A stretch of 56,475 nucleotides of DNA from an uncultured Armatimonadota bacterium (GTDB lineage Bacteria; Armatimonadota; Fimbriimonadia; Fimbriimonadales; Fimbriimonadaceae), in assembly GCA_903833215.1 (NCBI GenBank), contig CAILEM010000045.1, positions 1-56,475 of the forward strand, in the 5' to 3' direction. The notes under the pieces are model-generated. The model did not search any database. It saw only the letters and a program-made list of their open reading frames with translations, and was not told the DNA's origin. The position numbers and the translations under genes were made by a program. Positions 1 through 56,475 of the stretch are shown here, piece by piece. The stretch's first letter is position 1; every line of letters starts with the position of its first letter.

Positions 1-81
1 GGCCTTCCGTACCTCCCCAGCCTCCGCACGAACCCACTTCACCAGCGTCGTTCTATCCTTCTCCGACAACTCCACAGCCAT
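1..81 (-). CDS. Hypothetical protein, N-terminal fragment cut by the window edge
   Basis: An open frame on the minus strand begins at ATG 81 (or GTG 75) and runs 25-27 codons to the window edge without a stop. The visible peptide is charged and helical (begins MAVELSEKDRTTLVKW) and I do not recognise the family. A perfect TATAAT abuts the ATG, so a transcript would begin near position 75, exactly at the in-frame GTG. That favours GTG 75 as a leaderless start. Only the N-terminus is visible, so no function is proposed. Confidence 0.5.
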   Translation of the reverse strand, partial: MAVELSEKDRTTLVKWVRAEAGEVRKA

Positions 82-87
82 ATTATA
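82..87 (-). promoter_or_regulatory. -10 hexamer TATAAT of a possible leaderless promoter
   Basis: TATAAT lies 6 nt upstream of GTG 75 of the left-edge gene, the same geometry as at many other genes here. No good -35 box is seen. Confidence 0.45.
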
Positions 88-128
88 GAGACGAATTGAG
101 GCCTCCAAACGATTGAGTAATTAACGAC

Positions 129-575
129 TCAGAACACTAGCGGGCCTAACTCAAGCTTTATCATGGATTGCATTGTCGCCATCACGGCTGCAGTTTGGGC
201 CGCCGTACCGGAATCGAGAAGCTCGAAGAACCGGGTGGGCACGATTTGCCAGGTGACACCAAACTTATCCGTCAGCCAGCCGCAGGCAAGGGTTTCGCCG
301 CCATCAGATAGCTTTTCCCAGAAATAATCGACCTCTTCTTGGTCTTTGCAGTCAACCAAAAAAGAGGTGCCGGGGGTCATTTTGTAATGAGGTCCCCCAT
401 TGAGCGCTGAAAACTCGATCCCCCGGATGGTGAACGTCGCCACAAGGGCAGCGCCATCGCCGGTTCGAAAGCCGACATTCCAAGTCCCACCAGGAAACAC
501 AGATGCGTAGAATTCTGCGGCAGCTTCGGCCTGACCATCAAACCAGAGGAAGGGAGTGATCGAGTTCAGTTTCAT
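129..575 (-). CDS. PhnB-like VOC family protein
   Basis: This 148-residue protein matches the PhnB / 3-demethylubiquinone-9 3-methyltransferase-like branch of the vicinal-oxygen-chelate superfamily. It opens with ITPFLWFDGQAEAAAEFY, the usual first beta-strand and helix, and closes with FGVTWQIVP, the usual last strand. The length is that of a single-domain VOC protein acting as a dimer. These proteins are cytoplasmic and their substrates are mostly unknown, so the reaction cannot be named. It starts 2 nt after the stop of the upstream DUF1080 gene and is probably co-transcribed with it. A second PhnB-like gene lies at 39788. Confidence 0.85.
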   Translation of the reverse strand: MKLNSITPFLWFDGQAEAAAEFYASVFPGGTWNVGFRTGDGAALVATFTIRGIEFSALNGGPHYKMTPGTSFLVDCKDQEEVDYFWEKLSDGGETLACGWLTDKFGVTWQIVPTRFFELLDSGTAAQTAAVMATMQSMIKLELGPLVF

Positions 576-577
576 CG

Positions 578-1273
578 TTAGTGTTTACCCATTGGTACGA
601 TCCAAATGTTCCGGAACCGAATGGGGCAGCCGTGGTTTTGCAGTTGAATAGGTCCGGTCGCAGGCTGGACGCCGGTTTTGCCGGTTGCGGTTGACTCAAC
701 CTTGATCTCAACGTTGTCGTGAATCTTGATGCCGTTGTGGAAGACCGTGATGCGGGCGAACTCCGTCTGCTTTCCGTCTTTGTCGAATCTTGGAGCACGG
801 AAGGCGATGTCGTAAGTGTTCCACTGCTCAGGTGGCTTGATGGCATCTTGGTCAGGATCCTTCTGGCTATACAACGACCCGCAGCCGCCCGTCTTGTACG
901 TTGGGTTCTTGTAGCTGTCGAGGACCTGAATCTCGTATCGCCCGTGGTTATAAACGCCGCTGTTAGCTCTTCCTTGGCTGGTTTCATTTGCCATAAGAGG
1001 CAGCCAGAATTCGACGTGCAGCTTGTAGTCGCCGAAAACGTCGTTTGTTACGAGGTCACTCACACCTGGTTTGACAACCAGGTAGCCATCGGTGATGTCC
1101 CACTTGCACGCGTCATTGGAGCCGTTCTGATGCCACTTCGAAGCATCCTTGCCATCGAACAGGACGATGGCACCTCTTGGCGGCTTCGCCATCAGTGTCG
1201 AGCGTTGAGATGCCGATGCGGCAAATGGCGTGAGAGCCAGAATCGTTAGGGCAAGCGCGGAGCAGGTCTTCAC
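578..1273 (-). CDS. Secreted DUF1080 (3-keto-disaccharide hydrolase-like) protein
   Basis: This 231-residue protein has a signal peptide (residues 1 to about 21, cleavage after ASA) followed by one DUF1080 domain. Family marks seen are IVLFDGKDASKWH near the start, the central RYEIQVLDSY and GCGSLY, and a closing strand FRNIWIVP. DUF1080 is a concanavalin-like jelly roll common in Planctomycetes and Armatimonadota. Some members hydrolyse 3-keto-glycosides, so a periplasmic or extracellular sugar-related role is likely but unproven. The start is GTG 1273, supported by a -10-like hexamer 6 nt upstream. It is the first gene of a two-gene unit with the VOC gene. Confidence 0.85.
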   Translation of the reverse strand: MKTCSALALTILALTPFAASASQRSTLMAKPPRGAIVLFDGKDASKWHQNGSNDACKWDITDGYLVVKPGVSDLVTNDVFGDYKLHVEFWLPLMANETSQGRANSGVYNHGRYEIQVLDSYKNPTYKTGGCGSLYSQKDPDQDAIKPPEQWNTYDIAFRAPRFDKDGKQTEFARITVFHNGIKIHDNVEIKVESTATGKTGVQPATGPIQLQNHGCPIRFRNIWIVPMGKH

Positions 1274-1279
1274 GGAGCG

Positions 1280-1285
1280 AGTCTA
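1280..1285 (-). promoter_or_regulatory. -10-like hexamer TAGACT before leaderless GTG start
   Basis: TAGACT, a 6-nt gap (CGCTCC), then GTG 1273 of the DUF1080 gene. There is no room for a ribosome-binding site between hexamer and start. Confidence 0.5.
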
Positions 1286-1445
1286 CCAAGGTGAGACAGC
1301 TAACGAAGTGTGAGCCCGAAATTGCTTACAAGATCCTAAGACCACCACCCACCAATCCGGTGTAGGGGCAGCGCGTGCGCTGCTAACCTAACAGGGTCAG
1401 CCACAGCGGCAGAACGGAGCCGAGTCACACCCCGGCTCCACTACA

Positions 1446-1739
1446 TTAACTTACTGGGGTCGCTTCGAAAATCTTGATCTCAGGAGCTGCGGCGAAGCAA
1501 CTGGACATCGCTGCGAAGAACTCTTTGAATGCGTCCTGCTCGAAGTGGGTATCGAGATGAGCTTTTGAGGTCCACTCTTCAACGAACACGATCTTCGTTG
1601 CGTCGTCAGGACTCTGGAAGAAGTCGTATCGTTCGCAACCCGGCTCCTTCACAGAATGGGAGCGGACGGTGCGACAGGCATCAATTGCGGCGTCGACTTT
1701 GTCAGGAAGAACGGTCCCGTAAGCAGTAAGAACAACCAT
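1446..1739 (-). CDS. Antibiotic biosynthesis monooxygenase (ABM) domain protein
   Basis: This 97-residue single-domain protein has the ABM/YgiN ferredoxin-like fold. It begins MVVLTAYGTVLPDKVDAAI, has the family signature EPGCERYDFFQSPDDATKIVFVEEW split over two strands, and then HLDTHFEQDAFKEFF. Members are small dimeric cytoplasmic proteins; some are quinol monooxygenases and many have no known substrate. The gene stands alone. A TACACT hexamer lies 9 nt upstream of the ATG, giving a very short leader at most. Function beyond the fold is not assignable. Confidence 0.85.
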   Translation of the reverse strand: MVVLTAYGTVLPDKVDAAIDACRTVRSHSVKEPGCERYDFFQSPDDATKIVFVEEWTSKAHLDTHFEQDAFKEFFAAMSSCFAAAPEIKIFEATPVS

Positions 1740-1855
1740 TTGGCTGACAGTGTATCAAATTGACCGAAGTCTTAGTTGCCGAGAACCCATTGCGGTAAGA
1801 TTGCTTCTTTCAAGCGAGCCCTGGCCCTTGGGTGGCGTATGCGAGCCAAAAAGCA

Positions 1856-2284
1856 ATGAATAGATATCTCATATTTGCCTTCCTAACTTTCACCACCTTG
1901 GCTCATGCTGACAAGATCCCTGCCATCTGGAGAGCACAGTATCGCGCAGAAAAGCAGATCATCCAGGCGCGGAATTTCGACGGGTACAAGGCGCTTCTCT
2001 CACCTGACTACAAATCGGTTCAGCCGGACGGGAAAATCAAGACGTACAAAGAAGTAATTTCCGAACTAGCGCCGTTCTTCAAGGCCAAGAAGATCACCAT
2101 GAAAGAAAAGCTGACGCATGTGGCAAAGCGCGGCGACATCGTCGACGTTTCTTTCGACGCGCGCGTCACGTTCGTGTATGGCCCGAAGAAAGTAGTTCAC
2201 TTTCACGAGGTTGGTACCGACTCTTGGAAGAAATCCAACGGCAAGTGGTTGATGATCAAGACCGTCGACACCGTGGCTGAGTAG
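1856..2284 (+). CDS. Secreted NTF2-like (DUF4440-type) protein
   Basis: The start is placed at ATG 1856, so the product begins MNRYLIFAFLTFTTLAHA, a clean signal peptide ending at HA|DK; an in-frame GTG at 1832 only adds residues before it. The mature part (about 125 residues) has the pattern of an NTF2-like fold: a long first helix followed by FDGYKALLSPDYKSVQPDGK and late strands VSFDARVTFVYG and KWLMIKTVDTV. Such proteins bind small ligands or act as accessory domains; no active site can be read. It is probably exported and monocistronic. A similar secreted protein is at 38242. Confidence 0.65.
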   Translation: MNRYLIFAFLTFTTLAHADKIPAIWRAQYRAEKQIIQARNFDGYKALLSPDYKSVQPDGKIKTYKEVISELAPFFKAKKITMKEKLTHVAKRGDIVDVSFDARVTFVYGPKKVVHFHEVGTDSWKKSNGKWLMIKTVDTVAE

Positions 2285-2292
2285 CCGTTGGC

Positions 2293-3213
2293 CTAGATGG
2301 AAGCAAGCGCCTTCGCCACGAACCTTAGGTGGGTTGCTGTTATGGTGGCTTCCGTGATGTCGGGTCGCCCCAGTTTCGGATAGGCGCCGGCCCATTCACC
2401 GATATTGCGTATTGGCCGCAGGCTGGCCCATAGATCCCAGTAGGGAAGTTCCGCGGTTGAGCAATGTATCAGGGAGGTGTACATTGAAGTGAATTCTTCG
2501 CTGGCATCGTCTCCTAAGACCCAGGCCAGATCAAGCCTGCAGATGGCTAGGTCCGATAAAGGTTCGCCGATACAAGCTTCTTCCCAGTCGATGACTCCCG
2601 CAAACTGGTCATCTTGCCAGATCAGGTTTCCGGGCCAGAAATCTCCGTGTCTGAGCGCTGGAGTCGAAGCCGTTGGAGTCCAGCCGGCAAGCGCGGTTAC
2701 AATTTCAGATTCACGAAGCAATGTGTTCGCTTCTCCTTGCCGCTTTGTCATAGGCAAAAACCCCTGTCGTGGAAGGAAATCCCAGTCCTCCTTCGCCCAA
2801 TCGACTTGGTGGATCCGAGCCAACTCGGTCGCATACGTGGCTACGAACGCGGAGGGGTCCTTTGGTGAGAGGTTTGGTTTTCCTTCAATATATTCAAGAA
2901 AATAGAGGGGAGATTCACCGCCATCTCGCATTGGTTCAAGATAGACCGGCTCTGGAGCAGGGACGCCTGCCAGACGCACAGCCTTCAATGTGAGAAACTC
3001 TCGCTCCGCCGGGTAGGCGCTCGATGCCACCGTGTAGGGATTGGGTTGGCGCGCGATTCTCCGAACGATCTGCCCGTTCGGTCGCTCAATTTCAACCGCG
3101 AGCATGTGACTCGAAATTCCGCCATCCAAAGTCCAGTGCCGAAGGAGTTTGCCACCGGGTTCAAATTCCTGAACGAGTTTCTCAACTCTCTTAACGAGCA
3201 TATCGATATTCAT
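2293..3213 (-). CDS. Aminoglycoside phosphotransferase-fold (APH) kinase
   Basis: This 306-residue APH-family kinase has the Brenner motif HGDFWPGNLIW (H189-D191, N196) and the metal-binding VIDWEEA (D209). The N-terminal lobe resembles nucleotide-binding lobes with a glycine-containing loop near residue 31 and a predicted Lys/Arg strand. The closest broad class is the acyl-CoA dehydrogenase-associated or aminoglycoside kinase-like proteins, whose substrates range from antibiotics to choline and sugars; the substrate here is unknown. It is the last gene of a three-gene minus-strand unit (ankyrin protein, CPT-like kinase, this gene) with gaps of 5 and 17 nt. It is one of five APH-fold genes in the window. 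Confidence 0.85.
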   Translation of the reverse strand: MNIDMLVKRVEKLVQEFEPGGKLLRHWTLDGGISSHMLAVEIERPNGQIVRRIARQPNPYTVASSAYPAEREFLTLKAVRLAGVPAPEPVYLEPMRDGGESPLYFLEYIEGKPNLSPKDPSAFVATYATELARIHQVDWAKEDWDFLPRQGFLPMTKRQGEANTLLRESEIVTALAGWTPTASTPALRHGDFWPGNLIWQDDQFAGVIDWEEACIGEPLSDLAICRLDLAWVLGDDASEEFTSMYTSLIHCSTAELPYWDLWASLRPIRNIGEWAGAYPKLGRPDITEATITATHLRFVAKALASI

Positions 3214-3230
3214 CTTGAGTGGAAGGGTGG

Positions 3231-3794
3231 TTATGCGAGATTGCGTAGCGCGGTCTCAAACGCACTCGGGTGTCGCCTGCATTTCCACGCTTCGATGAGA
3301 CGTTGGACATTTGAGTTCAAAGGATCTGGGCTGTGCAGTTCAAGATCGTACGTGCAGAGCTTATGGGTCGTCTCGAAATCACTTTTGGCATCACCGATTC
3401 TCCGGTCGCCGCGGAGCCTTTCTCTTTCCTCGAGGATGTCGAGCGGGCAATGGAGACCAACGAAGAATACATCGATGCCGTCACACCAACGAAGAACGCG
3501 CTCCATCCATTCCTCAGTCTCGATAATGTGCTCGACGATGACGTTATTTCCGGCTATGGCGAGGGCGGGAATGGTTCGTTGAAATCCCTCAAAGAAGCCC
3601 TCACGTAAGTCCCGCCACGCAAACTCCCCGGAGACGATCCGTGGTTTAGGGAGCACGTTGGCTGCGATCAGGTGATCGATGGAGTAGTGCCAAAACGGCT
3701 CCGGCAGGGCCATCTGAAGGGCTCCTGCCAGCGTACTCTTGCCGGAACTTGATGCTCCATTGATGAAGATGACTTTTCCAGGAGGACCATTCAT
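3231..3794 (-). CDS. Chloramphenicol phosphotransferase-like P-loop kinase
   Basis: This 187-residue protein has a Walker A motif GASSSGKS at residues 13-20 and the layout of the CPT-like family: a short DHL motif after the P-loop (SIDHLIAANVLP), a long lid region and VFFVGLHCPLDILEERERLRGDR, in which the arginine-rich segment is typical of P-loop O-phosphotransferases. CPT from Streptomyces phosphorylates chloramphenicol, but most members have unknown substrates. The gene sits between an ankyrin gene (5 nt upstream) and an APH kinase (17 nt downstream) in one unit, so two small-molecule kinases of unrelated fold are probably co-expressed. Confidence 0.85.
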   Translation of the reverse strand: MNGPPGKVIFINGASSSGKSTLAGALQMALPEPFWHYSIDHLIAANVLPKPRIVSGEFAWRDLREGFFEGFQRTIPALAIAGNNVIVEHIIETEEWMERVLRWCDGIDVFFVGLHCPLDILEERERLRGDRRIGDAKSDFETTHKLCTYDLELHSPDPLNSNVQRLIEAWKCRRHPSAFETALRNLA

Positions 3795-3799
3795 GGAGT

Positions 3800-4204
3800 C
3801 TATGTTGCGCCGTGAGCTTTGAGTACTTTGGCCGCTGCGGTTGCTTTATGCGCCTCGGTTTCCTGCAATGGAGTTCGTCCGTTTGCGTTGAGGGCATTGA
3901 TGTCTGCTCCCCTCGCGACGAGTATCTCAACCACCGTTTTCTGGTTTCCGTGGGCAGCGGCGTGGAGCGCCGTGTCCCCCCAATGATCATTCTGGTTCTT
4001 GGCTTGGATGTTTGATCCGAAGTCGAGGAGTACGGTGACCACCTCAAGGTGTCCCTTCCAAGAAGCGCAATGCAGGGGTGTCGATCCATCGGAATCGAGT
4101 GTGTTCAGCAGCGATTTGTCCTGTTCGAGTAGCGCCTGGACCGTCGCTACGTCTCCCGACTTGGCCGCCTTGAGAATCAACTTTTCGTTTGGTGTCGTCG
4201 GCAT
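3800..4204 (-). CDS. Ankyrin repeat protein
   Basis: This 134-residue protein is built almost entirely of ankyrin repeats. At least three are clear, with cores GSTPLHCASWKGHLEVVTVLL, GDTALHAAAHGNQKTVVEILV and GRTPLQETEAHKATAAAKVL, each followed by a loop such as FGSNIQAKNQND. There is no signal peptide, so it should be a cytoplasmic protein-binding scaffold. It is the first gene of the unit that continues with the CPT-like and APH kinases. The start ATG 4204 is preceded at 6 nt by TATCAT, the leaderless pattern used widely in this window. Confidence 0.9.
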   Translation of the reverse strand: MPTTPNEKLILKAAKSGDVATVQALLEQDKSLLNTLDSDGSTPLHCASWKGHLEVVTVLLDFGSNIQAKNQNDHWGDTALHAAAHGNQKTVVEILVARGADINALNANGRTPLQETEAHKATAAAKVLKAHGAT

Positions 4205-4210
4205 TGTCGG

Positions 4211-4216
4211 ATGATA
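4211..4216 (-). promoter_or_regulatory. -10-like hexamer TATCAT before leaderless ATG start
   Basis: TATCAT, 6-nt gap (CCGACA), then ATG 4204 of the ankyrin gene. It would drive the ankyrin/CPT-like/APH unit. Confidence 0.5.
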
Positions 4217-4244
4217 ATAACACGGCCGTGATGACGTGATATTG

Positions 4245-5240
4245 ATGATTCCTGTTCTGTTGTGTGGTTTTCTCTACAGCGGTGAAGCGGACTGGGTCTC
4301 AGCCTGGGGGGTAAGTCTTCGTAAGGGGTTGGAGCATGTCAAATATGATGCCAAGCATCTTGAGGCCAATCTGGAGAATCAGTACCGGAAACCTCAAAAA
4401 GGGGTTAAGACGCGCATCAGTAGTCTGCACTGGACAAAATCCTTGGGACCTTCTTCGATGCTGAGTGCCTGCATTCATTTAGAGCGGAGTGATGTCGAAG
4501 ATCGTGAAACTGCAGGGTTCAGCTTTGTCAATGTGATTCTTTGGCCGACTATCAGAGGGACTGGGGTCCAAATACTCGATCGGTTTCCTGGCGACCAACC
4601 ACTGGAGAAAAACTACTTCACATGGTGTGAAGCCTATCGATCTGGAGATCGAATGATCCGTTGTGGGGCAGCAACGGATTATGGCAATCGCAGTTGGCCC
4701 GCGGCGCGGACATATCGGCTACGGCAGGGGCATTGGGCCGTCATTTCGAATCAGGGAGTCAGTTCTCCATTTGGACAGGCAAGGTTTTCCGTTAAGAATG
4801 GTCAGGTCGACCCAACAACGATCCATGCGCAAATACGTGTGAGTCCAAAGCACATGGGGGCAGCAATGTCCGGTCCATTTCTAACCTATCGTCAGAATTG
4901 GCGGGTCGTCGGCGACAGGATCGTAAGCCGGAAATGGAAAATGGTGGAGAATCCCATCGCAGTGCTTGACCGGCTCGCTGGGTTCTCGCAAAAGAACCAG
5001 CGAAGGCTATTTGACTGCGAAGTTTATCCAAGAGTCCGACGAGACCTCTGGCGCGAATTACGTGCTGGCGTCCATGTGTCTCGTATGCACAACGCTGACG
5101 ATGAACTTACGGCAACGTCTTTTGCACTAGAAAACTCGAATGGGTCCAAAAGGATGTTCATCGCATTCGAAAACCATGGTGGTCGGTGGACTGTTTCGCG
5201 GATCTATTTTGGCCGACCCACCGCTGTGGCACGGAGTTAG
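4245..5240 (+). CDS. Hypothetical protein
   Basis: An unrecognised protein of about 331 residues, starting at ATG 4245 or at the in-frame GTG 4236 three codons earlier. The N-terminus (MIPVLLCGFLYSGEADW) is a short hydrophobic stretch that could be a weak signal peptide. The rest is soluble, rich in Arg and Trp, with two similar-looking segments (about residues 75-165 and 230-330), so an internal duplication is possible. No catalytic motif is apparent. It is divergent from the ankyrin/kinase unit and convergent with the APH kinase at 5269. Coding potential is clear from the long uninterrupted frame, but function is unknown. Confidence 0.6.
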   Translation: MIPVLLCGFLYSGEADWVSAWGVSLRKGLEHVKYDAKHLEANLENQYRKPQKGVKTRISSLHWTKSLGPSSMLSACIHLERSDVEDRETAGFSFVNVILWPTIRGTGVQILDRFPGDQPLEKNYFTWCEAYRSGDRMIRCGAATDYGNRSWPAARTYRLRQGHWAVISNQGVSSPFGQARFSVKNGQVDPTTIHAQIRVSPKHMGAAMSGPFLTYRQNWRVVGDRIVSRKWKMVENPIAVLDRLAGFSQKNQRRLFDCEVYPRVRRDLWRELRAGVHVSRMHNADDELTATSFALENSNGSKRMFIAFENHGGRWTVSRIYFGRPTAVARS

Positions 5241-5268
5241 TACTCATGGGGTTTGCTGTTTTGATGGG

Positions 5269-6231
5269 TCACTGAACCCAGTGAGACCCATCCACAAGCC
5301 GACGCAATTCCCGGACACGCGAGTCGAACCAACTTGGGGTGGCTTCGGCATGGAGGTCAATATCGCACTCATCGATGATGAGGTCCGTGACGAAAATGCA
5401 CCGGATCGCAGCCAGGTGTGGGATCGCTTCTTGTTCGGCGACGGAAAGCGGGCGAACCGATTGGTAACCTTCTAGCGCCAGATCCCAATTCGGTTGAACT
5501 TGACCGGCACCGCGGCGAAACGTCGCCAGGTCCCATACGCTGGGTCCATAGCCTTTCCATAGAAAGTCGAACCATGTCAGATTTCCTGACTCATCGACAT
5601 GGGAATTTCCCCCAGCAGCGTCGCCGTGGACGAGGCTGCTGGGCAGGCGGTCCCAGAGTGGATCCATCCTTTCGTCCAGAATCTCCGCAAGTTTCTGAAC
5701 CTCAAGAGGATTGAGTCCGATTGCCTGCATTCGACGCGACCACCGCGCAGCAGGTCGGGTGAGAAGCGATTCTTTGTCGTAGTGGTGAAGTTTGCTCGTT
5801 TCTGCAGAAGCGTGATGCAGGCGAGCAAGTTCGCGCCCAAATATGTCCCAACTCGTTGGGGCATCCCTCTTGAGCATCGCTCCGGGTGCCCAGCTGAAAA
5901 GTACAAGCGTTCTCACTCCTTCTGGTGCGGTGACGTTGACGGAAAGAGATTGCTGGCGAGTATGCCGCGGATGCGAAACCGGCAGGCCCTCTTCAGCGAG
6001 TTCATTTAGAAGTGTGAGTTCCGGTTCGACTTTGCGAGGATTGGAGTGCCGGGCCCTATAGACTCGCAAGCAAAACTTGCCCTGCTCCGACTCAATCCTG
6101 TAGTTATCGTTCTCGCCCTTATGAAAGAACGTGCAGCGCACGTTCGCACCGATATCCCACGTTCTCTCGACGAACCGTGCCAGGTCGATTGGCTCAAGTG
6201 TTGAATATCGGGTGGGGAAGATGGAATTCAA
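5269..6231 (-). CDS. APH-fold kinase, SrkA/homoserine-kinase-II-like
   Basis: A 320-residue kinase of the APH superfamily resembling the SrkA (YihE)/ThrB2-like branch. The N-lobe carries GENDNYRIESEQGKFCLRVYR, a typical nucleotide-binding strand-turn-strand with the ATP-binding lysine region. The catalytic loop is VHGDAAGGN (H202-N209) and the metal-binding segment WFDFLWKG (D222). The family includes protein Ser/Thr kinases and small-molecule kinases, so the substrate cannot be fixed. The only start that matches the frame is TTG 6231, with TAGCCT 6 nt upstream, consistent with leaderless initiation at TTG. It is monocistronic. Confidence 0.85.
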   Translation of the reverse strand: MNSIFPTRYSTLEPIDLARFVERTWDIGANVRCTFFHKGENDNYRIESEQGKFCLRVYRARHSNPRKVEPELTLLNELAEEGLPVSHPRHTRQQSLSVNVTAPEGVRTLVLFSWAPGAMLKRDAPTSWDIFGRELARLHHASAETSKLHHYDKESLLTRPAARWSRRMQAIGLNPLEVQKLAEILDERMDPLWDRLPSSLVHGDAAGGNSHVDESGNLTWFDFLWKGYGPSVWDLATFRRGAGQVQPNWDLALEGYQSVRPLSVAEQEAIPHLAAIRCIFVTDLIIDECDIDLHAEATPSWFDSRVRELRRLVDGSHWVQ

Positions 6232-6237
6232 GGCAAG

Positions 6238-6243
6238 AGGCTA
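6238..6243 (-). promoter_or_regulatory. -10-like hexamer TAGCCT before leaderless TTG start
   Basis: TAGCCT, 6-nt gap (CTTGCC), then TTG 6231 of the SrkA-like kinase gene. It supports an unusual TTG start. Confidence 0.45.
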
Positions 6244-6253
6244 CCTTGGAGCA

Positions 6254-6475
6254 TTATGCCGTGAGAGCAATGCTGCGGGTTGACGCACTGGGTAGTGGAA
6301 TCGCGAGCCCCTGTGCCTTTGCCTCTTCTAGCCAAAGTTCGACGCTGATTTCAAGATTATTTAACGCGTCATCCGCCGAAGACCCGCCTGCCGTGCACCC
6401 TGGCAAATCAGGCACATAAGCGCTCCAAGATCCATCCTGAGCATTTTCGGCGACGGCGATGTATTGATAATTCAT
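6254..6475 (-). CDS. HicB-family antitoxin-like protein, no HicA beside it
   Basis: This 73-residue protein is the compact HicB partial-RNase-H fold: YQYIAVAENAQDGSWSAYVPDLPGC, then the Ala/Leu helix with SADDALNNLEISVELWLEEAK and the closing IPLPSAST. This is the canonical HicB_lk pattern in which the PDLPGC turn is nearly invariant. No HicA toxin gene lies next to it; the neighbours are an APH kinase and a nucleotidyltransferase. It has no C-terminal DNA-binding extension, so autoregulation would need another protein. It may be a solitary antitoxin, a relic of a lost pair, or a partner for the HicA at 56211. Confidence 0.85.
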   Translation of the reverse strand: MNYQYIAVAENAQDGSWSAYVPDLPGCTAGGSSADDALNNLEISVELWLEEAKAQGLAIPLPSASTRSIALTA

Positions 6476-6552
6476 CTACTTCCAACCAGCCTGTTTGGCA
6501 ATACTGGCGAGCGTTCCGAGCGAAACTATTTAGCCCAACGAATGAACGCAAG

Positions 6553-7005
6553 TCACACGGGATCTCCAAGTTGTTTAAGGTCTATCAGATCTTGCGGCCG
6601 ACCACTCGCTTTCTTCGCACGGATTAGCCATTCTCGAGAGATGCAACTGGCCTCGTAACCACCGAGAGGCAGTGACACTCTGTCCGCGTAGGCATCCTCA
6701 AAATTGACTCCTGGAATTGAGGTCAAAACGTCAATTCTCCAGGGAGGGACGCCGAAGTGAAACACGAAATCTTCCTCCAAAAGCTCCTCTGGTTTCAGTA
6801 TTTCGACGGGAGCGCCAAACTCCGCAAGGCACTGAAATAGCCTAAGGTGGTCAGGAGAATGGACACTGATGAGGATGTCGAGATCCTTGGTGTAGCGTGG
6901 TTCAGCGTGAAAACCTAGGGCTATGCCTCCCACAACGAGATACTTAATCTCGAAGGCGTCGAGTGCCGCCAACAGTTCTATCCAGTCTTGTAGCCCCGGT
7001 GCCAG
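6553..7005 (-). CDS. Nucleotidyltransferase (DUF6036/AbiEii-like), probable CTG start
   Basis: The protein has the minimal nucleotidyltransferase signature YLVVGGIALGFHAEPRYTKDLDILI, with the GG loop and the DLD acidic pair that holds metal, and the C-terminal ISREWLIRAKKASGRPQDLIDL found in AbiEii/DUF6036 proteins. The first ordinary start codon is TTG 6972. However, the conserved N-terminal helix (DWIELLAALD) is encoded upstream, where the only plausible initiator is CTG 7005. That codon is preceded by GAGGTGAT at a 5-nt spacing. From CTG the protein has 150 residues. It overlaps the small gene upstream by 62 nt and is probably translationally coupled to it. Such pairs can act as toxin-antitoxin or nucleotide-transfer modules. 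Confidence 0.75.
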   Translation of the reverse strand: MAPGLQDWIELLAALDAFEIKYLVVGGIALGFHAEPRYTKDLDILISVHSPDHLRLFQCLAEFGAPVEILKPEELLEEDFVFHFGVPPWRIDVLTSIPGVNFEDAYADRVSLPLGGYEASCISREWLIRAKKASGRPQDLIDLKQLGDPV

Positions 7006-7156
7006 GATGCATCACCTCGTGATAAAGGTCGCGCAAATCGAAAATCGCCTGGACTCGCTCGGCTGGAGTGGCCGCCTTCCAAAATGCGATATCAAAGGAT
7101 CCGTCATCGGTTGAGACATGACCCTTTGCTCCCATCATACGAGGATTTCGTAGCAC
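6944..7156 (-). CDS. Small partner protein upstream of nucleotidyltransferase
   Basis: A 70-residue protein with the pattern FDIAFWKAATPAERVQAIFDL...RLDRTVGGTRRL. Short proteins with this W-x-x-x-x-P-x-E-R-v core and an arginine-rich tail typically precede DUF6036-type nucleotidyltransferases, and one follows here with overlap. The function is not known; the arrangement suggests an antitoxin or regulatory partner. The start GTG 7156 is chosen because CATAAT lies 6 nt upstream, the leaderless geometry; ATGs at codons 7 and 8 are alternatives. Confidence 0.7.
   Translation of the reverse strand: MLRNPRMMGAKGHVSTDDGSFDIAFWKAATPAERVQAIFDLRDLYHEVMHPGTGATRLDRTVGGTRRLRD
7011..7018 (-). promoter_or_regulatory. 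Strong ribosome-binding site GAGGTGAT before CTG start
   Basis: GAGGTGAT lies 5 nt upstream of CTG 7005 inside the preceding small gene. It is the same sequence that precedes ATG 25554, and it decides the start of the nucleotidyltransferase. Confidence 0.55.
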
Positions 7157-7162
7157 CTATCA

Positions 7163-7168
7163 ATTATG
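7163..7168 (-). promoter_or_regulatory. -10-like hexamer CATAAT before leaderless GTG start
   Basis: CATAAT, 6-nt gap (TGATAG), then GTG 7156. It drives the small gene plus nucleotidyltransferase unit. Confidence 0.4.
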
Positions 7169-7294
7169 TCGCAAAATTGAGTTGTTCAAGGAGGGGCTGG
7201 CCGACTCGACGCGGCGAATCCAATCTTGGTGTCCAAACAGAAGCTGGCCCTAAAAACTGTCGGGTCAGAAACGACTGCCAGACTGCTCCGTCAA

Positions 7295-8254
7295 ATGAGT
7301 GTGAAAATTTGGACTTGCTGTATTGGACTGCTGGGAATGTATCCGATCTTTGTCGCAGCTCAGACTGGTCGTGGGTTCGTCAGTGTCGAAGGCTACGTCG
7401 GACTATCGAAGGAAGTTCAAGTCGGCAAGATTGAAAAGTTCGAGCTGATCGAATACAACAAGCCGCTGAAAGCTCCGGAGAGCTATGGCAAGCCATATCG
7501 AGTCTCGTTTGCTGTCAGCGAAACGATTCGTGGCGAAAAGACGAAGTCTGTCGAAATCGTACTTGCCGTGCAGATACCTGGCTCACTCCAGTACTTCAAA
7601 GACCATCACACCGAGTTGATGCTGGTGGTGTCCGATGATGCTCTTGATTCGGTCCCGATGCCGGAAGTCGGTATCGAGGAGAACGGCAAACGCGTGGATG
7701 GAACTTGGTATCAGTTCCGGATCCTCAACCCAATTGCTGTGCCCGATGAAGTGCAGCAAACATGGATCGAACAACAACTGGGTACCAGTTACGATCATGG
7801 CCGCATGTTCGACCTTGATTTGGCCGTGGTGTCAGGTCGGGAGCAGATCCTCAAAAGGGCAAGAAGATTCGCCAAGGACCACAAAGAGAAATGCCGTTCG
7901 GTTTGGCTAAGAGTGCCAAACAGCTTCGGGAGTCTGTGCGGCTACCCAAACGCATTCTGCGGGATTAGTTTGCCGAGGACGGTGAAGACCGAACGTCTCC
8001 TCGTATCGCTTCTCGAAAAGCCCGATCAGATCCTGGATTGCATGCCGATCAAGGGAACTGACCTAGAGCGGTATGGTCTCCTCTACAATGTCTTAAGGTC
8101 CTTGGAATCCTTCCCAAGTAAGGAAAATGCAGCCCAAATTCGGAAACTACTGAAAGCGCTACCTTCCGGCAAGGAGGAGCCCGAAGAGCGTTATGGCTCG
8201 CCTCAACTCGTCCATGCCATGGGCACTGCATTGCTTAAGCGATGGGCGATTTAG
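7295..8254 (+). CDS. Hypothetical secreted protein
   Basis: The frame opens at 7226, but the likely start is ATG 7295, which places a signal peptide at the N-terminus (MSVKIWTCCIGLLGMYPIFVAAQ, split at AAQ). The mature protein of about 295 residues starts with a beta-rich region (GFVSVEGYVGLSKEVQVGKI, SYGKPYRVSFAVSETIRGE) and continues with an alpha-helical half. It has paired cysteines around residues 220-235 (SLCGYPNAFCGI) that could form a disulfide outside the cytoplasm. I do not recognise the family. Its stop codon overlaps that of the convergent HEAT-repeat gene by 4 nt. Confidence 0.6.
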   Translation: MSVKIWTCCIGLLGMYPIFVAAQTGRGFVSVEGYVGLSKEVQVGKIEKFELIEYNKPLKAPESYGKPYRVSFAVSETIRGEKTKSVEIVLAVQIPGSLQYFKDHHTELMLVVSDDALDSVPMPEVGIEENGKRVDGTWYQFRILNPIAVPDEVQQTWIEQQLGTSYDHGRMFDLDLAVVSGREQILKRARRFAKDHKEKCRSVWLRVPNSFGSLCGYPNAFCGISLPRTVKTERLLVSLLEKPDQILDCMPIKGTDLERYGLLYNVLRSLESFPSKENAAQIRKLLKALPSGKEEPEERYGSPQLVHAMGTALLKRWAI

Positions 8255-9747
8255 TGACGGCGGTGTCTTGCTGACCAGTGGTTGATTTCAGACTGAATTT
8301 CCTCGACATACGAGATTGGAAGACGACATTTTGCCTCGTCGAGTGATCCCTGCAACTGTGCCAGTTGCCCCGGGGAAGGGCCGCTATAGTCATGGGTTCT
8401 TTTTGTGAACCACCGAATAATCCAAAATTTCATACTCGGAATGAGTGGTTCGTCCGCGCACAAATCTAGTGCCAAACTTATCGCATCCCACCGTCGAACG
8501 AGGTCGAGAGCTTCGGCCAATGCTTCCTTCCGTGCGAGATCCTGATCTTCATGAAACAACTTCAGAAGAGCCGAGGATTCCATCCTGAAGCCAAGATGGT
8601 TGAGTGTTCGAACGGCCCGACGAATGACTGTTGGTCTGGAGTCCCGCAAGAGAGGTTCGACAGAAGGCACCGCTGCGGTGAACTGACGATTTTCAAATGC
8701 TGCCAAGGCAGCACAGATCGATTTCGTCGAGCCGCTGCTTAGGATGGGCACAAGTTCAGCGAGTTCAGAATCGGAGGCAACTTCACCGAATCCAGCAACT
8801 GCCGCAATGGAAGGTATCGCCGCTCGATAGGTATCTGCGAAGTTGGCCACTCCCAGGCGTTCGAGGCTATATCTAGCACTGAGCCGAATTCGCCAAACAT
8901 TGTCGAGTAGGAAGCGTCTCAAGGCGTCGATGTCGGCCAGCGAGTCCGCGATTTCTACTGCCTCAAGTCTCGCAACTTTTGCGGGATGTCGCGAGAGTTC
9001 ATCCAAGAGGTCCTTTCGTTGTTCGAACGGGAAACTCCTGATCGCCTGTACTGAGCGCTGAACGACCCTGTTGTCGGGATACTTGAGGCCGGACCGTACC
9101 ACCGTTTCCCAATCTTCATCGGGGCCGCATACCTGTCGGTCCATGAGGATTGTGAGGGCATTGAGTGTTGACTCCCAGCGTGTGTTTTTGAGGACGGCAT
9201 TGCGTATGGAAAGCTCTACGAGAAGGCTTTCAAGAAGCTGAGTGCCTTGAGGATAAGTTTTCAAAACCGGGATGGCACGAACACATTTTTCGAGAGTGCT
9301 GTCAGTGGCAAGTGGCATTAATATCGCTGCGCTACTTGATGCCAACTGCGAGATGGGCTCAACCCAGTCACATGACCTAATGAGGAGAAATGGCAGACTC
9401 CGCTCACCAAGTGTTATTAGGTTCCGAGTTGCGGCCTCCCGAATGCGACCGTTTCTCGAATAGCTTTGAATGACTGCCAGACCAAATGCATGTTGATTTG
9501 CTTCAAGCAGGGGGATAACCGCATTGGAAACGGATTGGATGTGCCAGGCGCCGTGCTCCATGCGGATCCCATCCAGTAACTCGGGGGACTCCTCTACGAG
9601 CCTATCCAGACCTTCAATATCGACTTTTGTGACGGTCCGTGGGTGGGGACCATAGGCATTCCGGAAAGCATTTAGCAGCTTTCCATAGAATTCCTCTAGC
9701 TGAAATCGGCGCGTCTGCTCTTGTCGGGGCTCATCACTATCTCGCAT
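8251..9747 (-). CDS. HEAT-repeat protein
   Basis: A 498-residue soluble protein made of tandem helical hairpins of the HEAT type. Recognisable units include AATRNLITLGERSLPFLL, RSVQAIRSFPFEQRKDLLDEL, AKVARLEAVEIADSLADIDALRRFL, WRIRLSARYSLERLG and TVIRRAVRTLNHLG. There is no signal peptide or enzyme motif, so it is most likely a cytoplasmic protein-protein interaction scaffold. It starts 20 nt after the S41 peptidase gene on the same strand and is probably co-transcribed with it. Its stop overlaps the stop of the convergent gene at 7295 in a TTAG tetranucleotide. Confidence 0.75.
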   Translation of the reverse strand: MRDSDEPRQEQTRRFQLEEFYGKLLNAFRNAYGPHPRTVTKVDIEGLDRLVEESPELLDGIRMEHGAWHIQSVSNAVIPLLEANQHAFGLAVIQSYSRNGRIREAATRNLITLGERSLPFLLIRSCDWVEPISQLASSSAAILMPLATDSTLEKCVRAIPVLKTYPQGTQLLESLLVELSIRNAVLKNTRWESTLNALTILMDRQVCGPDEDWETVVRSGLKYPDNRVVQRSVQAIRSFPFEQRKDLLDELSRHPAKVARLEAVEIADSLADIDALRRFLLDNVWRIRLSARYSLERLGVANFADTYRAAIPSIAAVAGFGEVASDSELAELVPILSSGSTKSICAALAAFENRQFTAAVPSVEPLLRDSRPTVIRRAVRTLNHLGFRMESSALLKLFHEDQDLARKEALAEALDLVRRWDAISLALDLCADEPLIPSMKFWIIRWFTKRTHDYSGPSPGQLAQLQGSLDEAKCRLPISYVEEIQSEINHWSARHRRH

Positions 9748-9767
9748 CTGAACTTCATCTCAAGATC

Positions 9768-11006
9768 CTAAGCACCTTTGACTCCGGTTTTGCCAGCCCC
9801 GTTCTTTTCAGCAGGGCGAGACTGAGTTGAGGATGCCGTATTCCACCACGCGTCGCCTTTTCCAGGCTTGACGAGGACGGGCGGCAGCCATTCGTGTCTT
9901 GGAGTGCCGTTGAGGTGAAACACTTGTTCGGTGGGGAAGTTGACGCCAATCCCGCACAGCGGTAAGTCGAGTCGGTCTACGGCGCCACGTAATCTGGCCA
10001 TTTCTGTACCAATGACTGTCGCGCGATGCATAGCGTCGAATCCGATGGCGATCCCTTCTCCCATGCTTCCCGTCCAACGACCAACGAGAACCACAAGAGG
10101 AGTGCGCACCGGTGTCGTCAATCGAGGAGTCACATATTCGACCCAATCGCGAACGGTGGCGGTATCGCGTTCTTCGGCGCGGTGGCGTTGGAACGGCATT
10201 CGCATGCCGACAAACAGTCCCATCATGCCGCGAGCCACATAGGATGTTCCGCCGCTGGGTGTGTTCCGAAGGTCGATGACAACTTTCTTTGCCGTGCGCA
10301 TGGCGGGGACCGCTTTGTCGAAGGCGGAGATCAGCGCACTCTCGCCCAGACTATTCTCGGGTCGAAGGTAGAGGACGGATCCGCCGCGCCGTTCGATGGT
10401 CAAGACATGATCGAATTTGGGTTGGATCGGCGTCGCCAATTTGGCCACACGCTTCTTTCCTTGAGAGAGAATTTCAAGATTCCGAGGGGAGTTCCAACGA
10501 CCAGCTAGGGCCGAGTTGAGTGCCCAATCCCACGCTCGGGCATCGGGCTTTCGGATACCGAGCCATTGCTTTGCCGCTGACTTAATAGATAGCCCATTGA
10601 GCGTCAATACTTGGTCCCCTGCCATGAGTCCATTTCGCTCGGCGATCGAGCCAACTCGAATTTGATCGATGACGGCACGATTCCCAGCCCAATGTCCGAT
10701 AAGGTCCGCGCCCGAAGGGACCAACCTCGGCGAAGCATCGTTGTTCGCTCCTAGCGTCGCATGAAAGTCATGTAACTCACCCACAACCGCTTCGAGTAGT
10801 CCGAGAACCTGCTTCTTGTCTGAGACATTAGCGAACTTGGGTGCATACGCCCTTCGAAGTTCTTCCAAGTCAATGTGATCGTCGATGACATACGCACCGT
10901 TCTGCTTCAGGGAGTCGATGAGCAGATTCAAATCCGGTCGATAGTCTTGAGTTGCCCCTGAGGTGGCGAAGGCAATGGCAAGGAATGCGGCGAACATTCC
11001 ACACAT
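9768..11006 (-). CDS. Secreted S41-family (tail-specific protease-like) peptidase
   Basis: This 412-residue protein has an N-terminal signal segment (MFAAFLAIAFATSGATQ, after a first Met four residues earlier) and a PDZ-like module around residues 105-160 (IDQIRVGSIAERNGLMAGDQVLTLNG). The S41 catalytic core is at about 210-370: VVIDLRNTPSGGTSYVARGMM, then LVVLVGRWTGSMGEGIAIGFDAM. In the last, the Ser of GSMGE occupies the nucleophile position and the family usually has a Lys further on, here less clear. S41 proteases cleave C-terminal regions of periplasmic or extracellular proteins. The gene precedes the HEAT gene and is divergent from the DUF1579-like gene at 11050 with only 43 nt between. 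Confidence 0.85.
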   Translation of the reverse strand: MCGMFAAFLAIAFATSGATQDYRPDLNLLIDSLKQNGAYVIDDHIDLEELRRAYAPKFANVSDKKQVLGLLEAVVGELHDFHATLGANNDASPRLVPSGADLIGHWAGNRAVIDQIRVGSIAERNGLMAGDQVLTLNGLSIKSAAKQWLGIRKPDARAWDWALNSALAGRWNSPRNLEILSQGKKRVAKLATPIQPKFDHVLTIERRGGSVLYLRPENSLGESALISAFDKAVPAMRTAKKVVIDLRNTPSGGTSYVARGMMGLFVGMRMPFQRHRAEERDTATVRDWVEYVTPRLTTPVRTPLVVLVGRWTGSMGEGIAIGFDAMHRATVIGTEMARLRGAVDRLDLPLCGIGVNFPTEQVFHLNGTPRHEWLPPVLVKPGKGDAWWNTASSTQSRPAEKNGAGKTGVKGA

Positions 11007-11037
11007 TCTGACTTAGCTGTGGGCACTAAATGACATG

Positions 11038-11043
11038 TAGAAT
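11038..11043 (+). promoter_or_regulatory. -10-like hexamer TAGAAT before leaderless ATG start
   Basis: TAGAAT, 6-nt gap (GATTGA), then ATG 11050. The divergent S41 gene starts just 32 nt upstream of the hexamer, so the promoter is compact. Confidence 0.5.
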
Positions 11044-11049
11044 GATTGA

Positions 11050-11559
11050 ATGACTGTCGCATGTGTTCTGTCTCTCATCACTCTCTGCGGCGTTCAGAAG
11101 GCGAAGATGCAAGATGAACTACTTAATCTGATGGTTGGTAAGTGGCATATCACCCGTGAATTTCCAAAGCGCAAGGCTGAAAATACGGCCACGATCGAGT
11201 GGGTGCTCAACGACCACTGGCTGAGAATAGACATGAAAGATGTCGAAAAGCCAAGCCAGTACGAGGCCCACGTCTACATCACGCAGATGGTGTCCGACAA
11301 AAGTTATGCGATCCACTGGCACGACAGCTTCGGCGGAACACTGCCCGAAGTCCTTGGTACGGGCCGTCGTGTTGGGGATTCGATTGTCTTTTCATTCAAA
11401 GACGTTGATGGCGAGCTGAGGAACACCTTTGCCTGGCATGGTGACCGCCACGAGTGGACAAGCAAGATCGAACAAACCGACAAGGCGGGGAAGTGGAGCG
11501 TGTTTTGCACGGACACCTATCGAAAGGTTTCAGCGACTCATTCGGCAGGCAAACACTAG
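11050..11559 (+). CDS. DUF1579-like small protein
   Basis: A 169-residue protein whose core resembles DUF1579 lipocalin-like proteins: LMVGKWHITREFPKRK (the VGKW opening), repeated beta-strands with TIEWVLNDHWLRIDM, and a later NTFAWHGDRHEWTSKIEQ. A short hydrophobic N-terminus (TVACVLSLITLCG) could be a signal peptide. DUF1579 members are often annotated as hypothetical; a ligand-binding barrel is the likely fold. The start is supported by a -10-like hexamer at 6 nt. The last codon overlaps the convergent GNAT gene in a CTAG. Confidence 0.65.
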   Translation: MTVACVLSLITLCGVQKAKMQDELLNLMVGKWHITREFPKRKAENTATIEWVLNDHWLRIDMKDVEKPSQYEAHVYITQMVSDKSYAIHWHDSFGGTLPEVLGTGRRVGDSIVFSFKDVDGELRNTFAWHGDRHEWTSKIEQTDKAGKWSVFCTDTYRKVSATHSAGKH

Positions 11560-12092
11560 CGTAACCCGACCGAATCAGTCGCCCAAAAGACGTCCGGATA
11601 CACCAAGGTTCCTGTCATCCATGGTTCGTATTTCGAAAGCTTCACATACTGAAACGCCAACTTCGGGATTCGAAGCGAAGGGGAGATAAATCCCGCCCCG
11701 CATCCGGGCAGAAATCCAACTTTTGAGTAGAAAGCGGGATTTCCTTCAAGAAAAACAAGCGGTTCTTCGCGTGATTGAAGTCGGGTGAGGGCTTCCGTAA
11801 TGAGCCCGCTTCCGATGCCTTTCCTTTGCCAATCCGGGGCGACCGAAACGGGGCTCAATATCAAGACCTCGATGAGTCTCGGAAGGGTATCTAACCATCC
11901 TCGCGTGAATGCAATATGCGCCACGGGCTTGTCGTGGACGGCCGCAACAAACGACAAGTCTCGCCAACAATCTGACACCCGAAGTGCATCCACCAAATGC
12001 ACTACTGAATCGCTTCCAAAAGCATCTCGGATGACACTCGAAACGATCGCTTCTTCACCCGGCTCCTCGGGCCGAACTATGAACTCTGCCAT
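11556..12092 (-). CDS. GNAT family N-acetyltransferase (YhbS-like)
   Basis: This 178-residue acetyltransferase has the GNAT acetyl-CoA motif LSPVSVAPDWQRKGIGSGLITEAL (QRKGIGSGL is the Q/RxxGxG/A pyrophosphate loop), preceded by strand VAHIAFTRGW and followed by PLVFLEGNPAFYSKVGFLPG, the pattern of the YhbS branch. It probably acetylates an amine on a small molecule or protein; the substrate is unknown. It is convergent with the DUF1579-like gene: the two stop codons share the sequence CTAG. Confidence 0.9.
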   Translation of the reverse strand: MAEFIVRPEEPGEEAIVSSVIRDAFGSDSVVHLVDALRVSDCWRDLSFVAAVHDKPVAHIAFTRGWLDTLPRLIEVLILSPVSVAPDWQRKGIGSGLITEALTRLQSREEPLVFLEGNPAFYSKVGFLPGCGAGFISPSLRIPKLAFQYVKLSKYEPWMTGTLVYPDVFWATDSVGLR

Positions 12093-12404
12093 GTCTAAAT
12101 CATGGCGTCTGTCGCTCTTGAATGAGGCTACTGATTATGGAGATTTTGGCTTCGCCCTTAGATCAAATGGTGAGTCCGAAGATTCCGCTTTAGGCTGCGG
12201 CTAATACCATCGGATAAATTGCCGTCGCGTTCCCCTTTACGGTGTATCTTGTTCGCATGACTCACTCCAACATGAGCATGGTTATCAAAGCGTTGAAATA
12301 GAATGTCATTTCCCAGTTCTGCCACGAGTCATATCAGCCCTCCTTAATTGTTCGTAAAGTCCATTCAGACCTTCCTCGTCTGACCTTTGAATCTCAAAAT
12401 CCCT
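12093..12404 (+). other. Intergenic region without recognisable feature
   Basis: About 310 nt between the GNAT and DUF1259 start codons. It must hold two divergent promoters, but I see no convincing -35/-10 pair, no tRNA and no small gene. The 12-mer TTTAGGCTGCGG near 12190 recurs near 21714 in another intergenic region and may be part of a dispersed repeat. Confidence 0.5.
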
Positions 12405-13304
12405 ATGAAAAACCGACTATTTGTACTTGCCGCAAGTGTCTTCCTTCTCTCGTCTGCGCATGCCCAGACTCAACAAACACCCATTCCAGATTTTATGCAA
12501 GCCATCGGCAGAATTGTCGGCAAAGCTGGCACGCTCAACGCAGATGGGTCTTACCGGATCAATCTGCCGCGAAAGGACGTCACATTTACCCACGCGAGCG
12601 GCATGCCTATCGATGCTGACCTCGGACTAGCCACCTACATCGCCATCTCAGGCACACAAGACAACTGTTTGGCCGTTGGAGATGTCGCCATGCTGGAAGG
12701 GGAAATCGATGCAGTTATTGACAACCTGAGGGCGGGTGGATTTGAGGTGGTCGCTCTTCACAACCACATGACCACGGAAGAACCACGGCTCTTCTTCCTG
12801 CATTTCCAAGTGACAGGGAAGTCTGATGCGATCGCGAACACATTTCGAAAAGCGATTGGAGTGCTAGGCCACGGTACCCCACGTCCCTTGTTAGGCAAGC
12901 CAGGCAAACCAAAGCTGGATACTGACGCCATCTCGGCTGTTTTTGGTGCCAAACCCCAAGTCTTTCCAAGTGGAGTTTTGCGCTATGCCAATCCTCGAAA
13001 GGATACGGCTGTCACGATCAACGATCAGAAGTTCACGCCTGGAATGGGGATGGCTTCATGGGCAGCATTCTACGCATGCGAGTGCGGTCAAACCCTCGTC
13101 ATGGGCGACACGTGTGCGTTCCGGTCTGACCTGCAGCAGGCGATTGATGCGTTCCGAAAAGGAGGGATTCATATCACATCCATCCATAACCACACGCTTG
13201 GCGGCTCAAGCGAGGTGATCTTTATGCATTACGAAGGTGAAGGCGATGCACTGAAACTCGCCGCCGGCATCAAATCGTGTTGGAATGTGCTCGGAGCAAA
13301 GTAA
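12405..13304 (+). CDS. Secreted DUF1259 (LppY/LpqO-like) protein
   Basis: The product from ATG 12405 has 299 residues with a signal peptide (MKNRLFVLAASVFLLSSAHAQ). The mature part is two copies of the DUF1259 unit. The first has VTFTHASGMPIDADLGLATYI...VVALHNHMTTEEPRLFFLHF, and the second VTINDQKFTPGMGMASWAAFY...ITSIHNHTLGGSSEVIFMHY. Each copy keeps the HNH motif that is typical of the family and may bind metal. Such proteins are exported or lipid-anchored in mycobacteria; the role is unknown. The stop codon TAA is followed directly, in the same reading frame, by the MFS transporter, so the two genes are co-transcribed and perhaps linked by rare readthrough. Confidence 0.85.
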   Translation: MKNRLFVLAASVFLLSSAHAQTQQTPIPDFMQAIGRIVGKAGTLNADGSYRINLPRKDVTFTHASGMPIDADLGLATYIAISGTQDNCLAVGDVAMLEGEIDAVIDNLRAGGFEVVALHNHMTTEEPRLFFLHFQVTGKSDAIANTFRKAIGVLGHGTPRPLLGKPGKPKLDTDAISAVFGAKPQVFPSGVLRYANPRKDTAVTINDQKFTPGMGMASWAAFYACECGQTLVMGDTCAFRSDLQQAIDAFRKGGIHITSIHNHTLGGSSEVIFMHYEGEGDALKLAAGIKSCWNVLGAK

Positions 13305-14495
13305 CTGAGAGACCTTAAGCTGCTCTTCGCCGCCCGCGGGCTCCGTATGTTCGCATACGGAATGCTCGCGGTGATCCTGGCCCTCTATCTTGAGCGTCTT
13401 GGATTCGCGAAGTCAGCGATTGGGTTACTTTTCGCGTTTACAATGTTCGGGGACATCCTGATGTCCCTCTTCCTGACAACCCGTGCCGATCGATTCGGCC
13501 GGAAGCGGACTCTGATCATCGGATGTTTTCTGATGGTCGGAGCGTCAGCCGCATTTGCGAGTACCGCGCAATTCGGCCTCCTCGTTCTTGCCGCGACGAT
13601 CGGCGTGTTGAGCCCCTCGGGAAACGAAGTCGGGCCATTCCTGCCGGTAGAGCAGGCAGCCCTTTCTGAAGAGCTGTCATCGGACAAAAGGGTCGGTGTG
13701 ATCGCTTGGTACAACCTGGTCGGCTACTTCGCCGCTGCCTTTGGAGCGCTTACCGGTGGTCTAGGGGCACAGTCTCTCCAGCATGCCGGTTTATCCGAAC
13801 TGGCGAGTTTCAGGTGGATCGTAGTGGGGCATGGACTCGTTGGTATCGCGATGGCGATCCTCTATTCCGGGCTTTCGGCGAGTGCCGAAAACCACGCACC
13901 AAAGCCGCAAGCGGCCGTTTGGCTCGGACTCCATAAGAGCAAGCGCATCGTCCTCAAACTTTCTGCCTTGTTCTCCATAGACGCGTTTGCGGGAGGCTTC
14001 GTGATGCAGAGCCTCATCGCCTACTGGTTCCACATTCGATATGGCTCCAGCGAGGCACAGCTAGGAGGGATTCTATTCTTCGGGAATCTGTTTGCGGGGA
14101 TTTCGTCGCTCTTGGCTGCTCGAATTGCCAAGCGATTTGGCCTCGTGAACACGATGGTTTGGACTCATATCCCGTCGAATGTGCTCCTCATTCTCGTGCC
14201 TCTCATGCCAAATGTGAATTTGGCAATCACGGTCTTGCTCATTCGGTTCTGCCTGTCGCAGATGGATGTTCCGACTCGGCAGGCATACGTCATGTCCGTC
14301 GTCGCCCCTGATGAGCGTTCGGCAGCCGGCGGTGTCACAAATATCGCACGTAGCATCGGCGTTTCCGTCGCCCCGTTGTTCACCGGCCTAGCGTTCGCCG
14401 CCCCAACCCTCGGTATCCCGTTTCTCGTCGCCGGAAGCCTGAAGATCGGCTACGACCTCGCCCTGTGGCGCATGGCGTCAAAAGAGCCCAATTGA
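13305..14495 (+). CDS. MFS transporter, probable CTG start
   Basis: A major facilitator with 12 expected membrane segments (product about 396 residues). Between helices 2 and 3 it has ADRFGRKRTLIIG, the motif A region (consensus D-R-x-G-R-K/R), and helices are rich in Gly/Ala. The first ATG is 13347, but the typical MFS opening (LKLLFAARGLR) is encoded upstream of it. The only codon that can begin it is CTG 13305, immediately after the DUF1259 stop. GGAG lies 8 nt upstream, inside the DUF1259 gene. Reinitiation after the TAA is likely. The substrate cannot be predicted. Confidence 0.8.
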   Translation: MRDLKLLFAARGLRMFAYGMLAVILALYLERLGFAKSAIGLLFAFTMFGDILMSLFLTTRADRFGRKRTLIIGCFLMVGASAAFASTAQFGLLVLAATIGVLSPSGNEVGPFLPVEQAALSEELSSDKRVGVIAWYNLVGYFAAAFGALTGGLGAQSLQHAGLSELASFRWIVVGHGLVGIAMAILYSGLSASAENHAPKPQAAVWLGLHKSKRIVLKLSALFSIDAFAGGFVMQSLIAYWFHIRYGSSEAQLGGILFFGNLFAGISSLLAARIAKRFGLVNTMVWTHIPSNVLLILVPLMPNVNLAITVLLIRFCLSQMDVPTRQAYVMSVVAPDERSAAGGVTNIARSIGVSVAPLFTGLAFAAPTLGIPFLVAGSLKIGYDLALWRMASKEPN

Positions 14496-14723
14496 CATAT
14501 TTCAGGTGATGGACTTGGACTCTTGGCTTAGCGAAGTCTTGAGGCAATTCCCGCAGCGGAAATGATCGCTTACAGCGCTCCAGCCACTTCGTCACCCATG
14601 GATATCCAGGTCTTCACTCGTTACCATTTGTGAGATCTTTGGCGCTTTCAAACGCGAACAAATCTGGCTGTGATCACTGAGACATCAAGCACCCGCAGGG
14701 TCCGGAAAGGGAAAGTCCAACTC

Positions 14724-14866
14724 GTCTCTCCTCAACGTCCATAACCGTCGCCGCTCTCGTCGCTGGGCCGTCAGCGCGCCACTGTTCGACGCGCGAAGGC
14801 GCTAGTTTGGCGCGCGCCCAGCGATGACGAACGATAAAGCGACGGTTCGGGACGTGGAGGAGAGAC
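14724..14866. repeat. Long imperfect inverted repeat (143 bp)
   Basis: Between the convergent MFS and CLC genes lies a long palindrome. The outer 28 nt of each arm, starting GTCTCTCCTC, match at 25 of 28 positions; after an asymmetric interior loop a second block TCGCTGGGC pairs again, then GC-rich ends around GCGCGCC. The centre is near 14795. A further small hairpin (GCACC-CAGC-GGTGC) follows at 14868-14881. It could fold into a long RNA or DNA hairpin, act as a bidirectional terminator, or be a MITE-like repeat. The rest of the 505-nt gap (14496-15000) shows no gene. Confidence 0.7.
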
Positions 14867-15000
14867 AGCACCCAGCGGTGCAAGCGTCCAGACCAGCCCT
14901 CGAATAGAACAAACGAAGGAAGAAGAAATGAGCCGTTCAGAGGATGAACGACGATAGAAGCGGAGTGGATACGGACTCCATGATCCTTAGAAACTGCGGG

Positions 15001-16350
15001 CTACTTCCCTTCGCCGCGTTTCTTCCAAGAGCGTAACAACCGTCGGAAAACAGATGGCGCAATCTGAAACCCATTCGTGCGCACGTTCGCTAACGTCGAC
15101 CCAGATTCGATATCCGCCCGATTGGTTTTCGGAATATGAACCCGCTGAGACACGTAGATACCGCGATGCCCGCTGAGGACATAGGCGATCACGCACGTAA
15201 ACGCCAGTGGCACAGCGAGGTGCCCGCCAAATAACTCGATCCCCATGAGTGTGCAGGCAAGTGGGGTGTTGGCTGCTCCGGCGAAAACGGCAGCGAACCC
15301 GAGTGCGGCAAAGATTGCGGGAGGCTGGCCCGTGAGAACCGCAAAGCTATGCCCTAGCGTTGCTCCCACCACGAAAAGTGGTGTGACTTCACCGCCCTTG
15401 AATCCGGTGCCCAGCGTGATAGAGGTGAACAGGATCTTCAGTAGAAAGGCGTAAATCGGGATCTCAGCGTTGGTAAATGCTCGCTCAAGCAACGCCAAAG
15501 ACAAACCGTTGTAGTCGTGTGTCCCGACTACCAAGGTCAAGCCGATAACGGCGATCCCACCTACGATGGCTCGGACATAGGGGGCGTGTTTAACTTTCTT
15601 TCCGAGTTGCTGGACGAAGTGAGTTGCCTCGGTGAACACCGCACTCGCTCCAGCGAAAAGCGCTCCCGCCAGTAGGATCCACCCGAAGAGGGCGGGCGTC
15701 ATTTTGAAGGAGTCCGCAACGGTGTAATTGTGGTGGCCGATTCCCAGTCCCTGACAAACGGCATCTCCGATAAAACTCGCCATGAGGCATGGGACCAGCG
15801 CGTTATAGCGAATGCGCCCAATCGAAAGAACCTCTAGTCCGAAGACGGCACCAGCCAACGGAGTACCGAAAACTGAGCCGAATCCAGCTGAAATCCCGGT
15901 CATTAAGAGAATGCTGTGATCTTCTTTAGAGAGGCGCAGGGGAGCCGCAGCCAGTCCAGCGAGGGTTCCGCCCATCTGTACGGCGGTGCCTTCACGTCCC
16001 GCCGATCCACCAAAGAAATGGGTCAACACTGTGGTGATCAGGATGAATGGTGCCATTCGGAACGGCACTGCGGAATCGGGGTCGTGGATCTTTTCGAGAA
16101 GTAAGTTGTTACCGCCCGCGACCTCTTTTCCATGCTCCGAATAGAGGAAGACGATCAGAAGCCCGGCCACGGGAAGGCAGTACAGGAGCCAAGGGTGAGT
16201 GCCACGAAAACGAGTGGCAAGGTCAAGCGACCACAGGAAGAGCGCTGAGGCGGCTCCCGAGAGCACCCCAACCCAGGCACCAAGCAATCCCCATTTGGCT
16301 AGGAACGCCGCGAGGGCAGCCTGCTCTTTGAGTCGAATGGAGAATGTCAG
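15001..16350 (-). CDS. CLC-family transporter, probably fluoride/proton antiporter (CLC-F)
   Basis: A CLC protein of 449 residues if it starts at CTG 16350 (428 from TTG 16287). Seen are the FFGGSAGREGTAVQMGG segment (variant of the GREGP chloride-selectivity motif with Thr for Pro), SAGFGSVFGTPLAGAVFGLEV, and TGFKGGEVTPLF in place of GxFxP. These deviations fit the eukaryote-unlike CLC-F branch that exports F- in exchange for H+. A fluoride riboswitch lies 126 nt upstream of CTG 16350, which strongly supports that substrate. The family N-terminal helix (RLKEQAALAAFLAKWGLLG) is encoded upstream of the first ordinary start; CTG 16350 or ATT 16338 could begin it. It is an inner-membrane protein. 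Confidence 0.88.
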   Translation of the reverse strand: MTFSIRLKEQAALAAFLAKWGLLGAWVGVLSGAASALFLWSLDLATRFRGTHPWLLYCLPVAGLLIVFLYSEHGKEVAGGNNLLLEKIHDPDSAVPFRMAPFILITTVLTHFFGGSAGREGTAVQMGGTLAGLAAAPLRLSKEDHSILLMTGISAGFGSVFGTPLAGAVFGLEVLSIGRIRYNALVPCLMASFIGDAVCQGLGIGHHNYTVADSFKMTPALFGWILLAGALFAGASAVFTEATHFVQQLGKKVKHAPYVRAIVGGIAVIGLTLVVGTHDYNGLSLALLERAFTNAEIPIYAFLLKILFTSITLGTGFKGGEVTPLFVVGATLGHSFAVLTGQPPAIFAALGFAAVFAGAANTPLACTLMGIELFGGHLAVPLAFTCVIAYVLSGHRGIYVSQRVHIPKTNRADIESGSTLANVRTNGFQIAPSVFRRLLRSWKKRGEGK

Positions 16351-16475
16351 AACCCACCCCGAGCGAAATCTTGTTGGCTACTAAACCCTTGATCGTATTT
16401 CATTGCACCTCTAAAGTCAGTCATTGAGGTGACCTCACCGATAAGGAGTCGACTAGAACCCACGGCAAAACCACC

Positions 16476-16535
16476 GTAGGAGTCATCAGACCTGATTTAC
16501 CAGGACAGTTCTTAAGCAGGGCGAACTCCATGCCC
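16476..16535 (-). ncRNA. Fluoride (crcB-type) riboswitch aptamer
   Basis: The minus strand reads GGGC-ATGGAGTTC-GCCC for the first stem and loop, then ...AACTG, a variable hairpin (CCTGGTAAATCAGG) and the hallmark 3' end TCTGATGACTCCTAC. The conserved elements of the fluoride aptamer (first stem, GATG-like loop that forms the pseudoknot, and the GATGAC..CCTAC end) are all in the expected order. The loop reads ATGGAGTTC and can pair with GACTCC of the 3' end. Downstream is a possible expression-platform hairpin (ACGG...CCGT). It would switch on the CLC gene when F- rises. Confidence 0.88.
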
Positions 16536-16655
16536 TCACTACGCGACCTCGCGTAATGAAGCGATTATACTCAAGCGAAATCGCCGTGGTCAGGGGCCGA
16601 CTTCCGCCCGACGGTGTTTCGCCGCCGATAGAAAGCACAAAGGAGTGAAGAACTA

Positions 16656-17597
16656 TTGAGAATTGTCGTGATCGCCAACCCCGCTTCTTCGCGCGGTGGG
16701 GGCTTGAAAGGTCGACAGCGATTGGTTGATGCGCTTGATAGAGCGGTTTCAGCTGAAACGGACTGCTCCTATTCCATCGTTGAGACGACGACCAGAGGCG
16801 TTGCCGTTCGAACAGGCAAATTCGTTGAGGGAAGTGGAGCAGCACTTGCACATCAAGCGGCACTTGAGGGAGCCGATGTCGTCGCGGCAGCCGGTGGAGA
16901 TGGTACGGTCGGCGAAGTTGCCAACGGACTCATCGGTACTGAAACTGCTATGGCAGTCTTGCCGATGGGAACCGGAAATGACTTCGCCCGCACCCTTGGC
17001 ATCGGAACTGACCTGGATCTGGCAGCAAGAACACTGGTTAGCGGAGACTGTCAACTCATTGACGTGGGAAGAGTGGTTCACGGTGGCAACTTTGTCAATG
17101 TCGCCGGTTGCGGTTTCGATGCCGAGGTCGCAGCCAGAATCAACCACGGATTTCGTCGACTGCGCGGGACGTCTGCCTACATTGCTGCTGTGCTTCAGAC
17201 ATTGGTGAGCTTTCACCCAGCTGCGATCGAGCTTGAAGTCGATGGAGTACGACACAACGCGAAGGTGATGCTGTGCGCAATTGCGAACGCCAAAACCTAT
17301 GGCGGCGGCATGCGAATTGCCCCAGGGGCACAGCTTGATGATGGTCTGTTTGACTTGGTCCTCGTCGGCGACGCCTCTAAGACCGAATTTCTGCGCGCCT
17401 TTCCTAGCGTCTTCAAAGGCACGCACATCACTCACCCCAAGGTGACAATCTTTCGAGCGAAAAGTATTGCCATCCGATCCGCATCTCCTTTGCCAACTCT
17501 TGCCGACGGAGAAGAAATCGGCACAACCCCCGTCGAGTTTGAGATCGTTCCAAAAGCACTTACTGTTATGGTTCCACGGAAGAGTTCCATCGGTTAA
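16656..17597 (+). CDS. Diacylglycerol/lipid kinase family protein (DagK/YegS-like)
   Basis: A 313-residue lipid kinase of the DAGK catalytic family. It starts RIVVIANPASSRGGG (the NP-G loop) and has AAGGDGTVGEVANGL (residues about 81-95), the ATP-binding GGDGT signature, followed by AVLPMGTGNDFARTLGI, also diagnostic. The C-terminal half is the family beta-sandwich with LADGEEIGTTPVEFEIVP. These cytoplasmic enzymes phosphorylate diacylglycerol or related lipids at the membrane, feeding recycling of phospholipids. The best start is TTG 16656; AAAGGAG lies 12-13 nt upstream, rather far. AraC starts 9 nt after the stop. Confidence 0.9.
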   Translation: MRIVVIANPASSRGGGLKGRQRLVDALDRAVSAETDCSYSIVETTTRGVAVRTGKFVEGSGAALAHQAALEGADVVAAAGGDGTVGEVANGLIGTETAMAVLPMGTGNDFARTLGIGTDLDLAARTLVSGDCQLIDVGRVVHGGNFVNVAGCGFDAEVAARINHGFRRLRGTSAYIAAVLQTLVSFHPAAIELEVDGVRHNAKVMLCAIANAKTYGGGMRIAPGAQLDDGLFDLVLVGDASKTEFLRAFPSVFKGTHITHPKVTIFRAKSIAIRSASPLPTLADGEEIGTTPVEFEIVPKALTVMVPRKSSIG

Positions 17598-17600
17598 GAT
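17595..17600 (+). promoter_or_regulatory. -10-like hexamer TAAGAT before leaderless ATG start
   Basis: TAAGAT, 6-nt gap (CACTGG), then ATG 17607. The hexamer overlaps the stop codon of the lipid kinase gene. Confidence 0.5.
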
Positions 17601-17606
17601 CACTGG

Positions 17607-18506
17607 ATGTTGGATTCGCGTTCGGAATATCAGATTCGGATCAACGAAGTTCTGAACTATGTCGAGGCGAACTATCGAGAGCCGTTGGCGTTGGAGCGGA
17701 TGGCAGATGTGGCGCACTTTTCGCCGTTTCACTTCAGCCGGATTTTTCGCGGGGCGGTAGGAGAGACACCTCACGGGTATCTGATGCGGATTCGCCTGGA
17801 AAAGGCGATTGGACAGATGAGCTATGGACCTAAGCGGTCGCTGACGCAGGTAGCTATTGAAAACGGCTTTGGTTCAAGTTCGCACTTTTCGAGGTGCTTC
17901 AAGCAAAGCTACGGATTTAGCCCCAAGCAGTACACGCCTGAGCGGTTTGCAGAAGAGAGCAAGATTAGGCAAGAACTCCTCGTGAATTCAGGTTACGCTT
18001 CTTCCATGGGTTCGGCGGAACAGATTGCGGATGGCTTCAGAGTGTCGGTCGTTGACCGTCCCGCGATGCGAATCGCTTACGTACGTGTTATTGGTGGCTT
18101 TAACTCAACTCGAATCACGTCGGAGTTGGAGCGACTACTTGAGTGGTCGCGAAGACACCGGTTTTGGCCCGGGAATCAACTCATTGGCCGATCGCGTGAC
18201 AATGCGGATACGACACCCAAAAGCAAGTACCGCTATGACTGGTGCATGGAGATTCCCGGCGATTTTGTAGCGGACCGTGAGGTGAGTTACAGCCGGATTC
18301 CCGCGCAGAAGTTCGCGGTGCTGCCTTGCCAGGGAGACATTCACAAGGTTTTTCGGGCTTGGTTCCACCTCTACCGGGATTGGCTTCCCGCAAGTGGCTT
18401 TCAGCCTGCGAATGAAGCGGCCATGGAAGTGTTTCATGGCGAGCATGAACTCAAGGCTGATACGATATTTAACATGGATTGCTGCATCCCAATCGTCCCA
18501 CTCTGA
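17607..18506 (+). CDS. AraC-family regulator with GyrI-like effector domain
   Basis: This 299-residue regulator has the AraC double helix-turn-helix at the N-terminus (about residues 8-105). The first HTH is LALERMADVAHFSPFHFSRIF and the second TQVAIENGFGSSSHFSRCFKQSYGFSPKQY, the family PROSITE-like end. Residues about 130-299 form a GyrI-like/SOUL effector-binding domain (FRVSVVDRPAMRIAYVRVIGGF ... ending MDCCIPIVPL), a domain that binds small, often cationic or drug-like ligands in Rob/BmrR/SbmC proteins. It likely senses a toxic or small compound and controls genes nearby, such as the TIGR03067 and VOC genes that follow on the same strand. The start is at ATG 17607. Confidence 0.9.
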   Translation: MLDSRSEYQIRINEVLNYVEANYREPLALERMADVAHFSPFHFSRIFRGAVGETPHGYLMRIRLEKAIGQMSYGPKRSLTQVAIENGFGSSSHFSRCFKQSYGFSPKQYTPERFAEESKIRQELLVNSGYASSMGSAEQIADGFRVSVVDRPAMRIAYVRVIGGFNSTRITSELERLLEWSRRHRFWPGNQLIGRSRDNADTTPKSKYRYDWCMEIPGDFVADREVSYSRIPAQKFAVLPCQGDIHKVFRAWFHLYRDWLPASGFQPANEAAMEVFHGEHELKADTIFNMDCCIPIVPL

Positions 18507-18548
18507 ACCTATGGACTTTCTTCATCTTGCCTTCCTCAGGAAATAATC

Positions 18549-19022
18549 ATGACAAAAGCTGCTCTTTCGACGTTTGCCATCCTCATGTGTAGTGCTCCCG
18601 TCTTTGGTTTCCAAAAGCCGATGGTTTCGGACGCGAATGCACTCAAAGGCGTATGGACACCAGTTAAATGGGAGCTTGCCGGCAAATCTCCCGCCGCGGT
18701 GCCGAACATGACGCTTACCCTTACGGAGGGGCAGTACGAGTTGGTTGAGGGCCCCAGTATCGACTCGGGGCGGATCACAATTCGACCCAATCTCAAGATC
18801 AAAGAGATGGATATCGTTGGTGTAAAAGGACCCAATGCGGGCCGTACCATCCCAGCCATCTATAGGTTCGAAAAGGACATGTTGACGATCTGTTATGGGC
18901 TCGATGGCAAGCGACCAAAGTTGTTTGAATCGCCCAAAAAGACTCTAACTCTTCTCGTCACCTACTCACAGAAACCGATGGCTCGAAAGCCTCAGCTTCG
19001 CATGAAATTCATCAAACCTTGA
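18549..19022 (+). CDS. Secreted TIGR03067-domain protein
   Basis: A 157-residue exported protein with a signal peptide (MTKAALSTFAILMCSAPVFG, cleavage near FG|FQ). The mature part follows the TIGR03067 pattern: ALKGVWTPVKWELAGKSP at the start, MTLTLTEGQYELVEG, then IYRFEKDMLTICYGLDGKRPK. The family is expanded in Planctomycetes and Armatimonadota and has no known function. It starts 42 nt after AraC and 18 nt before the VOC gene on the same strand, probably one operon. AGGAAAT upstream may serve as a weak ribosome-binding site. Confidence 0.85.
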   Translation: MTKAALSTFAILMCSAPVFGFQKPMVSDANALKGVWTPVKWELAGKSPAAVPNMTLTLTEGQYELVEGPSIDSGRITIRPNLKIKEMDIVGVKGPNAGRTIPAIYRFEKDMLTICYGLDGKRPKLFESPKKTLTLLVTYSQKPMARKPQLRMKFIKP

Positions 19023-19040
19023 GGCCAAAAGGAGATCAAT

Positions 19041-19412
19041 ATGGAACTTGGAGCATTTTCTGTCAGTCTTGCCGTCAAGGATATCGATGCATCGGTAGCC
19101 TTTTACTCAAAGCTTGGGTTTACGTTATTCCATGGGAATCCCGCTCACAAGTGGGCGATTCTCAAGAATGGCGATCACATCATAGGTTTGTTTGAGGGAA
19201 TGTTCGAGAAGAACACCCTGACCTTCAACCCCGGTTGGGACCAGAGCGCCCAGCCCCTACCAACGTATACGGATGTGCGAGAACTACAGAAGGAACTCAA
19301 AGAGTCAGGTGTTGCGTTCGCCACCGAAGCCGATGAAAGTACATCCGGGCCAGCCAGCTTCCTGTTAATCGACCCCGATGGCAATCCAGTTCTTTTCGAT
19401 CAGCACGTATGA
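19041..19412 (+). CDS. VOC family protein (glyoxalase/bleomycin-resistance type)
   Basis: This 123-residue single-domain protein starts MELGAFSVSLAVKDIDASVAFYSKLGF, the classic VOC beta-alpha opening, and ends with LLIDPDGNPVLFDQH, the closing strand containing the conserved D-P-D-G-N turn and the metal/ligand position. AAAGGAG lies 6 nt upstream of the ATG, one of the few strong ribosome-binding sites here. It is the third gene after AraC and probably part of its operon. It may bind or modify a small organic molecule; the substrate is unknown. Confidence 0.9.
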   Translation: MELGAFSVSLAVKDIDASVAFYSKLGFTLFHGNPAHKWAILKNGDHIIGLFEGMFEKNTLTFNPGWDQSAQPLPTYTDVRELQKELKESGVAFATEADESTSGPASFLLIDPDGNPVLFDQHV

Positions 19413-19516
19413 ATGCTTGATTGGACAGCCCCACATGGGGTGAGCACCACGCGTCTGATGATGGTTCGCGTCGGTGCCGGACGAAACCCCTACAGGGTTT
19501 GTCTCGGGGTGCACTT

Positions 19517-19550
19517 CAACACCCAGGGTAGCTTTGCACCCTGGGTGTTG
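19517..19550. repeat. Perfect 13-bp hairpin within a dispersed intergenic palindrome block
   Basis: CAACACCCAGGGT (19517-19529), an 8-nt loop and ACCCTGGGTGTTG (19538-19550) form a perfect hairpin. It stands in a 223-nt intergenic stretch with two more palindromic pieces (CCCC-ACAT-GGGG near 19430 and AAACCC-ctaca-GGGTTT near 19487). There is no T-run after it, so it may not be a simple terminator. Similar CCCAGGGT pieces occur near 33763 and 46069. It looks like a dispersed palindromic repeat. Confidence 0.6.
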
Positions 19551-19635
19551 GCGAAAGAACGTTTTCTGCGTTCGATGCTGGTTGACCGTCTTCATAATTC
19601 AAGTTCGCGTGGCAACGCATATAACCAATAACTTT

Positions 19636-20331
19636 ATGAAAACAATCGGTCTGATCGGCGGGCTTAGCTGGGAATCTACGGCGACTTACTACCGTCGCCT
19701 CAATGAACTCACGCGTGACCATTTGGGAGGACACCATTCGGCAAAAATCCTCCTGCACAGCCTCGACTTTGCCGAGATTGAGCAGCTTCAAGTGTCGGGG
19801 GGATGGTCCGTTTCCGGCGATGAATTGACAAGAGTCGCGCTTGGCTTGGAGCATGCAGGTGCCGACGTGGTCTTGATCTGTTCCAACACCATGCACAAGG
19901 TTGTTGATCAGGTTATTGAAGCCATCTCGGTTCCACTCCTGCACATCGGAGAGGTTACCGGCGAGGCGATCCGACAACGGGGGCTCACATGCGTCGGCCT
20001 TCTCGGCACTCGGTACACGATGGAAGAGGACTTCTATCGGTTTGCCATTGAATCTAAATCTGCAGCCACGGTCCAGATTCCAGATGCGCACGAAAGGGAA
20101 GTCGTGCATCGCGTGATTTACGAGGAACTTTGCCAAGGCGTGATTCGAGGTGACTCGAGGGCTACATACCTACAAATCATTGCCAAAATGATCGAGAAGG
20201 GTGCGCAAGGGATTATTCTCGGATGCACCGAGATCGGTTTGCTTACTGATCAAGCGGAGGTAAGTGTTCCGGTTTTTGATACGACCGAACTTCATGTTGC
20301 CGCCGCAATTCAGTTTTCACTTTCCGCGTAG
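19636..20331 (+). CDS. Aspartate/glutamate racemase family protein
   Basis: The start is set at ATG 19636, giving 231 residues that begin MKTIGLIGGLSWESTATYY, the exact opening of the aspartate racemase (RacX/YgeA-like) family. The two catalytic cysteines are present: C82 in ICSNTMHK and a second near residue 193 in GIILGCTEIGLL. It acts without cofactor to invert the C-alpha of a dicarboxylic or related amino acid. An upstream in-frame extension to 19474 comes from the repeat and is not conserved. It overlaps the 3' end of the convergent PAP2 gene by 15 nt. Confidence 0.92.
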   Translation: MKTIGLIGGLSWESTATYYRRLNELTRDHLGGHHSAKILLHSLDFAEIEQLQVSGGWSVSGDELTRVALGLEHAGADVVLICSNTMHKVVDQVIEAISVPLLHIGEVTGEAIRQRGLTCVGLLGTRYTMEEDFYRFAIESKSAATVQIPDAHEREVVHRVIYEELCQGVIRGDSRATYLQIIAKMIEKGAQGIILGCTEIGLLTDQAEVSVPVFDTTELHVAAAIQFSLSA

Positions 20332-20778
20332 GTTTAACTGACGTTGAACGGTTCCAGTTGCCAAAACTGCGACGATGCCGATCGCTGCACCGGCAAAGGC
20401 ATCCACGGGATGATGGACCCCAGAGAGGACTCGGCAGGCGCCCACGATTGCCGCCAAAAGAAGGGCGGCAACTCCCAACTCCCGATTGAGACGAAAGCAC
20501 AATAAGGCAGCCGTCACCGAAAGAACGGTGTGATCGGAAGGAAAGCCATTGTCGGCTTCATGCTCCATGAGGGCATGGACACCTTGAGTAAAGGGGCGCG
20601 GATCGACATAACACAACCCTGCGAGCTTTGTGAGGATGATCGACAAGACTGCGGAGCCAAACCCCAAGATCACGTAATTTCGCTTTTGATCCTTTGGGAG
20701 CCAGACCAATGGCGCGATGGCAAACAAAAGAATAGCCGCAAAGAGATACTTGGCTCCAACGATGATTAAGGTGTCCAT
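20317..20778 (-). CDS. PAP2-family membrane phosphatase (undecaprenyl-diphosphatase-like)
   Basis: This 153-residue membrane protein has the three PAP2 motifs: KLAGLCYVDPRP (motif 1, KxxxxxxRP), FPSDHT (motif 2, usually PSGH) and RVLSGVHHPVD (motif 3, SRxxxxxHxxxD-like). About five hydrophobic segments fit. The layout is that of BcrC/YbjG undecaprenyl pyrophosphatases, which recycle the cell-wall lipid carrier and can protect against bacitracin; other lipid phosphatase roles are possible. It is convergent with the racemase gene and overlaps its 3' end by 15 nt. Confidence 0.88.
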   Translation of the reverse strand: MDTLIIVGAKYLFAAILLFAIAPLVWLPKDQKRNYVILGFGSAVLSIILTKLAGLCYVDPRPFTQGVHALMEHEADNGFPSDHTVLSVTAALLCFRLNRELGVAALLLAAIVGACRVLSGVHHPVDAFAGAAIGIVAVLATGTVQRQLNLRGK

Positions 20779-20819
20779 AGGCGATGCGAAACTTGGCCAT
20801 CGATTGTAGCTTTTCTATC

Positions 20820-21485
20820 CTAACCACGTGCGCCATGTTCCTTAAGAACCCTGATCGCCTCTGCCTGCCTGCCGTGTGAATCCAGGTCCATCCGTAGCAT
20901 ATGGAGAATCGTCTCGGGGTCCCGACCTTCGGAATGGGTGTTCGGATTAGCCCCATGGTCAAGCAGGAACTTCAACGCACCGATTCGATTCGACTTTGCG
21001 GCATCCCAAAGGGCGGAGCTTCCGCCAGGACCGTCGTTCACCTTGGCACCTTTTTCGATGAGCAAGGTCATCATTTCGGAACCTTTCTCCGCAGCTGCAA
21101 TCAGGGGGCTGTGATGCCAACCGTCCCCCATGTTTGGGTCGGCTCCATGGTCTAGCAGGATCTTGACGATCTCAAGGTCTCCGGTGTCTACTGCGACATT
21201 CAGAACCGTGTAGTCGTCTTCGGCTTGTAGATCGGCATCCGCGTTGGGATACACGTTTGGATTGATGCCCGAGTCGAGAAGTGTTTCGACAAGGGTAGGG
21301 TTTTTCGCTTCGACAGCTTCCATCAGCCGGTCATAGCCTGCTGGATGAGGCGGAGTGAGAAACATCCATCGACACATCCACGCAACCCAGCAAATGAGAG
21401 AAATAGTGCTTAGTCCTAAAAACGATACGTATCCTGGTCTTCCTTTTCGCGCGATGAGTCTCATTGGCGTCCAGTTCTCACTCAA
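20820..21485 (-). CDS. Membrane-anchored ankyrin repeat protein
   Basis: A 221-residue protein: a single N-terminal transmembrane segment (YVSFLGLSTISLICWVAWMC, about residues 19-38) followed by an ankyrin domain of four or five repeats. Clear repeats are TVLNVAVDTGDLEIVKILLDHGADPN, SPLIAAAEKGSEMMTLLIEKGAKVN and SALWDAAKSNRIGALKFLLDHGANPN, each split by short loops. It probably exposes the repeats in the periplasm or outside. The start is TTG 21485 or the in-frame ATG seven codons later; AAAGGAGGG lies only 2 nt before the TTG, which favours a downstream start. Confidence 0.85.
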   Translation of the reverse strand: MSENWTPMRLIARKGRPGYVSFLGLSTISLICWVAWMCRWMFLTPPHPAGYDRLMEAVEAKNPTLVETLLDSGINPNVYPNADADLQAEDDYTVLNVAVDTGDLEIVKILLDHGADPNMGDGWHHSPLIAAAEKGSEMMTLLIEKGAKVNDGPGGSSALWDAAKSNRIGALKFLLDHGANPNTHSEGRDPETILHMLRMDLDSHGRQAEAIRVLKEHGARG

Positions 21486-21793
21486 GCCCTCCTTTGGTCA
21501 TTAAAGCTGATCCATTGATATGGTTGAGCTAAACGTCATAGGTGCCGAAGATTGCATCTGATAATGGTAGTCGAACCTAGATCTTTTTCGAGGCCCACGT
21601 GTCTCCTCATAATCATTTTCGATGCGCTCTACGGACCGACCGGACGCACAAAGCACCCACGTCTCACCCCGTACGGGGTCCAAGTCTTCCCAGAATCAGC
21701 ATCCTAGCGGAAGTTTAGGCTGCGGTAAGGGGGCTTTGAGCTTGGGTTGGGCTTATACCGCAAAAGCGCAGATGAACGGAGTGATCAAGTCCC
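21486..21793. other. Intergenic region with a palindrome
   Basis: About 308 nt with no convincing gene. It contains the 14-bp perfect palindrome ACCCCGTACGGGGT (about 21667-21680), which resembles other dispersed intergenic palindromes here, and the 12-mer TTTAGGCTGCGG near 21714 that also occurs near 12190. It may include the promoter of the ankyrin gene and the terminator of the cytochrome gene; neither is clear. Confidence 0.45.
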
Positions 21794-22285
21794 CTATTTG
21801 AGTTGCTTCAGATATTCGATCAAATCGGCGACGTCTTCTTTGCCGATGTTCCAACGTGGCATATCGGCTTTGAGTTGAGTGCCATCGGCGTCCTTTCCTT
21901 CGGTGATTGCCAAACGGAATTTCTCTGGGTTGTACTCCTTTTCGAGTTTGGACCACCGAATGTCTTTTGCTGGGGCCGTGCCCATCGCGCCTTTCTGGTC
22001 TGGTCCACCGTGTCCATCGGGACCGTGGCAGGAAATACATGGCATTTTCATTCCGCCCATGGAGTTTTCCTTCCCGGCTGGATCCACTTTGGTGTCAATG
22101 GTGCTTCCGCGCTGGCTCGTTGCCGTTACGTAAATCTGCTCACCATTCGAGCGATAGGTCGTCTTCTCTATTTGAGATGTGTTTACAGGTTCCGGTGCGG
22201 GCACTTCGGACTTGCAGCCTGTTGCTGCTAGCGTCATGACTGATGTGAAGATACCAATGATCATGAATCTGGAGAAAAGGTTCAT
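21794..22285 (-). CDS. c-type cytochrome lipoprotein
   Basis: The product from ATG 22285 has 163 residues. An N-terminal export signal MNLFSRFMIIGIFTSVMTLAATGC ends in a lipobox-like TGC, so the protein is probably a membrane-anchored lipoprotein. One haem-binding motif, CISCH, is followed by GPDGHGG; an axial methionine could come from KADMPRW, and the closing helix VADLIEYLKQL is typical of class I cytochrome c. It would carry electrons in the periplasm. AAGGAGAG lies 4 nt before the ATG, a good ribosome-binding site. Confidence 0.88.
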   Translation of the reverse strand: MNLFSRFMIIGIFTSVMTLAATGCKSEVPAPEPVNTSQIEKTTYRSNGEQIYVTATSQRGSTIDTKVDPAGKENSMGGMKMPCISCHGPDGHGGPDQKGAMGTAPAKDIRWSKLEKEYNPEKFRLAITEGKDADGTQLKADMPRWNIGKEDVADLIEYLKQLK

Positions 22286-22393
22286 CAAACTCTCCTTCTG
22301 GTTGTCGCAATGGACAAAGGCCACCTTCAGGGCTGCCGTCGCGATGAGTGGCAACCCTGAGCGTGGAGTGTTCCGACTGTGTCGAAACGGATT

Positions 22394-23452
22394 CTAGTGA
22401 CGAGGAACTTTGAGCTCTTCGAATAGTCTAAGGCCTATTCCTGTTCCAACGCGCAAATTGACGTCTCGAATTTGAAGTTGACGCTGTCTCGTAGTGGTTC
22501 CGCCGTCAAGCAATCCGCTCATAATTCCGCGTCCAAGTTTGACCTTGGTGTGAATTCCGACAATCACGCCCGAACCTTCGCCATATCCAGCAAACACGAC
22601 TCGACCCGTTTGTGGAAAGTTGTTTGCCATCGTGGCGCCGTTCGTCTTTCGAGTCACGCTGTTGGCATCCAAACCAATCAGGCGCCCTTCGATCTCGAGA
22701 TTGCGACCATCTGGCAAGACCAAGTGGTCGAATGTGAGTTCAATCACTCCAGGTTCTCGGTCTCGTTGTTGACGAACGTAGGTGACCGTTCCAACGACTT
22801 TGGTTCCTTTAGGTAGTCCGAGATACTGACTCTCTCCGTTGGTGTCGAGAGTGGCTGTAAAGTTTTCCCCCGCCCGCGTACTGTATGACGTTAGATGCTC
22901 ATTTAGCGTCAACGGAATGACCGTATCGGCGGCGATAACCGTAAATTCGGATCGGGTGTTGCCCGGTCGGACTGGCCTCAAAGGCCTAACCTGGGTCGGG
23001 GCAGCTGCCTGGAGGTTGTAGTCTGTCGAGGAAGTGATCATGACCTCGTGTTGGCCAGCATCCCAGCTGACATATCCGCCGAGTGCCTCGGTTACGAATC
23101 GGAGAGGCACCATCGTGGTCCCACCATAAAGTGTGGCGGCGACGTCCATGTGAACATTCGCGCCGTTCACCATCGCGTCCAACTGACCAATTGAGAGCCT
23201 AACTAAAAGGCCATTTTTGGTGGCGCGAATCGTCTGGGTGGGCCGATCCCACTCAACACTTGCTCCGAGCTTCTCAAATATGCCTCGGAGTGGGACTAGG
23301 ATGCGACCATCGCTTTCCATGGGTTGCTGATCGGTAAATTGGAGTTGCTGTCCGTCGATGACGACCCGGATATCTTGCTGATTGCTTTGTGCTCTCACGG
23401 CAATGGCGGCAAATGCCAAGGCGGCGAGCGAAATTGTTTTGACTAATGTCAT
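22394..23452 (-). CDS. Secreted protein with copper-amine-oxidase N-terminal domain
   Basis: A 353-residue exported protein from ATG 23452 (the open frame continues upstream to 23773 through repeat-like sequence). A signal peptide (MTLVKTISLAALAFAAIAVRAQ) leads into a Cu_amine_oxidN1-type domain: VVIDGQQLQFTDQQPMESDGRILVPLRGIFEKLGASVEWD, then the second half YGGTTMVPLRFVTEALGGYVSWD. The C-terminal half is beta-rich (LPKGTKVVGTVTYV, TRKTNGA), without a known enzyme motif. Despite the name, the domain is not the copper oxidase; it is common in secreted Firmicutes and Armatimonadota proteins and probably binds wall or ligand. Confidence 0.85.
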   Translation of the reverse strand: MTLVKTISLAALAFAAIAVRAQSNQQDIRVVIDGQQLQFTDQQPMESDGRILVPLRGIFEKLGASVEWDRPTQTIRATKNGLLVRLSIGQLDAMVNGANVHMDVAATLYGGTTMVPLRFVTEALGGYVSWDAGQHEVMITSSTDYNLQAAAPTQVRPLRPVRPGNTRSEFTVIAADTVIPLTLNEHLTSYSTRAGENFTATLDTNGESQYLGLPKGTKVVGTVTYVRQQRDREPGVIELTFDHLVLPDGRNLEIEGRLIGLDANSVTRKTNGATMANNFPQTGRVVFAGYGEGSGVIVGIHTKVKLGRGIMSGLLDGGTTTRQRQLQIRDVNLRVGTGIGLRLFEELKVPRH

Positions 23453-23653
23453 GACTGCTTTCCTTTTCTTTCCAACGCGGATTGTGCGGGCCTGAAAGTT
23501 GGCGAGACAAACGTCGAAGAACTGAATCCCTCCGACCTTGCCGTGGTAGCTGATGTTCCGCTTTCGCGAGTTATTGACCGGCGAGAACCGCACCGTCTTG
23601 TTTGTGGATTTCTGAATCGGCAGTAGTTCTTGTTGTTGTCGAGCATCACCTCT

Positions 23654-23679
23654 CGCAAAGGACGCTAAGGGGCGCAAAG
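23654..23679. repeat. Dispersed CGCAAAG-type intergenic repeat
   Basis: CGCAAAGGACGC followed by TAAGGGGCGCAAAG. This 26-nt piece has the look of the widely dispersed bacterial intergenic motif CGCAAAG-n-CGC-TAAG-n-CGCAAAG. It sits within the roughly 290-nt gap 23453-23739 between divergent genes; the rest of the gap shows no gene. Confidence 0.5.
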
Positions 23680-23739
23680 TGAAGACTGGCGGAGACTTGA
23701 GATATCCGTGCCGTTTTAGGTGTGGATTTTCGAAGATGG

Positions 23740-23745
23740 TAGGCT
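23740..23745 (+). promoter_or_regulatory. -10-like hexamer TAGGCT before leaderless GTG start
   Basis: TAGGCT, 6-nt gap (CCGAAC), then GTG 23752; the next codon is ATG. It favours the GTG as initiator. Confidence 0.45.
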
Positions 23746-23751
23746 CCGAAC

Positions 23752-24615
23752 GTGATGGAGGGGATCCGACCACAAATTCAGAAGCTGGCTGAAAATCTGC
23801 TGGGGCCGATCAATGAAATTGTCCACCAACCGTATGGGCACGGAGGTCTGACCTTCGAAATTCGGACCGTGGCTGGCGACTTCATCCTGAAAACGAGGTC
23901 TGATCAAGGAGCTTTTGATCACACCGAACATCATATTCGAGTGCTTTCTAGGTTAGGAATCAGTACTCCAACCGTTTTATCGAAGGGCCGAATCGGCAGT
24001 TTCGACTACATTCTGCTGATCAAAATCCCTGGGCTAGATCTTGGCCACGTCTTAGGGGAAATGACCAGCGAACAGATGACCCACCTCGCTGAGAGAATCG
24101 TTGAGATTGAGAGATTGGTAACCGGTCTTCCGAAGGGACGCGGCTTCGGATGGACTCCGATGAATGTCCCAGGACCCTTCGCTAGTTGGACTTCGATTAT
24201 CGAGAGAGATTCAGCAGGTTCTCCAGTAGAACTACGTGACCTTGTTGCGAACTGGACTTCCTACTTAGATGCTGTTCAGCCAACCTGTTTTCTTGATGAT
24301 CTCACGGTTAAGAACGTGATTATTCAGGACGGAATTCTGCAGGGCATCGTCGACCTCGATTTTGTGTGCTACGGCGATCCTTTGTATTGGCTCAGTCTTG
24401 CCGAGGTCACCTCAATTCTAGACGTGGGGATTGGCGCTTCGTTCTATGGAGAAGAACTGCGTCGGCTGTGGGGACTGACGGATGAGACGAATGCTGTCTG
24501 CAACCTGTACAACGTCATCCAATCCTGGTTCTTTCTTGGAAAAGGCATCGAAAACGACGTCTTGCGAAATTGGTCGGCCGGTCGGTTCGCTGACCTTCAA
24601 TTATTTGCGGACTGA
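23752..24615 (+). CDS. APH-fold kinase-like protein with altered catalytic loop
   Basis: A 288-residue APH-superfamily protein. The N-lobe has HGGLTFEIRTVAGDFILKTR with a lysine in the ATP-binding position. The C-lobe region has FLDDLTVKNVII (181-191) and IVDLDFVCYGDP (D201, D203). In most relatives the loop reads HxDxxxxN; here the histidine is Leu while the catalytic Asp (D183) and Asn (N188) remain, so activity is possible but uncertain. It begins MMEG at GTG 23752, with TAGGCT 6 nt upstream. Its stop abuts the stop of the convergent APH gene at 24616. Confidence 0.8.
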   Translation: MMEGIRPQIQKLAENLLGPINEIVHQPYGHGGLTFEIRTVAGDFILKTRSDQGAFDHTEHHIRVLSRLGISTPTVLSKGRIGSFDYILLIKIPGLDLGHVLGEMTSEQMTHLAERIVEIERLVTGLPKGRGFGWTPMNVPGPFASWTSIIERDSAGSPVELRDLVANWTSYLDAVQPTCFLDDLTVKNVIIQDGILQGIVDLDFVCYGDPLYWLSLAEVTSILDVGIGASFYGEELRRLWGLTDETNAVCNLYNVIQSWFFLGKGIENDVLRNWSAGRFADLQLFAD

Positions 24616-25554
24616 CTACGAGAAAGAAGCCTCAAACTGCTGAATGAGATATGGAATCGCCTTGGCAACCTCCTCGGGCTGTTCACGTCCGGTGCCAGCT
24701 TCGATCCAGTTTCCTGTTTCCCAGAGACTTCGGAGTTGCACGAAGGCGGGTATGGCATCGCGTTCTGCGGAAGTGAGGGGGCGAATCTGGTCATATCCTT
24801 CGAGGAATCCTTGGCAAGCGGTCTGCATGGCTGGATCCTCGATTGTTTGATCTCTCATAGGCCACAAGAACCCGGTGAGATCATAGGTGCGGTAGCCAAT
24901 GCCAGCCAGAGAGAAGTCCAGAACCGTCAGTTCTGACTCGGAAGCAAAATGGCAATTTCCTTGGTGGATATCCCCGTGGATTGGCCCAAAACTCGCGGAG
25001 TCCAAAGGAATCGCTGAAACCAGTGGTAGGACTTCTCGCACCGAAGAGCACAGTCTGGCATATTGGGTTTCGCTCTCTGCGAACGGCCGTAGGAGTTCAA
25101 GTGGTCTTTCGATGAGCCGGTCGATGTCGTATCTGGGTGACGGGATATTCGAAGAAAATCCATCGAGCGCTACATGCATCTTTGCCAACGCAGATCCTAA
25201 CAATCGAGATTTCGCTAGAGACGTGGGCCACTCGACGTAGCCTTCGGACCACTCGTAAACAACCAACGGACGGTTGTCCAGGATTTCAAACGGCCTTCCG
25301 TCAACCGTGCGGATGTTTGGCGCAACTGGAAGATCGCTTTGCGCCAAAAACTCCAGCATCGCGCACTCATATTCGATGAAGCTTGTATTGCTTTCGAAAT
25401 AAGGTCCATGGTGCTTTGCGAGCCACTTTTTGTCTCCAGACTCAATTCGAAAGCGAGTTGTCTCCGCTTGCCCATTTCCCGCTGAGATCACGTCTGCACG
25501 GATGTCGAAGGAGTTTTGGAGCACATCAGCGATGGATTGCTCGGCTTTTGTCAT
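24616..25554 (-). CDS. APH-fold kinase (homoserine kinase II-like)
   Basis: This 312-residue kinase (ATG 25554) has an intact APH catalytic loop FGPIHGDIHQGN (H193-N200) and metal site LDFSLAG. The N-lobe is RFRIESGDKKWLAKHHGP with the ATP-binding Lys. The shape (a long C-terminal helical lobe, 310-320 residues) matches the homoserine kinase type II / SrkA-like branch; the substrate is unknown. GAGGTGAT stands 4 nt before the ATG, an excellent ribosome-binding site. It is tail-to-tail with the degenerate APH gene at 23752 but too different from it to be a recent duplicate. Confidence 0.88.
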   Translation of the reverse strand: MTKAEQSIADVLQNSFDIRADVISAGNGQAETTRFRIESGDKKWLAKHHGPYFESNTSFIEYECAMLEFLAQSDLPVAPNIRTVDGRPFEILDNRPLVVYEWSEGYVEWPTSLAKSRLLGSALAKMHVALDGFSSNIPSPRYDIDRLIERPLELLRPFAESETQYARLCSSVREVLPLVSAIPLDSASFGPIHGDIHQGNCHFASESELTVLDFSLAGIGYRTYDLTGFLWPMRDQTIEDPAMQTACQGFLEGYDQIRPLTSAERDAIPAFVQLRSLWETGNWIEAGTGREQPEEVAKAIPYLIQQFEASFS

Positions 25555-25581
25555 AAGGATCACCTCAAGGAGGGCTGTCAG

Positions 25582-26037
25582 CTACTTTGGCTTCCACTGA
25601 TCGAGAAATTTCGTCACGGACGCCGCATCCAGCTTGCGCATGGACTCAAATTCGCCATGTTTCTGGCTGAAGACAACTTTCCCTTTTTCATCGAGAACGG
25701 CAAGGGCGGGAACTCCGAGATTGAGGGGCACATCGTACTTCTTGGCGATGTCGACGTTCTTGTCGAATTTGTCGATGTTGACGTGAACCAGCAAGAAATG
25801 GCTCTTTAGCAAGTCAGCGTTCGGAGCTTTGTGGAAATAGCTGTCGAGAATCTTGCAGTCGCCGCACCAGTTGCCACCGAAGTCGAGAATCACTCGTTTG
25901 TGCTCCTTACTTGCCTTGGTCAGTGCGGCTTTGATGTCGGTTGGGGCCGCTTTAACGTCCGGATAGATTGTAGGAGTTTGGGCGAGCGCAGTCGAAGTTG
26001 CCAACGCGGCAAAGCCAATTAGGTAGGTCAGTTTCAT
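25582..26037 (-). CDS. Exported thioredoxin-like protein
   Basis: From ATG 26037 the product has 151 residues: a signal peptide (MKLTYLIGFAALATSTALAQ), then a thioredoxin fold with GGNWCGDCKILDSYF (CxxC at C58/C61), the cis-Pro loop VPALAVLDEKGKVVFSQ, and a last helix. The WCGDC active site is like those of thioredoxin_7/DUF255-type periplasmic reductases. It would reduce or isomerise disulfides outside the cytoplasm. AAGGGGAT lies 6 nt before the ATG. The frame stays open upstream to 26181, but that part overlaps the next gene. Confidence 0.88.
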   Translation of the reverse strand: MKLTYLIGFAALATSTALAQTPTIYPDVKAAPTDIKAALTKASKEHKRVILDFGGNWCGDCKILDSYFHKAPNADLLKSHFLLVHVNIDKFDKNVDIAKKYDVPLNLGVPALAVLDEKGKVVFSQKHGEFESMRKLDAASVTKFLDQWKPK

Positions 26038-26092
26038 TCTTATCCCCTTGTAACGCAAGTTGGGATCTATATTAGTCCGAAATCTCCACGCA

Positions 26093-26719
26093 TCACGGTT
26101 TGGAACGTGGCTTTGAAACAGTGACCTGAACATTCCTAGGCCAATAGATTGCGCCAAGGCCCATTTGTTTTGCTTCATCAATGATGATGGGACACTTGAT
26201 GAACTCGGGGAAGATGTAAGTCGAGTTTCTGTGCCGATCAGGGGTCTCTAGAGCCGCAGCGCAGATTTGCCCACCATCCCCACCCATGCTATAGCTTACG
26301 AACTTTGACTTTGAACCTAATTCCGCAGCTTGCGTCTTATCCAGTTGCTGGATTGGTTCGACACCGCTGTCAGCAAGTAACCGCATCATCGTTCCCGTGC
26401 AAGCGCGATGAGTGGTTGTCGGTCGAAGCTCGATGCACCATTTGCATATGGCCTTTTTGCCTTCAATGCGTTGAAAGAGGATCGCTTTCGGGCCATTCCG
26501 ATAGGTGATCAGAAATCGGCAATCTGATCTCCCAACCGGATAGAAGCCGACCGAGTGTCGGTTGAATGGCATGGAGAAGATGTGCAGATCATATGGGACT
26601 CGACGGTCCTCGATGACCTTCGATTCAAAGTCAATCCGGGCTTGAGAGAGCCGAGCGATTCGTCGATATGCGGGGCCGGAATGAATGTGATGGACTTGGG
26701 GCATTCCGATCAGGAACAT
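26093..26719 (-). CDS. Hypothetical protein
   Basis: A 208-residue frame starting at ATG 26719 or at an in-frame ATG five codons on. It is not in a family I recognise. It has several cysteines (KKAICKWCIEL, HRACTGTMM, GGQICAAALE, IKCPIIIDE), several basic patches and no signal peptide. It ends 55 nt before the thioredoxin gene on the same strand, so it may be in its operon. The frame overlaps only the non-conserved upstream extension of the thioredoxin gene, which supports both gene calls. Confidence 0.5.
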   Translation of the reverse strand: MFLIGMPQVHHIHSGPAYRRIARLSQARIDFESKVIEDRRVPYDLHIFSMPFNRHSVGFYPVGRSDCRFLITYRNGPKAILFQRIEGKKAICKWCIELRPTTTHRACTGTMMRLLADSGVEPIQQLDKTQAAELGSKSKFVSYSMGGDGGQICAAALETPDRHRNSTYIFPEFIKCPIIIDEAKQMGLGAIYWPRNVQVTVSKPRSKP

Positions 26720-26766
26720 ACCAACTAGACGTTTCAGAACTGAGAGTTGTTATCTCAAAGTGTGTT

Positions 26767-26796
26767 GGCCCTCCATTCGGGTGTGAATGGAGGGCC
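26767..26796 (-). terminator. Hairpin terminator candidate after the heparinase-like gene
   Basis: GGCCCTCCATTC, a 6-nt loop, then GAATGGAGGGCC: a perfect 12-bp stem just 17 nt past the stop of the 26813-29836 gene. No U-run follows on either strand, so termination may depend on other factors. Confidence 0.6.
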
Positions 26797-26812
26797 GTGG
26801 ATTAGGCGGTGC

Positions 26813-29800
26813 CTAGAACATCAATACACCTCCTGCGTTGGCCAGCGATGCACCTGTGGCAGTGATCGTGATCGACTTTGTGCTTCCATTTGGAGTCACG
26901 ACGATCGTATATCCGGTGTTGGGGGTGAGGCCAGTCACGAAGAACGTGGTTGTCGTCGCTGGAACGCTGAACGTTACTCCCGTGAATGCGACTGACAGGT
27001 CTTGTGGGAACATCACGGCCGTGGTGCCCACAACAGTGCCATCGAAGGATGTTCCTGAAGATGACTGGACAAGGGACACGGGCAGCTTTGTTTGGCCACC
27101 CGTGACGCCTTGCATCACGTTCAAGAAGCGGCAGGTCTGCGGCTTGGACAGATCTTCTGACGTGAGGCGGAAGCTCATTGGCTCCATATTTGCCTTCTCA
27201 TTGTTGATCGATCCAATGACCGAGGAGGTGAGGGTCGTGTTCAGGGGGAGAAGTGCGTCCACAACCAACTGTTGGTTGTTCGCTCCCTGAACGGTTGCGG
27301 ATTTACCACTGAGGACTGGGTTGGAACCGACGTTGATATTCGATCGCTTGTATCGATTCAGTGACTTCGACGAAGCTCGCTCGTAGGAGACGAGGACGTC
27401 CGGTTTGAGGAAGACGACGTTTCGGCTTGCGTGCTGAACGTCGACGGCAGGTATCAACGAGCAGTTGTACAGGTTGGTGTCATCGCTTTGGATCGTGGCA
27501 AAACCGGGACCGTAGCTGAGGAGTGGTTTGGCAGGATCGCCAATCGGATCGTAGCCGAACTGCGAACCTTGGGCGATTTCATCTGTCCACTGGCCGAAAG
27601 AGGATGTTCCTGGGTTCTCGATGGCGAGGGTGTTCTGGTAGGCAGAGCCCCCAACATTGGTGCCGTAACCGGACACGTTCTTAGAGAGCCACTCGCCGTT
27701 GCGGTAGAAACCTAGTGAGTTTCCGTCGCTGTGTTGGTGGTCCGTTGAATTGTAGCTAGCCTTGAAGGTCATGAAGGAAGCGCTTGCCGACCAATCGCTT
27801 CGAGACGTAAGAATTCCGAGACCAGAATCGAAGTAATCCGTCAGCAGTGACTGCCGTGGGTCGTTGTTGGCGACGAAGTTCGGATCACAGGACATGAAGT
27901 ACCAGATCGGCAGCGAAATGGCCGAGCCGGCCATCGCCGTTGTCATCTTGTAGTACTGAGCGTTCACGCCACCAGCAGGAAGATTGTCGATCATCCAGCG
28001 CAACTTGGCGTAGCGCGTCATATTGCCCGTGTTGAGAGCTTGGATCGCAAGCGAGCCGAGCACTCGAACGTAATCCGGATTGCGATAGTCGCTGTTATCC
28101 GAGAACAGGTAGGGAAGGTAGGTTGGGCCGATCCAGTTTTCCTGAACGGTTTGTGCTGGGCTTAGCATGCTCATGTAGCCGTCCATGAACTCGTGATCCC
28201 AGAACGGATCGTTGATCATGCTGGCGGCGGGGCCATAGACGGAAGCGCCCTCGATCCCAGCGGTGTTCATGGCGAGAAGCATCATGGCGACACCACGCTG
28301 ACTGATTTCGCCGTATCCGAGGCCCTCTGGTGAGATTCCACCGGCACCGTCCGTCTTTTCGTAGGCTTGGGTCTGATACATCCAAGCTCCGATGGTGTTG
28401 CCAACGAATCGTCGAAGGGTTCCTGCAGGTGGGTCACCGGCAGCAGTTGGAATGTCGTCGGCAGCATCAAGTGCCATCGACAGCAGGCCGATTTGGCGGA
28501 GGTGATTGCAGTAGTAGTTGTTCGTTGCCCATCGAAGAGCAACCTTGTCGGCGAGGAGTGAAGGGTCGTTGGTCACGCCAACTGGAAGAGGATGAGCTGA
28601 GTAGGCCGATCGAATGTTGTCTTGAATCCATCGGAGGAAGACGGTTCGGATCTTGGCCTTGTCGGCAGGGGTGAACTTGTTGTAGCACCAGTCAACAACG
28701 GCAGGGAAAGACTCGCCCCACCAACTAGCGCGGTTGAAAGTTGCGAAGTCGGAACTTCGGAACGGCTGGCCATCGGCTTGGCCCTTCGCTGCCTCATTGA
28801 TCACCTTCATGATCAACGTGTAGGCTCGGTTGGCATACTCTGCCTGAGCGTTGGAATCAGGGTGCACGAGCGACATAAAGGCGAACAGCTCGGCGATCGA
28901 TTCGTAGGGAGGCGTCATCGCGCCAGTACCGGATGCTTCTCCCGAGTCAGTCAGGGTGCCGCCATCCATCAATGCCTTGGCGCTGTTTGCGAGTGCGAGC
29001 ATGGCCGTCCAGCGAGTGTTACCTGGAGTTGTCCACAGCCGGACGCGCGTAACGTCTTGCGGACGAAGGAAGATACGTGGATGCGCAGCCATCGAGCCGG
29101 CTGGCGGATCGATCGCGGGAGGATCTACCCAACCGCTACCTGAGCCGCCGGACCCTCCTGAGCCACCCGAGCCTCCAGATCCACCGGAGCCACCTGAACC
29201 GCCAGATCCTCCCGAACCGCCGGACCCACCGGATCCGCTCGCAGCATCGATGATGAAATCTGAAGACGTGGTAACGGATCCACCCGAAGTGCTGAGTGTG
29301 ATTTTTCCAGTCGTAGTGCCTAGTGGCACCGAAGCCTTAACCATCCAGTCGTTCACAACGACGAGATTCATGCCTAATCGACCGTTAAATGACACCATGC
29401 TGGTCTTGCCAAGATTGGTTCCAGAAATCGTGACCTCGGTTCCTGGGGTTCCAGGTGTTCCATGGTATGGGTTGAACGAGGCGATGGTGGGGAGGGGGAG
29501 ATCCACCTTCCAGTCGCTAGAAGTTGTATAGCTGCCAGATGGATTAACGACCTTGATCTTTCCGGTTGTTGCTCCCGCTGGCACCGTGACTTTGATGTAC
29601 CAAGCATTGAGAACCTGGATCGATGACACGGGGACATTGTTGAAATAGACTGCCGAAGCAGTGGCTAGGTTATTTCCCGATATGGTGACGAGAGTGCCAA
29701 CCGGACCGTGGTACGGGTTGGTGCTGGCCACCGATGGGGCTTGGGCGAGCGCTATTGCGGACGCTATCCAGAATGTGAATAGTGTCCACAAGAGTTTGAT

Positions 29801-29836
29801 CTTCGATGAGCAAATGCTCTGCTGATTTCCTCTCAT
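26813..29836 (-). CDS. Secreted TIG-domain / heparinase II-III-like polysaccharide-degrading protein
   Basis: A 1007-residue exported protein. Signal peptide at residues 1-33. Two IPT/TIG immunoglobulin-like repeats follow (about 34-112 and 113-198), each opening like PSVASTNPYHGPVGTLVTISG. A (Gly-Gly-Ser)-type linker occupies about 201-235. The C-terminal 770 residues are an alpha-helical toroid with beta-sheets resembling heparinase II/III and other lyases, including NGEWLSKNVSGYG and the Heparinase_II_III-like DHQHSDGNSLGFYRNGEW near residue 699. The role is probably cleavage of an extracellular uronic-acid polysaccharide, with TIG repeats as spacers or binders. It is divergent from the BTAD regulator, which may control it. 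Confidence 0.8.
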   Translation of the reverse strand: MRGNQQSICSSKIKLLWTLFTFWIASAIALAQAPSVASTNPYHGPVGTLVTISGNNLATASAVYFNNVPVSSIQVLNAWYIKVTVPAGATTGKIKVVNPSGSYTTSSDWKVDLPLPTIASFNPYHGTPGTPGTEVTISGTNLGKTSMVSFNGRLGMNLVVVNDWMVKASVPLGTTTGKITLSTSGGSVTTSSDFIIDAASGSGGSGGSGGSGGSGGSGGSGGSGGSGGSGGSGSGWVDPPAIDPPAGSMAAHPRIFLRPQDVTRVRLWTTPGNTRWTAMLALANSAKALMDGGTLTDSGEASGTGAMTPPYESIAELFAFMSLVHPDSNAQAEYANRAYTLIMKVINEAAKGQADGQPFRSSDFATFNRASWWGESFPAVVDWCYNKFTPADKAKIRTVFLRWIQDNIRSAYSAHPLPVGVTNDPSLLADKVALRWATNNYYCNHLRQIGLLSMALDAADDIPTAAGDPPAGTLRRFVGNTIGAWMYQTQAYEKTDGAGGISPEGLGYGEISQRGVAMMLLAMNTAGIEGASVYGPAASMINDPFWDHEFMDGYMSMLSPAQTVQENWIGPTYLPYLFSDNSDYRNPDYVRVLGSLAIQALNTGNMTRYAKLRWMIDNLPAGGVNAQYYKMTTAMAGSAISLPIWYFMSCDPNFVANNDPRQSLLTDYFDSGLGILTSRSDWSASASFMTFKASYNSTDHQHSDGNSLGFYRNGEWLSKNVSGYGTNVGGSAYQNTLAIENPGTSSFGQWTDEIAQGSQFGYDPIGDPAKPLLSYGPGFATIQSDDTNLYNCSLIPAVDVQHASRNVVFLKPDVLVSYERASSKSLNRYKRSNINVGSNPVLSGKSATVQGANNQQLVVDALLPLNTTLTSSVIGSINNEKANMEPMSFRLTSEDLSKPQTCRFLNVMQGVTGGQTKLPVSLVQSSSGTSFDGTVVGTTAVMFPQDLSVAFTGVTFSVPATTTTFFVTGLTPNTGYTIVVTPNGSTKSITITATGASLANAGGVLMF

Positions 29837-29965
29837 AGATTTGTGCGAAACTCCTTTTGTTGCGGTTTGAGAATCGTGGAGAAGAAGCGTTACGCCAGCG
29901 TTGACGAGTTGGGACTGCTGGCCGTTACGAGCTAGAATTCCGAGAGATTTACCGAAATAGAAAAC

Positions 29966-31186
29966 ATGATCGAAGCTCGCCTTTTTGGAACATTCGAGGT
30001 TTCCGTAAATGGGGAGCCACTTGGGCGGTTACGATCTCGCAAGAGTTACGCGCTGTTGGCGATGCTCTTGATTCGAGCAGACAAGGAGGTACAGCGGGAC
30101 TTCGTCTGTGATTCCTTGTGGCCGGATTCCACTCGGGAAAAGGCGAGAGTAGGACTGCGTCAGTGTCTGAACGATGTCCGAATCGCGTTGGGAATCCATG
30201 CAGATCGCATCAGCGCGCCTTCCACGCGCTCCCTGATGTTTCACTCCGACGACTGCGAAATCGATGTGGTGGAATTTGATGCTCTACTAGAAACCAGTGA
30301 GCCTCGCCCTGAGCAAGTTGATCGCTTAATTGAGTTGTGGCGCGGACCCCTTCTTGAGCAGTTCCCCGATGACTTTGTCTTCTATGAACGAGACATTCGC
30401 GTGCGTCGACTGTCCGAAGTCCTTGAGCGGGAAGCTACGCTTTCTCTTGCGGCGGGCCAGTTGGGGGCCGCTTCACGGTGGTCGACCTTTGCCCTTCGGT
30501 TGACACCATTGTCGGAATCCTGTTGCCGCGGAGTCATGAGCGTTCTCGCTGCCGACCGCAATGTTCCCGAGGCAATTCGAGTCTACACCGAGTTCCGCCA
30601 ACGCCTTTGGCGAGATATGCGTTTGGAGCCCAGTGCAGATACTGTTTCGGTGTATAAATCCCTCAAGGCACCCGGTGTTGAGCCAGGGACGCAAAAACTG
30701 CGGACCGTGAAACCCGTCACCAAACTTATTGGTCGGGACCCGGAGGTGGCCTACATCAATGCTCTCCTTCAAGACGCGAGAATCGTCACCATCGTCGGAG
30801 CGGCAGGGCTTGGCAAGACACGCTTGGCGATGGAACTAGCATCGACAGGTTCCTACTCTTTCATCCCGCTGGCCCCGTTGACGGTTTCCGAATTGCTTGC
30901 CGACCATGTGTCACGTGAAATGCATGTTCACTGCCCAGAAGATCGCGAGTCAATCGAGGTGCTACTCGATCATCTTCGGACGGGGCAGGATGTGGTTGTT
31001 CTCGATAATGCCGAGCATCTTGTTGAAGCTTGTGCGCTTTTAGTCCATCGACTCGTCACGGAAACCGACGAAACAAAGGTGATCGTTACCTCCCGTGTTG
31101 TTTTGGGGATTCCAGGCGAGCATGTTGTGCATCTGAACCCGCTCGGCACAGGTCTGGCTTTCGCCTGCAGTAGCCCTTTTTGTTGA
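29966..31186 (+). CDS. BTAD/NB-ARC regulator, N-terminal half (frameshifted)
   Basis: A 406-residue product that is the first part of a SARP/BTAD-type regulator. Residues 1-95 form an OmpR-like winged helix (LFGTFEVSVNGEPLGRLRSRKSYALLAML). Residues 100-235 are the BTAD helical domain, and 255 onward an NB-ARC/AAA ATPase with Walker A GAAGLGKTR (278-286) and Walker B DVVVLDNAEH. It stops at TGA 31184, but the frame needed to continue the protein is shifted by +1: the conserved SPAVALFVERA segment is encoded in the second frame before the stop. It is divergent from the heparinase-like gene and probably its regulator. Confidence 0.8.
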   Translation: MIEARLFGTFEVSVNGEPLGRLRSRKSYALLAMLLIRADKEVQRDFVCDSLWPDSTREKARVGLRQCLNDVRIALGIHADRISAPSTRSLMFHSDDCEIDVVEFDALLETSEPRPEQVDRLIELWRGPLLEQFPDDFVFYERDIRVRRLSEVLEREATLSLAAGQLGAASRWSTFALRLTPLSESCCRGVMSVLAADRNVPEAIRVYTEFRQRLWRDMRLEPSADTVSVYKSLKAPGVEPGTQKLRTVKPVTKLIGRDPEVAYINALLQDARIVTIVGAAGLGKTRLAMELASTGSYSFIPLAPLTVSELLADHVSREMHVHCPEDRESIEVLLDHLRTGQDVVVLDNAEHLVEACALLVHRLVTETDETKVIVTSRVVLGIPGEHVVHLNPLGTGLAFACSSPFC

Positions 31187-31196
31187 GCGGGCAAAC

Positions 31197-32708
31197 ATGA
31201 TTTCACCCAAACGGCTCAACCCCGAGACCGATTCCGAATTATTGGTAAGGATCTCGTCTGGCCTTGAAGGCATACCTCTTGCACTGGAATTGGCAGCAGC
31301 TCGGCTCAAGAGTATTAGCCTTTCCCAAGTCGCCGACGGGTTGGACGATCAAATGCGACTATTGAGAGCCATCGACCGTACGCGACCGGAAGGGGTGCGT
31401 ACGATGGAATCGGCGGTTCGTGCGAGCTACGATTCGCTAACGTCGGAAGAGCAGCGCATCTTTCGCCAGCTCTGTATCTTTCCAGCGACATTCTCTATCG
31501 ATCTTGCCGAACATCTTGTCGAGGTTCCCGAACTTCAGGAGACTTTGGATCGACTGGTGGAGTGCTCCGTCATTTTTGTGGCGTCATCCAGTTCTGACGC
31601 TGTGCGGTATGGCATGTACGAAGTCATTCGTCAGTTTGGTGAGAGCTGTCTCAAGGAGAATCGGGCACTTGCATCCGTGCAGCAGAAGTTTGTCGACGTC
31701 GTCTATGCCATGACGAAACAGACTTCTCCTTTGATTGCGACTCATCAGCGGCCGGAGGCAATGGCCAAGTTTGCTTTAGAGCGCGACAACTGGCAGCGTG
31801 CAATGCAGCTTTGCTCCGACGGAACTGCGTTCGCACAGTTCGTTTTTAGCTTGACCGCCTATTTGTCGGTGGCGACCCAAGGGCGGGAAAGTGCCTTCTG
31901 GTTGCGTCAGATTCTTGCTCGAAGGGACACCACTGCCGCCCCACTGGTTGCAAGGGCAGTTGCTGGCTTGGGAATTTTCTATTGGGAACAATGCGATGCG
32001 GAAAACGCCGATCACTATTCCGAGGAAGCTATAGCCCTTGCTCGTGATCAAGAGGATCGAGCCGTGCTCGCGCGCGCTCTCAATACACGAGGACTTGTCT
32101 TGCGTCTCATCGGACGATACGAGGATGCGTACAAGATGGCGGTCGAGGCTCTGGATCTTGCTATTGAACTCGGGGAACAGGGCTTTGCGACAACATTCCG
32201 GGGCAATGTCGGTCGGTGTGCAACCGATTGTGGTCGCTACGAGGAGGCTTTGGGTCACTTGAACGCGGTCCGAGACACCTATTTGGAGCGTGCGATGCCG
32301 CGTGAAGTCGCCACCATGACGTACGCCATCGCTTGGACGCATTTCAATGCTGGAAATACTGCAACGGCCATTGAAATGTTTGGCGAAGCACTCCCTGTGT
32401 TTCTTGCAGAGAATGCAGACATCTATTTGGGTTGGGCGCTGCACAATTTCCTATTGATGTGTCTCGCTCATGAAGACGACCAAGCCTCGGCACATATATT
32501 CGGGGCGATTCGCATGATCGAACGAACCTCACAAACGAGAATTTTCTATTCTGTCGATGGGGAGTCAGAGAGAAAACTGAACGAAGCTCGAGTACGTCTC
32601 GGTGAACCTGAGTGGTTGCGAATCATGGACACGACCCACGATTGGAGCTTGGAACAGGCTGTTGGCTACGCTCTATCCTGGCAAGTCCAGCCTTCAAAAT
32701 GTCTCTAA
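31197..32708 (+). CDS. BTAD/NB-ARC regulator, C-terminal half (frameshifted)
   Basis: The continuation of the regulator above, in the frame one base further on. It has SGLEGIPLALELAAARLKSIS (the GxP motif of NB-ARC), a winged-helix linker and TPR-like helices (IYLGWALHNFLL, RYEDAYKMAVEALDLAIEL). The ATG at 31197 is inside the conserved region (ERANMISPK), so this is not an independent gene start; the frame is open back through 31143. If the two halves are one frameshifted gene, full length would be about 920 residues. TPR and effector domains would sense a ligand for the response. It could be a true disruption or a sequencing error. Confidence 0.75.
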   Translation: MISPKRLNPETDSELLVRISSGLEGIPLALELAAARLKSISLSQVADGLDDQMRLLRAIDRTRPEGVRTMESAVRASYDSLTSEEQRIFRQLCIFPATFSIDLAEHLVEVPELQETLDRLVECSVIFVASSSSDAVRYGMYEVIRQFGESCLKENRALASVQQKFVDVVYAMTKQTSPLIATHQRPEAMAKFALERDNWQRAMQLCSDGTAFAQFVFSLTAYLSVATQGRESAFWLRQILARRDTTAAPLVARAVAGLGIFYWEQCDAENADHYSEEAIALARDQEDRAVLARALNTRGLVLRLIGRYEDAYKMAVEALDLAIELGEQGFATTFRGNVGRCATDCGRYEEALGHLNAVRDTYLERAMPREVATMTYAIAWTHFNAGNTATAIEMFGEALPVFLAENADIYLGWALHNFLLMCLAHEDDQASAHIFGAIRMIERTSQTRIFYSVDGESERKLNEARVRLGEPEWLRIMDTTHDWSLEQAVGYALSWQVQPSKCL

Positions 32709-32874
32709 GTGGGACAATGGGCAGTGAAAGGATCTTCGCGAGATCTGATTCTGACAACCACGTCTTATGATAACGAGATTCTCCTACTGGTCGGCTGATT
32801 TAGAGCCAAGATAAGTAGCGAATGCTGCTGATCGTGACAAAGCAAAAGGGAGCATCAATGTCCGACTTTAGTGT

Positions 32875-33612
32875 TCAGTAGCGGAATTCTGCGTTGGTAA
32901 TGGTGCAGCGGAAGAACTCACCCTTGTCGAACCGTTCGGTTCCAAAATGCCATCCGATTCGGAGGCGAGTCGGAATGGTATAGCCATCGAAAGTGTTTTC
33001 TTCTTCAATAAGTCCACCAAACGGTAGCGATTTGAACGCGCCTCGGTCTGGATTTCCCCACCTTGGCATCGCTACCGACTTGATCATTCCGCTGGGATCA
33101 ATGTTAAGCGTGACTTGAGAATCAAAAGTAGCAATCTTTGAGGTTGCCGTCGCCGTCAATGCGGTGCCCGACCACGAGATGTCGGGGCGGCAAAACGCGG
33201 AGGGAAGCAGAATCCGCTCAATTGCCATCCGACCCGCCGCAGATCGTGAGATATCAGGTCCTTTGGCAGACATCACTTTGAGCAGTCCCATCAGCTTCCA
33301 TTTGCATTTGCCTGTACCATTGATGAACTGGTCGTGACCTGAAATGAATGCAGGCTCTATATTCACTCTCGCATTCCAGATAAAGCCTTGGTCCAGTCGC
33401 ACGACTTGGGTCGCAGTGAAGGGAAGCCAACGCTTTAGTTTGATTTCGCCCGTCATGTGCAAGCGCACCGCTGAAGCGAGCGGAGTGTCTTCGGCAATCG
33501 CATGGCGAAGATAGGTCCCCACCGCGCAAGGCAACCGGTCGTAATTCTCTCCGCCAAAGGTGTGGTTCTGGCTTGCCTCTTCTTGCTCGAACAAAGCGTG
33601 TAGCGTGGACAT
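32875..33612 (-). CDS. DUF6544-family protein
   Basis: A 245-residue protein from ATG 33612. Characteristic stretches are LPCAVGTYLRHAIAEDTPLASAVRLHM and RWLPFTATQVVRLDQGFIWNA at the start, then a beta-rich body with FGGLIEEENTFDGYTIPTRLRIGWHFGTERF at the end. This matches the DUF6544 family of soluble proteins of unknown role. The frame continues upstream to 33699 through a repeat-derived stretch and is not part of the gene. It is divergent from the esterase gene, with about 250 nt in between that carry a hairpin and a repeat motif. Confidence 0.7.
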   Translation of the reverse strand: MSTLHALFEQEEASQNHTFGGENYDRLPCAVGTYLRHAIAEDTPLASAVRLHMTGEIKLKRWLPFTATQVVRLDQGFIWNARVNIEPAFISGHDQFINGTGKCKWKLMGLLKVMSAKGPDISRSAAGRMAIERILLPSAFCRPDISWSGTALTATATSKIATFDSQVTLNIDPSGMIKSVAMPRWGNPDRGAFKSLPFGGLIEEENTFDGYTIPTRLRIGWHFGTERFDKGEFFRCTITNAEFRY

Positions 33613-33678
33613 AACCGTAGGTCCATTTATGCCGCACCAATGTTCGCAATGTCGCCAAATCCCCCGGTATTTGTGGGT

Positions 33679-33694
33679 GCGAGGCGTGCCTCGC
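33679..33694. repeat. 16-nt palindrome GCGAGGC-GT-GCCTCGC
   Basis: A 7-bp stem around GT. The same CGAGGCGTGCCTCG core was the target interrupted by the MITE at 36239, which shows it is a dispersed repeat of this genome. Confidence 0.6.
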
Positions 33695-33777
33695 TTCATG
33701 CTTTTGGTGAACCAAACTGGAGCTGGATTCAGGGAGAGACTCTTGTTGCTTTTGTTTTAGCAGGCCCAGGGTTGGGT

Positions 33778-33811
33778 AAGTGAGTCACACCTCGCCTCTC
33801 GTGTGTCACTT
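33778..33811. repeat. Bulged 11-bp hairpin between divergent genes
   Basis: AAGTGA-gt-CACAC, a 10-nt loop (ctcgcctctc), then GTGTG-TCACTT. It lies upstream of the esterase -10 hexamer and could be a regulator site or dispersed palindrome. Confidence 0.5.
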
Positions 33812-33850
33812 GTTCCCGACAATAATCATCACCAAACCCCAGTTGCGCTG

Positions 33851-33856
33851 TAGAAT
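33851..33856 (+). promoter_or_regulatory. -10-like hexamer TAGAAT before leaderless GTG start
   Basis: TAGAAT, 6-nt gap (CACGGC), then GTG 33863 of the esterase gene. Confidence 0.5.
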
Positions 33857-33862
33857 CACGGC

Positions 33863-35035
33863 GTGCTGCTCACACTTGGTCTCGCCGTGGCAATGGTTGC
33901 CACTCTCGGAAATCAATCTTCCTTCCTCGAACAGGTAAGTAATGCGCTCAAGAATGAGCCATTGCAGGCGGAGTCTTTGATCCGCCATAAGTTCAAAGCT
34001 GAAGACCTCGTAACTGGTATCGCGCCATACAAAGAGGGAGTCAAGGTTCTGTTTGCGGTCGAAGCGGGCCCGGGCCAGCATCGCGGCTCCGTCGGGGGAG
34101 ATAACCTGCCTGAGTCGACCCTCACCCAAATAGGCAGCCTCCTCGTCTCAACCACGACACTTCGTCCAGGACAAGGCACGACCGTCAATTACATCGTGGA
34201 TGGTAAGGCTGTAGGCAAGACACATAACCTTGAGGTTTACTTGCCAAACTCAACCTGTGACACACCGCCAGGTGGACGCAAGGGTGAGCTTCGTGACATG
34301 GGAGAGTGGAAGAGCACCATCTTTCCAAACACCACTCGAAAGTGGTTTGTTTATCTCCCGCCGGGTTTCGACACAAACCACGCCTATCCGGTTTTGATCG
34401 GAACCGATGCCCAGTGGGACCGTCAGTGGCAAGCCAATGCGCTAGAGAACTGCGCACGCGAGGGCCTTATTCCTCCTACAGTCGGCATCTTCATCGAGCC
34501 TGGACAGGACAAACCCGGAACTTATGCATTTCGATCGCACGAATACGATCGATTGAGCGGCGATTACTCCAAATTCTTGCTAACTGAGATCTTTCCCGAG
34601 GTCCAAAAGATTGTGAAACTCAGTCCGGATCCACATCAGCGAGCTTGTGTTGGCGTGAGTTCGGGTGGGATCTGTGGCTTTACTTCTTGCTGGCAGCATC
34701 CGGAATCATTCGGAGTGGTAATCAGCTCGGTAGGAAGCTTTGATAACATCGCCCACGGGGATTCGCTGATGGAAGGGGGGCACAACTATCCATTTCTCAT
34801 CCGACTGACCGATCCAAAGCCCATCCGTGCGTTCCTCCAGGATGGCACCCATGATCTCGACAACCAATTTGGTAACTGGTTCCTCGGCAACAGTCAAATG
34901 GCAGCCGCGTTGAAGTTCAAAGGCTACGACGCTCAGTGGCATCCTGGTGAGGGATTCCACAGCAGCGACCACCTGAGAAACATTTTCGATAAGGCGCTGG
35001 TGTGGTGGAACGGACTTAAAGTAGTCCACTTCTGA
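33863..35035 (+). CDS. Exported enterochelin-esterase/Esterase-D-like hydrolase
   Basis: A 390-residue alpha/beta hydrolase. An N-terminal hydrophobic stretch (MLLTLGLAVAMVATLG) is likely a signal peptide, followed by a Fes-N-like beta-sandwich (about 30-130) and the catalytic domain. The nucleophile motif is GVSSGGICG (Ser in S-x-G), the acid is probably in DGTHDLDNQFGNW, and the His in GEGFHSSDH. It resembles CE1 carbohydrate esterases and siderophore esterases; with a WbsX gene 10 nt downstream, an esterase for decorated polysaccharide or glycan is a fair guess. The start is GTG 33863 with a -10-like hexamer at 6 nt. Confidence 0.88.
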   Translation: MLLTLGLAVAMVATLGNQSSFLEQVSNALKNEPLQAESLIRHKFKAEDLVTGIAPYKEGVKVLFAVEAGPGQHRGSVGGDNLPESTLTQIGSLLVSTTTLRPGQGTTVNYIVDGKAVGKTHNLEVYLPNSTCDTPPGGRKGELRDMGEWKSTIFPNTTRKWFVYLPPGFDTNHAYPVLIGTDAQWDRQWQANALENCAREGLIPPTVGIFIEPGQDKPGTYAFRSHEYDRLSGDYSKFLLTEIFPEVQKIVKLSPDPHQRACVGVSSGGICGFTSCWQHPESFGVVISSVGSFDNIAHGDSLMEGGHNYPFLIRLTDPKPIRAFLQDGTHDLDNQFGNWFLGNSQMAAALKFKGYDAQWHPGEGFHSSDHLRNIFDKALVWWNGLKVVHF

Positions 35036-35045
35036 AGGCCAATTC

Positions 35046-36224
35046 ATGACTTTGCTCGCATTGCTCTTCGCTATGACGATCCATCCCAATCCTCAGCCCG
35101 ACAAAATCACGGTTGCGAGCTACTACTTCGGAAATTACCATCCGGGTGACCCTCGAAATGTAAAGGCAAAAGGAGCTGGCTGGTCCGAGTGGGAGTTGGT
35201 GAAGAACGCCAGACCGAGATTTTTGGGGCACCATCAACCGAATGTTCCACTTTGGGGCTACACCGATGAATCGGACCCAAAAGTGATGGCTAAGAAGATC
35301 GATGCCGCGGCCGATCACGGAATCGACGCCTTCATTTTCGATTGGTACTACTACGACGATGGACCGTTTCTGGATCGCCCCATCGAGCGCGGGTTCTTGA
35401 AGGCACGCAACAACAAGCGAATGAAATTTGGTCTCATGTGGGCGAATCACGACTGGACGGATATTCACCCTTACCGTCGCGGTGCGCCGCACCGCTTGCA
35501 GTACCCAGGTCGGTTTACGCCAGAGACCTTCGACAAAGTCGGAGACCTGTTGGTCAAGCACTACTTCGGCCATCCGTCGTATTGGAAGATCGATGGTAAG
35601 CCCTATTTTTCTTTCTACGAACTCTCGAAGCTGGTGGAGAGTTTTGGGTCTGTTCAGGCGACGCGCACTGCTCTCGATCGTCTCCGGGCAAAGGTTGTGG
35701 CTGCCCACATGCCGGGACTACATCTCAATGCGGTTGTATGGGGTCAGACGATTCTCCCTGGAGAGCGGCAGCCAGCGGATAATGTCAAGCTAATCAAGGA
35801 CCTCGGATTCGATTCGGTGACTTCCTACGTGTGGATTCATCACGTGGGACTGCCCGATCAGCAAACCGACTACAACTACGTTCGAGACGCATATTTCAAA
35901 TACTGGAAATCGGTCGATCACCAGTTCGGCGTGCCCTACTTTCCAAACGTGACGATGGGATGGGATTCAAGCCCCCGTGCCGATCAGCGCGACGAGTTCG
36001 CAAACGTTGGTTACCCCTTCATGAATACGATCTCCGGCAACACTCCGGAGAGGTTTCGAGAAGCACTCGAGATGACCAAGCAGCATCTGCTAAAACACAA
36101 GGACGGACCCCGAATTCTCAACATCAACTGTTGGAACGAGTGGACCGAAGGCAGCTATTTGGAGCCGGACACCGTCCACGGCCTGAAGTACCTGGAAGCC
36201 ATCAAGTCAATCTTCCGAACGTAG
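35046..36224 (+). CDS. WbsX/GH99-like glycan protein
   Basis: A 392-residue protein of the glycosyltransferase WbsX / GH99-like family. Key stretches are ASYYFGNYHPGDPRN, GWSEWELVKNARPRFLGHHQPN (the PxxxGHxQP signature), FIFDWYYYDDGPFLDRPIERG, GLMWANHDW and NCWNEWTEGSYLEPD near the C-terminus. The conserved E in NEWTEG and the other acidic residues fit an endo-alpha-mannosidase-like TIM barrel. The family is found in O-antigen and polysaccharide loci. A weak signal peptide (MTLLALLFAMTIHPN) suggests export. It starts 10 nt after the esterase and is likely co-transcribed with it. Confidence 0.88.
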   Translation: MTLLALLFAMTIHPNPQPDKITVASYYFGNYHPGDPRNVKAKGAGWSEWELVKNARPRFLGHHQPNVPLWGYTDESDPKVMAKKIDAAADHGIDAFIFDWYYYDDGPFLDRPIERGFLKARNNKRMKFGLMWANHDWTDIHPYRRGAPHRLQYPGRFTPETFDKVGDLLVKHYFGHPSYWKIDGKPYFSFYELSKLVESFGSVQATRTALDRLRAKVVAAHMPGLHLNAVVWGQTILPGERQPADNVKLIKDLGFDSVTSYVWIHHVGLPDQQTDYNYVRDAYFKYWKSVDHQFGVPYFPNVTMGWDSSPRADQRDEFANVGYPFMNTISGNTPERFREALEMTKQHLLKHKDGPRILNINCWNEWTEGSYLEPDTVHGLKYLEAIKSIFRT

Positions 36225-36238
36225 GGGCGAGGCGTGCC

Positions 36239-36415
36239 TTAATGTCAAACAGATTTGGTATTTCAACAGCCGCCGTAGCCGCCGGGTGGCTTGTACCGGC
36301 GTTCGGACCGTTCGCTAAGACCCAAAATGGGTTCAAGCCGCGAGCTGGGTGCGCGGCCAGACACCATGCCGTGGCTACAGAATAAGCTCATTCTGCCAAA
36401 ACTGTTTGACATTAA
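36239..36415. mobile_element. MITE with 22-bp inverted ends and 8-bp target duplication
   Basis: A 177-bp non-coding element bounded by inverted ends: TTAATGTCAAACAG at 36239-36252 and its exact complement CTGTTTGACATTAA at 36402-36415. The match extends to about 22 bp with 2 mismatches. It is flanked on both sides by the direct repeat GGCGTGCC (36231-36238 and 36416-36423), an 8-bp target-site duplication. Removing the element and one copy restores CGAGGCGTGCCTCG, the palindrome that is intact at 33679. It carries no gene and would depend on a transposase elsewhere. Confidence 0.9.
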
Positions 36416-36481
36416 GGCGTGCCTCGATTCTTGTTACCGCTGTGATCGGCCACCGTTGGGTTAGCAGGGCCTTCGCTTCCC

Positions 36482-38122
36482 CTACTGATTTCGGCGGTCA
36501 CCCCTGGGCCGGGCGGCTGCGGCTGCGGCTGCCAATCCTTTCTTGAATGGGGCGAGCATGGGAGGGGGGAGGTCTTTCCATTCAATGGGCTTTGCCTGGT
36601 GATCAAACAAAGTCGTAGCGAACCCGGTTTCGACAGAATCACCTTTCCCATTCGAGATTGTAATCTTCACGGATTGGTTGGTAGCCGTTTGGTATCGAAT
36701 GTCGCCCTGGTGGGTATTGACTCGAATTTTGTATCCGGCTCCGGCCAACTCGGGAGATTCAACTTGAGAAAAGTCGCCTGTCCAAGTCAAAAGGACGGGG
36801 ACTTCCTCGACGACGGCACGGACGCTCAGGTTGGATGCTTCAAGGCTCGACCATGTTCCCGGATCACCAATCCCTCGCTCAAGCGTCGATGGGTCGGAAG
36901 GATAGATCCGAGCCATAGATTGCAGCAGAATCGTCTCGATTTGGGAGATTACAGCCTTACTCAACGCTGAAAGCGGAAAACTCTTCTTACTTCTCAGCTT
37001 TTCCCAATCGGCCTTCTTAAGGCTCCCAAAGAGTCGCACGTTGTACGGGAAATCAGCTCCATACGCCTCGGACATTACGACGTGGTAGCTTGCTGCATTG
37101 ATGGCCCCATCGGAACCTGCATCACTTGCCATTGCTCGTTGTTTTGCCAAGTAGGATGCGACGTCGGGCAGACTCACCATGAAATGATGCCGACCAAAAT
37201 CGAGAAACTGCTCAAACGCTTGCCGAGATGCCTGCGTCCTGAGCTTAGCCTCCATTGGCGTTAAGCGCGCTATCGCGGCTTCACCGTCGGTAATCCATTC
37301 ATCCGAATTGGAGAATAGACCTAGGGCGTCGCGAATAGTCTGAGTTGGCTTTCTCGTCGTATCGAATCGGAAGCAATACCAAGTCGAATCGGGAAGTGCG
37401 ATCACAAAATCTGATCCGACCACGGCTGCAACCGGCTTCAGGGCGGGATTTGCCCACGAACTGATGGGATCACCCGAAGGAAAGTGATCGGGCAGCCAAT
37501 TGGGTGCAGGCTTTGCCAAATCTGACTTGAGCAGGGATTCGACCGTTGGCGGTAAGGCAGCAAACTGGGTCTGGCCGCTGGCAGTGAACATATCCGAAGA
37601 ATTCGCCCATCCACTTCGGATGTGATCGAACACGCCGTAAGCCAAGCGCCGTACTCGCCACATCAGTTTCGGGGTAGCAAACCTCGATTTCTGCATGGAC
37701 GCTGGCAACGGACGGACATGCGGTCCGGGCTTCACACCGAACCGCAAGATGGTTCCTGGCTTCATCTCATACAGTTCCCGAACGGGTAAGCCATTGGCAG
37801 CTTTTCCACTGAAAGCTTGCTTATACTGCCGTTGAAATCCTTCGAAATCCTCATCCTTCGTTGGAATGACGGGTGTCAACCTTAAGCCTGAGTCAGTCGC
37901 CACCCACTTGCCGCGTAATGCGATTCCGATCAGTTTCTCGACTCGAGATGCGTCATCGGGCTTTACGCTGATGAACAGAGGATAGTCCTCCAAGGCGGCA
38001 TCAACGGTGTGCTTGACTCCGGTGACGTCAGTCAGTGTTCGACACAGGTCCGGTACGGTGTACACCTCCGGCGAAAGCGTCATTGGTGGATTTATTACCA
38101 GGCTGATAAGGAAGGGAATCAT
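36482..38122 (-). CDS. Hypothetical secreted protein with STN-like N-terminus
   Basis: From ATG 38122 the product has 546 residues (the frame is open to 38263, and an ATG at 38143 is an alternative). A short signal MIPFLISLVINPPMTLS is followed by a region resembling the secretin/TonB short N-terminal (STN) domain (VYTVPDLCRTLTDVTGVKHTVDAALEDYPLFISV...LIGIALRGKWVATDSGLRL). The remaining 450 residues are not recognised. The C-terminus has a run of seven alanines and a basic tail (PRGDRRNQ). The alanine run is coded by GCTGCGGCTGCG-type triplets. Export and envelope association are inferred; function is unknown. Confidence 0.65.
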   Translation of the reverse strand: MIPFLISLVINPPMTLSPEVYTVPDLCRTLTDVTGVKHTVDAALEDYPLFISVKPDDASRVEKLIGIALRGKWVATDSGLRLTPVIPTKDEDFEGFQRQYKQAFSGKAANGLPVRELYEMKPGTILRFGVKPGPHVRPLPASMQKSRFATPKLMWRVRRLAYGVFDHIRSGWANSSDMFTASGQTQFAALPPTVESLLKSDLAKPAPNWLPDHFPSGDPISSWANPALKPVAAVVGSDFVIALPDSTWYCFRFDTTRKPTQTIRDALGLFSNSDEWITDGEAAIARLTPMEAKLRTQASRQAFEQFLDFGRHHFMVSLPDVASYLAKQRAMASDAGSDGAINAASYHVVMSEAYGADFPYNVRLFGSLKKADWEKLRSKKSFPLSALSKAVISQIETILLQSMARIYPSDPSTLERGIGDPGTWSSLEASNLSVRAVVEEVPVLLTWTGDFSQVESPELAGAGYKIRVNTHQGDIRYQTATNQSVKITISNGKGDSVETGFATTLFDHQAKPIEWKDLPPPMLAPFKKGLAAAAAAARPRGDRRNQ

Positions 38123-38230
38123 GAATTTGGCACCATTATTCATCAGATGAGATCGAATGCGAAACGGATGGTTTCGCAATCCCATGCCTGAGTGAGTTAT
38201 CTTGGGGCACTGGCGTCCCGCGAATCCGCG

Positions 38231-38236
38231 TATGAT
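38231..38236 (+). promoter_or_regulatory. -10-like hexamer TATGAT, 5 nt before ATG start
   Basis: TATGAT, 5-nt gap (GTGCA), then ATG 38242. It is near-leaderless and lies between divergent genes. Confidence 0.4.
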
Positions 38237-38241
38237 GTGCA

Positions 38242-38793
38242 ATGCGGATTTTTGGGAAGTCAACCGGGCTTTGTATTTTGGCGTTTTGTGTCACAACTGT
38301 TTGCGCGCAAGAGCGGACAGCGCAACAGAAGACAATTGAGCCAAAACCAGAAGACGTAGCGTCGATGGACTCGATTATCAAAGCGACCTACGACGTCATC
38401 TCTGGGGCAGCGGGGCAGAAGCGTGACTGGGACAGAATGCGATCGCTCTTCGCCGCAAAAGCACGACTTGGAGCAGCCGTGAGGACTCAGAAGGGCGACC
38501 TCCGTTACATCCCGATGGAAGTCGAAGACTACATAAAGATGTCGGGCCCCTACCTAGAAAAGAACGGGTTCTTCGAGCGCGAGATATCAAGGCACGTCGA
38601 CACATTCGGAAACATCAGCCAAGTCTTCAGTACCTACGAATCGCGCAACAAACTCGACGACAAAAAGCCGTTCGAAAGGGGAATCAACAGCTTCCAGCTG
38701 TTCAATGACGGAAAGCGATGGTGGGTCGTCTCGATCTACTGGCAAGGCGAAGATTCCAAAACCACGATCCCGCGAAAGTGGCTCAGAAGATAG
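38242..38793 (+). CDS. Secreted NTF2-like protein
   Basis: A 183-residue exported protein. The signal peptide is MRIFGKSTGLCILAFCVTTVCAQ. The mature part has an NTF2-like outline: an N-terminal helix SMDSIIKATYDVISGAAGQKRDWDRMRSLFAAKARL, a central VEDYIKMSGPYL, then the closing strands ISRHVDTFGNISQVFSTYES and GINSFQLFNDGKRWWVVSIYWQ. The SFQLFNDGKRWWV strand pair is the best mark. Role unknown; NTF2-like proteins often bind small molecules. It precedes the APH kinase at 38821 by 27 nt. Confidence 0.75.
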   Translation: MRIFGKSTGLCILAFCVTTVCAQERTAQQKTIEPKPEDVASMDSIIKATYDVISGAAGQKRDWDRMRSLFAAKARLGAAVRTQKGDLRYIPMEVEDYIKMSGPYLEKNGFFEREISRHVDTFGNISQVFSTYESRNKLDDKKPFERGINSFQLFNDGKRWWVVSIYWQGEDSKTTIPRKWLRR

Positions 38794-38820
38794 TAAACGC
38801 AAACCCCGAGTGCTTTTATT

Positions 38821-39705
38821 TTGGTGGACTACCGCGGCCTCTTCGACCAAGCAGAAGACCTCCTCAAAGCCCGGATCACCGAATTCCGAGTTGCAACAGG
38901 AGGATATTCGCCTGCGACCCGGCTCATCTGTGACTCGGACAGGGGGAAGTTCTTCTTAAAGGCTGGTTCGACGCCTGAGATCGCAGTGCAGATCCGTCGT
39001 GAGATCTCCGTATATCGTCGACTTGATTCCGCTTTCATGCCAAAGATCATTGCTGCCGATGAACGGGCAGAGGTTCCGTTGCTTATCATTGAAGATCTAT
39101 CCGATGCGTTCTGGCCACCGCCCTGGTCAAACGCTCGGGTCAGCCAAGTCAGTGCTGCCATCCAAGCGATTCACCAAATACCAACTGAGTTGGAGACGTT
39201 TATGGAGGTCCGTGGCAATCCACCTCACTCCACCTCGACGGAAAAGTCGGGTTGGTCTGCGGTGGAGGTAGACCCCAAGCCGTTCCTTAATCTGGGAATT
39301 GCCGACGAACCGTGGCTGAACGAGTCGCTAGCCATTTTGGTGGATGCCGAAAGTAGATGTTCGACGGAAGGTGATGCCCTCTGTCACTGGGACATCCGCA
39401 GCGACAACATGTGCATCACGCGAGGTGGCCAAGTGAAGCTGATCGACTGGAATCTCGCTTGTCGGTCGAATCCGGACCTGGATCTCGGTTTTTGGTTGCC
39501 GAGTCTGGAACTTGAAGGTGGTCCGAGTCCAGAGAGTTTGCTCCCCAACGCGCCAGAAATTGCTGCTTGGGTTAGTGGTTTCTTCGCTGCTCGCGCTGGA
39601 CTGCCAATGATTCCGGATGCACCAGGGGTACGGGATATTCAGCTCAGGCAGCTTCACAAAGCGTTGCCGTGGTGCGTTCGCCAACTGAAGCTTCGCAGTG
39701 TCTAG
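38821..39705 (+). CDS. APH-fold kinase
   Basis: A 294-residue APH-family kinase starting at TTG 38821 or GTG 38824. The N-lobe has RLICDSDRGKFFLKAGS with the ATP-binding Lys and an acidic VPLLIIEDLSDAFWP hinge. The catalytic loop is CHWDIRSDNMCI (H-x-D-x-x-x-x-N, with Trp between His and Asp instead of Gly) and the metal site KLIDWNLA. The substrate is unknown. It follows the NTF2-like gene by 27 nt and may be co-transcribed with it. It is one of five such kinases in the window. Confidence 0.85.
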   Translation: MVDYRGLFDQAEDLLKARITEFRVATGGYSPATRLICDSDRGKFFLKAGSTPEIAVQIRREISVYRRLDSAFMPKIIAADERAEVPLLIIEDLSDAFWPPPWSNARVSQVSAAIQAIHQIPTELETFMEVRGNPPHSTSTEKSGWSAVEVDPKPFLNLGIADEPWLNESLAILVDAESRCSTEGDALCHWDIRSDNMCITRGGQVKLIDWNLACRSNPDLDLGFWLPSLELEGGPSPESLLPNAPEIAAWVSGFFAARAGLPMIPDAPGVRDIQLRQLHKALPWCVRQLKLRSV

Positions 39706-39787
39706 AAACAGAGAATTTCGTTGGGGGCCGCATGCCGCAATGGTGTGAAACGAACCACAGGGCTTGATGTATCCTCAGTCGAGGCAT

Positions 39788-40189
39788 ATGAATATCGCGC
39801 TATATCTGTTTTTCAAAGGATGCTGTGAAGAGGCGATCGAGTTCTACCGAGATTGCGTCGGTGCCGAAGTCCTGTTTGTGATGCGCTACAAGGATGGGCC
39901 ACCCGACTTGATTCCCGTGAATGGTGAGGAACAGATTTTTCACTCGACTGTGAAGTTTGGGGAAACCGTGCTCAACATGAGCGATTTGCCAGCCGTTGAG
40001 GCGTCTGACTTCGCCGGCTTTGCTTTGCTGACTCACATCGAAACGGTTGAACGTGCAGAGGTTGCGTTCGATGCCCTTTCCCAGGGTGGCCACATTAAGA
40101 TGCTGCTCGACGAGGTTCCTTGGGCGCGACTTTACGGCATTGTCGTCGACCGATTTGGCGTTACTTGGAAGATCCAAGTAAATCGCTAA
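39788..40189 (+). CDS. PhnB-like VOC family protein
   Basis: A 133-residue single-domain VOC protein of the PhnB branch starting at ATG 39788: ALYLFFKGCCEEAIEFYRDCVGAEV at the start, then FHSTVKFGETVLNMSDLP, and VPWARLYGIVVDRFGVTWKI at the end with the WARLYGIVVDRFGV turn usual to this branch. It is smaller than, but similar to, the gene at 129. Role unknown; phosphonate involvement should not be inferred from the name. Confidence 0.88.
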   Translation: MNIALYLFFKGCCEEAIEFYRDCVGAEVLFVMRYKDGPPDLIPVNGEEQIFHSTVKFGETVLNMSDLPAVEASDFAGFALLTHIETVERAEVAFDALSQGGHIKMLLDEVPWARLYGIVVDRFGVTWKIQVNR

Positions 40190-40197
40190 CGGCAGAG

Positions 40198-40869
40198 CTA
40201 CTCGCCGCCTTTGGGTGGCAACACGTCAGGTGCATGCTTTCTGACTTCACCGTCGTAAATCGAGGGATAAGTTTCAAGGATCCAAGATCGCAAACTTCGA
40301 CCATTTGAACTCGATCGATAAAGGTCAAAGAAGCGATCCATTGCCTTCGTGTTCGTAAACGCCATGTGGCCATATCGCCACGTCAACTGCTCGTGCTCTG
40401 CTTGGTCGAGGGCAACGTTTTTGTAGACATTGAGATACAGGGCAGATACGAGCCCCGTCCGATCGGCACCGCCCCGACAGTGAACCAAAACTGGCTTCGG
40501 CAGTTCGTCGAGCGCTTGGATAATGCCTTTGATGTCTTTGGGAGGCGGAAGGCGGTACGCACTCAAATCAAAATCTACATGTCGAATGCCACTCGCGGAG
40601 CATATGGATATTTCGGAGTCGTAGGCTTTGTCGTTTTGCTGTGCACCTCGTAAGTTGATCACGCTCTTGATACCGTAGGTCTCGACGACGTTTTGGAGCA
40701 AGGGACCGCTGATCTGCGCACTACGGTAGTACCTTCCGGCATCGACGACTCTAACGTTTCCACCGAAAACGCCAATGAACCACAAAAATCCAAGGACGAA
40801 CAGGATGAAGGTGACAACTCCACCCGTGAGGCGTCGTCTTTTCAAACTGCGGTTTTGCATGGGCGTCAT
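40198..40869 (-). CDS. Membrane-anchored tyrosine/dual-specificity phosphatase
   Basis: A 223-residue protein from ATG 40869 (the frame opens at GTG 40929). One N-terminal transmembrane helix (VTFILFVLGFLWFIGVF) is followed by a protein-tyrosine-phosphatase-like domain with the P-loop VHCRGGADRTGLV (C-x5-R) near residue 130, an upstream general-acid region LSAYRLPPPKD and GIKSVINLRG. This is the DSP/lipid phosphatase-like fold common in bacteria. It probably acts on a phosphorylated protein, lipid or sugar at the membrane; the side it faces is not certain. Confidence 0.88.
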   Translation of the reverse strand: MTPMQNRSLKRRRLTGGVVTFILFVLGFLWFIGVFGGNVRVVDAGRYYRSAQISGPLLQNVVETYGIKSVINLRGAQQNDKAYDSEISICSASGIRHVDFDLSAYRLPPPKDIKGIIQALDELPKPVLVHCRGGADRTGLVSALYLNVYKNVALDQAEHEQLTWRYGHMAFTNTKAMDRFFDLYRSSSNGRSLRSWILETYPSIYDGEVRKHAPDVLPPKGGE

Positions 40870-40967
40870 GGCGGATTCGAAAGCGGGCACTTTCTGGGAT
40901 TCAAAACCAGTTGAACCCAAAGGTGCCACCTGAGCTAATCATGATAGCTAGGATCGGACTCCCTTAG

Positions 40968-42071
40968 CTATACCAATGTGGCCAGGGCTTCCTTTGTGAA
41001 GCCCTTCAGTTCTGAGGCAAGTCCGAGTCGCTCCTTGTGAACCCACTCAGGATCGGAGATCAGAGATCGACCGACGGCGACGAGGTCGAAGTCGCCTCGC
41101 TCAAGCCTTCGCTGAAGTTCGGTGAGCGGTTCGGGAGTCGCACCTTCGCCCTGCCGTAGGGAAGCGATGAACTCGCCGGAGAGCCCTACCGAACCGACAG
41201 TGATCGTCGGTTTGCCGGTGATCTTCTTGGCCCACCCTGCAAAATTCAGGTCAGATCCCTCATATTCTGCTTCCCAGAAACGTCGCTGGGAGCAATGGAA
41301 AATGTCAACACCAGCTTCCGAAAGTGGGCTAAGCCACGCCTCAAGTTCTCCCGGATTTGCGGCGAGTTTGAACTCGAAGTTGCCGATCTTCCATTGTGAA
41401 AGGCGCAGGAGGATCACGAAATCCTCTCCGACAGCCTTCCGAATGGCTGCTACCACCTCAGACGCGAAGCGAGATCGCTCGGGCAGAGTTGCACCACCGT
41501 ATTTGTCTGTACGTCGGTTGGTGAAGTCCCAGAAGAATTGGTCGATCAGGTAGCCATGGGCTCCGTGTATTTCCAAAGTGTCGAAGCCTAACTTCTTGGC
41601 GTCAGCCGCAGACTGCGCGAATGCGGCAACGGTGTCGGCGATGTCTTCCTCGGTCATCGTTCGTCCGGCTTCGGCACCGGTACCCAAGAGACCCGAGGGG
41701 CCTTCATAAATGTCCTGCGGCAGGGGATCTTTGCCGCTTGGCTGGACCATCCCAACGTGCCAAATCTGAGGTCCCATCTTTCCGCCAACAGCATGGACCT
41801 CATCAATCACGTTCTTCCAGCCTGCCAACGCTTCTTCGCCGTAGAAATGGGGATATGCCTTGTCAGCAGCGGACGCGGGCCGGTTCACAACCGTACCCTC
41901 CGACAAGATCAATCCAACCTCACCCTCTGCTCGCCGGCGATAGTAGGCCGCGACATCGGCAGTAGGAACTCCTCCCGGTGAGAAACAACGCGTCATCGGT
42001 GCCATGACGAAGCGGTTTTTGAGATGCAGTGACTTAAGGGAGAACGGTGTGAAGAAGGCATTTTCGGACAT
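40968..42071 (-). CDS. Old Yellow Enzyme-family NADH:flavin oxidoreductase
   Basis: A 367-residue FMN-binding TIM barrel of the Old Yellow Enzyme family. It starts FFTPFSLKSLHLKNRFVMAPMTRC, with the flavin-contacting LKNRFVMAPMTR, and contains GAHGYLIDQFFWDFTNRRTDKYGG (H-G-Y-L and NxRxDxYGG motifs), and GRSLISDPEWV near the C-terminus. Members reduce activated C=C bonds using NAD(P)H and often detoxify electrophiles. Monocistronic. Cytoplasmic; the substrate is unknown. Confidence 0.93.
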   Translation of the reverse strand: MSENAFFTPFSLKSLHLKNRFVMAPMTRCFSPGGVPTADVAAYYRRRAEGEVGLILSEGTVVNRPASAADKAYPHFYGEEALAGWKNVIDEVHAVGGKMGPQIWHVGMVQPSGKDPLPQDIYEGPSGLLGTGAEAGRTMTEEDIADTVAAFAQSAADAKKLGFDTLEIHGAHGYLIDQFFWDFTNRRTDKYGGATLPERSRFASEVVAAIRKAVGEDFVILLRLSQWKIGNFEFKLAANPGELEAWLSPLSEAGVDIFHCSQRRFWEAEYEGSDLNFAGWAKKITGKPTITVGSVGLSGEFIASLRQGEGATPEPLTELQRRLERGDFDLVAVGRSLISDPEWVHKERLGLASELKGFTKEALATLV

Positions 42072-42208
42072 GAGTCACATGAGCTACGAGTGAAAGGGCC
42101 AAATCATCGGCCTCGAACCCCGACATTCGTGTTCTACATGCCATGATGCCCCCGGTCCGCCGGTTTTGCTTTGGTTCGGAGGCACCATCAATCGGTAGTG
42201 GTTAGCGG

Positions 42209-42961
42209 CTAGGGTGAAACGTCTGCTGAACCCTTGAATTTGACCTGAGCCTTGGTAATTGGACTATATGTAGACGTATGACTGCTGACGGACGTCTGGG
42301 ACGATGTCGCAAAATCTGACAACTTATAGTTTCGGAAACTGGTAGAAGTGACGGCGTAGTCGTTTCCGTAGATAACTAACGTGGCATAGCCGGAGCTGTA
42401 GGACCAGAATGTAACGTTGAGCCCCTGCCACTTTCCTCTATATTCGAACAACGTACCGTTAGCCTGTGTAGAATACGGCGTGTCAGACAAGGTCACTCTT
42501 CCGTTGGTGCCGGTGTTCAGGTTGAAGCTTGTTTCCCCCCGAGCAATGGTTTGGTTTGGCTGGACCGCTTTGAAATCGAGGATGGCGCCAGGGATGTCTG
42601 ATCTGGTGAGCTCAAGATTTGCGTGGTTTTTGACCGTGCCAGTCAACTGAAACTCGTAGCCATCAACTGTTTCGCACGTTGCATTGATGATGCCTCCTGA
42701 CACCGATCCCTCGAACGAACCAACTTGGTGGGCGTAGGGACCTGATTCAGCAGCAACGGCGAAGTCACCTGTCCATGCAAGTGTGTCGTCCGCGAAGATC
42801 TCAATCACCATGGGCGACCCATCGGGCAATGTGGCTTGGAACTCCGAAAGGGGGGCACCAGCAGCACCTGTGCCGGAACTGCTTGTGACACTGGTGCCTC
42901 CGCATCCACTCAAAATGATGAGAAGGCTTAAGGCGCAAACAAGAGATCCAAATTTGGTCAT
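42209..42961 (-). CDS. Hypothetical lipoprotein
   Basis: A 250-residue lipoprotein: MTKFGSLVCALSLLIILSGCGG has a lipobox LSGC, giving Cys20 as the lipidated residue. The mature part begins with a Ser/Thr/Gly linker and continues as a beta-rich protein (FQATLPDGSPMVIEIFADDTLAWTGDFAV, VGSFEGSVSGGIINATCETVDGY) with no recognised domain; possibly a small barrel or Ig-like fold. A near-leaderless hexamer lies 5 nt from the ATG. The location is the envelope; function is unknown. Confidence 0.7.
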   Translation of the reverse strand: MTKFGSLVCALSLLIILSGCGGTSVTSSSGTGAAGAPLSEFQATLPDGSPMVIEIFADDTLAWTGDFAVAAESGPYAHQVGSFEGSVSGGIINATCETVDGYEFQLTGTVKNHANLELTRSDIPGAILDFKAVQPNQTIARGETSFNLNTGTNGRVTLSDTPYSTQANGTLFEYRGKWQGLNVTFWSYSSGYATLVIYGNDYAVTSTSFRNYKLSDFATSSQTSVSSHTSTYSPITKAQVKFKGSADVSP

Positions 42962-42966
42962 GGTGC

Positions 42967-42972
42967 AGACTA
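42967..42972 (-). promoter_or_regulatory. -10-like hexamer TAGTCT, 5 nt before ATG start
   Basis: TAGTCT, 5-nt gap (GCACC), then ATG 42961 of the lipoprotein gene. Confidence 0.4.
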
Positions 42973-43054
42973 ACAGGTTTCTATTCTGATGCCCGCAAAA
43001 TAACTGGGATTGCTAGATCGCGCATGACCCCTGTACCTCTGGTTGAAGTTTGAG

Positions 43055-44680
43055 CTAGCCTTTGACGCACAAACAGGAGGACCCGATTTTGAGGTCGGCG
43101 TCTTTCCATGCCTTGTCGAACCGCGACTGATAATCCTGCAAAGAGTGTTTATCGCCGAGACCGGCATACGCGAGAGCAAGCCCTTTCAGAGCCCAACCAT
43201 TTTCGGGGTGATCGATGAGGTCTCGTTTGTACACATCTACCGCCTCTTTATATCGATGCGCCTGTACGAGTACGGCACCAAGAGTGTGACGCGTTGGTTG
43301 AATCCAGTCCGGAGGTTCGTTGTACTTCACCTGATCCTCGGCCACGACAGCACTTCGCAATTCTTCGATGGAAGCATCAAGATTTTTTTCTGCGAGCAGG
43401 ATCTCACCAGAAATGAAATGCGACTCAATGGTAAAGATTAACCCGGCGGTATTGTTGCCCCAACTCGCCGTTGCCGGGGTTGCTTTACGCATCTTTTCGA
43501 ACGCAGCCTGCTCACGCCAAGCCTCGGCAACGTGACCGGTGGCCGCATACGCGACCGCACGCGCTCCGTGGCGCAATGCGCGCGAAATAGGGAAGTGTTC
43601 GGGGTAATCCGGTGCCGAGAGCACTTCATTCCATCTGCCGAACCGCACCCGCACGCTGACTGGCATCACCATGAACGCATCGATGAATGCCGCATAAGTC
43701 TTTGCCCAATCTGTCGGGATGATTCGCACGCCTTCATCCATTGTGTTGATAGCTCGCTGACCTTCACCGCGCATCATCGCCGCGAACGTGAGCATATGAT
43801 AGTTGTGGGTGATGTATCCGCGATAGAAATCGAGCTTCCCAACTGCTTTGCGATAAGCAGTATCCGCGGTGATAGCCTTTGCATTCGAAGTCTCGGCATC
43901 AACCCAGTGCCCAACACGTATGTCGATGTGTGATGGCATATGGACCATGTGCCCGAGCGCAGGTTGTAGATCCCGAAGTTTGTTAGCGGCATCCAGTGCC
44001 TTTACCGGATTTGGAGATGCTTCTAAAGCATGGATCTTAAGGTGCAAACCTTGAGGATGTTTGGGATTGAGCTTTAGAACCGAATCAATCGTGCGTAGGA
44101 TTTCGGGTGTGATATCGACCGGCTTTCCATCCAAGGTCCAAAGATCCCAAGGGCGGAGGTCCATAAGCGATTCGGCGAACAGAGCACCTACCTCAGGGTC
44201 TTTCGGATACTTCTTCCAAACCTCGCGCATCGCCTCAGCATAGGCCTTGTCCAACCCAGACCGATCTTCCGGTTGAGGATTCGCAAATCGCTTGGATTGA
44301 GCTGCGATCAACGCCTGCTCAACCGCACTTCCTTTGCTAGCAATCGCCTTTGCCTTTGTCAGCGCATCCCACGCTCCTGCGGCGTGGACCGGGTCAACCA
44401 TCGGGTAGTTGATATTCGGTCCGTAAGCATTGGCAATCGCCCAATAAGCCATTGGGCAATTTGGGTCTGCCTTCGCCGCCGCCCGAAACGCCTTAATCGC
44501 CTCGTCATGGTTAAACCCAAAAACGAACGCCATTCCTTGGTCGAAGTAGCGCTGTGCAACCAGAGACTTCGTGGTGATCGCCCGGTGGAATGAACCTAAT
44601 CCATTGAAGAACGGAACCGGAGCGTCGGTCGAACTTGCAATGCTGGCGAGTGTTAGCGCGAGAATGGATGGAAGTGGCAT
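43055..44680 (-). CDS. Exported TPR-repeat protein
   Basis: A 541-residue protein from ATG 44680 with a signal peptide (MPLPSILALTLASIASS). It carries tetratricopeptide repeats at its N-terminal end (FDQGMAFVFGFNHDEAIKAFRAAAKADPNCPMAYWAIANA) and again at the C-terminus (LGAVLVQAHRYKEAVDVYKRDLIDHPENGWALKGLALAYAGLG); the centre is all-helical. The layout (TPR, 540 residues, first repeat after a signal) matches a family of secreted TPR proteins in Gram-negative bacteria of unknown role. It is back-to-back with the globin-ankyrin gene, with 110 nt between, so the two could share control. Confidence 0.85.
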   Translation of the reverse strand: MPLPSILALTLASIASSTDAPVPFFNGLGSFHRAITTKSLVAQRYFDQGMAFVFGFNHDEAIKAFRAAAKADPNCPMAYWAIANAYGPNINYPMVDPVHAAGAWDALTKAKAIASKGSAVEQALIAAQSKRFANPQPEDRSGLDKAYAEAMREVWKKYPKDPEVGALFAESLMDLRPWDLWTLDGKPVDITPEILRTIDSVLKLNPKHPQGLHLKIHALEASPNPVKALDAANKLRDLQPALGHMVHMPSHIDIRVGHWVDAETSNAKAITADTAYRKAVGKLDFYRGYITHNYHMLTFAAMMRGEGQRAINTMDEGVRIIPTDWAKTYAAFIDAFMVMPVSVRVRFGRWNEVLSAPDYPEHFPISRALRHGARAVAYAATGHVAEAWREQAAFEKMRKATPATASWGNNTAGLIFTIESHFISGEILLAEKNLDASIEELRSAVVAEDQVKYNEPPDWIQPTRHTLGAVLVQAHRYKEAVDVYKRDLIDHPENGWALKGLALAYAGLGDKHSLQDYQSRFDKAWKDADLKIGSSCLCVKG

Positions 44681-44790
44681 GGTAAAAACCTCAAGTAATA
44701 GGAGGAATCTACCACTCCGGCCCCGAGAATGATGTTCTTGGTGAAATCGCTGAGATTTGTTACGATAAAGACGAAAAGGGAAATCTGCCA

Positions 44791-45804
44791 ATGAGTAACG
44801 AAAATCAACTGCTTCAGAAGCTGGGTGGGGAGGCTGGATGCCATCGACTGGCGAAAGAGTTCTATTCTCGAGTCGCCACGGACTTGGAACTCAAACCACT
44901 TTTCCCTGGGAAAAGCATGCGATGCGCCACCGAGGAGTTTGGGGCATTTCTCATTCAATTCTTGGATGGTGACGAAAACCAAACGCAATATCGCTGGTGG
45001 TTGAGCCTGCGTGAGTCTCACGCTCGGTTCAAAATCACCCAAAAGCAGCGAGCGGCATGGCTAAAGCAAATGCGTGCAACCCTCAACGCATTCAACCTTG
45101 AAGGCGAAACGAGAGATGCGTTGGCTCAGTTCTTTCTGGTTACCTCTGCCTACATCTTGGGCGCGGAGTCTGGGGAGCCGCAACATGAAGAGCTTTCTCA
45201 TCGCTGGAAGCAACAGTTGGCATTGGACCAATTGATCAGCGATATCACGCTTGAACGCGACTCGTTTGCGATAGCTGCCGCTAAAGCGTTTGCGTCTCGG
45301 CGATCAGTATTGGTTGGGATCCTAGCCCGCATGATGGAGGCGGGAAGAGAAGAGCTTGTGGAATTCGTCCTGCAGTCCATTGAGACGGACCCCGAACTTC
45401 TTCGTGTGAAGAACAATGACCGAGCCCTACTGCACTGTGCGGCCAGTTGCGGATGTGTGCCTGTCGTGCAAAGGCTGCTGGCGATGGGGATGGATCCGAA
45501 TGTGTTGGGAGGCGGGAATCACACCCCTTTGTATCGCGTTGCGAATGACTGCGTCGTGCCCTCAGGTGCTGATGTCGTTCGAGAATTGGTGAAGGCCGGT
45601 GCGGATGTTGACCACAACGGTGGGGTGACTCGGTCAACCGCCTTGCACGCTGCTGCCCGCTACGGTCACCTAGAGACAGCAGTGGCGCTGCTAGATTTGG
45701 GCGCATCGGTTTCGGCTCGAGACAACAAGGGATTGACGCCATTGGACAGGGCGAAGAACTGTCGAAAATTCGCCGTCGCCGCAGAGATCGAGGCGCGGAT
45801 GTGA
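44791..45804 (+). CDS. Truncated haemoglobin fused to ankyrin repeats
   Basis: A 337-residue protein with two parts. Residues 1 to about 135 form a truncated-haemoglobin-like (group II/III style) globin: LLQKLGGEAGCHRLAKEFYSRV, FGAFLIQFLDGD, and RESHARFKITQKQRAAWLKQM, in which H77 fits the proximal haem ligand and W90 the usual G-helix Trp. Residues about 195-337 are four ankyrin repeats, among them ALLHCAASCGCVPVVQRLLAMGMDPN and TALHAAARYGHLETAVALLDLGASV. There is no signal peptide. It could sense O2 or NO through haem and pass the state on through ankyrin contacts; this is inference. Confidence 0.85.
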   Translation: MSNENQLLQKLGGEAGCHRLAKEFYSRVATDLELKPLFPGKSMRCATEEFGAFLIQFLDGDENQTQYRWWLSLRESHARFKITQKQRAAWLKQMRATLNAFNLEGETRDALAQFFLVTSAYILGAESGEPQHEELSHRWKQQLALDQLISDITLERDSFAIAAAKAFASRRSVLVGILARMMEAGREELVEFVLQSIETDPELLRVKNNDRALLHCAASCGCVPVVQRLLAMGMDPNVLGGGNHTPLYRVANDCVVPSGADVVRELVKAGADVDHNGGVTRSTALHAAARYGHLETAVALLDLGASVSARDNKGLTPLDRAKNCRKFAVAAEIEARM

Positions 45805-45856
45805 ACCCGTTAGTTTTAGCTGCCGAATACACCCATGTCAAATTTAGGTCGCAAAA

Positions 45857-45886
45857 CGACCGGTCGAACTCTGTAAGAGTTCGGTC
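45857..45886. repeat. Intergenic hairpin of the dispersed palindrome type
   Basis: GACC-ggt-CGAACTCT, loop gta, AGAGTTCG-GTC. An 8-bp perfect inner stem, with flanking GTCGCGAAGC-rich repeats. It resembles the intergenic palindrome block near 19520. Confidence 0.5.
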
Positions 45887-46782
45887 CCCAAAGCCCAGTC
45901 TTGCGTCGCGAAGCAAGGCTACGCTGGTTTGCGGTCGTGTGATTCGGGCAACAATGAAGGTGTTGTGTCCGGATACGGCCGAATGAGGTGATGTGTCGCC
46001 TTGATCAGGGTTGTGCCTCACAGTGCCCGGACTCAACACCTACAGTGCTGATCATCGGCCATCGTCGACCCAGGGTAGAGTCGTTGCCGCCTCAACCCCA
46101 GGCTTTGAGGACAAAACAACTTCGGCGTGTGCGCCAGGCAAAGCTATGGTATGTCTAGTTGATGAAAATTCAATCATGTTAATTGGTTGTTCGACATGTA
46201 GCGGACCCAGCGGTATATCCTGAAGCTTGGGCGAGCAAATCCTTGAGCCGGAGCGGCAACGCATCATGTGTAGCCTCGTTGCGGTTTCAATGATCGTGGC
46301 CAACCTTTGCACCATTGCGAAGCCTGCTACCACAGGGGAAGCAACAAGCATTTGCACACCACGCTCGATACGGCGTTATAGGGAGCGGCGCGCGGAGAAA
46401 TACATATCAGGAACCTGCCCCTTGTTTTTAAAAAGATGCTGTGGTTTCAGAAGAGATCCTGATTTCCGTCACCCTCTCGGCAACCTACGATGGAACCGAT
46501 GAGGTGCCAACAACGGTCACTGGAACCCCCGGCATTGAGAGCGCTAACCTGCTGACTTCACCCGCCCAACTACCTCGCGGTTGGACCAAGCACCACGTCG
46601 AGTAGCGCCGCGATGCGGTAGCCGGTCAAAGGTACCGTTGTTTCGGTACCCATGGTCTGATATCAGTACGGCTTGGCGCATTGTCTGTGCCGTCGGTCAG
46701 GAAATGTCGTCTCTTTGGATGACATGAAAGTACCGACGAGGCATATTCTCGAAATACGCTAATCTGGTCGAGAGGAGAGAGC
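45887..46782 (+). other. Large gene-poor intergenic region
   Basis: About 900 nt with no intact gene. It holds repeat-like sequence up to about 46100, a piece of decayed coding sequence (46440-46605, listed separately), KpnI-like palindromes near 46630-46655 (GGTACC repeated with GTTTCGGTACC), and the promoter and ribosome-binding site of the gene at 46783. No tRNA or small RNA was recognised. Confidence 0.45.
46440..46605 (+). pseudogene. Decayed fragment of a secreted beta-repeat protein
   Basis: The plus strand has an open stretch reading ...VVSEEILISVTLSATYDG then TDEVPTTVTGTPG, ended by TAG at 46603-46605, without a plausible start. The pattern SVTLSATYDGT-x-x-TVT resembles beta-sandwich repeats of secreted proteins in which a similar motif is repeated. 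The fragment is too short and lacks a 5' part, so it is probably a relic. Confidence 0.3.
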
Positions 46783-48312
46783 ATGCTCAAGAATCAAACG
46801 TTTCCATCCTGCCTCGGTCGCCAGTCTGGTTCGGTGGTAGGTCGAACCATGGCGAGGATTGTGTATTCGCTGCTGCTCTGCAGCGTTGCGCTTTTGGCAA
46901 GTGCCCAGTATTCGGTCTCATATTCTGGCGGAACAGCACATATGGGAAACTGGCCACCGACCGGATATGGGTATATCAACGGCGGTTGGGGCGTTTCTTT
47001 GCCTTCCATGGGACCAGGCGTATACCCGTCGGCTGGCGGAGCGATTACGGCTACGTTCAGGTGGAATTACCGATATGGCAACCCGCCCACAGATGGAGTT
47101 TACGTGTCGGAAACCTGCACAGCGCAGGCTGAGAGCACCTCGCCCGCGGTCCCGAGCGCGAACAACGGCCTTTCAAGTGGGACCTCAACCACAACGTCGG
47201 GCTCTCAGACGACCATAACCTGCACCGGTATCCGAGTCCAACACATCTCGAATCCCGGTAACTCCTTTACCGTCACGGCTTCTCCAAGCGCCTCCGGAAC
47301 GATCGGGATCAGTGTCGTCTACAGTGCGGCGATTATTACCAAGTTGGTGACTATTAACTCGTCGGTCGACGAGAGCTTTCACAAAGGCTCGAATGGACAA
47401 CCCGTTACAGACCTTTCGAACGTGGCGACACCGCGCTGGGGCGATACCTGGGTCGACCCCAGCAGTTGGCAGTACGACCAAAGCGGCAACGTCATCTATG
47501 TAGTTTCGCCCACATTCACGGAAGAGCGGATCGGCGTCTGGAATGCACCAACCCACAGATGGACCACCTCGCAAGCAGTTGTGAACTCGTGGAACGACGA
47601 TCTCTTCTTCAGTTGGACCTCGATTCCGCCAGAGTGGCACATCTCGCCCGACGCCCTCGCACAGATGGGCACCGGCGCGCCTCTGGTGATCACCGTCAAC
47701 TTGACTCTGACGGATCATGGCGGCGGAATGGACGGCCAAAGCGCAACCGCCGTATACAACCTGATCATCCACAACCCCTATGAAAACTGGGTGCCGTATG
47801 GAATCCAAGGACTGTTGACGAGCCAAACGGTTCAGAATTTCACGATTGCGAGCCCGGGCTACTCGCGAAGCACGGGGACCATACAGTGTACGTGGTACAA
47901 CGGCGGCGCAGAGTGGGGTGTTATGCAGCCGATTCAAGCAGGCCTCGTTTCGATTTCGGCTACGGTCTTCGCAAATCCAATCTATAAAGCCGGCTTCCTT
48001 GCCGCTGCCATTGGCCTCTCTGATCTTGGGCCAAAGCCAGATAATGGGGTCGCACCATGGGCGTGGGCGGCCGACTACAGCAGCATCGGCGGGCCGTTCA
48101 GCACGATCACGGGCGGAAACTGGAATAGCGACCAAACCCTGTTCGGCATGATCCCCAGGCTGGAGAAAGGTTACACGCTGAATGAGCAGATGTGCGATGC
48201 ATACGGACCCCACGGATACCTGGGACATGCCTACGACATGAAGGCGAAGCCGAACGACCATTACTACTGGGTTGGCGACTTCTACTTAAACAGCACACTC
48301 GGGGGCGGGTAA
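46783..48312 (+). CDS. Hypothetical secreted protein
   Basis: A 509-residue protein with a strong ribosome-binding site (GAGAGGAGAG, 2-7 nt before ATG 46783). A 23-residue leading stretch is followed by the export signal RIVYSLLLCSVALLASAQ; the alternative start is ATG 46849. The mature protein is Ser/Thr/Gly-rich and beta-rich (SVSYSGGTAHMGNWPPTGYGYINGG, TFRWNYRYGNPPTDGVYV) without a recognised domain. The C-terminal 60 residues are rich in aromatic residues. The stop overlaps the start of the next gene in TAATG, a sign of translational coupling. Function unknown; likely secreted or on the surface. Confidence 0.65.
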   Translation: MLKNQTFPSCLGRQSGSVVGRTMARIVYSLLLCSVALLASAQYSVSYSGGTAHMGNWPPTGYGYINGGWGVSLPSMGPGVYPSAGGAITATFRWNYRYGNPPTDGVYVSETCTAQAESTSPAVPSANNGLSSGTSTTTSGSQTTITCTGIRVQHISNPGNSFTVTASPSASGTIGISVVYSAAIITKLVTINSSVDESFHKGSNGQPVTDLSNVATPRWGDTWVDPSSWQYDQSGNVIYVVSPTFTEERIGVWNAPTHRWTTSQAVVNSWNDDLFFSWTSIPPEWHISPDALAQMGTGAPLVITVNLTLTDHGGGMDGQSATAVYNLIIHNPYENWVPYGIQGLLTSQTVQNFTIASPGYSRSTGTIQCTWYNGGAEWGVMQPIQAGLVSISATVFANPIYKAGFLAAAIGLSDLGPKPDNGVAPWAWAADYSSIGGPFSTITGGNWNSDQTLFGMIPRLEKGYTLNEQMCDAYGPHGYLGHAYDMKAKPNDHYYWVGDFYLNSTLGGG

Positions 48313-49172
48313 TGATCTCGTGGTTACCGTTGGTGCTTGCCCTGGCTTGCCAGGGCTCAATGGCGGGCGTGACGAACAGAACCCAAGCCGTTCAAGAACT
48401 TTACGACATGTGCCGATTCGAAATGAGGCGCAAGTCTTTCCGAGAACCTGTCGAAAGTGAATACGGCTGGGGATGGACGACGGGCAAGTGGAAGACGAAC
48501 AAGGCCCTCGCAGCGATCTTGAAGGAGGTTGAAAGAACGGCTGAAGGGCCGGCAGGCAGGTGGAACGATTACTTGTCAAGGGCACGTGCGAAGGTTATTC
48601 AGGACAAGGGTGAGGATGCCAAGTCTCTGTTTCGCTACGGTACGGCGTCAGCCATCGCCGCTCGGCTTGCCTTCGATCGCGGAGAGCTCTGGTGGCGAGT
48701 TCCTCCCGGCAACACCGAAATCGGATGCCTGATCTGGTTGTTCGGCAGGGCAGACATTCGTGATCTGGAATTCACCAGGATCCGTCTGATCCTCGAAACC
48801 TCTGAATCAGGGAAAAAGCATCTCCCGGTTACGCGAAAGCTCCTACGGCTCCAGCCGGAAGATTTATGGTTAAAAGAGCGCTTACTTTTGCTTCTCTCCG
48901 ACTCGACGTCTCCTTCCGACATCAAGGAGTTTGACGCGCTCAGCCAAGAGCTTTACAAGGCCTTTCCAAACCGCCTTATGTATATCGGTGCTCGGAGGAA
49001 TCTGTTTTTCAACCGATATCGCAGACTCCATGACGACGAGGACCTGCGCGAGGCTATTTCGTGGAGCCGGAGGTTCCTATCGGTTGCTCCGAGAGGAAGT
49101 GTACTGGCAGAAATGGGGACCGACCTTATGAAGTGGCTTGACAAGGAGCAATCGAAAAGAAAATCGATGTGA
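48312..49172 (+). CDS. Hypothetical secreted helical protein
   Basis: From ATG 48312 (TAATG overlap with the previous stop) the product has 286 residues. A signal-like N-terminus MISWLPLVLALACQGSMAG is followed by an all-helical, basic mature part: YDMCRFEMRRKSFREPVESEYGWGWTTGKWK, a TPR-like run (LEFTRIRLILETSESGKKHLPVTRKLLRLQPEDLWLKERLLLLL), and AISWSRRFLSVAPRGSVLAEMG. The helical hairpins suggest degenerate TPR repeats. It is coupled to the gene at 46783 and may act with it. The 3' end lies at the boundary of the intron remnant. Confidence 0.65.
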   Translation: MISWLPLVLALACQGSMAGVTNRTQAVQELYDMCRFEMRRKSFREPVESEYGWGWTTGKWKTNKALAAILKEVERTAEGPAGRWNDYLSRARAKVIQDKGEDAKSLFRYGTASAIAARLAFDRGELWWRVPPGNTEIGCLIWLFGRADIRDLEFTRIRLILETSESGKKHLPVTRKLLRLQPEDLWLKERLLLLLSDSTSPSDIKEFDALSQELYKAFPNRLMYIGARRNLFFNRYRRLHDDEDLREAISWSRRFLSVAPRGSVLAEMGTDLMKWLDKEQSKRKSM

Positions 49173-49384
49173 TTGCAGATATGAACGCCTTCCTTCTCAA
49201 CGGTTTCCGCTACTGCGCCCAGGCGTATCCATCCAAGCCGTTCTGTGGCATGAATCATTACCTCTGGATACGATTCCAGAGCTTCCATGGCAATCGCAGC
49301 CAGGAACGAATGCGCGTTGCCACGGGAATGTCGTCCTCGCAATGGCTGTATGCCTTTGGATTTATGCGATTGGAAGATCTGATG
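49169..49384 (+). pseudogene. C-terminal remnant of a group II intron-encoded protein
   Basis: A frame just after the previous gene reads IADMNAFLLNGFRYCAQAYPSKPF, then MNHYLWIRF, NRSQERMR and SSQWLYAFGFMRL, matching the maturase C-terminal pattern (L-N-x-F-L-x-G-F ... Y-P-x-x-x-F-x-x-x-N-x-Y-x-x-x-R-L ... R-R-S-Q-R ... G-L-x-x-L). The reverse transcriptase domains and the start are absent, so the intron is 5'-truncated. A TGA lies upstream in frame, so it cannot be translated as such. It continues into the domain V-VI RNA of the same intron. Confidence 0.7.
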
Positions 49385-49433
49385 ACAAGCTCGTACCTAA
49401 ACGGCAAAGGTGACTTACCCCAGATCTACAGGA

Positions 49434-49520
49434 GAGCTGGACGAGGGAAATCCACACGTCCGGTTCGGAGGAGGGGGAGGCCAAGGCAAGCTAACGCTCG
49501 CTGAAGCCTCCCTACTCGAC
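49434..49520 (+). ncRNA. Group II intron domains V and VI (3' end of intron)
   Basis: Positions 49434-49466 read GAGCTGGACGAGG, GAAA tetraloop, TCCACACGTCCGGTTC: the classical 33-34-nt domain V hairpin with the catalytic AGC triad at its base. Domain VI follows: GGGGGAGGC pairs with GCCTCCC, with an unpaired A near 49504, then CTACTCGAC, the typical 3' end near 49520. Together with the upstream maturase remnant this shows a degenerate group II intron; exon or terminator targets cannot be read. Confidence 0.8.
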
Positions 49521-49597
49521 TTGGGTTCGTGCGACCTCGAAATACCAAACGTATGGGGCAGTAACGAATTGCCAAGAGCCGGTCTAGATTGGAGCGT

Positions 49598-49603
49598 CAT
49601 AAT
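49598..49603 (+). promoter_or_regulatory. -10-like hexamer CATAAT before leaderless GTG start
   Basis: CATAAT, 6-nt gap (TCTCAG), then GTG 49610, identical in layout to the one at 7156. Confidence 0.4.
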
Positions 49604-49609
49604 TCTCAG

Positions 49610-49924
49610 GTGGTTCTGAACTTCTCGGGCGAGGCTATATGGTGGCGCGGTCCCGCCCCGTTCATCTTCGTACCCGTTCCGCCAGACTTGTCGGCAGATA
49701 TCAAGGCAATCTCGGCTCACGTGACTTACGGGTGGGGCGTGATTCCGGCGACGGTGACGATCGGGAGAACAGAGTACACGACATCTCTGTTTCCAAAGGA
49801 CGGCGTGTACCTGGTGCCGGTCAAGGTGAAGGTTCAAAAAGCCGAAGGCGTCAAGGTTGGCGATATGGTTACGATCCAAATTGAGATTTGTCTAGATTCA
49901 GTGTCTATGGACCATTGGAAGTAG
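49610..49924 (+). CDS. DUF1905-family protein
   Basis: A 104-residue single-domain protein of the DUF1905 type. Read from GTG 49610 it starts VVLNFSGEAIWWRGPAPF, then FVPVPPDLSADIKAISAHVTYGWGVIPATVTIGRTEYTTSLFPKDGVYLVPVKV, and ends with VKVQKAEGVKVGDMVTIQIEI. The WRGPAPxxFVxxP opening and GYLLPVK-like motif are diagnostic. The role is unknown; some proteins have it next to a DUF2200/YdeI-like domain. A longer TTG start at 49589 would add seven residues. The gene begins 90 nt after the intron's 3' end. Confidence 0.88.
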   Translation: MVLNFSGEAIWWRGPAPFIFVPVPPDLSADIKAISAHVTYGWGVIPATVTIGRTEYTTSLFPKDGVYLVPVKVKVQKAEGVKVGDMVTIQIEICLDSVSMDHWK

Positions 49925-49976
49925 ATCACCTGTTATGTGTATACGTGGCTAGTGGTAATTAATTCGAATATAGTCT

Positions 49977-49982
49977 TATAAT
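49977..49982 (+). promoter_or_regulatory. Consensus -10 TATAAT before leaderless ATG start
   Basis: TATAAT, 6-nt gap (TGTCGT), then ATG 49989: the clearest case of the leaderless geometry. Confidence 0.55.
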
Positions 49983-49988
49983 TGTCGT

Positions 49989-51692
49989 ATGGCGCAAAAG
50001 CTACCTCAAGACAGTGGCACGAAGAACGGTTTGATTTCGGAATCTCAAGATCACCATCCAAAGAGGGCCGGAGCTCAGAAGGCATTGAAACCGATCGCGA
50101 AGCCGGAGGATCAAGGTCTTCCTGAAATGCGAGCATTTGTCGAGAAACTCCCGTTGGCGAAGGCTGCGAAGGCAAAAAAACGCATAGCACTAATTGGATT
50201 GCATGGCATTGGTGAGCAACTTCGATACGACACCATCCAGCAATACACAGCTATCATTTCTGATGCACTAAGTACTGAGAATCGGCTTGTTAAAAAGGCC
50301 ACCGTCTGTGAACTTTCTCCCGTTAATGGAACGGCATATCCCCATGCAGTTTTAGAGTTCAAAGAAGCAGATGGAGAGGATTGCGAACTTCACATATTTG
50401 AGGCATATTGGTCGCCAATAACCAAGGGTCACGTCACTTTCAAGGATTCGATCGATTTTCTGTACGATGCAGGGAAGCGTGGACTGGCGTTTGCTCGAGC
50501 AACAAGAAATGCGGATCGCAGCCGGTTCGCATTCAATAGATGGTTAGCCTTTCCAAAGGAAAAATGGATGGTTTGGCTTTTCGCGTTTATGCTTGCGGTC
50601 GTCGCGTCAATTGCATTTCTCAATACAGCCTTTGCTGCAACGGCAGGATACCAATTAGCATTTGGGAAGAAGCTTAATGCGGATAATGGGCTGTGCAAGG
50701 TGGCAATGGCAGTTGTCCCATGCTGGAGTTTTGCCTTTTTGCTCGGGATAGTCCTGTTCATTGATGCCAGGGGTCGGCAGCCGAAACGTGCAAAGGAAGC
50801 CTTAGCTAATTGGAAAAGTGATCGTCGAGGGAAGATGGACGGTCCCCCGCCTAGTAAGTGGTTCCTCTGGTTTTTTATCTACTTGACATTGTTTGCTGTC
50901 ATCTTTGGTGCCGTCATAATCGCCATAAGCCGGTCTAGCACATGGTCTGACGACTACGTGAAATTCCTTTGGAATGGGGTCCACTTGAACGACCTTGTAA
51001 AGACTAGTCCATGGCTCGTAGGTGCCATCGTTTCACTACTCTTAGTAGGCACGGCGTTTGCCCTCAGGTTCGTGCAACATTTTCTGGTTTGGTATGTTGG
51101 CGATCTCGTAGTTTACTTTTCAGCTACTCGGCCAACAACGTTTAGCGCAGTTCGCCAACAAGTGCAGGAGAGCGTCCAGCAAGTATTTCGAGATGTCTAC
51201 GGGGCTAAACAGGCTGAATCAAGCGGTTATTTTTACGGGGATGTCATTGTCGCTGCGCACTCTCTTGGTACCGTTATCGCCTACGAGGCGTTTAATCAAT
51301 TGATTGGAGAGGATGTGGCAAATGGCACGGGCAGAGATACCGCAAACAGAACCCGGCTATTTCTGACATTAGGAAGTCCTTTGGATAAGTATGCCTACCT
51401 GTTTCGGTATCAGCAGACTGCGTCAAATCCATACCGTGAAGGCATGGCCCAAGCGACTCAGCCGATGATTTCAAGCTACGACACTAGGCCGCGAGCATGG
51501 GTGAATATCTGGTCGGTACAAGATCCAATCAGTGGTGACCTGGGGTTTTACGATGACCCTGAGGAAGTGAAAAAGAGGAATCCCAAAGTCATTATGAACC
51601 TGGAAGACCCCATCGCTCAGGTTCCATTTGCTGCGCACAGTCAGTACTTCGAAAATCCCCTCCTAAGGCAACAACTTCTCGCCCGACTCTGA
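49989..51692 (+). CDS. Membrane-embedded lipase/serine hydrolase-like protein
   Basis: A 567-residue protein. Residues 1-45 are basic and disordered. RIALIGLHGIGEQLRYDTI (about 60) looks like the first strand and oxyanion loop (HGIG) of an alpha/beta hydrolase. Four transmembrane segments follow (about 200-220, 234-258, 298-320, 343-365). The nucleophile VIVAAHSLGTVIAYE (Ser in A-H-S-L-G) is near residue 421, and the acid and His may lie in WSVQDPISGD and FAAHSQYF. The hydrolase fold is thus interrupted by membrane helices. It appears AT-richer than its neighbours, hinting at transfer. The substrate is unknown. Confidence 0.75.
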   Translation: MAQKLPQDSGTKNGLISESQDHHPKRAGAQKALKPIAKPEDQGLPEMRAFVEKLPLAKAAKAKKRIALIGLHGIGEQLRYDTIQQYTAIISDALSTENRLVKKATVCELSPVNGTAYPHAVLEFKEADGEDCELHIFEAYWSPITKGHVTFKDSIDFLYDAGKRGLAFARATRNADRSRFAFNRWLAFPKEKWMVWLFAFMLAVVASIAFLNTAFAATAGYQLAFGKKLNADNGLCKVAMAVVPCWSFAFLLGIVLFIDARGRQPKRAKEALANWKSDRRGKMDGPPPSKWFLWFFIYLTLFAVIFGAVIIAISRSSTWSDDYVKFLWNGVHLNDLVKTSPWLVGAIVSLLLVGTAFALRFVQHFLVWYVGDLVVYFSATRPTTFSAVRQQVQESVQQVFRDVYGAKQAESSGYFYGDVIVAAHSLGTVIAYEAFNQLIGEDVANGTGRDTANRTRLFLTLGSPLDKYAYLFRYQQTASNPYREGMAQATQPMISSYDTRPRAWVNIWSVQDPISGDLGFYDDPEEVKKRNPKVIMNLEDPIAQVPFAAHSQYFENPLLRQQLLARL

Positions 51693-51705
51693 TTCGGAAA
51701 AACAT

Positions 51706-52293
51706 CTATATCACGGTATTGCGTGGTGCTGGCCACGATGCCGTTCCTGTGAACCCATAGATGGCGTTTGGATAGGGCGCATCGTAAGGCTCAGTTCCGT
51801 CGAGACCGAGTTCGAATGCGAGCATCCAGATTTGACCGGCTTTATAAATAACGTTTTGCCCCATGTGGAACAGAAAGGAACGGATAAGGCGCGGAGGGTC
51901 TCCCTCCCAAGGGACACGACCCTCCTCCAATTGATCAGTACTGAGGGAACGCACTAAGATCTGCCATTCTCTCGCTTCCGCTTGAAGCATGCTGATCATC
52001 TCTTGGCGGTCGGAAGGGGGATCAGGCGTTGGCCTGTGTCGCGCCCGATCAGGCACTTGGATCTGTTGCCGATCGCACCATAACCAAGCGAAAGTGTGCC
52101 CACAGATCTCCCTTGCCGTAGGGGTTCGCTCAGAGTAGCTCCAATTCCACTTATCGTCGGGTATCAACCTAGCGGCTCGGAGGATGCTTCCTACATATCC
52201 GGCAGTCATCAGCTCGAACACCTCAAGTTCGTTCTGAAGCTGCTCGTAGTCGGGCATTGCCAGGGGGCTTGGTACTTGGGTCTCTTCAGGCAT
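51706..52293 (-). CDS. DinB-like protein
   Basis: A 195-residue four-helix DinB/YfiT-type protein: LEVFELMTAGYVGSILRAARLIPDDKWNWSYSERTPTAREICGHTFAWLWCDRQQ and SFLFHMGQNVIYKAGQIWML, with a first His in GHTFAW and a second in FHMGQN. DinB proteins bind a metal through three His residues and act in bacillithiol or other thiol chemistry; the third His is not obvious, so activity is uncertain. It ends 13 nt from the stop of the hydrolase gene, convergently. A hairpin follows on the other side. Confidence 0.8.
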   Translation of the reverse strand: MPEETQVPSPLAMPDYEQLQNELEVFELMTAGYVGSILRAARLIPDDKWNWSYSERTPTAREICGHTFAWLWCDRQQIQVPDRARHRPTPDPPSDRQEMISMLQAEAREWQILVRSLSTDQLEEGRVPWEGDPPRLIRSFLFHMGQNVIYKAGQIWMLAFELGLDGTEPYDAPYPNAIYGFTGTASWPAPRNTVI

Positions 52294-52302
52294 TCCGCAG
52301 TG

Positions 52303-52330
52303 TTTACCCGCCAGAAGGTTGGCGGGTAAA
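52303..52330 (-). terminator. Hairpin terminator after the GH39 gene
   Basis: TTTACCCGCCA, loop gaaggt, TGGCGGGTAAA: an 11-bp perfect stem between the GH39 stop (52342) and the start of the DinB gene (52293). It would end the GH39 transcript before DinB. Confidence 0.65.
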
Positions 52331-52341
52331 GCCTATCGTGG

Positions 52342-53925
52342 TTAAGCCTTGTCCAGACTGAGGAGCCAGACGTCGTTGGTGCGCATGGGAAGTCTGATTT
52401 CGGCTTTTCCATCCGAACCAACGGTAACGGTTGGAAGCACCTCGGGTTCACCGGATGAAGCCGAATTTAACTTTTCAAGGGTGCCTGTTGGAAGGTGCGC
52501 ATTCGGGCCCACAGGTTTGCCCAGAGCTAGATAAGCTCCGTAGACGTCATTCCGATTCCAGCCTGTTCCAACCCGGGTTGCCTTATATTGGCCAGGCTTG
52601 AGCCCAGTGAAAGAAAGGACGGCTTCTGGCAGAGCTGCCGCAGGCAGGTCGCGAGTATAGAACGGATAATTTGGCGCATCCGCTTTTGGAGGGGAGTAAT
52701 CCCATAGCAGCACCCGAACGCTGGAGCCCTTCTTTGTAGCTATAACCCGCGGAGTATCGACCTGTATTTCGTTGTTGTAGAGTTCTGCCAAAAACTTGTA
52801 GGCGAAGAACGCAGGTTTTCGGAGGCCATCATAGTTGAGCACACCAAAGCCACCATGGAATGGCTCATGGGGTGGACCCGGCTCTTCAAATTGATCGGTG
52901 AAAGCCCAATAGGACATGCCATCGACAATTTTCTCACACTGCCTTAGCTTCTCAAGGATGAACGGGGAGCAGACATAACTATCGTGAATTGGGTCGCGAG
53001 GCGAGTAGCTTGGGCCCCATTCTGTGATGAAGAGTGGGATCTTTGGAAAAGCGCTGTTTTGGATGTCTTTTCGTGCTTGGCTGAACTCCGCAACGAGAGT
53101 TTCAGGGGTCGTTACCAGCATTGTGCCCCCGCCCTTCCCGTGTTCGTCAAGGAAGCCCTGAGTGGCCGCATAGCTGTGTGATGCGATGAAATCGATGGGG
53201 ACTTTGTTCTCCTTGCAATAGGTGAGGAGTTCTGGAATCCAACCCATGCCCGCCGTTGCCGGTCCGCCAACACGTAACTTCGAATCGACGGCTTTGAACG
53301 CCCTGGCGGTGGTGGCGTAGAGCTGAAGATAGCCTTCCTTTCCACCTGTCCAGAATCCATCGAGATTCGGCTCGTTCCAAACTTCGAAATACCACTTCCG
53401 CACTTCGGCCAAACCGCGATGCGCGATCTCATGCCGTGCAAATGCCTCGATGAAGCCAGCCCACTCAGCTTGGCTCTTGGGAGGCGTGACGTTGCCCTTC
53501 CACCAGAAGATGGTGCGCTTTCCGCTTGCCAGTGCCTCTGGAATGAAACCGCATTCCACGAACGGGCGAAGGTTCGCTTCTTTGAGTTGATCGATGAAGC
53601 GATCAACGTTGGTCCAATCGTATGTCAAAGTGCCGTCCGCATTGCGCGTAACGATCTTCATTTCCTCATTGAAGATGCCGTGGCAGCGAAGGTAACGGAA
53701 TTTTGCCGCAGCCTGCAACGCCTTGAGGTCGCGTTGGTGCTCGTCGCGCAGGAAGATCATCGCACGGTCTGACCCGACGCTGAAGTTCGGCATTTGAGAT
53801 CGCTTGACGACTTTTTGGTTGAGATCGATGTTCATGGATTGTGCTTCCGCAGTTCCACTCAACACGAGGGGAAGGGTGAGAAGGCTTGCCAAGAGCGTTT
53901 GCTTGCTACCGCTGAGTGTTTTCAT
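52342..53925 (-). CDS. Secreted GH39-family glycosidase (beta-xylosidase-like)
   Basis: A 527-residue exported glycosidase. The signal peptide is about 1-28 (SGTAEA|QS). The catalytic barrel has the GH39 general acid/base VWNEPNLDGFW (E185) and the nucleophile ITEWGPSYSP (E302), with HSYAAT between them as in GH39, and LRPFVECGFIPEALASG earlier. The C-terminal 120 residues form a beta-sandwich. GH39 enzymes remove beta-xylose or L-iduronic acid from polysaccharides; the exact sugar is not certain. It faces a LacI-type regulator across twin operators and is probably under its control. Confidence 0.9.
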   Translation of the reverse strand: MKTLSGSKQTLLASLLTLPLVLSGTAEAQSMNIDLNQKVVKRSQMPNFSVGSDRAMIFLRDEHQRDLKALQAAAKFRYLRCHGIFNEEMKIVTRNADGTLTYDWTNVDRFIDQLKEANLRPFVECGFIPEALASGKRTIFWWKGNVTPPKSQAEWAGFIEAFARHEIAHRGLAEVRKWYFEVWNEPNLDGFWTGGKEGYLQLYATTARAFKAVDSKLRVGGPATAGMGWIPELLTYCKENKVPIDFIASHSYAATQGFLDEHGKGGGTMLVTTPETLVAEFSQARKDIQNSAFPKIPLFITEWGPSYSPRDPIHDSYVCSPFILEKLRQCEKIVDGMSYWAFTDQFEEPGPPHEPFHGGFGVLNYDGLRKPAFFAYKFLAELYNNEIQVDTPRVIATKKGSSVRVLLWDYSPPKADAPNYPFYTRDLPAAALPEAVLSFTGLKPGQYKATRVGTGWNRNDVYGAYLALGKPVGPNAHLPTGTLEKLNSASSGEPEVLPTVTVGSDGKAEIRLPMRTNDVWLLSLDKA

Positions 53926-53955
53926 CGTTGATCGGCTTGGTCCATTCTCAGACTT

Positions 53956-53972
53956 GAGTTGACTGTCAACTC
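53956..53972. promoter_or_regulatory. LacI-type operator copy 1
   Basis: GAGTTGAC-T-GTCAACTC, a perfect 17-bp palindrome. It lies just downstream of the -10 box of the GH39 gene, over its transcription start. The centre is 32 bp from the second copy, three helical turns. Confidence 0.85.
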
Positions 53973-53974
53973 CA

Positions 53975-53980
53975 ATTATA
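53975..53980 (-). promoter_or_regulatory. -10 TATAAT of the GH39 promoter
   Basis: On the minus strand TATAAT is preceded at 15 nt by TTGACT, which lies within operator 2. The promoter is thus framed by two operators. Confidence 0.7.
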
Positions 53981-53988
53981 CACGTTGC

Positions 53989-54003
53989 AGTTGACAGTCA
54001 ACT
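53989..54003. promoter_or_regulatory. LacI-type operator copy 2
   Basis: AGTTGAC-A-GTCAACT, a perfect 15-bp palindrome differing from copy 1 only at the centre. It covers the GH39 -35 and lies 44 nt before the LacI-type start codon, so it probably mediates autoregulation too. Confidence 0.85.
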
Positions 54004-54046
54004 CGAAGACGTAGCAATGGGTAATCTGTTGTTCGGAAGGGAAGCA

Positions 54047-55048
54047 ATGCGAACCAATATTAGGCAGGTCGCCGCACTCGCCGGAGTTTCTCGGACCACC
54101 GTCTCAAACGTTCTTCTCGGCAAAGAGGGAAGAATTTCGCCGGTCAAACGCGACGAGGTCTTGCGGGCTGTGGAACAGCTTGGTTATGTTCCTGTGCGTC
54201 CATCTCTTCAAAACCGCGCAGGGCAAACACGCGTTCTTGCCTTGGCTCTTCACGATCCAAGGCTCGCGCGATACGAGTTTCATTCACAGGTCTACTCGGG
54301 CATCTGTGAAGCCGCCCTGAAGCACGACTACGACGTGTTGACGATGTTGCGTGCTGAACCCGACTGGGCTGTGAATCGCACTGCGATCCGGCTTCTTGAT
54401 CGTCGCAGTGATGGCATCCTCCTCTTTCCATCGGACGAGGACAATAGCTCTACTTTGAGAGCGTTGGTGCAACACCGAATACCTGTCGTGGCATGCTACC
54501 AGCGCGAGGTGCCTGAAGGTGTCTCTTGGGTTGATCCGAACAATCAGGCCGCGATCCGTGGTCTCGTCGAACTCCTCGTTGCGGCGGGACATACAAACAT
54601 CGGTCATCTCACTTACAACCTGAAAACCCAGTTCGACTTTCGACAGCGGAAACAAGCATTTGTTACCGCGCTTGACGCTGCGAGACTTCCTCAACGCGAA
54701 GGCACCATCGTTGAAGCCGACGGCGGAGTCACTCGTGAGATCGCCGAGCAACTTGTGGCAACTGGGGCGACCGCTGTGGTTTGTGGAAACGACTGGCTGG
54801 CCTCACGTTTGTGGGATCAGCTTGACGAAATGGGTCTACGCGTACCCGAGGACATTTCCCTTACCGGCATCGACAACGAGCGCCCCATCGACCCTCGCGG
54901 TTTAACAACCATGGGCTTCTCCTTCGCCGAAGTAGGGACTCTAGCCGTCGAAGCCCTTATTGGCCGCATTTCCGGCAAGTCTGCCGAAGAATGCAGCTAC
55001 GAAGTCAAGCCCGAGCTATTCGAGCGCAATTCCGTTCGCAAAATTTAG
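54047..55048 (+). CDS. LacI-family transcriptional regulator of the GH39 gene
   Basis: A 334-codon frame from ATG 54047 (ATG 54017 adds ten residues). The LacI HTH is at residues 3-50: NIRQVAALAGVSRTTVSNVLLGKEGRISPVKRDEVLRAVEQLGYVP. The hinge and the periplasmic-binding-protein-like effector domain follow (RSDGILLFPSDEDN, ACYQREVPEGVSWVDPNNQAAI, and the C-terminal ISLTGIDNERPIDPRGLTTM). It is divergent from the GH39 gene and separated from it by two operators, so it most likely represses the enzyme until its sugar is present. GGAAGGGAA before the ATG may serve as ribosome-binding site. Confidence 0.92.
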   Translation: MRTNIRQVAALAGVSRTTVSNVLLGKEGRISPVKRDEVLRAVEQLGYVPVRPSLQNRAGQTRVLALALHDPRLARYEFHSQVYSGICEAALKHDYDVLTMLRAEPDWAVNRTAIRLLDRRSDGILLFPSDEDNSSTLRALVQHRIPVVACYQREVPEGVSWVDPNNQAAIRGLVELLVAAGHTNIGHLTYNLKTQFDFRQRKQAFVTALDAARLPQREGTIVEADGGVTREIAEQLVATGATAVVCGNDWLASRLWDQLDEMGLRVPEDISLTGIDNERPIDPRGLTTMGFSFAEVGTLAVEALIGRISGKSAEECSYEVKPELFERNSVRKI

Positions 55049-55202
55049 GTAGCCATATTACACCTGCGTAGTCAGAAGCCCCCGTAGTCGACGTCTCCGT
55101 CAAGTCCGTGTCCGTGTCCGTGGCGTCGATCAGAACGGTCAGTGACCATTCACCTTGGCAGGTGAACGCGCAGTGGACCTTGCTATGAAAACGTAAAAAC
55201 TA
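55049..55202. other. Short intergenic region with tandem and inverted repeats
   Basis: The tandem array GTCCGT x3 is at about 55114-55131, and the 7-bp hairpin TTCACCT-tggc-AGGTGAA at about 55149-55166. The latter may be a terminator for the LacI gene. No gene is seen. Confidence 0.45.
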
Positions 55203-55208
55203 TAAAAT
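55203..55208 (+). promoter_or_regulatory. -10-like hexamer TAAAAT before leaderless ATG start
   Basis: TAAAAT (overlapping TATAAA at 55201), 6-nt gap (CACCGG), then ATG 55215. Confidence 0.5.
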
Positions 55209-55214
55209 CACCGG

Positions 55215-55568
55215 ATGCAAAAGGTCCTTTGGGTCGTCGACTACGCAAGTCTGAATCAGTTCTATCACACCGCGCTCGGAATCGGCGCTACACGAGTTGC
55301 TATCCGGACCACCAACGATGTTTCAGGCGCCATCGACCGGTTCAAGGGCAGTGGAATTGAGGTCTACGCTTGGAGATACCCCCAGCCAAATTCTACGAGC
55401 GTAACAAAACATTCCAACGCGGCTGTCCACCTTCTACAAAATGGATTGGATGGCTACTATGCTGATATTGAGGGTGAGGCCGGCAGCAACTGGAATGTGA
55501 GTGGTTTGGCTGAACTAGCCAAAGAATTCTGCCAACCAATAAAGCCCAAGGCAAGCCGTTCGGTGTGA
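55215..55568 (+). CDS. TIM-barrel-like hypothetical protein, N-terminal half (frameshifted)
   Basis: A 117-residue product with an alternating strand/helix layout: QKVLWVVDYASLNQFYHTALGIGATRVAIRTTND, then GIEVYAWRYPQPNS and LDGYYADIEGEAGSNW. These match the first strands of a GH25-like/glycosidase-type TIM barrel hypothetical family. The frame ends in KPKASRSV, but the continuation is in the next frame: a 1-nt loss near 55545-55551 is likely (AAAGCCC in place of AAAGGCCC). I treat it with 55565-55912 as one gene. Confidence 0.65.
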   Translation: MQKVLWVVDYASLNQFYHTALGIGATRVAIRTTNDVSGAIDRFKGSGIEVYAWRYPQPNSTSVTKHSNAAVHLLQNGLDGYYADIEGEAGSNWNVSGLAELAKEFCQPIKPKASRSV

Positions 55569-55912
55569 CCTCCTATTTCAACATCAAAGACAACGCCCCT
55601 CACATTGCCTGGTCCGTGCTTTTTGAGTATGCCGATGTGCTCTTGCCCCAAAGTTATTGGCGGACTGCAGGGGGGAAGGTAGATGGCGGGGTCCCCACGA
55701 AGAACTACAATAAAGGGCTCAAACAGTGGGCGCAAATGGGTGGCGCATCCGCAAAGATATTCCCGATGGCCGGAGAGATCGCCCACGCCACTGCTGCTGA
55801 AATCGCCGCGTACGGAGGAGCGGCAAAAGCAAGCGGTAAGGATGAACTCCATTTCTACACCGCCGAGACGACAGTCCCCGAGAGCGTATGGGATGCCATC
55901 CGGCACCTTTAG
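55565..55912 (+). CDS. TIM-barrel-like hypothetical protein, C-terminal half (frameshifted)
   Basis: The second half of the preceding gene in the shifted frame, open upstream of the GTG 55565. It begins AQGKPFGVTSYFNIKDNAPHIAWSVLFEYADVLLPQSYWRTAGG, continues through MGGASAKIFPMAGEIAHATAAEIAAYG, and ends VPESVWDAIRHL. LLPQSYWR suits the barrel's last strands, and Asp/Glu residues there could be catalytic. Combined length would be about 230 residues. Whether the shift is real or a sequencing error cannot be told. Confidence 0.6.
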   Translation: MTSYFNIKDNAPHIAWSVLFEYADVLLPQSYWRTAGGKVDGGVPTKNYNKGLKQWAQMGGASAKIFPMAGEIAHATAAEIAAYGGAAKASGKDELHFYTAETTVPESVWDAIRHL

Positions 55913-55995
55913 TCGATCGCACTTGACCTGTTACTTCTTGTGGAATGTCTAGCGACGTCCGTAGCTCAAAATCATCAAGATGGCCCCTTACGGCG

Positions 55996-56001
55996 TACAA
56001 T
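55996..56001 (+). promoter_or_regulatory. -10-like hexamer TACAAT before leaderless GTG start
   Basis: TACAAT, 6-nt gap (GAGTTC), then GTG 56008 of the HicB-like gene. Confidence 0.5.
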
Positions 56002-56007
56002 GAGTTC

Positions 56008-56214
56008 GTGAAGCAAATAGTGTTCGAGGTTGTAGACTCGCCCGAAGGCGGATATGAAGCTGCCGCGCTCGGTCACAGAATCTACACCCAAGGCGACGAT
56101 TGGGAAGACCTAAAATCTATGGTCCAAGACGCGGTGCGTTGTCATTTTGAGGAAGCGGACCGACCAGCGCTTATCCGCTTGCTTTTCGTGCGAGAAGAGG
56201 CACTTTCTGCTTGA
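56008..56214 (+). CDS. HicB-like antitoxin (E1-like subfamily)
   Basis: A 68-residue protein from GTG 56008: MKQIVFEVVDSPEGGYEAAALGHRIYTQGDDWEDLKSMVQDAVRCHF, a HicB-like partial RNase H fold often mislabelled 2-oxoisovalerate dehydrogenase. The length and the VRDAVRCHF-like helix are typical. The stop overlaps the start of the HicA gene in TTGA. It should neutralise the downstream toxin. Unlike most HicB proteins it has no added DNA-binding domain here. Confidence 0.85.
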   Translation: MKQIVFEVVDSPEGGYEAAALGHRIYTQGDDWEDLKSMVQDAVRCHFEEADRPALIRLLFVREEALSA

Positions 56215-56447
56215 AGACTCCAAGAGATTGGAATGGAGAGAACTTTGCGGTCGGGCTCATTACCTTGGGATTTATTCGGGTGCGCCAATCCGGTAGCCAT
56301 AACATGCTAAAGCATGAAGGGTCGGGAGAAGTCATTTCAGTGCCGGCGCACAGACCTTTGAAAACAGGGACACTCAATAAGCTTCTTCACGATGTTGTTG
56401 AATTGACGGGCTTCTCCCGCGAAGAGGTCATAAGCAAACTCAAATAG
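56211..56447 (+). CDS. HicA-family mRNA interferase toxin
   Basis: A 78-residue HicA-like toxin starting at TTG 56211 (overlapping the antitoxin stop). It has ENFAVGLITLGFIRVRQSGSHNML with the conserved catalytic His (GSH), VISVPAHRPLKTGTLNKLLHDVVELTGFSREEVISKL, the second strand and helix of the dsRBD-like fold. It cleaves mRNA when not bound by its antitoxin. The order antitoxin-toxin with overlap is the reverse of classic hicAB but common in this subfamily. Confidence 0.88.
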   Translation: MKTPRDWNGENFAVGLITLGFIRVRQSGSHNMLKHEGSGEVISVPAHRPLKTGTLNKLLHDVVELTGFSREEVISKLK

Positions 56448-56475
56448 TCCCATCGCGAAATCGACGGATTCGAAC

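Follow-up and report, generated by a model that had tools for sequence, protein, structure and literature searches.

How does a mobile element come to sit exactly at the centre of a palindrome, and what put it there? The question is raised by a locus in the 6.2-Mb genome of an uncultured Armatimonadota bacterium (Fimbriimonadaceae), lying in a window of 56,475 nt of contig CAILEM010000045.1 (assembly GCA_903833215.1), the whole stretch of DNA analysed here. We consider it probable (roughly 0.82) that the element is a MITE, a non-autonomous DDE transposon with ends of the IS4-subgroup type, which was inserted by cut-and-paste at the two-fold axis of a REP hairpin. The window contains the following features.

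36221–36239, + strand: 5′ part of the target REP, GTAG tag and half of the hairpin; the TAG is the stop of the open reading frame 35046–36224
36230–36239, + strand: left copy of the target-site duplication, AGGCGTGCCT (10 bp), from copy alignments
36240–36414, + strand: MITE, 175 bp, TAATGTCAAACAG...CTGTTTGACATTA, from 37 genome matches and alignments
36240–36258, + strand: left terminal inverted repeat, 19 bp, matching the right end at 18/19 positions and perfect (19/19) in the consensus
36275–36301, + strand: REP in the MITE core, GTAGCCGCCGGGTGGCTTGTACCGGCG, with the motif of the REPs that flank the RAYT gene at C59:8205–8468
36352–36378, − strand: second, inverted core REP, whose reverse complement begins GTAGCC
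36396–36414, − strand: right terminal inverted repeat, 19 bp, from end comparison and family consensus
36415–36424, + strand: right copy of the target-site duplication, AGGCGTGCCT (10 bp), from copy alignments
36415–36485, + strand: remainder of the target REPIN, namely the second half of the hairpin, a linker and a decayed inverted REP ending CCCCTAC
33673–33694, + strand: unoccupied REP of the target family, an intact copy with hairpin GCGAGGCGTGCCTCGC at 33679–33694
16470–16544, − strand: fluoride riboswitch, 40 bits (gathering score 34)

The element and the hairpin that it occupies

Further copies of the element, whose absence the first-pass annotation had named as a ground for abandoning its reading, are numerous: BLASTN against the same genome returns 37 matches (28 internal copies, with 9 more that are fragments at the ends of contigs) with 78–94% identity to the copy in the window and E below 1e-13, so that the MITE is not a chance arrangement. 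Related MITEs also occur in sister species. The copies fix the boundaries, which had been drawn one base too far out at each end (177 bp). One copy (L012) lies in a second type of REP, reading AGGGCGCTCCC / TAATG...CATTA / GGGCGCGCCC (flanks also given as CAGGGCGCTCCC / TAATG and CATTA / GGGCGCGCCCTG), and the right ends of two more (L011 and L027) likewise lie in this second type. Since the bases adjoining TAATG and CATTA thus vary with the target, the outer T and A belong to the target and not to the MITE, which leaves an element of 175 bp and a duplication of 10 bp rather than the 8 bp first read. The inverted ends, initially taken as 22 bp with 20 matches, measure 19 bp and agree at 18 of 19 positions here; in the consensus built from 16 complete copies they match throughout (TAATGTCAAACAGTTTTGG). 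The first base of the element varies (TAATG, AAATG, GAATG). In most complete copies both halves of the duplication carry the identical loop variant (GT/GT, AC/AC, CTCT/CTCT). An informal look at the copies revealed no conserved reading frame. The element is therefore short, apparently non-coding and multi-copy, and has terminal inverted repeats and a target duplication, as a MITE does. Matches among relatives were obtained in 3 of 60, each 28–36 bp long and confined to the core REP.

The target had been described as a dispersed palindrome and hairpin repeat; it is dispersed and palindromic, but it extends beyond a 14-bp palindrome, being a REP, a GTAG-tagged hairpin that frequently occurs with an inverted partner (REPIN). 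Here the pair extends from the GTAG at 36221 to the CTAC at 36485, and the TAG of each tag is the stop of one of the two convergent flanking frames (at the distal tag, the CTA of CCCCTAC serves the frame 36482–38263 on the − strand). Read without the insert, the REP would be GTAGGGGCGAGGCGTGCCTCG and the empty REPIN would have the form GTAG...GCGAGGCGTGCCTCG...; the intact palindrome announced at 33679–33694 is indeed present. The pattern of the REP is GTAGGGGC-NNN-GCGTGC-N'N'N'-GC, with stems that vary while pairing is kept (GACGCGTGCGTC, AGCGCGTGCGCT, ACGGCGTGCCGT, ATGGCGTGCCAT). A contig sample of 1.7 Mb (28% of the genome), from which all REP counts are taken, holds 45 matches, including 7 inverted pairs, most of them 76–81 bp long; the control search gave 7 matches, all at the loosest threshold. 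GTAG tags, imperfect palindromes in large number, pairing of copies in inverted orientation and compensatory stem changes give the family the traits of REPs and REPINs, and unoccupied members are spread over the whole genome. No RAYT of its own was found at any of the 7 Y1 transposase loci in the genome, and it is thus an orphan REP family in this assembly.

Three side observations concern these REPs. The window has a further member of the target family at 1362–1383, with stem GCAGCGCGTGCGCTGC. In 11 of 37 REPs the TAG of the tag closes an open frame 100 codons long or longer, as compared with 6.3% of random GTAG; stop codons seem often to be supplied by REPs. At G000 C67:10957–10978 a REP stops at its hairpin tip and unrelated sequence takes over, which may mark the junction of a further insertion.

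Insertion at the palindrome centre

The preference for palindromes suggested by the first-pass annotation holds across the family. Counting a contact with a REP tip as at most 3 mismatches in 13, we find one next to 28 of the 29 intact left ends and 29 of the 31 intact right ends of the MITE, against a background of 0.057% of genome positions. The exceptional left end lies at the start of contig C71; it may pair with the end of C149, an inferred joining that would produce the palindrome GAGTC-GG-GACTC with a duplication matched at 9 of 10 positions. At least two palindrome types are used by the MITE in this genome.

Sister species extend the pattern. In G007, G004 and G019 there are MITEs with ends like NAATGCCATCCAGTTT at other palindromes, with duplications of 10–11 bp: in G007 the palindrome is CACTGGCTGGAAGCCAGTG and the duplication GGCTGGAAGCC (11 bp), in G004 they are GCGTGATAAATCCCGC and TGATAAATCC (10 bp), and in G019 the palindrome GCGGATCAATGTCCGC, with a 6-nt unpaired stretch at its centre, has a duplication of 10 bp. 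Among eight hand-picked targets with a usable duplication, six show complementarity with a clear peak at the very centre of the duplication; in G019 the maximum also lies there but is less marked, and one G007 site has no complementarity. Most of the hand-picked targets have the dyad at the middle of the duplication; a G007 site without a dyad (insertion L316 in that species has a 12-bp duplication and no dyad) and a G007 copy with hybrid flanks do not.

How might such precision arise? We envision a scenario whereby a transposase dimer captures the palindromic target, probably through its paired arms, and joins the two transposon ends about 5 bp to either side of the dyad on opposite strands, with even-centred palindromes yielding a duplication of 10 bp and odd-centred ones of 11 bp. 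REPs would then be safe landing pads for the MITE, because they are abundant, provide near-perfect dyads and are mostly intergenic.

Alternatively, the target of the same MITE might be recognised once its hairpin is extruded, whether as a cruciform or in single-stranded DNA, and be cut a set number of base pairs down the stem from the loop. Three target types agree with this, in that the duplication equals the loop plus 8 (2-nt loops give 10, a 3-nt loop gives 11), and we regard it as a possible, though distinctly less likely, mode of targeting: the rule fails at the G019 target, where an unpaired centre of 6 nt goes with a duplication of only 10 bp, which fits measurement from the dyad and not from the loop edge, and we dropped the rule on this account. 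As single-stranded DNA, the 265 nt that the two tags enclose, tags included, fold much better than shuffled sequence (z = −5.4), as one would expect of nested inverted repeats, and we claim no function for this fold.

REPs of a different family lie inside the MITE, whose core contains GTAGCCGCCGG...CCGGCG and an inverted partner. Together with the REP target, this core pair makes the locus a REPIN within a MITE within another REPIN. The genome encodes three RAYT-like genes, two of them with their REPs on both sides. The core-REP motif flanks both sides of the 166-aa RAYT at C59:8205–8468 (L173; NCBIfam REP_Tyr_transpos 84 bits, cut-off 80); a second gene, L174, falls narrowly short of the cut-off with 79 bits and has around it the REP into which the IS4-family element described below inserts; the third, L172 (78.5 bits), is surrounded by yet another GTAG repeat. 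The inverted core pair and its kinship with the repeats around an above-threshold RAYT raise the idea that the whole unit was spread as an enlarged REPIN by a RAYT tyrosine transposase instead of a DDE enzyme. We hold this to be improbable, given that a 10-bp duplication and perfect 19-bp ends are DDE features, that the sister-species MITEs have related ends, and that the 1.7-Mb sample has no free REPIN matching the core outside the MITE, motif and closing arm together recurring only at the RAYT locus. It is more improbable still that the palindrome is part of an element with inverted ends of about 31 bp (CGAGGCGTGCCTTAATGTC...) and no target duplication, as the extension of the window copy's inverted repeat to 31 nt at 90% complementarity and the flank common to most copies could suggest, for the same palindromes exist intact without the MITE (24 exact 16-mers), copies also lie in a different REP stem and in GAGTC-GG-GACTC, and sister-species elements with related ends occupy quite different palindromes.

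Returning to insertion by a DDE transposase at the dyad, some copies have irregular flanks. Five (L010, L011, L016, L017 and L018) carry the tag side of the REP on both flanks, most of them with loops of opposite sense, and in six (L006, L010 and L016–L019) the left and right loops are inverted and not identical. Recombination between MITEs residing in both hairpins of one REPIN would give the flanks of L010, L011 and L016–L018, and the neighbouring MITEs needed for it do exist: on C153, L014 and L021 point the same way and are separated by about 100 bp. Tobes and Pareja explain the hybrid flanks of ISRm22 by the same kind of recombination between copies (PMC1525189). We do not extend this account to L006 and L019, whose loops are inverted inside one REP.

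A surviving IS4-family element

Which transposase might have moved the MITE? The first-pass annotation had pointed to a full-length insertion sequence with the same ends. In this genome a search for the exact ends found none, and only an IS4-family element with related ends is present; it too inserts at a REP dyad. This element is 1,397 bp long, with ends CAATGCCATCAAGT / CAATGCCATCAAGTATTTTTCG, and is complete on contig C78 and broken by contig ends elsewhere. It encodes a DDE transposase of 447 aa with the signature Y-x2-R-x3-E-x6-K as YAKRWNIETDIRTLK and D-80-D-112-E, the two D positions having been chosen by motif and not by alignment. The protein matches NF033592 IS4 with E=9e-25 at 87 bits, below the NCBIfam cut-off of 115, and passes PF01609. 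Each of the 5 junctions sampled falls at the middle of another REP, GTAGTCGACGTCTCCGTGGCGTCG, empty copies of which are common in the contig sample; an 11-bp duplication, GTCTCCGTGGC, is implied from left and right junctions on different contigs. A remnant of the REP family targeted by this element, GTAGTCGACGTCTCCGT..., lies in the window at 55085–55135.

The ends of the MITE match the subgroup pattern -AATR--------WTW fully (TAATG..., with TTT at 14–16). Those of the IS4-family element match at AATG and miss one WTW position (TAT at 14–16), and they differ from the MITE's at several of the first 13 positions. As the two sets of ends are related but not the same, the MITE's own driver has either been lost, lies in unassembled sequence, or is the surviving IS4-family protein acting on a relaxed end. 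We infer that the MITE was moved, presumably by cut-and-paste, by an IS4-subgroup transposase related to the surviving one but not identical with it.

Other candidates were set aside. The DDE_Tnp_1 loci L175–L177, L179 and L180, and L324 and L325 in G004, had no related ends. Single end-like matches at C154:47105, C121:22574 and C67:82682 and in G025 and G007 lacked a paired end within the surrounding stretch examined and were taken as chance, as were 28 matches to the exact 19-bp end, mostly in Pelagibacteraceae and other marine genomes, in a broad contig set that may omit near relatives. At a threshold of 1e-20, no homologue of the L178 transposase turned up among the 19 congeners.

Known systems and implications

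REP and PU elements are the specific target of IS1397, ISKpn1, IS621, ISPpu9/10 and ISPa11 (PMC1525189). IS1397 and ISKpn1 belong to the IS3 family and IS621 to IS110, families other than IS4, and ISPpu9/10 have direct repeats of 2 bp and ISPa11 none (PMC1525189), in contrast to the 10–11 bp observed in our case. A close parallel is ISRm22 of Sinorhizobium meliloti (IS4 family, subgroup IS4Sa), all copies of which lie in REPs at the axis of palindromy (PMC1525189, PMC2266710). It shares with the elements described here the IS4 type, insertion at the REP axis and hybrid flanks ascribed to recombination between copies, whereas its direct repeats are reported as 6 bp, and it is autonomous, lives in another host and has no miniature derivative in PMC1525189.

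Members of the IS4 subgroup have -AATR--------WTW ends with a relaxed first base, duplications of 10–13 bp and the YREK signature, and some display "spectacular apparent insertion specificity" in the target arms (PMC2266710). The DDE and YREK spacing of the surviving element and the duplications (10 bp in the MITE's case and, by implication, 11 bp in the element's) accord with this description; the element is slightly shorter than the 1400–1650 bp of the subgroup (PMC2266710) and misses one WTW position, and the MITE is without a transposase. The target and the MITE core resemble known GTAG-tagged REPs, REPINs and RAYT-associated repeats in being GTAG-tagged hairpins in inverted pairs, and the internal pairs are reminiscent of, though distinct from, the dimers that A. 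variabilis has inside long palindromes (PMC3733652, PMC3116915). In the open-licence literature that we searched, there was no MITE with the habit of inserting at REP centres, let alone one with an internal REP pair, nor any set of diverse palindromes whose duplications centre on the dyad. REP-targeting insertion sequences, an IS4-family one included, are thus already known; the new details are a miniature element, nested repeats, and insertion centred on the dyad in several different palindromes.

A wider, tentative notion is that the IS4-type transposon lineage of this genus recognises two-fold symmetry itself and not a sequence, and follows whichever hairpin each species has amplified, and that the MITE, having captured a REP pair, might unite in one small unit the recognition signals of two unrelated transposition systems, DDE and RAYT.

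REPs are usually studied on their own, and here they are the landing pad of a second mobile family. At least two types of palindrome are used by the MITE, another by the related full-length element and more in the sister species, and this natural variation in stem and centre is material for testing how a DDE transposase chooses a palindromic target. The locus also exemplifies a mobile element that multiplies while sparing genes, by nesting in another repeat family.
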